IMG/VR virus record: IMGVR_UViG_3300021959_000478
Location: 1-21,611 of that record
Length of the DNA stretch: 21,611 nt
Direction: 5' to 3' (one strand)
Source of the DNA: a virus
Shown: piece after piece, positions 1 through 21,611 of the stretch
How the letters are laid out: each line of letters opens with the position of its first letter
How positions within the stretch are numbered: position 1 is the stretch's first letter
Position numbers and translations under genes: made by a program
Notes under the pieces: generated by a model
Seen by the model: only the letters and a program-made list of their open reading frames with translations
Told to the model about the DNA's origin: nothing
The model's database searches: none

Positions 1-1
1 G

Positions 2-913
2 ATTACCATGCTTGACAACGTGCTGGAACATTTTATCTCAGCTATCGTGGACACCAACAACTTGGGCGGGTACACAGCTAACTTTAAACGCTTTAAAAAC
101 TACGTCAAACCGGGCATGGAGGGCTATACAAAGGCGGCTTATTCTGCCTATAGGGAGCGTTCTGTGGGCCTAGGAGCGATGGGATTTCATACCTATCTTC
201 AGGCACACAACATCCCGTTTGAAAGCATGTACGCCACGGCATTCAACCACAGGGCATTCAGTAGCATTAAGACTAAGGCAGTTGAGGCAACAGAACAGCT
301 GGCTGCTGCAAGAGGCGAAGCCCCCGATGTGAGTGGCAGCAACAGGCGCAACGCACACCTTATGGCGGTAGCCCCCAACGCCTCCAGTTCAATCATATGT
401 GGCGGTACAAGCCCGTCCATTGAACCGTTCCGGGCTAATGTGTTTACACACAAGACCCTGTCGGGCAGCTTTAAGGTGAAGAATAAATACTTAGACGATC
501 TAATCTTTGAAATGTTCCCGGGTAACCAGAAAAAACGTGATGAAATTTGGCGGGATATTTCGGCCCATGAAGGGTCTATACAGCACATGGATATCTTCAG
601 CGAGGATCAGAAAGAGATATTTAAAACTGCTCCTGAGATAAATCAGATATGGATTATTGAACACGCACATCAGCGTCAGGACTATATCTGCCAGAGCCAG
701 AGTGTTAACCTATTCTTTGTCCCGCCCAAGGCCACTGAGGCGCAGCAAGTGCATGATGATTATCTACAGTATGTGCATGATGTACACTGGGCGGGGGCCA
801 AGAAGCTGAAGTCGCTGTACTACCTGCGGTCTGATGCTGCTAGGTCAGCAGAGAATGTTAACATCAAGATTCCCCGCATTGATCTGGGCGTTTGTTTAAG
901 TTGTGAAGGTTAG
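2..913 (+). CDS. nrdA: Ribonucleotide reductase class I alpha subunit, C-terminal part (5'-truncated by window edge)
   Basis: This is the catalytic R1 subunit, which reduces ribonucleoside diphosphates to deoxy forms together with NrdB in the cytoplasm. The frame is open to the left edge, so the ATG at base 8 is probably internal and only about the last 303 residues are visible. R1 family signatures seen, numbered from that ATG, are RSVGLGAMGF near residue 51, the active-site/substrate segment NASSSIICGG followed by SPSIEP near 125-140, and the LYY pair near 272 that matches the E. coli radical-transfer tyrosines Y730/Y731. The C-terminus is CLSCEG. Its cysteine pair would regenerate the active-site disulfide; the CxxC spacing is like the eukaryotic R1 end (CLMCGS) rather than the longer E. 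coli spacing. A Shine-Dalgarno for the next gene lies in its last codons, so it probably heads or sits in an operon with nrdB. Subunit identity is firm; subclass is inferred. Confidence 0.95.
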   Translation: MTMLDNVLEHFISAIVDTNNLGGYTANFKRFKNYVKPGMEGYTKAAYSAYRERSVGLGAMGFHTYLQAHNIPFESMYATAFNHRAFSSIKTKAVEATEQLAAARGEAPDVSGSNRRNAHLMAVAPNASSSIICGGTSPSIEPFRANVFTHKTLSGSFKVKNKYLDDLIFEMFPGNQKKRDEIWRDISAHEGSIQHMDIFSEDQKEIFKTAPEINQIWIIEHAHQRQDYICQSQSVNLFFVPPKATEAQQVHDDYLQYVHDVHWAGAKKLKSLYYLRSDAARSAENVNIKIPRIDLGVCLSCEG

Positions 914-918
914 TTACA

Positions 919-1071
919 ATGGGTAAGAATACAGTTAAGGAAGCTAACAAGCTTATAAAAGAAGGCAAGGGTACTAAGGGTACATCCATTGGAAGTGGTG
1001 CTATCAAGCGCAGCACAATGAGTAAACACAAGAAGCGTAACTACAAGGGTTACAGAGGCCAAGGTAGATAG
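919..1071 (+). CDS. Small very basic protein (50 aa) between nrdA and nrdB
   Basis: A 50-residue ORF starts five bases after the nrdA stop. A GAAGGT Shine-Dalgarno overlaps the end of nrdA with 8 bases of spacing. The product is rich in Lys, Arg and Gly (MGKNTVKEAN at the start, a KHKKRNYKGYRGQGR-type tail) and has only one acidic patch. No enzyme motif, cysteine or membrane segment is visible. The charge suggests nucleic-acid binding, but that is inference only. It could be a small phage gene that happens to lie in the nrd operon. The strong Shine-Dalgarno and tight spacing on both sides argue that it is translated. Confidence 0.6.
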   Translation: MGKNTVKEANKLIKEGKGTKGTSIGSGAIKRSTMSKHKKRNYKGYRGQGR

Positions 1072-1073
1072 TT

Positions 1074-1247
1074 ATGGAATGCAAATGTGATCCCGATTCT
1101 TGGGGAACATTAGAAAAGCTGGACATCTGCGACACGCCAGAGTTTGATGATCTTACTGGCACATGCTTCAACTGCTACCATGAACGCAAATGCCACAAAG
1201 AATATTGGGAAGAGTTTGGACAATTTTATTATGGTGAGGAAAAATAA
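1074..1247 (+). CDS. Small cysteine-rich protein (57 aa), possible zinc-binding, directly upstream of nrdB
   Basis: A 57-residue ORF has an AAGG Shine-Dalgarno 9 bases before its ATG, and its TAA directly abuts the nrdB ATG (TAAATG). It has six cysteines: C3 and C5 (CKC), C19, C31 and C34 (CFNC) and C40. These pairs with nearby His (H37, H41) look like a small metal-binding fold. The rest is acidic and aromatic (KEYWEEFGQFYY). It lacks the CxxC plus cis-Pro pattern of a glutaredoxin or thioredoxin, so it is not one of those in any obvious way. A redox or zinc-binding accessory role next to RNR is a guess from context; the family is not recognised. Confidence 0.65.
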   Translation: MECKCDPDSWGTLEKLDICDTPEFDDLTGTCFNCYHERKCHKEYWEEFGQFYYGEEK

Positions 1248-2216
1248 ATGAGCCTGTTAAGCACAAGAGACTACTACAAACCGTTTGACTACCCGTGGAT
1301 GTTTGACTACTACTTCCAGCAGAATCAGATGCACTGGTTCCCCGAAGATGTTCCCCTGCACAATGACGTTAAAGATTGGCAGGACATGAGCAACGAGGAG
1401 AAGAACCTCCTGACGCAGATATTCAGGCTGTTCACTCAGTCAGATGTAGATGTAGGCAGCGGGTATGTTGACCGCTACATGCGCATCTTCAAAAAGCCAG
1501 AGGCCCGGATGATGATGGGTGCGTTTGCCAACATGGAGTCCATACATCAACACGCCTACAGCTTGCTGCTGGATACAGTTGGCATGCCCGAGATAGAATA
1601 CAAAGCCTTTGCTGAATACGAAGAGATGTCTGACAAGCACGAGTACGTCAACAGCCTACGCATATCAGTGAAGGATAAGGGTTCGATTGCTAAGAACCTC
1701 GCCGTGTACAGTGCCTTCACCGAGGGACTACAGTTGTTCAGCAGCTTTGTTATCCTGCTAAACTTCCCCCGCTTTGGGCGCATGAAAGGTATGGGGCAGA
1801 TAGTTAGTTACAGTATTAAAGATGAATCCCTTCACGTTGAAGCCATGACCCGCCTGTTCCGTGAGTTTATTCAGGAGAATCTGGATATATGGACAGATGA
1901 TTTCAAGAAAGAAATCTATCAGGCATGCCGGGACATGGTTAGGTTGGAGCAGAAGTTTTTGGATTTAGTATTCGAGATGGGTGATATCCGAGGATTGAGT
2001 CGATCAGAGATGAGTGATTATGTTCATTATATAGCTGACCGTAGACTGCTACAGCTGGGCCTCAAGCCCAACTACAAGGTTAAGGACAACCCGTTGCATT
2101 GGCTTGATGACGTACTGGGCGTTGAACACCAGAACTTTTTTGAGGGCAGGGCAACAGCCTACATGAAAGCAGGACTGCGCGGTAAGCAGGAGAATGTGGT
2201 ATGGAAGGGAATCTAA
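1248..2216 (+). CDS. nrdB: Ribonucleotide reductase class I beta subunit (radical-generating R2)
   Basis: This is the R2 subunit, which holds the dimetal centre and generates the radical used by NrdA. The 322-residue length is within the usual range. All expected ligands are visible and correctly spaced: D66, then E97 and H100 in MESIHQHAY, then E159 in EGLQLFSSF, then E193 and H196 in KDESLH. The radical tyrosine is Y104, seven residues after E97 as in E. coli (E115/Y122), so this is a tyrosyl-radical type enzyme. The C-terminus (FFEGRATAYMKAG) carries a Tyr like the E. coli tail Y356 region used for subunit interaction and radical transfer. A GAGGA site 7 bases upstream supports the start. 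It follows the small Cys-rich gene without a gap and overlaps the next ORF by 16 bases. All residues needed for activity appear present. Confidence 0.97.
   Translation: MSLLSTRDYYKPFDYPWMFDYYFQQNQMHWFPEDVPLHNDVKDWQDMSNEEKNLLTQIFRLFTQSDVDVGSGYVDRYMRIFKKPEARMMMGAFANMESIHQHAYSLLLDTVGMPEIEYKAFAEYEEMSDKHEYVNSLRISVKDKGSIAKNLAVYSAFTEGLQLFSSFVILLNFPRFGRMKGMGQIVSYSIKDESLHVEAMTRLFREFIQENLDIWTDDFKKEIYQACRDMVRLEQKFLDLVFEMGDIRGLSRSEMSDYVHYIADRRLLQLGLKPNYKVKDNPLHWLDDVLGVEHQNFFEGRATAYMKAGLRGKQENVVWKGI
2188..2192 (+). promoter_or_regulatory. Ribosome binding site (AGGAG) inside the end of nrdB
   Basis: AGGAG lies 8 bases before the ATG at 2201, within the last codons of nrdB. It is the main reason for taking the overlapping start at 2201 for the 72-residue gene rather than the later in-frame ATG at 2264. 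It implies translational coupling with nrdB. Confidence 0.6.
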
Positions 2217-2419
2217 TATCTTTTAAGCTTCTGATTAATTTACAGGGTGACCTGATAACAGAGATGAGTATGCTGCCAAAAGATAAAATAAACAAGGTAT
2301 TTAAAAAAGAGGATGCCCCGCTAATTCATAAAGCAATTAGCGAGGCTGAGTTAAAGTTGGAGGGATTACACAAATATCTTGAGGATGAAATTTGTGCTTT
2401 TAATAACTCCAGACTGTAG
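2201..2419 (+). CDS. Hypothetical protein (72 aa) overlapping the 3' end of nrdB
   Basis: A 72-residue ORF overlaps the last 16 bases of nrdB in another frame and is preceded by a good AGGAG site. The product is Lys/Glu-rich and predicted helical in its second half (KAISEAELKLEGLHKYLEDE), with no cysteines, membrane segment or motif that I recognise. An internal ATG at 2264 would give a 51-residue form, but its upstream signal is weaker. It is the last + strand gene, and its stop lies 20 bases inside the 3' end of the convergent M15 peptidase gene. Function is unknown; a helical bundle or small regulatory protein is possible. Confidence 0.6.
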   Translation: MEGNLISFKLLINLQGDLITEMSMLPKDKINKVFKKEDAPLIHKAISEAELKLEGLHKYLEDEICAFNNSRL

Positions 2420-2756
2420 GGCGAATGCCTTCGTCTAGGTCATCGATGTGGATGAAGCGACCCGAGCCTTTCTGGTTAATACCTATACCAGTAAACCCGG
2501 AGTTGATAGCAGCCTGTACTAGCTTATAGGCGTTCTCGTGGGTTACGCCTATATCAATTGCACGACCACTAGCATGTGCGCCCGGAGTAGACTTTTTAGC
2601 TTCTATTGGGTGTTCCGGGCAGCGATATGCGCTGGTGACGGGGAAGGGAAACCCTAACTCTTCACGCAGCTTCTCTACTTTCTGCATGAAGTCTTCGTTC
2701 ATGCCACTCTCCCCGCAGTGGGAGCATTTCAGTTCATTCTCTGTGAAGTACTTCAT
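2400..2756 (-). CDS. Peptidase M15-type (M15A / DD-carboxypeptidase-like) protein, probable endolysin
   Basis: A 118-residue peptidase M15_3-type domain protein, likely to cut cell-wall peptides at lysis (or during entry if packaged). Counting from the chosen start, the metal-binding and catalytic pattern of the family is visible: TSAYRCPEH near 41-49, H61 and D68 in HASGRAIDIG, H103 in FIHIDD, and the closing RPTVWSY. An N-terminal CxxC (KCSHCGESG) is an extra pair typical of many phage and bacterial relatives. The start is the ATG at 2756, which overlaps the stop of the giant gene as ATGA. A start three codons earlier (2765) is possible but less natural. There is no signal peptide, so export would need the holin about 13 kb upstream in the same strand block. 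An endolysin role is inferred; zinc peptidase family membership is well supported. Confidence 0.9.
   Translation of the reverse strand: MKYFTENELKCSHCGESGMNEDFMQKVEKLREELGFPFPVTSAYRCPEHPIEAKKSTPGAHASGRAIDIGVTHENAYKLVQAAINSGFTGIGINQKGSGRFIHIDDLDEGIRPTVWSY
2411..2436. terminator. Weak hairpin at the convergent gene junction
   Basis: A small inverted repeat surrounds the + strand stop. AGAC (2411-2414) pairs with GTCT (2433-2436), and AGGGC (2418-2422) pairs with GCCTT (2427-2431, one G-T wobble) around a GAAT loop. There is no T-tract on either strand, so it is not a classical intrinsic terminator. It is listed because it sits exactly where the two convergent operons meet and could slow both transcripts. 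Confidence 0.2.
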
Positions 2757-5700
2757 GCTGCACAAGCCTTCATGACCTTACCGCCACGCCCACGTTTCTG
2801 TCTCTTGACTATCTTGGGATAGAATATCTTTCTATCTCTTTCTGCTTCTTCAGGAGTGTTGTATCCTTTGACAATACCTTTGTCAATTAAAGGCTTCCAA
2901 CGATTAATAATGTTGTCATAGCCTTTTATCTTTTCCCCGGTGGCTGGATCATATCCGGGCAGCAGGTATTCCTTACCGTTATACTCAACACCAGTAATAA
3001 ACATAGTCATAGTGTCCCCGTTATCCTTCCTTGCTTTATCCTCTGCGATAACAGAATCATGGAATGCCTGAAAGAACTGTGCATTTTCTGGGTGAATAAG
3101 ACCGCCTTCTCTGTAGCCATGCAACTCCTGACTTTGGGCGGGAGTCATGTACCTAGCTTGCTGCTCATTTATTAACTTGGTTATGCGCTCTTCTGCTTCA
3201 GCCCTGTCTTTAGCTTGCATTGCAAACCCAAGGTTGTTGTTGAACTGATCCATCTCCCGTTCAGGGACGTTAGATATAATTTCTCTAGCGTTGATAAAGA
3301 ACTTAGCTGCATCAGGACGCTTAGAGTTTTTAGCCAGCCAGCCTAAAGCAAGATGTCTAGCTGCATCTCCCCGTCCGTCCATCTCTTCCTTCTGTCCATA
3401 CTTCTTACCAAGAGAGTTAGCCCACTGGATATCCTCTGGGGTCATGCCAAAGAAACGAGTAGCTTGTGTACCTGCTACATTAGCACCCTTCCTTAGTTTG
3501 TTGGCAATAGATTGGAAGATAGACTTAGCTATTTTACCGCCTTCAACATAGTTACTTCTAGGATCATTTATATCAAACAATGAGGCATTGAAGGTTTTAA
3601 ATTGGTTTGGTCTAAACAGTATGTAAGAGTAGGGGTCTTCTCCGGGGCCGGAAAGTTCAACCTTATTCATATACTTGATAGAATCAAATCCTAACTTTTC
3701 TAACTCTTCTCTAAATCTTTTAGAGAATGCCCACATTTTTAATCTGTCTAATGGGTCAGAAGATTTTCCAACAATACCAGAAGCTAAAATATCTTTTGCA
3801 AGTTGATCTAAACCAGCCAAAGCTGCGCTTCTGTTTTTATCTGACATGTTAAGCAATCTAGCAGACTGTTCAACAATTGCATTAATAGTATCTCTTCTTT
3901 CTAATGGGTCACCCAATCTAGAATAAACATCCCAATGCGCACCATCTTTTAATTCAAGAGGATTACGAACTTGTATATATCCTTTCTGGACAGCTATTGG
4001 TTTAATAAATTCTGCATCTTTAGCTACATCTGACTGATCTTTAAAAAACCTATCTGTTTGTTCTTTAGTAAAGATAGCCCCTGTAAAATCTGGCATATCC
4101 CTTCTATCGTACATGGCTTGTCTAGCTATAATATGAGAACTTCCTGAAGAACCTACATGCATACCTATTTCATCAGAGCCAGCTATTGCAAGATCAAATT
4201 CAGTATCCTGTCCTGAACTAGTTGCCCTGTAAACAGGTTCTTTTTTATCTGACCTTTCGGTGTATGCTTTCCTACTTTCATTTCTAGATGCTTCACTCAC
4301 AACAGGCGGGGTGTAATCTGAACTAGTAATTTGTGGCATATCGCCAAAAACTTCATCTATCATATCCATAATTTCAGGATTGTTCTTGGCTTCTAGTTCT
4401 AATAAATACATATCCTCCCTTATAGACTCAACTTTAGGATTAGGGATTTCCTCACCCTGTTTTGTTCGGGTAATATAAGGTTCTGTTACTGCCTCTTCAT
4501 AATTAGTTATCCGACTTAACGGACTACCTTCGCCTGTCTCCCCAGTTATTTCTTGGAACACTTCATTCAGGTAATCATTAGCTTCATCAAACTGATAGTC
4601 TTCAGGATCAGTTACTTTATCTAAATCAAACTTAACTTTTGTTTCTTCTATAGCTGTAGTTAAGCCGTAGAAAGAATCTTCATCTAAGTTAAAATATTTT
4701 GGGTTAGCAATCTTATCTAAAGGTTCTTCGCTAACTAAAGCTTTTCTTAAAAACTTACTTATGTTTTTAGAAACACCCTTTGCAATTCCACCAGTAACAA
4801 AGCCCTGACGATCTTCTTCATCAATAAAAGCAGTACCCGCCTGTTCGTTGTAAGGCATGCCTGTCATCTTATCTATACGTTCATCAGGTTCTTCAGGTAC
4901 TTTAGGAACATCTAGTACAACACCCCCCTTGGCATACAGGCTAAAGGGCTTCTCTTCCTCGGGAGTTAATGCCTCTTTGATTTTTTTATCTGCATCTCTT
5001 AGGAATTTTCTATAGCCATCTAAAGCTTCTTGCCCACCTACTGTAGATATTGCACCGTAGCCGGGAACTTTTGTTCCCGCAAACTCTGCAATGTTTCCTG
5101 TCCTAACTAACTTTAATGCATCACCAGCTAAAGGCCCAAAAGGAGCAGCTATATAATTTATAGCACCAGTGTCATAATATTTGGCACTGGTTTGCGCCCT
5201 CTGAAACATATCAAGATAAGAGCCAGCACCGCCCCAGCGCAAGAATGCTTTTTGATATGCAGCTGCTGGCCCCTCTTCTTCGCTTGTACCATGGCTTCTA
5301 GCCCAGTTAGTAAACCTAGCTGTCTCGGTCATAATGTAAGCAGCAGCAAATGTTTTAGGCACATTACCCACGGGGTTGTCCACCATTTTGCTAACAGCTT
5401 TTTTAAGAATAGTATTTGTAAACGCAGCCGGATAACCCATTAACAGGAAAAACACACTAGACTTAGGATTAGAATGTAGCAAGGGCTTCAAGCCGGAGGC
5501 AGCTGATGGGTTAAGGATAACCTCATTGGTGTATCGTCCTGCGCCCTTTTGAATTTGCTGCATAAAAGGATCGTCAGTTTTCATACCGCCGTTGTACCAA
5601 GCCAGCGCATCATCTACTTTAATTCCAAACTCAGCTAACTCCCTGCGCTTGTTCATTATGCGTCTGCTTGCAGCCAGCCCCTGATTCTGTCCGATAGCTT

Positions 5701-8446
5701 CAATGTTATCTACGATCATATTTTTGCCGGAGATATATGAAGACATCTGAACAAACTTTGTCCATTGGTCTAGCATGTTTGCCCGGAAAAATACGTTGTT
5801 AAAGTTACGCATCCTGCCCCTAGAAAGGGCTTCACCAGCCAGCCTGTCAGTAACATCAGCTGCTGCCTGATCCATAGCTATACCAATTTCTTGCATCTCC
5901 CGCCATATTTCAGGTTCGGTATAACCTTCTTTAAGAAGCTTATTTTTAGCCTGACTTGATATAGTCTTGAATGAATTTTCAGAAGCTTCAAAGAATCCCT
6001 TGGCGGTGTTTCTTAAACCAGCTTTAGAAATATTAATAAATATTTCAGTTAAGCTAGATAAGGTAGCAAGCGGAAGCAGTGCCACCCTTGTGCCTAGAGA
6101 ATAAGCGTCAACAAAGCCCTGTCCAAAAGAACCAAACCTATCTAAGTTTTCACCTGTTATAGAACGATACACATCAAGCATATCTTTCTGTGCTTTAGCA
6201 ATATCTGTGTTGGTAAAGTTAGCGTTCTGTAATTCTTTCTTTATACTACCCAGCCAGTATTTTTTAAACTCGCCTTCGTTTTTAATTCCTAGAATGTTCT
6301 GCTTTGCAATGCGCCTAGCTGACTGACTGCCATACTCATTTACTATAACACGCAGATCATTTTCTAAAAATTTAGAAAACATATCATCATTAGTAATTTT
6401 TTCTAGCACTCGGGGCCTTAGGAATATAGTATCGGACGCGCCTCCATCAGCAATAAGCATGTCCATATTTTTGTTTATCATGCTTTCAGTAATTGAGTTG
6501 GCTTCTTCTGCACTATATCCAGACTTAACCAACATGCCTTCAAACTCATTCTGATTATTTTCTATAACACTACGCTTCCACAAACGGGGCATGTAGTTTT
6601 CTGGAATGTCTTCCATCCCCATAGCCACACCGCGTTCATCAAACAACGCACGGATTTTTTTAGCTGCTTGCTGTAGCAGAGGGCTGGTTTCTTTGGGCAT
6701 TTTCCCTGTACGCAAGGCTTTAATTAGGAAATCATTAACATTATCTCCTAACTCTCCTTTGGCATTCAAAACTATAGGTTCGTAAATCATTTTAAAATCA
6801 GTTACAAACTTACCATAGTTAGTCCTGAATGTTTCAAAGTAGTCTTCTTTGAGAACATCATCTACACCTACCTTTGATCCAGTAAGTGAAATTGGAGAAT
6901 CATACCGCAGTCTTTTTTCCAGTTCCGCAGCAACTTTTGAATGCTTTGTATATGGTGATATTAAGTCGGTTGCCCTACCTGCCAGAACAGTGGCATTTAG
7001 TTTATTTAACAGCCTACCAGTATTGAACAACAGTCTGTTGCCCAGCTTCTGTGCTGCATTTTCTTCAGCATTAGGTACAAGCCCCTGCGTTTCTAGCGGG
7101 TCATCAACTTTAGATCGAGTGACAATACGATCAGGGTCAGGCCGCCCAACCCTGTCAACACGCCCAACCCCGCCTTCAAAAGGCTGGTATCTAGATGGAG
7201 TTGGCAGCGGTGTACCTTCTCTAAAGGCAGCAGTTCTATAGTCTAAGAATACACCTTGTAGACCTTCAATTATTTGCTCACCATTCAAGTTCTTTCTTTT
7301 GGCAGTATTTAAATATGACCTAAGAAGGTCTGCTAGTTCTTGCTGAGTAGCTTCGCCCCCGCCATATTTCTTAGTTAACCGCCCGGCTATTTCATCTACA
7401 ACTTCCCATTTGTTTATGTCTAAGTCAATAGGAAAGCCTCTGGTTCCTGTTACATTACCAGCCTCGTCAACTGAAGCAGACCTAATAGGAATTCTTTTAA
7501 GTAGGGCAGTTAGTTCTTCACTAACATCCCCGGCAAATGGAAGACCTTCATCACCAGTTATTAGTTTTTCAAGGAATAGTGTGGGCTTACCAACATTTTC
7601 ACCTTGGTAAGTTAGCCTTCGGCTTTCAGGTATGAGTTGATTTTCTACTTTTGCTGCGGCTTTTTTTGAGAAAGAACCAACAACAGCCCCTACTCCAGCA
7701 CCAATTGTACCGCCAAGACCTATAGCAGTCGCTAGTCTTGCGTTGCTAAACTCATCTATCATGCCAGCAGATAATTCAGTTTGCTGACGATAAAGATCAT
7801 CAATACCCGCCCAAGTTGCACCTGATATAGCACCACCAACAGCACCAGTGCCAGTAGTTTTTGCAAGCGCAATATTACTTAGAGTAGTTAATGCTTTCTT
7901 TTTAACACCTTCTTTAGCAAGCGTGGCTGCTGCTGCCGTACCCCCGCCTGTAAGAGGGACAGTCAGCATAGAAATAAGAGTGAAAGGATCAGTGACAGCA
8001 TCAATTGTGCCGTCTTTTATAGCTTCAAGATACTGACCATAGCCTTCTAGTTTTGCATCATCCCATAAGTTTCTAACTCTTGTATAAGCTTTTTTAACTT
8101 CTTCAGGCGCATCTTCCATAGCCCCTGCCCGGTCAATAACAGAAGTTAGCCTCCAATCACTATCCCTTAAAAACTCACGGTAATCGGGGTTAATAGCATT
8201 ACCCGTAAATAGACCTTCCAATATACCTTGATTAGAACCAAAGTAAGTAGTTAATGTTTCGACATCAGTTTGAAAATCTTCATCATTATCTAGCATAGTA
8301 ACAGTAGGAGTAACCATACGTTGCTGTGATAAAGGACTAGGTTGTTCATATATGTCAGGATTATCTTCTATATATTTTGATAATTTATCAAAATTAGAAA
8401 GTCTTCTTTCATCAGAACTAGTGTATGTCTTTTTTATAATAGGCAT
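2753..8446 (-). CDS. Giant polyvalent virion protein (1897 aa) with ART-like and DUF6973-like modules
   Basis: Probably an internal/ejected virion protein carried with the genome, comparable in position and size to the T7 gp16 class; this role is inferred. Seen: two Gly/Ala-rich, membrane-like stretches near residues 160-200 and 236-257; a long helical middle (about 470-1150) with hydrophobic patches near 785-800 and 1000-1015; then a modular C-terminal third. Residues about 1400-1630 match the layout of phage ADP-ribosyltransferase-like (ART-PolyVal/MuF-type) domains: VYRATSSG, IGMHVGSS, YIQVRNPLEL, LGFDSIKYMNKVE, SYILFRPNQFKT. Residues about 1690-1745 hold GDAARH...MDQFNNNLG, resembling DUF6973. 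Gly-Gly motifs recur at 1174, 1219, 1636, 1781 and 1888. No lysozyme or transglycosylase motif was found. An AGGA site overlapping the previous stop supports the start. It is followed by the M15 gene with ATGA overlap. Confidence 0.9.
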   Translation of the reverse strand: MPIIKKTYTSSDERRLSNFDKLSKYIEDNPDIYEQPSPLSQQRMVTPTVTMLDNDEDFQTDVETLTTYFGSNQGILEGLFTGNAINPDYREFLRDSDWRLTSVIDRAGAMEDAPEEVKKAYTRVRNLWDDAKLEGYGQYLEAIKDGTIDAVTDPFTLISMLTVPLTGGGTAAAATLAKEGVKKKALTTLSNIALAKTTGTGAVGGAISGATWAGIDDLYRQQTELSAGMIDEFSNARLATAIGLGGTIGAGVGAVVGSFSKKAAAKVENQLIPESRRLTYQGENVGKPTLFLEKLITGDEGLPFAGDVSEELTALLKRIPIRSASVDEAGNVTGTRGFPIDLDINKWEVVDEIAGRLTKKYGGGEATQQELADLLRSYLNTAKRKNLNGEQIIEGLQGVFLDYRTAAFREGTPLPTPSRYQPFEGGVGRVDRVGRPDPDRIVTRSKVDDPLETQGLVPNAEENAAQKLGNRLLFNTGRLLNKLNATVLAGRATDLISPYTKHSKVAAELEKRLRYDSPISLTGSKVGVDDVLKEDYFETFRTNYGKFVTDFKMIYEPIVLNAKGELGDNVNDFLIKALRTGKMPKETSPLLQQAAKKIRALFDERGVAMGMEDIPENYMPRLWKRSVIENNQNEFEGMLVKSGYSAEEANSITESMINKNMDMLIADGGASDTIFLRPRVLEKITNDDMFSKFLENDLRVIVNEYGSQSARRIAKQNILGIKNEGEFKKYWLGSIKKELQNANFTNTDIAKAQKDMLDVYRSITGENLDRFGSFGQGFVDAYSLGTRVALLPLATLSSLTEIFINISKAGLRNTAKGFFEASENSFKTISSQAKNKLLKEGYTEPEIWREMQEIGIAMDQAAADVTDRLAGEALSRGRMRNFNNVFFRANMLDQWTKFVQMSSYISGKNMIVDNIEAIGQNQGLAASRRIMNKRRELAEFGIKVDDALAWYNGGMKTDDPFMQQIQKGAGRYTNEVILNPSAASGLKPLLHSNPKSSVFFLLMGYPAAFTNTILKKAVSKMVDNPVGNVPKTFAAAYIMTETARFTNWARSHGTSEEEGPAAAYQKAFLRWGGAGSYLDMFQRAQTSAKYYDTGAINYIAAPFGPLAGDALKLVRTGNIAEFAGTKVPGYGAISTVGGQEALDGYRKFLRDADKKIKEALTPEEEKPFSLYAKGGVVLDVPKVPEEPDERIDKMTGMPYNEQAGTAFIDEEDRQGFVTGGIAKGVSKNISKFLRKALVSEEPLDKIANPKYFNLDEDSFYGLTTAIEETKVKFDLDKVTDPEDYQFDEANDYLNEVFQEITGETGEGSPLSRITNYEEAVTEPYITRTKQGEEIPNPKVESIREDMYLLELEAKNNPEIMDMIDEVFGDMPQITSSDYTPPVVSEASRNESRKAYTERSDKKEPVYRATSSGQDTEFDLAIAGSDEIGMHVGSSGSSHIIARQAMYDRRDMPDFTGAIFTKEQTDRFFKDQSDVAKDAEFIKPIAVQKGYIQVRNPLELKDGAHWDVYSRLGDPLERRDTINAIVEQSARLLNMSDKNRSAALAGLDQLAKDILASGIVGKSSDPLDRLKMWAFSKRFREELEKLGFDSIKYMNKVELSGPGEDPYSYILFRPNQFKTFNASLFDINDPRSNYVEGGKIAKSIFQSIANKLRKGANVAGTQATRFFGMTPEDIQWANSLGKKYGQKEEMDGRGDAARHLALGWLAKNSKRPDAAKFFINAREIISNVPEREMDQFNNNLGFAMQAKDRAEAEERITKLINEQQARYMTPAQSQELHGYREGGLIHPENAQFFQAFHDSVIAEDKARKDNGDTMTMFITGVEYNGKEYLLPGYDPATGEKIKGYDNIINRWKPLIDKGIVKGYNTPEEAERDRKIFYPKIVKRQKRGRGGKVMKACAA
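3540..4235 (-). other. ADP-ribosyltransferase-like (ART-PolyVal-type) domain within the giant protein
   Basis: This domain spans approximately residues 1404-1636. Conserved elements of the fold appear in order: first strand VYRATSSG (R1407 stands where HGT-type ARTs have His), IGMHVGSS, the IQVRNPLEL strand, GFDSIKYMNKVE ending in E1597, and YILFRPNQFKTFNASLF before NDP. Hand GC counts of sample lines in this segment are about 33%, against 52% just downstream (3361-3420), consistent with a separately acquired module. Enzymatic activity is uncertain because the first catalytic position is not the usual His. Confidence 0.6.
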
Positions 8447-8455
8447 TTATTTATG

Positions 8456-8459
8456 TCCT
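8456..8459 (-). promoter_or_regulatory. Ribosome binding site AGGA overlapping the upstream stop
   Basis: AGGA shares bases with the TAG stop of the 623-residue gene (TAGGA) and stands 9 bases before the ATG of the giant gene. It fixes that start at 8446 and implies coupling of the two genes. Confidence 0.6.
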
Positions 8460-10329
8460 ATATAGGTCGGCTTGATGGATATAGTTCAAGAAAATTGTAT
8501 TCTGAAGGTTCTCTATAATAATTTCTTCTAGCTAATTCAGAGCCTATTGCCATAATATAAAACTCTATTAATGAAGAAGTTTGGTCAACTTTACTACCTA
8601 CTTTTTCACTAGCAAATAATTCGTCTTGCATTAAAGATTCTGTCTTACTTGTTCCACGAAATCTAGAATATAAATTTAGTAGTCTTTGGTTATCCATTCT
8701 TGCAATATCATCAACATCTACTTCTGAAACAATATTTAACATTAAATCTTCATCAATGTTTACAGGAGTTTCTGTTCTTTCTAATTCTACAAAAGAAGCT
8801 AATAAATCTAAACTATGAACTGATGGGTTAGCATTAGGGTCTATAGAATGTCCTTTATTTGTATCAAACATTTTACCATCAGCTGTTCTTTGACTTGCAA
8901 AACTGTGCAACATACTAAGTGCGGTTAGTTTACTTAAAGGCTCAAATTCTCTTTCAAGTACTTGCCGTCTACTTAAAGGGTCATATTCTGTTCTAATTGT
9001 TTGCTGTCCCGCCTGATCCGGTCTATCTCCCGTATATAAATTTAAAGCTTGTCTAGTAAGGGCAGCAGTTTTTATATCTAAATCATCTTGTCTTTTATTT
9101 CTAGCTTCACCTGTTGGTGTTGTTCCTTTACCATCACTAAAAAGTAATCTTGAAAAATATTCTTCTGAAAGTCCCTGTCCTGTTAAATTAGGTGGTAACC
9201 CAGCTGCTATTAATGTAGTATTTGCTAATTCATTTCTAGCATTTCTAACATTAAATGTGTCTTCTTCAGTAACAAACCTTTGTGTATTTCCTTCTCCAAA
9301 ATCATCTTCTTCTGTTCTAATTGTATACTCGTCTCCTAAAAGTCTACTTCTTAGTTTAGTTTCAGTTACAGTTGTATTAAATCCTAAATCATTTTTTACT
9401 ACTGTTTGGCTAACCTCAACTTTTTCAGCACCTCCTAAATCCATTGCTAAATATGCAGCAGTAGGTGCATGACTTGTATCCCATTCAGATACTATTTTTG
9501 AAGTACCATTTCTATAATCAATTTTATATTTATTTTTGATTACAGTAAGAGGCTTTCCTTTAATATTTATGTTTATTTCTTGTGGGCCTAAATCAGTTTT
9601 CTTACCCTCATCCCTTCTAATTTTTTCTTCTTCAATAGCCTTATTAAATATTTCAGAAGAATTAATATCCCAACCAGAATTTAATGCGGCATCAAAAACG
9701 GTAATATCTTGACCTGCTTGTAGCATTGAGTCACGCCTTCTGGTTGCAGAACCCGCTTTTAAACTACCAGCTTTCTTTCCGGTAAACATTCCGGTTATAC
9801 CACGCACCATCCATTCACCCATATTGGTCGGGCCTTCATAACCATTTTTTATTGCCTGTTCAAACTCTTCTTGAGTTCCCATCTGAAGCGCAGAGTTATA
9901 TGCTGATTTAAAATTACCAACATTAGCGGCTGCCCATTCTTTTGCCCGGGCTTCTAGTTCAACATTTATATCGCCTTCGTTGTAGTTAATAAGGTCGGGC
10001 ATTTCTTTTTCAGCATCAGTTTTTAAATAATTAAAACGCTTATCTGTAAGATATGCTTCTACCCCACCAGCAAAATTTTCAGCCTGTTTATATTCATCAA
10101 TCACACCACTAGCACGGTTCAAATACTTTTTGTAATTTATTCGGGCAGCAGCATTTGCCTCATTGTTTAAAAACTCTTCTGTTTTATTCTGAAGAAATGT
10201 ATTACCAATAGCACCTGCTAAAGTACCAAGCGCAACATCACGCCGTTCCCTGCGCTGCCTTTTAGCAATATCCTGCTGTCTACGTCTTTGCTGGGAAAGT
10301 AATGACTGACCAAACTGTTCAATAGCCAT
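8458..10329 (-). CDS. Probable internal/structural virion protein (623 aa)
   Basis: I do not recognise a named family. The N-terminus is strongly basic and Gln/Arg-rich (QQRRRQQDIAKRQRRERRD, residues 13-31), followed by a short Ala/Gly hydrophobic stretch (VALGTLAGAIGNTFL, 32-46). This charged-then-hydrophobic start is common in phage ejection proteins. The rest is acidic, soluble and mixed helix/strand, with no cysteine-rich or catalytic motif visible. A strong AAGAGGA Shine-Dalgarno supports the start at 10329. It lies between the 195-residue gene and the giant polyvalent protein, and the latter's ribosome site overlaps its stop. Base composition changes inside the gene: a sample line in the N-terminal part (9781-9840) is 48% GC, while lines in the C-terminal part (8521-8580, 9241-9300) are 28-30%. 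An internal virion role is inferred from neighbours. Confidence 0.85.
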   Translation of the reverse strand: MAIEQFGQSLLSQQRRRQQDIAKRQRRERRDVALGTLAGAIGNTFLQNKTEEFLNNEANAAARINYKKYLNRASGVIDEYKQAENFAGGVEAYLTDKRFNYLKTDAEKEMPDLINYNEGDINVELEARAKEWAAANVGNFKSAYNSALQMGTQEEFEQAIKNGYEGPTNMGEWMVRGITGMFTGKKAGSLKAGSATRRRDSMLQAGQDITVFDAALNSGWDINSSEIFNKAIEEEKIRRDEGKKTDLGPQEININIKGKPLTVIKNKYKIDYRNGTSKIVSEWDTSHAPTAAYLAMDLGGAEKVEVSQTVVKNDLGFNTTVTETKLRSRLLGDEYTIRTEEDDFGEGNTQRFVTEEDTFNVRNARNELANTTLIAAGLPPNLTGQGLSEEYFSRLLFSDGKGTTPTGEARNKRQDDLDIKTAALTRQALNLYTGDRPDQAGQQTIRTEYDPLSRRQVLEREFEPLSKLTALSMLHSFASQRTADGKMFDTNKGHSIDPNANPSVHSLDLLASFVELERTETPVNIDEDLMLNIVSEVDVDDIARMDNQRLLNLYSRFRGTSKTESLMQDELFASEKVGSKVDQTSSLIEFYIMAIGSELARRNYYREPSEYNFLELYPSSRPI

Positions 10330-10342
10330 TTATATAATCCTC

Positions 10343-10930
10343 TTACTGTTGTGCCATTAAACTGGCAGGTGCTGATGCAGCTTCTTCTTCTGCTATTACC
10401 TGTTCTTCTGGTTTAGCCATTAAACTATCTACAGGCATTTTTTCAATTGCTTCTGTTATTGCGGGAGGCAACACACCAGAAGGGACACCTCGGGCTTTTT
10501 TAATTTTTTCTACAATTTCTTCTGTGCCACTGATACCTAAAACTTTCTCTTCGGCGGCATCTTCTAAATCTTCGCCACGATAAATTACATAATCAATATC
10601 TAATCGTTCAGCAAGAGCCATAATCATGTAAGTTAATGGTTCGGCTAACAACAGCATTAAGTCGGGATTCCATTTGCCGTTATTAAATCCTTCAAACAGA
10701 AACACCTGAACAAAATCCATAATAGGTAAGCCACTAGCAACTTCTTGCATTAGTGGTTCATATGTTTCTTCTTGGGTTATAGCTACAAAAAGATATTCAA
10801 GGGCATCCCTCATTTCAGTAAATTCGGGAGTCTGTTCAAAAGGCTGGGGGCTTTCAGGATCGTTAGTTAACGACTGCCCGGGGATTGCCCTACCAGCTTT
10901 CATTATATGCTCTGCAAACTGTTGTTCCAT
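10343..10930 (-). CDS. Conserved acidic phage protein (195 aa), unknown function
   Basis: An acidic protein with an N-terminal AIPGQSLTNDPESPQPFE segment (14-31), a central helical region with KWNPDLMLLLAEPLTYMIMALAER (87-110), then DYVIYRGEDLEDAAEEK (115-131), and an Ala/Glu-rich tail. From memory, proteins with the same order (GQ.LTNDP, GKWNPDLMLLL.EP, IYRGE) occur next to structural genes in marine phages and have no assigned function. The central hydrophobic helix is amphipathic rather than clearly transmembrane. It follows the 372-residue gene by one base and is probably coupled to it. It could be a small virion or scaffold-type protein; that is inference from position only. Confidence 0.8.
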   Translation of the reverse strand: MEQQFAEHIMKAGRAIPGQSLTNDPESPQPFEQTPEFTEMRDALEYLFVAITQEETYEPLMQEVASGLPIMDFVQVFLFEGFNNGKWNPDLMLLLAEPLTYMIMALAERLDIDYVIYRGEDLEDAAEEKVLGISGTEEIVEKIKKARGVPSGVLPPAITEAIEKMPVDSLMAKPEEQVIAEEEAASAPASLMAQQ

Positions 10931-10931
10931 G

Positions 10932-12050
10932 TTAACCTATTCTCCCTATGTCTGGTACTACTGGAATAAAATCCATCATTGATCTTTTCCAAGAACTCTC
11001 TGGTCTATAGAAAACACTTCCCGGCTGGGCAATATCAAACTGAAACATTGGATTACCAAACTGCGGAAGAGGTGCTGCTTCTTCTACTTCGTACTGACCA
11101 AGCAACATAGGGGATGCACCATAACCAGACTGACCGCCGTAACCAGTATCAACCGGAGTAAGATATTCTTTTGCTATTTCTAAACCTGCACCAGTAAGTG
11201 CTTCACCTGTAAGATTAATGCCAGCCTTTTTAACGCCAGTACCAGCACCAGCTTCATAAAATTTAAAATCATCAATAGGAGCAGCAGTCAAAGCAGATGC
11301 AGTCTTTTTAACAGAAGGTTGAATAGCTTCAAAATCAATAGACGCGCCCTCTGCCAATAAAGAAGGGGTTGTAGAATCCCAAGAAGCCGGAGTATAACTA
11401 TCAGGCAGTACATCAATTCCCGGTTTAAATCCTTCTGGTAAAGGAGTTGCGGGGGTATAGCCTATTGCTTCTGTAGTATCTGAAACTATACCAGCAAGCT
11501 TTACTTGAGTTTCTTTAGCCCCTGCCAAAGGATCAAATTGTTCCATCCACTTACTTGAGCCAATTGTAGTATTCCATGTTTCAGCCGTGGCACCCGCTGC
11601 TCTACCAAATGCAGTGTCAGCCCCAAAAAATCCGTCTTTACCTATAAAAAACCTATCAGCTGCACCTTCTACACTTATGCCGGGGATTTTGTTAACAGCT
11701 GTCTTTATGGTTTCCCCTAAGAAATTTTTAACACCACTAGTAACAGTATTGAATGCCCTAGCAGTCTGAGTTACAAATTTAGTAGCAGTACCTATTACAG
11801 CTTTTGCACCCTGTATCAAAGCATTCCCGCCAGCAGTACCCGCCCATGCTGCTACTCTTCCTAACGTGTTTCCAAGCCCTTTTAGCAAGGCTCCTCCAAC
11901 CCCCGGCAGGATAAACGACATAGCAATCTGACCAACAATACCAATCTTGTCCATAAACTTACCAGCTTTGGCAACAACTTTTTTGATACCTTTGCCTATA
12001 GATTTAAAGACTTTCTTTACGCCTTTGAATATTTTACTAAAGAATCCCAT
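10932..12050 (-). CDS. Virion protein with cationic amphipathic N-terminus (372 aa), putative ejection protein
   Basis: The N-terminal 30 residues are a Lys/Phe/Gly/Ile amphipathic segment (MGFFSKIFKGVKKVFKSIGK and onward) that looks like a membrane-active cationic peptide. A hydrophobic Gly-rich stretch follows (IGIVGQIAMSFILPGVGGALL, about 37-57) with Ala/Gly helices to about residue 125. The C-terminal two thirds are Pro/Gly/Ala-rich with a GYGGQSGYGASPMLLGQ segment near 313-329 and no enzyme motif. Such proteins are frequent among marine phage virion genes; membrane insertion during DNA ejection is a plausible but unproven role. A GGAG 11 bases before the ATG supports the start. It lies immediately downstream of the long hendecad-repeat protein. 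Confidence 0.85.
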   Translation of the reverse strand: MGFFSKIFKGVKKVFKSIGKGIKKVVAKAGKFMDKIGIVGQIAMSFILPGVGGALLKGLGNTLGRVAAWAGTAGGNALIQGAKAVIGTATKFVTQTARAFNTVTSGVKNFLGETIKTAVNKIPGISVEGAADRFFIGKDGFFGADTAFGRAAGATAETWNTTIGSSKWMEQFDPLAGAKETQVKLAGIVSDTTEAIGYTPATPLPEGFKPGIDVLPDSYTPASWDSTTPSLLAEGASIDFEAIQPSVKKTASALTAAPIDDFKFYEAGAGTGVKKAGINLTGEALTGAGLEIAKEYLTPVDTGYGGQSGYGASPMLLGQYEVEEAAPLPQFGNPMFQFDIAQPGSVFYRPESSWKRSMMDFIPVVPDIGRIG

Positions 12051-12052
12051 TT

Positions 12053-14995
12053 TTATTTTACTCCGAGCATCCCGCCAATTATATTAAATAACCTATCGAT
12101 ACCACTAGTGCTGCCTGTATCTCCAATACCCGCTTCATTAGACAAGGCGGTTGCATACAGTGTTGTTTTACGCTGCTGTTCATTTTCATATGCAGTTCTA
12201 GCATATGTAGCTTCGTCCCGCAACTGCTGCCATATATTGTTTAATTCGGCAGTAGTTAAACCAAACGCCATCTGAGCAGCAGCTTGGTTAGATGCATTTT
12301 GGGCGGCAGTGTTAATTGTGTTAGCCTGTCTACGCCATTCAATATTAGACTGCTGAATTGCCTGTGCGTTCTGTGCATTCCAGAGTTCACGTTGCTGATC
12401 CATCTGTGCATTGAACTGGTCTAGCTGTGTGTTTAACTGGTTGTTAAACTTAGCAACATCAATTGCGTTGCCAGCGTTTATAGCGGCAGTTCTGTTTTGT
12501 TCAGTAGCATTAAACTGAGCCATTGCATTTGTTTGGGCAGTATTAAACTGGTCTATTTGCGCACCCAAGTTAGCCATAAACTGCTCGGCTTGCATCTGAG
12601 AAGTTGCATTAAATTGGAGTGCAGCATTAGTAGCAGACTGATTAGACAACAGCCGCTGCTGCGCTATCTGCTGGTCAAGAACGAGGGCTTGCTGTTGGTT
12701 AGACAAGTTAGCCATATCAAGCTGCAAAAAGTTCTGGGCATTCTGTATTGCTATTTTTGTACGTTGATCGGCTGTAGCCAAATCCATTGAGGCCATAGCT
12801 GTTGCATTCTGCATAGCAGCTTGCTGCCTAGCATTCATGTTAGCCAAAGTGGTTGACTGCATAAACTGGCTGTTGGCAAGTTCAACCTGCTGTGCTGCAT
12901 TAAATTTATTTAAATCTATATTAGCAACCATAGTTGCATTTTGCACTGCACGTTGCTGGTCAACATTCAGCTGGGCTACGTTAAGCTGCTTTGCAATTTC
13001 GGCAGCAGCTAAATTTGTCTGCATACGGGCATTCAGGTTAGCTAACTCAGTCTGCTGTGCTGCACTAAGATTGTCTGCACTTGCCTGATTAAGCGCGGAG
13101 AGGTTAGCCAGCCTTGTCTGCTGTTCTGAACTAAGATTAGCTAATTCCATCTGCTGTTTAAACTCAGCATTCTTAGCAAGAAACTCCGCAGCTGTTTGGA
13201 ATTCAGCAAGCTTGGCCTGATTATCCGCAGACATATTAGCCAAGTCGGTCTGGCTTTCAATCTGAAGATTGGCTAACTCAACCTGCTGTGTGTTAGACAG
13301 GTTCTGTGCGTTCATTGCTTGCTGGTTCTGCGCATTAAGTTCGGCAGACCTCTGCTGGTTCTGTAGGTTCTGTAACCTAACCTGCTGTCCTTGTTCAGCT
13401 GTAGCCATAGTAGCTTGCTGCCTGAACTGACTCTGCAACTGAGCCATGTCGTTAGCCATCTGGGCGGTCTGGCTTCCAGCGGTCTGCTGATTAGCAAGAT
13501 TCTGCATGCGCCTTGTCATGTCTAACTGAGAAGATTGTAGATTAGCCTGTTGCTGGTTGGACAGGTTCTGCGCGGCCCTAGCTTGTAGTGCTTGTGCATT
13601 AGACTGTGCAATTGGCAGCGCACTCTGAATAATAGCATTGAAAAGTGAATCACGGCCTACAGTAGAAGCACTCATGCCCCTCTGGGCTAGGTTCTGTTCA
13701 ATAGCAGCTACCGCAGGTTTAGCCCAAGCAGGAATTTCACCAGACTCTAAGCCACCAAGAAGTGTTTCCATCTGAGAAGACACAAGGGCTTCGGGCGGGA
13801 GTGCTGCAACAGCTGCCCGTACTTCAACAGGCTGATTATCCAGCTGTGCCTCAACTGTGGCGGGGTCATCAGTAATAGCAGCAGTTATTGCTTCGGGTAT
13901 ATTACCAACCTGCGCTACCATTGTTGCAGCTTCGCCTTTAGCTGCCGCGCCTTTAACTGCCCTAGCCTGAGATGCTGTGTAACTAATCTTATCTAGTATC
14001 TGCGCTTCAACACCAGAGGGGGCAGTACCAGTAATAGCCTGACGTTCCTGCTTTTCTGCTTCCGGGGTAGGTGCTAAATTAACCTGCCCTACAGTTACTC
14101 CCGGCACAAAAGCATCGGGGCTGATGGTGTAGTCTGCTACCCCCGCTTTTGCCGCTTCAACTTCTGCTGCACCTACTTGCGCAGCCTGTGCGGGTGCGCT
14201 TAGTGTTCTAATTTCATCTACAGTTATTGGAGGACGAGCAACACCTTGAGCAGCTGTAGTTTTATTTAACTCTTCGACTAGTGATGCTTGATACTGGGCG
14301 GGAGTTATTGTTCCCTGCTGTAATGCAGTTTTTACATTTGCAACAGCAGATGTGAACTGAGAAGCGGATACACCCTCCGGGGGAGTTAAACTTGCAAACT
14401 GATCTAACTGCTGTATGGCAGAGTCGGGAGTAATACCAGTTGCAATATCAACTTGAGATACTTGTGGTTTTAAATCAGAAACTATTTGCTGAACAGGCAA
14501 AGTGCGCCTTTCTTCTGCTGTTCTTGTATCTTCTACTGGTTTAGGAGTATCAGAAGAAATTCCAGAAGGGATAGCAGGAGTACCAGCACCACCAGTATTA
14601 GTACCACCAGCACCAGCATTAGCACCAGCGCCACCAGTATTAGCACCACCAGCACCAGCACTACCAGTTGCACCGTCCATAGCACCAGCGGCTCTAGCAG
14701 CATCAGCAGCAGCTATATCAGCCAATCTTTTTTGCTCTGCTGCCACTCTAGCATCAGCTTGCTGTTTTGCTAAAATATCAGAAGCTGTCTTAGAACTAGT
14801 ACCTGTTCCTTTAGCAGCCGATCTTTCAATAGCCGCTTGAATTTTGGCAACAGATTGGCCTGTCTCCCTGCTTATATCTTCTAGAGTTTTTTCGCCTGAC
14901 AGATAAGCTTGTGCAAGTGCTGCAACCGAGCCGCCAGCAGCATAATTGGAACGCTTAATCCCGCTTCTTACACGGTTGTATTTAGCTTGTGCCAT
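12053..14995 (-). CDS. Long Gln/Asn/Ala-rich hendecad-repeat virion protein (980 aa)
   Basis: No catalytic motif is visible; this is a structural protein with clear architecture. Residues 1-65 form a small folded segment containing AAGGSVAALAQAYLSGE. Residues 104-140 are a Gly/Ala/Asn/Thr linker, followed by a Pro/Ala/Thr-rich region to about 400. WAKPAV...AQRGMSASTVGRDSLFNAI (424-455) is a block I recall from other marine phages. Residues 461-900 are about 40 consecutive 11-residue repeats with no phase break, consensus Q-V/T/A-x-L-A-N-L/A-x-x-x-Q, with Asn at repeat position 6 in 29 of 40. The last 80 residues (FGLTTAELNNIWQQLRDEAT and a closing LFNIIGGMLG) are non-repetitive. An 11-residue period fits a continuous straight or right-handed coiled coil. 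An AAGG site supports the start, which overlaps the preceding 60-residue gene by 14 bases. Likely an internal, tail or tape-like component. Confidence 0.9.
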   Translation of the reverse strand: MAQAKYNRVRSGIKRSNYAAGGSVAALAQAYLSGEKTLEDISRETGQSVAKIQAAIERSAAKGTGTSSKTASDILAKQQADARVAAEQKRLADIAAADAARAAGAMDGATGSAGAGGANTGGAGANAGAGGTNTGGAGTPAIPSGISSDTPKPVEDTRTAEERRTLPVQQIVSDLKPQVSQVDIATGITPDSAIQQLDQFASLTPPEGVSASQFTSAVANVKTALQQGTITPAQYQASLVEELNKTTAAQGVARPPITVDEIRTLSAPAQAAQVGAAEVEAAKAGVADYTISPDAFVPGVTVGQVNLAPTPEAEKQERQAITGTAPSGVEAQILDKISYTASQARAVKGAAAKGEAATMVAQVGNIPEAITAAITDDPATVEAQLDNQPVEVRAAVAALPPEALVSSQMETLLGGLESGEIPAWAKPAVAAIEQNLAQRGMSASTVGRDSLFNAIIQSALPIAQSNAQALQARAAQNLSNQQQANLQSSQLDMTRRMQNLANQQTAGSQTAQMANDMAQLQSQFRQQATMATAEQGQQVRLQNLQNQQRSAELNAQNQQAMNAQNLSNTQQVELANLQIESQTDLANMSADNQAKLAEFQTAAEFLAKNAEFKQQMELANLSSEQQTRLANLSALNQASADNLSAAQQTELANLNARMQTNLAAAEIAKQLNVAQLNVDQQRAVQNATMVANIDLNKFNAAQQVELANSQFMQSTTLANMNARQQAAMQNATAMASMDLATADQRTKIAIQNAQNFLQLDMANLSNQQQALVLDQQIAQQRLLSNQSATNAALQFNATSQMQAEQFMANLGAQIDQFNTAQTNAMAQFNATEQNRTAAINAGNAIDVAKFNNQLNTQLDQFNAQMDQQRELWNAQNAQAIQQSNIEWRRQANTINTAAQNASNQAAAQMAFGLTTAELNNIWQQLRDEATYARTAYENEQQRKTTLYATALSNEAGIGDTGSTSGIDRLFNIIGGMLGVK
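12296..13615 (-). repeat. Array of about 40 in-phase 33-bp (11-codon) degenerate repeats
   Basis: Coding repeat region for residues 461-900 of the 980-residue protein. Units such as QVELANLQIES, QTRLANLSALN and QTELANLNARM dominate the first two thirds. Units of the form xxxQFNA (QIDQFNTAQTN, AMAQFNATEQN, QLDQFNAQMDQ) dominate the last third. The repeats are conserved at protein level and diverged at DNA level. Confidence 0.85.
14576..14686 (-). repeat. Low-complexity Gly/Ala linker (imperfect triplet and hexamer repeats)
   Basis: On the + strand this reads as runs of ACCAGC, ACCAGT and ACCACC units. It encodes the GAGGANTGGAGANAGAGG-like linker at residues 104-140 of the 980-residue protein. 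It is a likely slippage-prone flexible linker; the shadow ORFs on the + strand here are artefacts of it. Confidence 0.7.
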
Positions 14996-15164
14996 CTCTG
15001 TTTACCTTTTTATCCTTTAAAACTGTAATGTTTGCTGCACCATTATCTTGTTCAAGCTGCTTAATAATATTAAACATTTCTACAACTTGTTTAGGTGTGT
15101 ATGATCCTGCTGTGTATTCCAGTATAGTTAAAATTAAATTAACTGGGTCAGCAGAATATTTCAT
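14982..15164 (-). CDS. Small helical protein (60 aa), unknown
   Basis: A 60-residue ORF whose ATG shares its A with the TAA of the upstream gene (TAATG) and whose end overlaps the start of the 980-residue gene by 14 bases. The product has a helical body (PVNLILTILEYTAGSYTPKQ, then VVEMFNIIKQLEQ) and a basic C-terminus. No motif is recognised. The translational-coupling geometry on both sides supports that it is real. Location among virion genes suggests an assembly factor, but that is not shown by sequence. Confidence 0.7.
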   Translation of the reverse strand: MKYSADPVNLILTILEYTAGSYTPKQVVEMFNIIKQLEQDNGAANITVLKDKKVNRDGTS

Positions 15165-15472
15165 TATCCCTTAACCCACTTTTTGGACGAGGACTTGGTT
15201 TTGCTGGGACTCCATTTTTCTTTGTCGGCCCAGTAAGCTGCTGACATTTTGCCCTTTGCAATGTTCTTTGCATGTCTTGATTTAAAGGCTTCGCGTTGGC
15301 CCACTGTCTGGTTTGTCTTAACTCCCTGCTGCCCAAATCTAATTGTTTTGATCTGGTCACCTTCTTTAGCAACAACGATGTGGCTTTTGGTCGGGTGATT
15401 GGGGGTACGTTTTGGTTTGTTATAACCACTAACTCCAGCCTTTTCTAGTCTTGAATCTTTCTTAGCCGCCAT
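15164..15472 (-). CDS. Small basic phage protein, DUF6321-like (102 aa)
   Basis: A strongly basic 102-residue protein with the order KKDSRLEKAGVSGYNKPKRT (4-23), TPNHPTKSHIVVAKEGDQIK, TIRFGQQGVKTNQ, and FKSRHAKNIAKGKMSAAYWA (63-82). I recognise this as the DUF6321 type found in many marine phages (family name from memory). Function is unknown; the charge suggests DNA or RNA contact, perhaps in the virion. AGGA 8 bases before the ATG supports the start. A shorter ORF in another frame (15148-15429) covers the same bases but has no conserved composition. It follows the holin gene and is coupled to the next small gene by TAATG. Confidence 0.85.
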   Translation of the reverse strand: MAAKKDSRLEKAGVSGYNKPKRTPNHPTKSHIVVAKEGDQIKTIRFGQQGVKTNQTVGQREAFKSRHAKNIAKGKMSAAYWADKEKWSPSKTKSSSKKWVKG

Positions 15473-15474
15473 AA

Positions 15475-15879
15475 TTATTTCCTATCGACTTGTTTAACTT
15501 TCTCAACTGTCCTCATTGCGCCTAATCCTAACATACCTAAAAGTACAGGCAACAAGGTTTCCATGTCAATTAATGGAATAGCTACATCATATTCTAACAA
15601 TTCTAGAATCATATTGGTAAAGGGAATTGTAATAAAATTACCTGCCATACCTAATACACAGACCCAACCTACGGCGGGTCGCCAGCCCGAAACAAACAAG
15701 GAGGGATGTTGTGCCTCTGCCTTGTTTATTTCAAGCTGGGCTTGTACAACTTCATGTGCATGTTTCTCAGCCATTGTGGCTATGTCATGCGCAATCTGGG
15801 CTTTCTGGTCTTTGTCTTCTATGACTTTATCCAGCAAAGCTGCCACAGGCCCGGCTAAACTACCAATTAAATTAAGCAT
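15475..15879 (-). CDS. Holin of the 3TM (gene-transfer-release) type
   Basis: A 134-residue membrane protein matching the Holin_3TMs family (GTA-type). An N-terminal hydrophobic segment (IGSLAGPVAALL, 5-16) is followed by an amphipathic helix rich in Ala, His and Glu (25-56). Next is the family hallmark LFVSGWRPAVGWVCVLGMAG (61-80) leading into a membrane helix, then a third hydrophobic helix (LLPVLLGMLGLGAM, 109-122) and a basic tail. It would make inner-membrane lesions that time lysis and release a muralytic enzyme, here probably the M15 peptidase. Its ATG overlaps the TAA of the DUF6127-like gene (TAATG), so the two are coupled. Family assignment is strong; the lysis role is from family knowledge. 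Confidence 0.9.
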   Translation of the reverse strand: MLNLIGSLAGPVAALLDKVIEDKDQKAQIAHDIATMAEKHAHEVVQAQLEINKAEAQHPSLFVSGWRPAVGWVCVLGMAGNFITIPFTNMILELLEYDVAIPLIDMETLLPVLLGMLGLGAMRTVEKVKQVDRK

Positions 15880-16121
15880 TACTTACCGCCCCAGTTCATC
15901 CAGACACCTGTAGCTAAAGCAGCTAATAGTGCAGTAGTCACCATCCTAGCAATAGTCTGGCCTACTGTGCGCTTTGTATCCCGCCAAGTCTCCAATAAAG
16001 ACCGTAGTTCTTTGACATCGCTATAGGCTTTTTCATCACACAAACCAATAGACTTGAGGGCTTCTTGTGCGCCCTTCTTAGCTGCCCTATCAAGCAAAAC
16101 TTCTAATTCTTGTTCAGTCAT
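15879..16121 (-). CDS. DUF6127-like small membrane protein (80 aa), holin partner
   Basis: An 80-residue protein with a charged N-terminal half (MTEQELEVLLDRAAKKGAQE, then EALKSIGL) containing VKELRSLLETWRDTKRT (36-52), followed by one hydrophobic segment (about 57-77, MVTTALLAALATGVWM) and a short tail. This order matches DUF6127-type phage and alphaproteobacterial proteins, a family name I give from memory. The topology (cytoplasmic helix, one membrane helix) and the TAATG coupling to the holin suggest a holin accessory or antiholin. Its ATG directly abuts the TAG of the 156-residue gene. Confidence 0.8.
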   Translation of the reverse strand: MTEQELEVLLDRAAKKGAQEALKSIGLCDEKAYSDVKELRSLLETWRDTKRTVGQTIARMVTTALLAALATGVWMNWGGK

Positions 16122-16592
16122 CTAAATACTCGCTATTGCACTAACCGCAGCTAATAAGGCCACGCCACCAATTATTACAGCACCTACAATCAAAGTAACG
16201 TCTACCATATCTTTTTTTTGTTGTGCCCTTAACCTTTTGAGTCTTAGCCTTTCGTTGCGTAGCCTTGTGCGCTCCCGCATCATGTCCCTGTAAAATTCAC
16301 CCTGCCCAGAATAAATAAGAAACTCTCTTAATTCTTTTTCCATCTGGGCCGACTTGTGTTTAGCTATGGTAATTTCCATAGCTTGTGCTTCTATGCTTTC
16401 ACCATTAAGTGCTTTAGCTACAAGTGGTGCAGTTTCATTTTCTATTTTTGCCTCTGCTATTTTTTCGTTCGCATCCCAGAACTTAGCAAGGCTATCAGCC
16501 ATATCCTTTAACTCATGCCCCTTTGCAATCCCCGCCTTTAATGCTGTGAAAGCAGAGTTCGCAACGCTTACTGCTGCCATCACTTCTATCAT
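16122..16592 (-). CDS. Membrane-anchored coiled-coil protein (156 aa), unknown
   Basis: A helical protein with an Ala-rich N-terminus (about 5-24), a central charged helix (residues 25-110), an Arg/Leu-rich stretch (RERTRLRNERLRLKRLRAQQ, 105-124), and a C-terminal hydrophobic segment (LIVGAVIIGGVALLAAVSAI, 133-152) that is likely membrane-inserted. The block FLIYSGQGEFYRDMMRERTR is familiar from other marine phages without a function. It sits first in a run of three membrane-protein genes that ends with the holin, so a part in lysis (for example as a third holin-like or spanin-like component) is possible. No signal peptide or lipobox is visible. A second in-frame ATG four codons later is an alternative start. 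Confidence 0.75.
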   Translation of the reverse strand: MIEVMAAVSVANSAFTALKAGIAKGHELKDMADSLAKFWDANEKIAEAKIENETAPLVAKALNGESIEAQAMEITIAKHKSAQMEKELREFLIYSGQGEFYRDMMRERTRLRNERLRLKRLRAQQKKDMVDVTLIVGAVIIGGVALLAAVSAIASI

Positions 16593-16614
16593 TAATATGT
16601 ACTCTCATAAAAGG

Positions 16615-16926
16615 TTATTCTTCGTCAGTATCCCACGGCATACCAGTAGCAGTAGCGGGGGTCTTTACAGAGTCCAGCTTTGCCTGAAGACTAGCGGTAA
16701 CCGTATCAACGTCTATGTAGGACTCAACCCAACCAATAACGTCTGCTTCGGTCAGGCTGTCAAAGGCAATGAAGCCCTCTGCTGAAACGTCAGGCATAAA
16801 GCTGGCGTGTACCATGTCGCTGACTGTGATGTCACCATCGGTCATTGAAACAATAGCGCGAACACGAACAACACCCCCATCAAAAGTGTTGCGTACCATC
16901 TTATCTATTTTGTATGAAAGTGCCAT
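16615..16926 (-). CDS. Small conserved phage protein, DUF7936-like (103 aa)
   Basis: A soluble 103-residue protein: MALSYKIDKM start, RVRAIVSMTDGDITVSD (21-37), then FIAFDSLTEADVIGWVES (52-69), a helix with LQAKLDS, and a closing ATGMPWDTDEE. The L-T-E-x-D-V-I-x-W pattern and the ATG[LM]PW ending are shared, in my recollection, with DUF7936-type proteins of marine phages. Function is unknown. A very strong GGAGGT site 8 bases before the ATG supports the start and high expression. It follows the 73-residue gene, whose stop is two bases before its start. Confidence 0.8.
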   Translation of the reverse strand: MALSYKIDKMVRNTFDGGVVRVRAIVSMTDGDITVSDMVHASFMPDVSAEGFIAFDSLTEADVIGWVESYIDVDTVTASLQAKLDSVKTPATATGMPWDTDEE

Positions 16927-16927
16927 G

Positions 16928-17149
16928 TCAGTTTACCTCCGCTGGCTGTTCATTAAGGGCTTCCTTTAGGAGATTCACAAAGGCGTTTTTCCCTACATTA
17001 AGTTGATCTAAATTAAACTGCGTAGTCCCGATTTTTCGGTCAAGGTCTGCAATGTGGTTTACCAATGTTTTCTGCTGGTCTGTCATGTCTTCGTATGTGT
17101 ACTCCACATCGTCAACAAAAACAGGCAGTGTCTTTTTTTCTGTTGCCAT
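16928..17149 (-). CDS. Small phage protein, DUF6447-like (73 aa)
   Basis: A 73-residue protein with a short beta N-terminus (LPVFVDDVEYTYEDMTDQQK, residues 8-27) followed by a helical region containing NHIADLDRKI (31-40) and TQFNLDQLNVGKNAFVNLL (43-61). The arrangement resembles DUF6447-type phage proteins (name from memory, moderate certainty). Its position just after the tail assembly chaperone suggests a small tail or accessory factor. An AGAGGT Shine-Dalgarno precedes the start. Confidence 0.75.
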   Translation of the reverse strand: MATEKKTLPVFVDDVEYTYEDMTDQQKTLVNHIADLDRKIGTTQFNLDQLNVGKNAFVNLLKEALNEQPAEVN

Positions 17150-17179
17150 TTTTTGTTACCTCTTGGGTTGTGTTAAAAA

Positions 17180-17815
17180 TTAAAATGTAATCCAGCCTGT
17201 TGTGTTATCAGCTTGGTACGCATATTCATCCCATATAGCGTTGCCGTCAGGCTTTGGAATCGGCGGCTCCCAGACAAAGGTAGTGGTGTTGTATGTCCAT
17301 GAAGCAAACGGGATAGAGGGCTGTGACACATCAGGGCCACCAGTTCCGCTACCACTCGGCCTCTGGTCTGGGCCTTCAGGCAGTGCGTTGTTTGGGAACC
17401 CAGCCTGTGCCGGGACATCGCGTAAAGCAGCACGGTAGCTTGCCATCAAGCCCTTGTCATAGTCGATGAGAGGAGAGTCAGGCATCATGGCCCAATCAGT
17501 CTCAGCCAGCCGTGCGTTACGCTGTGCCCGAACCTGTGACTTCTTGTTAGCCAAGTCGTTTGCAATAGCATCAGCACTGCGGTCTATGACGCTGAAAGTC
17601 TGGTAGTAGGAACCACTGCGCTCCTCAACAGCCCCCTCAATGACAGTCTGGGTTTCTGGGTCATAGCTGGGACGGACATCCTCCAGCAGTTTAGCCATGT
17701 TCAGGTCAGCCAGAGCCGCATCACTCAGAGGCAACGCAAAGCTGGTGTTCGGGTTAGCCCGGAGAATCTGCCTCTCGCTAACTATGACTGAGTTGGTAAT
17801 GTCGTAGTATCTCAT
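17180..17815 (-). CDS. Phage tail (fibre) assembly chaperone-like protein (211 aa)
   Basis: The core is the chaperone pattern RNARLAETDWAMMPDSP (99-115), then YRAALRDVPAQAGFP (127-141), as in Phage_TAC-type tail assembly chaperones that help fold or attach tail fibres. Before it is a helix (NDLANKKSQVRAQ, 86-98). After it is a Pro/Gly-rich linker and a WTYNTTTFVWEPPIPKP segment with a closing WDEYAY..GWITF, a small beta ending seen in related phage proteins. It lies after the fibre genes as expected for a fibre chaperone, but an HNH endonuclease gene now separates them. Its AAGG ribosome site lies in the last codons and stop of that endonuclease gene. Confidence 0.85.
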   Translation of the reverse strand: MRYYDITNSVIVSERQILRANPNTSFALPLSDAALADLNMAKLLEDVRPSYDPETQTVIEGAVEERSGSYYQTFSVIDRSADAIANDLANKKSQVRAQRNARLAETDWAMMPDSPLIDYDKGLMASYRAALRDVPAQAGFPNNALPEGPDQRPSGSGTGGPDVSQPSIPFASWTYNTTTFVWEPPIPKPDGNAIWDEYAYQADNTTGWITF

Positions 17816-17821
17816 TGTCGT

Positions 17822-18331
17822 TTACCTTGCGTTTGCGTTACTGTATTTGATATATTCAGCGGCCTTTTCTATAACTTCCGCATCATCGTTTAATAAGCCA
17901 ATGGCCTGATTGCAGTTTGAGCAAAGAATCCCACGCACCTTTCCAGAAGAATGGCAGTGGTCTATTGCAAGCCTTCTCCCTTCCTGCTCTTCTGTTTTGC
18001 CACAAATCTTACAACCACCGCACTGTTCTTCTAGCATCTTTTCGTAATCTTCTAGCGTAATGCCGTAAGTGCGCCTTACAATTGCATCCCACCTATCAAG
18101 ACCAGTCCAGTTCCAAGAACGATAATTGTCGCAATCTCGTGAGCGAACACCCTGCTTTAGATGTTTTGCGTTACGCAGATGAGTACCACCACATGATTTA
18201 CATTCGCATTCGTAAAGCAACGCACCGTTATTTTCGGTCTTATCTGAAATGCCTAACACTTTGTACATCTCATCTTCATAATCTACATACTTTGGTGCAT
18301 TCCCTATTGTAATACCTTCTCTACGTTCCAT
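17822..18331 (-). CDS. HNH / recombination Endonuclease VII-type, probable free-standing homing endonuclease (169 aa)
   Basis: A DNA endonuclease with the Endo VII fold. Zinc ligands are C107/C110 (CKIC) and C137/C140 (CSNC). The active-site His-Cys block AIDHCHSSGKVRGILC (122-137) and the following NQAIGLLNDD are typical. YGITLEDYEKML (89-100) is the usual lead-in helix. An N-terminal half with C42, C44, C47 and C67 (ECECKSCGG, then RSRDC) resembles the small zinc module found in homing endonucleases. I chose the ATG at 18331, one base after the fibre stop; the ATG at 18397 would overlap the fibre by 65 bases. The protein ends in KYSNANAR, which resembles the end of tail fibres of this type, suggesting insertion at the 3' end of the fibre gene. 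A role in Holliday-junction resolution is possible but less likely at this position. Confidence 0.88.
   Translation of the reverse strand: MERREGITIGNAPKYVDYEDEMYKVLGISDKTENNGALLYECECKSCGGTHLRNAKHLKQGVRSRDCDNYRSWNWTGLDRWDAIVRRTYGITLEDYEKMLEEQCGGCKICGKTEEQEGRRLAIDHCHSSGKVRGILCSNCNQAIGLLNDDAEVIEKAAEYIKYSNANAR
17825..17828 (-). promoter_or_regulatory. Ribosome binding site AAGG in the last codon of the HNH gene
   Basis: AAGG is 9 bases before the chaperone ATG at 17815 and is formed by the final Arg codon and stop of the endonuclease gene. If the endonuclease is an insertion, this site has been preserved next to its own gene, keeping the chaperone translatable. Confidence 0.55.
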
Positions 18332-18332
18332 A

Positions 18333-20720
18333 TCAACGCCCCACGGAATACTTAAACGGCATTTCTGCGAATGCCATGTAGATGTATGTTTGACCACTTC
18401 CGTTCCAGCCGGAGTCCGTATTTCTTATTTTATAACCATTAGAATTAATATCTACGCCATAGCCTCCACCCGATCCTTCTGGGCCGGCGTCACTGGGATA
18501 CAATCTACGGTCAGCTAAGTTGTAGGTGTTTCGTTTTGCATCATGTATATACCAGTTGTTAAATGCCTGAGTTGCACATTTAAACATTATCCAAGCTGGC
18601 CTGAACCCGGTGTAGATGAAGGGGCCATCTGCCGAGCCGTTGCCTGTATATTTGCCGAAGGAACTGAAGCCTTCTACTTCTGCAAAACAGTAGGCAATAA
18701 AATTATAAGGATACCAGTTTGTTCCCGTCCCACTTCCTATTGAAAACACACTAGAAGTAGGTTCTGTGCTGTTAAACCAAGTTGAGTTTGGCCCATACAA
18801 ACCGTCAGTTGTAAATAATAGAGTATAAGCCGCACCGTTAGATTTATGGTATATAGACCAATTTCCACCTATAGTAGCGGCTTTTACAATGACTACACTT
18901 GGAGCCACACCAAGTCCATGTCCCACGGTTGCCGCTGACCCTGTTGCAGTGTATTTTACAATACTAATCCCTGCATCAGTGTTAGCAGACACGGTAGAGG
19001 TTATAGTACCGTCTGTGTTGGATACTCCAGAGCCGTTGGCTTTCCAGTTCCATGCAACGTAAGTGTGTCCGCTCTCATTAGTATAACCGTTATTGCCATT
19101 TGAAAAGCCATCGCTGTCAAATGACGTTAGCGTGTAGTTAAGGTAAACCTCTGCCACAGTTAAATCAGAGGATAATTGATAACCAGCACCACGAACTGCA
19201 TCAAATAATACATGGCGCTCTACACCACTGCGCTTTTTAACCCATGTAAAATCTGGCTGGAATCCTACACCTGTAACAGACTGTGTTGACCCATTACCCG
19301 TATAAAGCACAGTATTAAAATTCTCACCACTCGTAGTCGTACTGTTCGGGCCTATGGCTGGCTCTGGGAGGTTGGCTGTGCAGAGTGTATTGAATCCTGC
19401 TGGAGGTGTGTAAGCAAAGGATGTCTGACCAAAGTTAGTGCTTGTTTGTGAAGTGGAATAGTTTGTATTAGACATATAGTAAATGGAACTTGTCAGTCCT
19501 GTAACTGTGCCTTGAAGCGTTCCATTTTTATAAAACGATATTTGTAAGTTATCTACATCTAATGCTACACCTATAACATCATTGGTTGTAAATGTAGCGT
19601 AAGTGGCAACACTGCTTCCTTCTTTCTGAACATTACCATTCCTAAAGTAACCAACACCTCCACCACTAGCATTACCAGTAGATAAACCATTAGAAGGCTG
19701 TTTAATAATTCTTGCTACACCAACACACGGATAAGATGCGGCTGTAGAAATTCCAAGTATTTTTTCTTCCCAGTACCACTTACCTGATGTTACTGCTATT
19801 GTTGAATAGTCCAAGCTATCTTCTATACTATCATTTCCATAACTTCTCAAATTACCATCATACAATGTAGTTCTTGCAGAAGAAGCCAAAGGATTCAACG
19901 TAGCAAAGTTATTGGTAGGCGTATCAATCATCTGGTCAGAACTTGTGAGTCCTGTAACAGTGAAGTTATTACCGTTGCCACTGGAGTCTGTGCCAAGTGC
20001 GCCAGAGTTTGCGAACTTTAAGTAGAAGCCGCTGTTACCAAATGTTAAACCTGATACATCCTTTGGGATCCAAACACCGTTCTTTGTTTCACCAAAATCT
20101 GTTGCAGGTAATTGCTGACCATCTATAAATGTTGCTTCGGCTAAATAACCGTTGTAGTACCATGTAGAGTAAGCTGGTTGCGCACCAGTGCCTATTGTTT
20201 GCAGAATTGTATTGTTTAATCTTGTAACGTAGTTCTGCGCAGGATAAGTATCAGATGTTGTTCCTGTACTCCAATCGGTGAACTGCTCACCATTAAAATA
20301 TATTTTTACTCTATTAGTAGATGTTGCTTGTGTTGTGTCTACTGCAACTACAACGTGATACCAAGCAGATGTATCTCTAAAAAGTTTTTTCTGGTATGTT
20401 CTGAGAGATGTTGTGTTAGAGCCGTTATAATCTATATACCAAAAGTAGTCTGCTTGAATATGGATATGAGCATAGTTAGCATTATCTGTTGCGGCTCCCA
20501 ACATAAATGCGCCATCAGTGCCACCAGAGCCAGTGTTAGACCTTTTAATCCATACACTATATGTAAACTTTTTGCTATCTGTGGGCGTAGGCGGTGTTCT
20601 AGTTAATTTAGGCGAATCACCATAATTAAACCGAACAGAGTTATCTATGGTGTAATCATAGAAATCTCCACCAGCAGAGCCAGCGGCGGCTTGTAACATC
20701 TTTCGTGAAGAACTACTCAT
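18333..20720 (-). CDS. Tail fibre / host-recognition protein with LamG, SPRY and three C-terminal repeat modules (795 aa)
   Basis: Probably a distal tail protein contacting the host surface. From the chosen start: residues 25-215 form a LamG (concanavalin-like) domain, with FTYSVWIKRS, AWYHVVVAVD, RVKIYFNG and YLAEATFIDG as its typical strands. Residues 310-440 resemble a SPRY domain (SGKWYWEEK, VGYF, NDVIGVALDVDNLQISFYKNG) ending FAYTPPAGFNTLCTANLP. Residues 470-795 hold three tandem modules (DUF7483-like, name from memory) at 473-560, 590-681 and 691-786. The ATG at 20720 overlaps the upstream TAA (TAATG); the ATG at 20756 would add 12 residues that overlap the upstream gene. The end, AFAEMPFKYSVGR, is the usual ending of this class, so the gene appears complete. 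The HNH gene follows one base later. Confidence 0.9.
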   Translation of the reverse strand: MSSSSRKMLQAAAGSAGGDFYDYTIDNSVRFNYGDSPKLTRTPPTPTDSKKFTYSVWIKRSNTGSGGTDGAFMLGAATDNANYAHIHIQADYFWYIDYNGSNTTSLRTYQKKLFRDTSAWYHVVVAVDTTQATSTNRVKIYFNGEQFTDWSTGTTSDTYPAQNYVTRLNNTILQTIGTGAQPAYSTWYYNGYLAEATFIDGQQLPATDFGETKNGVWIPKDVSGLTFGNSGFYLKFANSGALGTDSSGNGNNFTVTGLTSSDQMIDTPTNNFATLNPLASSARTTLYDGNLRSYGNDSIEDSLDYSTIAVTSGKWYWEEKILGISTAASYPCVGVARIIKQPSNGLSTGNASGGGVGYFRNGNVQKEGSSVATYATFTTNDVIGVALDVDNLQISFYKNGTLQGTVTGLTSSIYYMSNTNYSTSQTSTNFGQTSFAYTPPAGFNTLCTANLPEPAIGPNSTTTSGENFNTVLYTGNGSTQSVTGVGFQPDFTWVKKRSGVERHVLFDAVRGAGYQLSSDLTVAEVYLNYTLTSFDSDGFSNGNNGYTNESGHTYVAWNWKANGSGVSNTDGTITSTVSANTDAGISIVKYTATGSAATVGHGLGVAPSVVIVKAATIGGNWSIYHKSNGAAYTLLFTTDGLYGPNSTWFNSTEPTSSVFSIGSGTGTNWYPYNFIAYCFAEVEGFSSFGKYTGNGSADGPFIYTGFRPAWIMFKCATQAFNNWYIHDAKRNTYNLADRRLYPSDAGPEGSGGGYGVDINSNGYKIRNTDSGWNGSGQTYIYMAFAEMPFKYSVGR

Positions 20721-21611
20721 TATGCCATCGCCTGTCCAGCAGTGAAGCCGTACCAAGTAGTACCGCCATCATGGGTGAAGAACACAAACACATCAGTCGC
20801 TCCACTAGCTGACAGCGTAGGTGCCGTACCGCCGGGCCAATCAACAGAGGCGGGCCATGTGATAGCGGAGCCGTTGTTGACAACCTTCAGCGTGAAGCTA
20901 GAGGCAAGCCCGGATGTAGCCGCATTGCTAAAGGTGTAAGTAACCGCACCAGCCAGTGCTGTAGAGAACAGGTTGCCTGTGTTGAGGTCAATGGTGACTG
21001 CACCGCTTGTGCCTGTTGCGGCGTAGTCTTCTATGTACTGACCTGTAAGTGTAAGACCAGAGGAGTTAAACCGCGCAACGGTGCTACTAGATTCTATTAG
21101 AACGTCATCGCCTGTAGTGCTATTGATAGCTAGATCGCCATTAGCGTCAATCCGTATTCTACCGGATGCAGTAACGTCTGTAGTGCGATTAAGCGTTATG
21201 TCTGCATTAGCACTGGCTCGGGTAATGCTTATATTCCCGTTGTTTAGTACAACATTGCCGCCGTCAGCGTACAGGGCATTGCCAGAGCCGTTGTTGTCGA
21301 TGAAGACTGCGTTGCCTGTGCCATCGTTTTGAACCTGAAGCGCAATACCAGTTGCAGAAGCATGGTCTACAGTGGCACGAAGGTTGATTCCAGAGAAACT
21401 AGAGCCGTTAGTGTAGAACCAGCCGTTATTCCCTGACGTGAGCGAGTCAGACTGAACTTGGAACGATGTGCCAGTAGTGGTCGCCATCTGAGCATTGATG
21501 CCAGTCGCACTTGTCGACTCACTATCAATATTCAGCGCCGAGCCATTACCATTCTGGTCGATGAAGAGGCCGCTGCCTGTGCCTCCATTGTAAATATTTA
21601 CCGCAGGCCCG
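20720..21611 (-). CDS. Repeat-rich tail protein, C-terminal part (5' end beyond window)
   Basis: The reading frame stays open from the ATG at 21487 to the right edge (41 more codons), so the visible 255-residue ORF is the end of a larger protein. Repeated Asn/Gly motifs occur: GTGSGLFIDQNGNGSAL upstream of that ATG and GTGNAVFIDNNGSGNAL about 87 residues later, with SATGI also repeated. This suggests a beta-helical or collagen-like fibre. The last 90 residues (VTIDLNTGNLFSTALAGAVT, TYTFSNAA, then TDVFVFFTHDGGTTWYGFTA) are a C-terminal module that I recall as common in marine phage fibre proteins. It precedes the LamG fibre with start/stop overlap, consistent with a fibre operon. Assignment as a tail fibre/spike is inferred. 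Confidence 0.8.
   Translation of the reverse strand, partial: GPAVNIYNGGTGSGLFIDQNGNGSALNIDSESTSATGINAQMATTTGTSFQVQSDSLTSGNNGWFYTNGSSFSGINLRATVDHASATGIALQVQNDGTGNAVFIDNNGSGNALYADGGNVVLNNGNISITRASANADITLNRTTDVTASGRIRIDANGDLAINSTTGDDVLIESSSTVARFNSSGLTLTGQYIEDYAATGTSGAVTIDLNTGNLFSTALAGAVTYTFSNAATSGLASSFTLKVVNNGSAITWPASVDWPGGTAPTLSASGATDVFVFFTHDGGTTWYGFTAGQAMA

Follow-up and report, generated by a model that had tools for sequence, protein, structure and literature searches.

E0, a protein of short-tailed marine phages, carries an uninterrupted array of 11-residue repeats (hendecads) whose length changes by whole repeats only. It is here proposed, with about an even chance of being right, to be an ejected, length-quantised alpha-helical DNA conduit. 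The computed basis of this proposal comprises the repeat itself, its strict quantisation, the helix predicted for a short relative, the pattern of the helical wheel and the gene neighbourhood; virion location, oligomeric state, lumen and conduit role are what we infer from it. To our knowledge, the passage of DNA across two membranes by short-tailed phages is understood in few models only, and a strict 11-residue quantisation would provide a direct genetic handle on the mechanism of a helical conduit.

Repeat array of the window protein

The window, i.e. the whole stretch of DNA that was analysed, is a virus record of 21.6 kb, and its features are listed in Table 1. For the segment 12296-13615 on the minus strand (E0 residues 461-900) an original prediction, made from this DNA alone, had claimed about 40 rows of eleven residues, 29 of which have Asn at position 6, together with Gln at positions 1 and 11, and Leu or Met at position 4 in many rows. 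Recounting gave Asn-6 in exactly 29 of 40 rows, Gln-1 in 23, Gln or Asn at position 11 in 26, and Leu or Met at position 4 in 19. The periodicity analysis proposed as a check returned a sharp signal in strict phase: identity was 0.22-0.25 at lags 11, 22, ... 77 and ~0.10 at other lags, and in the best 100-aa stretch of E0 period 11 reached z = 12.9, while the other tested periods stayed at or below 6.5. The hendecad phase is constant from residue ~458 to residue ~895 and is lost outside. The spacing between the two flanking motifs, PIAQ and QSNxxWRR, is 423 aa or 11x38+5, and the array comprises ~38-39 hendecads without interruption. A change of row type from LANL to QFNA toward the C-terminus, also described previously, is real. 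The conserved head motif in front of the array reads ALVSSQMxxLLGGxExGxIPxWAxPAVxxVxxxLAQRGMSxSTVGRDxLFNAIIQSA.

Table 1. Positions of the E0-E4 genes, of the parts of E0 and of neighbouring features in the window
Feature	Position	Strand	Basis or remark
M15 peptidase (endolysin) gene	2400..2765		13-base overlap with the end of the E4 gene
E4, 1897 aa	2753..8446	-	relatives match T7 gp16-type, endolysin and LPD38 models
E3, 623 aa	8458..10329	-	poorly conserved; position as in relatives
E2, 195 aa	10343..10930	-	conserved PIPGQSLT motif
E1, 372 aa	10932..12050	-	Lys-rich amphipathic N-terminus; Gly/Ala-rich hydrophobic segment
E0, 980-aa protein with hendecad array	12053..14995	-	ORF and homologues; gene 1 of the E0-E4 block
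Conserved C-terminal domain of E0, QSNxxWRRQ...LWQxxRD...	12053..12346	-	E0 residues 884-980; alignments
In-phase hendecad array	12326..13615	-	E0 residues 461-890
Units ~27-38, C-terminal core of the array, ~12 hendecads, QFNA-type rows	12362..12757	-	unit alignments; limits approximate
Units ~3-26, length-variable N-terminal part of the array	12758..13549	-	unit alignments; limits approximate
Conserved head motif	13616..13813	-	E0 residues 395-460; alignments and helices in the AlphaFold2 model
Array-flanking motifs in E0			PIAQ at residue 461; QSNxxWRR, its N at residue 884
YAAGGSV, a YxxGG(x)V/I-type motif	14895..14955		E0 N-terminus
GTA-type three-transmembrane holin (PF11351)	15475..15879		upstream of E0

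Quantised length and growth of the array in the E0 family

Relatives of E0 were found by tblastn in phages of the HMO-2011 type (Puniceispirillum phage HMO-2011, Pelagibacter phages HTVC103P/104P/115P/033P and Roseobacter CRP phages) and additionally in Vibrio phage CHOED, Aeromonas phage MQM1, Pseudoalteromonas phage Slicky01, Sinorhizobium phage phiM6 and Rhizobium phages. The records of these phage relatives name a hypothetical protein, except for a few that lack annotation or are misnamed. Two scans of viral contigs yielded 152 additional E0 loci, and two more copies, both with n = 14 hendecads, were found within bacterial genome assemblies by profile search. The latter lie in n = 14 E0 blocks, one in the alphaproteobacterial assembly AG-899-M17 (L167) and the other in L168, and give a hint to the host of the short class. 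Searches of E0 against Pfam, PHROGs and PDB sequences as well as fold searches gave no convincing match.

All relatives have in common a head motif (...IPxWAxPAV...LAxRGMSxSS...SALPIAQ) and a C-terminal motif (QSNxxWRR...LWQxxRD). Both were placed by HMM, and the distance between them was taken as the array length. This length equals 11n+5 in 148 of 148 homologues taken from phages and viral contigs, which represent 131 distinct arrays and 21 lengths between 148 and 1083 residues (n = 13-16, 20, 21, 27, 28, 30, 32, 37-42, 48, 58, 68, 78 and 98). Within clades the length is conserved, and n = 38 is represented by 51 distinct arrays. The flanks of E0 are not quantised; their N- and C-terminal lengths are spread across all residues modulo 11. 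Moreover, all 3963 of 3963 44-residue windows lay in a single phase, compared with 7% of shuffled windows, with a phase profile that was trained on the same arrays as were scored but that forces the phase of no window. Since every window is in phase, compensating shifts within the arrays are excluded. Indels of other than multiples of 11 residues in homologues, which the original prediction had named as evidence against itself, are thus missing from these arrays, and its observation is confirmed and strengthened across the family. With 98 units, the longest array of the family may rank with the longest uninterrupted hendecad arrays known.

In order to follow the growth of the array, the forms were aligned unit by unit. 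Short and long forms alike keep the C-terminal domain and the final ~12 hendecads, and the extra units were added near the N-terminal end of the array; units ~3-26 of the window protein are absent from short homologues and block-duplicated in long ones. Super-repeats of five units are seen in forms of at least 48 units and super-repeats of two units in the forms with n = 30 and n = 40. One long form (L129) contains segments that match each other at up to 95% identity at a spacing of 20 units. Together with six further forms (L046, L130, L132, L049, L047 and L061) it makes up a set of arrays with 68-98 hendecads (753-1083 residues) and super-repeats of 5, 10 and 20 units. On a tree of the flanks, 31 changes of length were inferred, 14 of them by 10 units or a multiple thereof, a count left soft by the weak support of the tree; a single-unit change is represented by n = 37, which is n = 38 minus one unit. 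Growth of the array is accordingly accounted for by block duplication. The growth by duplication suggested in the original prediction is consequently seen as duplication of whole units, in blocks of 10 or 20 in the long form named above. To account for the absence of partial units, a structural cause or, at minimum, strong selection for register is required. A structural quantum of 10 units was considered in view of the changes in tens and rejected, since duplication of 10- and 20-unit blocks suffices without it.

Predicted helix, gene neighbourhood and candidate roles

For a 14-unit relative (L143), AlphaFold2 with ten sequences predicted a single helix of 224 residues (residues 53 to 276) with a central pLDDT of ~92. 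The 38-unit array of the window protein was modelled as nearly all helix with breaks, at a pLDDT of ~40-60 and with low confidence in the overall shape. Of the continuous helix claimed previously, the part borne out is therefore the helix of the 14-unit homologue, whereas a straight rod of 38 units is not supported by the model. Foldseek searches against solved structures (PDB) and viral models (BFVD) returned nothing similar to E0. At 0.15 nm per residue a straight array would measure ~22 nm at n = 13, 63 nm at n = 38 and 162 nm at n = 98.

Taking 11 residues as three turns and averaging over the array, the helical wheel shows four faces: an uncharged amide face at position 1 (Gln 52%) and position 8 (Gln/Ser/Asn/Thr), a seam A at positions 5, 9 and 2, a charged face at positions 10 and 3, and a seam B at positions 7, 11 and 4. 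On this wheel the direction of Gln is 327 degrees and that of charged residues 165 degrees. Two opposite hydrophobic seams with one uncharged and one charged face are what an alpha-helical barrel would be expected to show. For the big hydrophobic residues the first harmonic is ~0.01 and the second 0.33, and a first harmonic near zero with a strong second one indicates two opposite seams, not a single core. The array accordingly has the 11-residue periodicity at 3/11 of a canonical hendecad coiled coil (dimer to tetramer) and lacks its single core stripe. Asn-6, which had been thought to be buried, sits on the outer margin of seam A beside the charged face, and its burial is not established. 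Bulk is carried on seam B by the LANL rows and on seam A by the QFNA rows. Across units, the side-chain volumes of opposite seams are anticorrelated (positions 5-7, r = -0.49; positions 7-9, r = -0.36), as would be expected if seam A packs on the seam B of a neighbour at equal level. In a stricter coevolution test within unit positions, with position means removed, the three most negative pairs all ran from seam A to seam B, and the set was not significant (p = 0.15). As the seams lie almost 180 degrees apart, the wheel would fit a ring of ten helices no better than a flat sheet or a ring of very large size. Two folds were rejected: a single-core coiled-coil stalk is ruled out by the two-seam wheel, and a beta-solenoid with an Asn ladder is contradicted by the Ala/Gln/Leu-rich composition with scarcely any Gly or Pro and by the AlphaFold2 helix.

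Across loci, E0 is followed in nearly constant order by E1 (65-480 aa), E2 (~190 aa), E3 (330-900 aa) and E4 (800-1960 aa). The proteins at the E1 position in relatives match phage tail lysozyme, SLT (transglycosylase) or Gly-zipper models. Among 26 E4 proteins, two match phrog_342 ('internal virion protein with endolysin domain') and eight an endolysin family, and others match lysozyme or glucosaminidase models. The neighbours of the E0 gene thus include a gp16-like giant protein of the internal virion type and domains that cleave peptidoglycan. In view of the gp16-type and endolysin matches of E4 and the lysozyme and transglycosylase domains of E1, the most probable identity of E0 is that of an ejection (internal virion) protein, and its assignment to an ejection block, made from gene order and domain matches, is held with high confidence. 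The E2 family is present at nearly every locus with an almost invariant PIPGQSLT; E2 matched no known family in PHROGs or PDB. Motifs of the YxxGG(x)V/I type stand at the N-terminus of E0 also in relatives (MSKGGRV, YRKGGRV) and cluster in the C-terminal fifth of E4 (YSTGGIV, FAKGGEV) in 79 of 101 E4 proteins. They are similar to FATGGxV in siphophage tape measures and are possibly a packaging or processing tag.

In the proposed conduit, the array of this putative ejection protein would form one long alpha-helix, and several copies, probably about ten, would associate as an alpha-helical barrel of parallel helices in register. Seam A (5, 9, 2) of one helix would pack against seam B (4, 7, 11) of its neighbour, the uncharged amide face (Gln-1 and Gln/Ser/Asn-8) would line the lumen and the charged face (3, 10) would point outward. 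The barrel would be ejected together with E1-E4 and help to form the conduit by which DNA crosses the cell envelope, on the principle of the tube of phiX174 pilot protein H. Length would evolve by whole hendecads only, because any other change rotates the head relative to the C-terminal domain and breaks both seams. A straight barrel of 38 or 98 units would be too long for any Gram-negative periplasm and about as long as the capsid interior or longer, and the long forms would thus have to bend, fold back or additionally serve another purpose.

The excess of the long arrays over the periplasm is also what speaks for the main rival of the conduit, a core rod inside the capsid. E0 would then be stored around the portal or above it, with its helical array organising the core or the DNA, and E3/E4 would form the trans-envelope channel. 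The evidence from the gene block applies equally to this arrangement, and ejection proteins are known to change form between virion and ejection (PMC10925440). An uncharged amide face opposite a charged one and the register match with protein H described below are, however, better explained by a lumen, and the longest forms, if straight, are too long for the capsid as well; a core rod is considered a lesser, though serious, possibility. An array folded back into antiparallel segments, as a compact or lattice-like bundle or sheet without a lumen, appears rather unlikely. Two opposite hydrophobic seams suit a flat helical sheet too, the 5- and 10-unit super-repeats of the forms with at least 48 units could mark its segments, the many length changes in tens would fit, and the 38-unit model shows breaks, at low confidence. 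Against these points, the array shows neither a turn signal of Gly/Pro nor a break of phase at any point, the confident model of the short form is one helix, and the super-repeat is accounted for by block duplication.

Hendecads are known from right-handed coiled-coil stalks, and a trimeric or tetrameric stalk of this kind on the tail, as an external fibre or needle, could in general carry such an array. Stalks have one hydrophobic core, though, while E0 has two opposite seams, and its gene lies among internal virion and endolysin genes, away from fibre genes; this assignment is regarded as improbable. A tape measure, in which the number of units sets the length of the tail, would make sense of a length that is strictly quantised and conserved within clades. 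Known members of the family are podoviruses, though, and phage MQM1, with a capsid of 70.6 nm, has a tail of 9.2 nm (PMC10410586), with which its array of n = 16 and ~27 nm does not agree. For practical purposes this tail length rules out a tail tape measure, which is given very little credence. Among the roles named in the original prediction, the conduit is therefore the one favoured, by gene neighbourhood and by a wheel pattern in common with the phiX174 H tube, and the tail-measuring rod is the one abandoned.

Comparison with known ejection proteins and with phiX174 pilot protein H

The homologues of Puniceispirillum phage HMO-2011, Pelagibacter phage HTVC103P, Roseobacter CRP phages, Vibrio phage CHOED and Sinorhizobium phage phiM6 are true members of the E0 family, with the same head and tail motifs and with quantised arrays of n = 13-28. 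The array of the window protein is longer (n = 38), and the records of these homologues state neither function nor repeat.

Other short-tailed phages build conduits from ejection proteins (PMC9509320, PMC10925440), which differ in form within the virion and after ejection (PMC10925440). T7 gp14-gp16 and DEV gp71-gp73 are ejection proteins in an analogous role (PMC10925440), and in phage SU10 five adjacent ejection proteins, one of them a transglycosylase, lengthen the tail across the periplasm (PMC9509320). The late block of T7 (gp14/gp15/gp16) ends in the giant gp16, as the E0 block ends in a gp16-like giant with lytic-domain relatives; T7 gp14-gp16 differ in having neither hendecads nor detectable similarity to E0, and the E0 block has five genes. 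The block of Kuravirus SU10/phiEco32 resembles E0-E4 in its five adjacent genes, a peptidoglycan-cleaving protein and a giant last protein, whereas the phiEco32 counterparts have no 11-residue periodicity and no similarity to E0. More broadly, hhalign of E0 against the ejection proteins of T7 (gp14/15/16), P22 (gp7/20/16), LUZ24, N4 and phiEco32 gave probabilities <2% with single-sequence targets, i.e. no homology was detected, and no 11-residue periodicity was found in these proteins.

In phiX174, ten copies of pilot protein H make up a tube of 170 A length that is lined by amide and guanidinium groups, and the hendecads of this protein are QKELTKMQLDN, QKEIAEMQNET and QKEIAGIQSAT (PMC7354561, Table 1). 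Scored on the E0 profile, they gave no more than -12 bits in any of the ten mismatched registers, and the matching one reached +12.7 bits. This score was attained by 1 of 10,000 shuffled sequences (P = 1e-4) and by 1.8% of column-permuted repeats (P = 0.018), and among ~1480 non-H sequences only fragments of E0 equalled it. In identical register, both proteins have Gln at 1 and 8, an acidic residue at 3, Leu or Ile at 4 and a hydrophobic residue at 7. The lumen-type amide positions of H are therefore present in E0, and in both proteins an amide face lies opposite a charged face. H comprises three hendecads, a transition segment and eleven heptads, whereas E0 consists of hendecads throughout (13-98); no switch from hendecads to heptads in the style of H occurs in E0, in which every 44-residue window keeps the 11-residue phase. 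H belongs to an ssDNA microvirus and E0 to dsDNA podoviruses with different flanking domains. There is no overall homology between the two, which are probably convergent, and the register match would, from the repeats compared, reflect a shared design rather than common descent.

The register match supports the general proposal by which amide-lined helical tubes would be a widespread solution for DNA passage. More tentatively, and with some doubt, short-tailed dsDNA phages may have independently evolved an amide-lined helical DNA tube by the 11-residue code of phiX174 H, with a strictly quantised free length of ~20 to 160 nm and a reach tuned by whole hendecads, often ten at once. H serves genome delivery, and a like role is here proposed for E0, a podoviral ejection-type protein that may be likened in its working to this unrelated known device.
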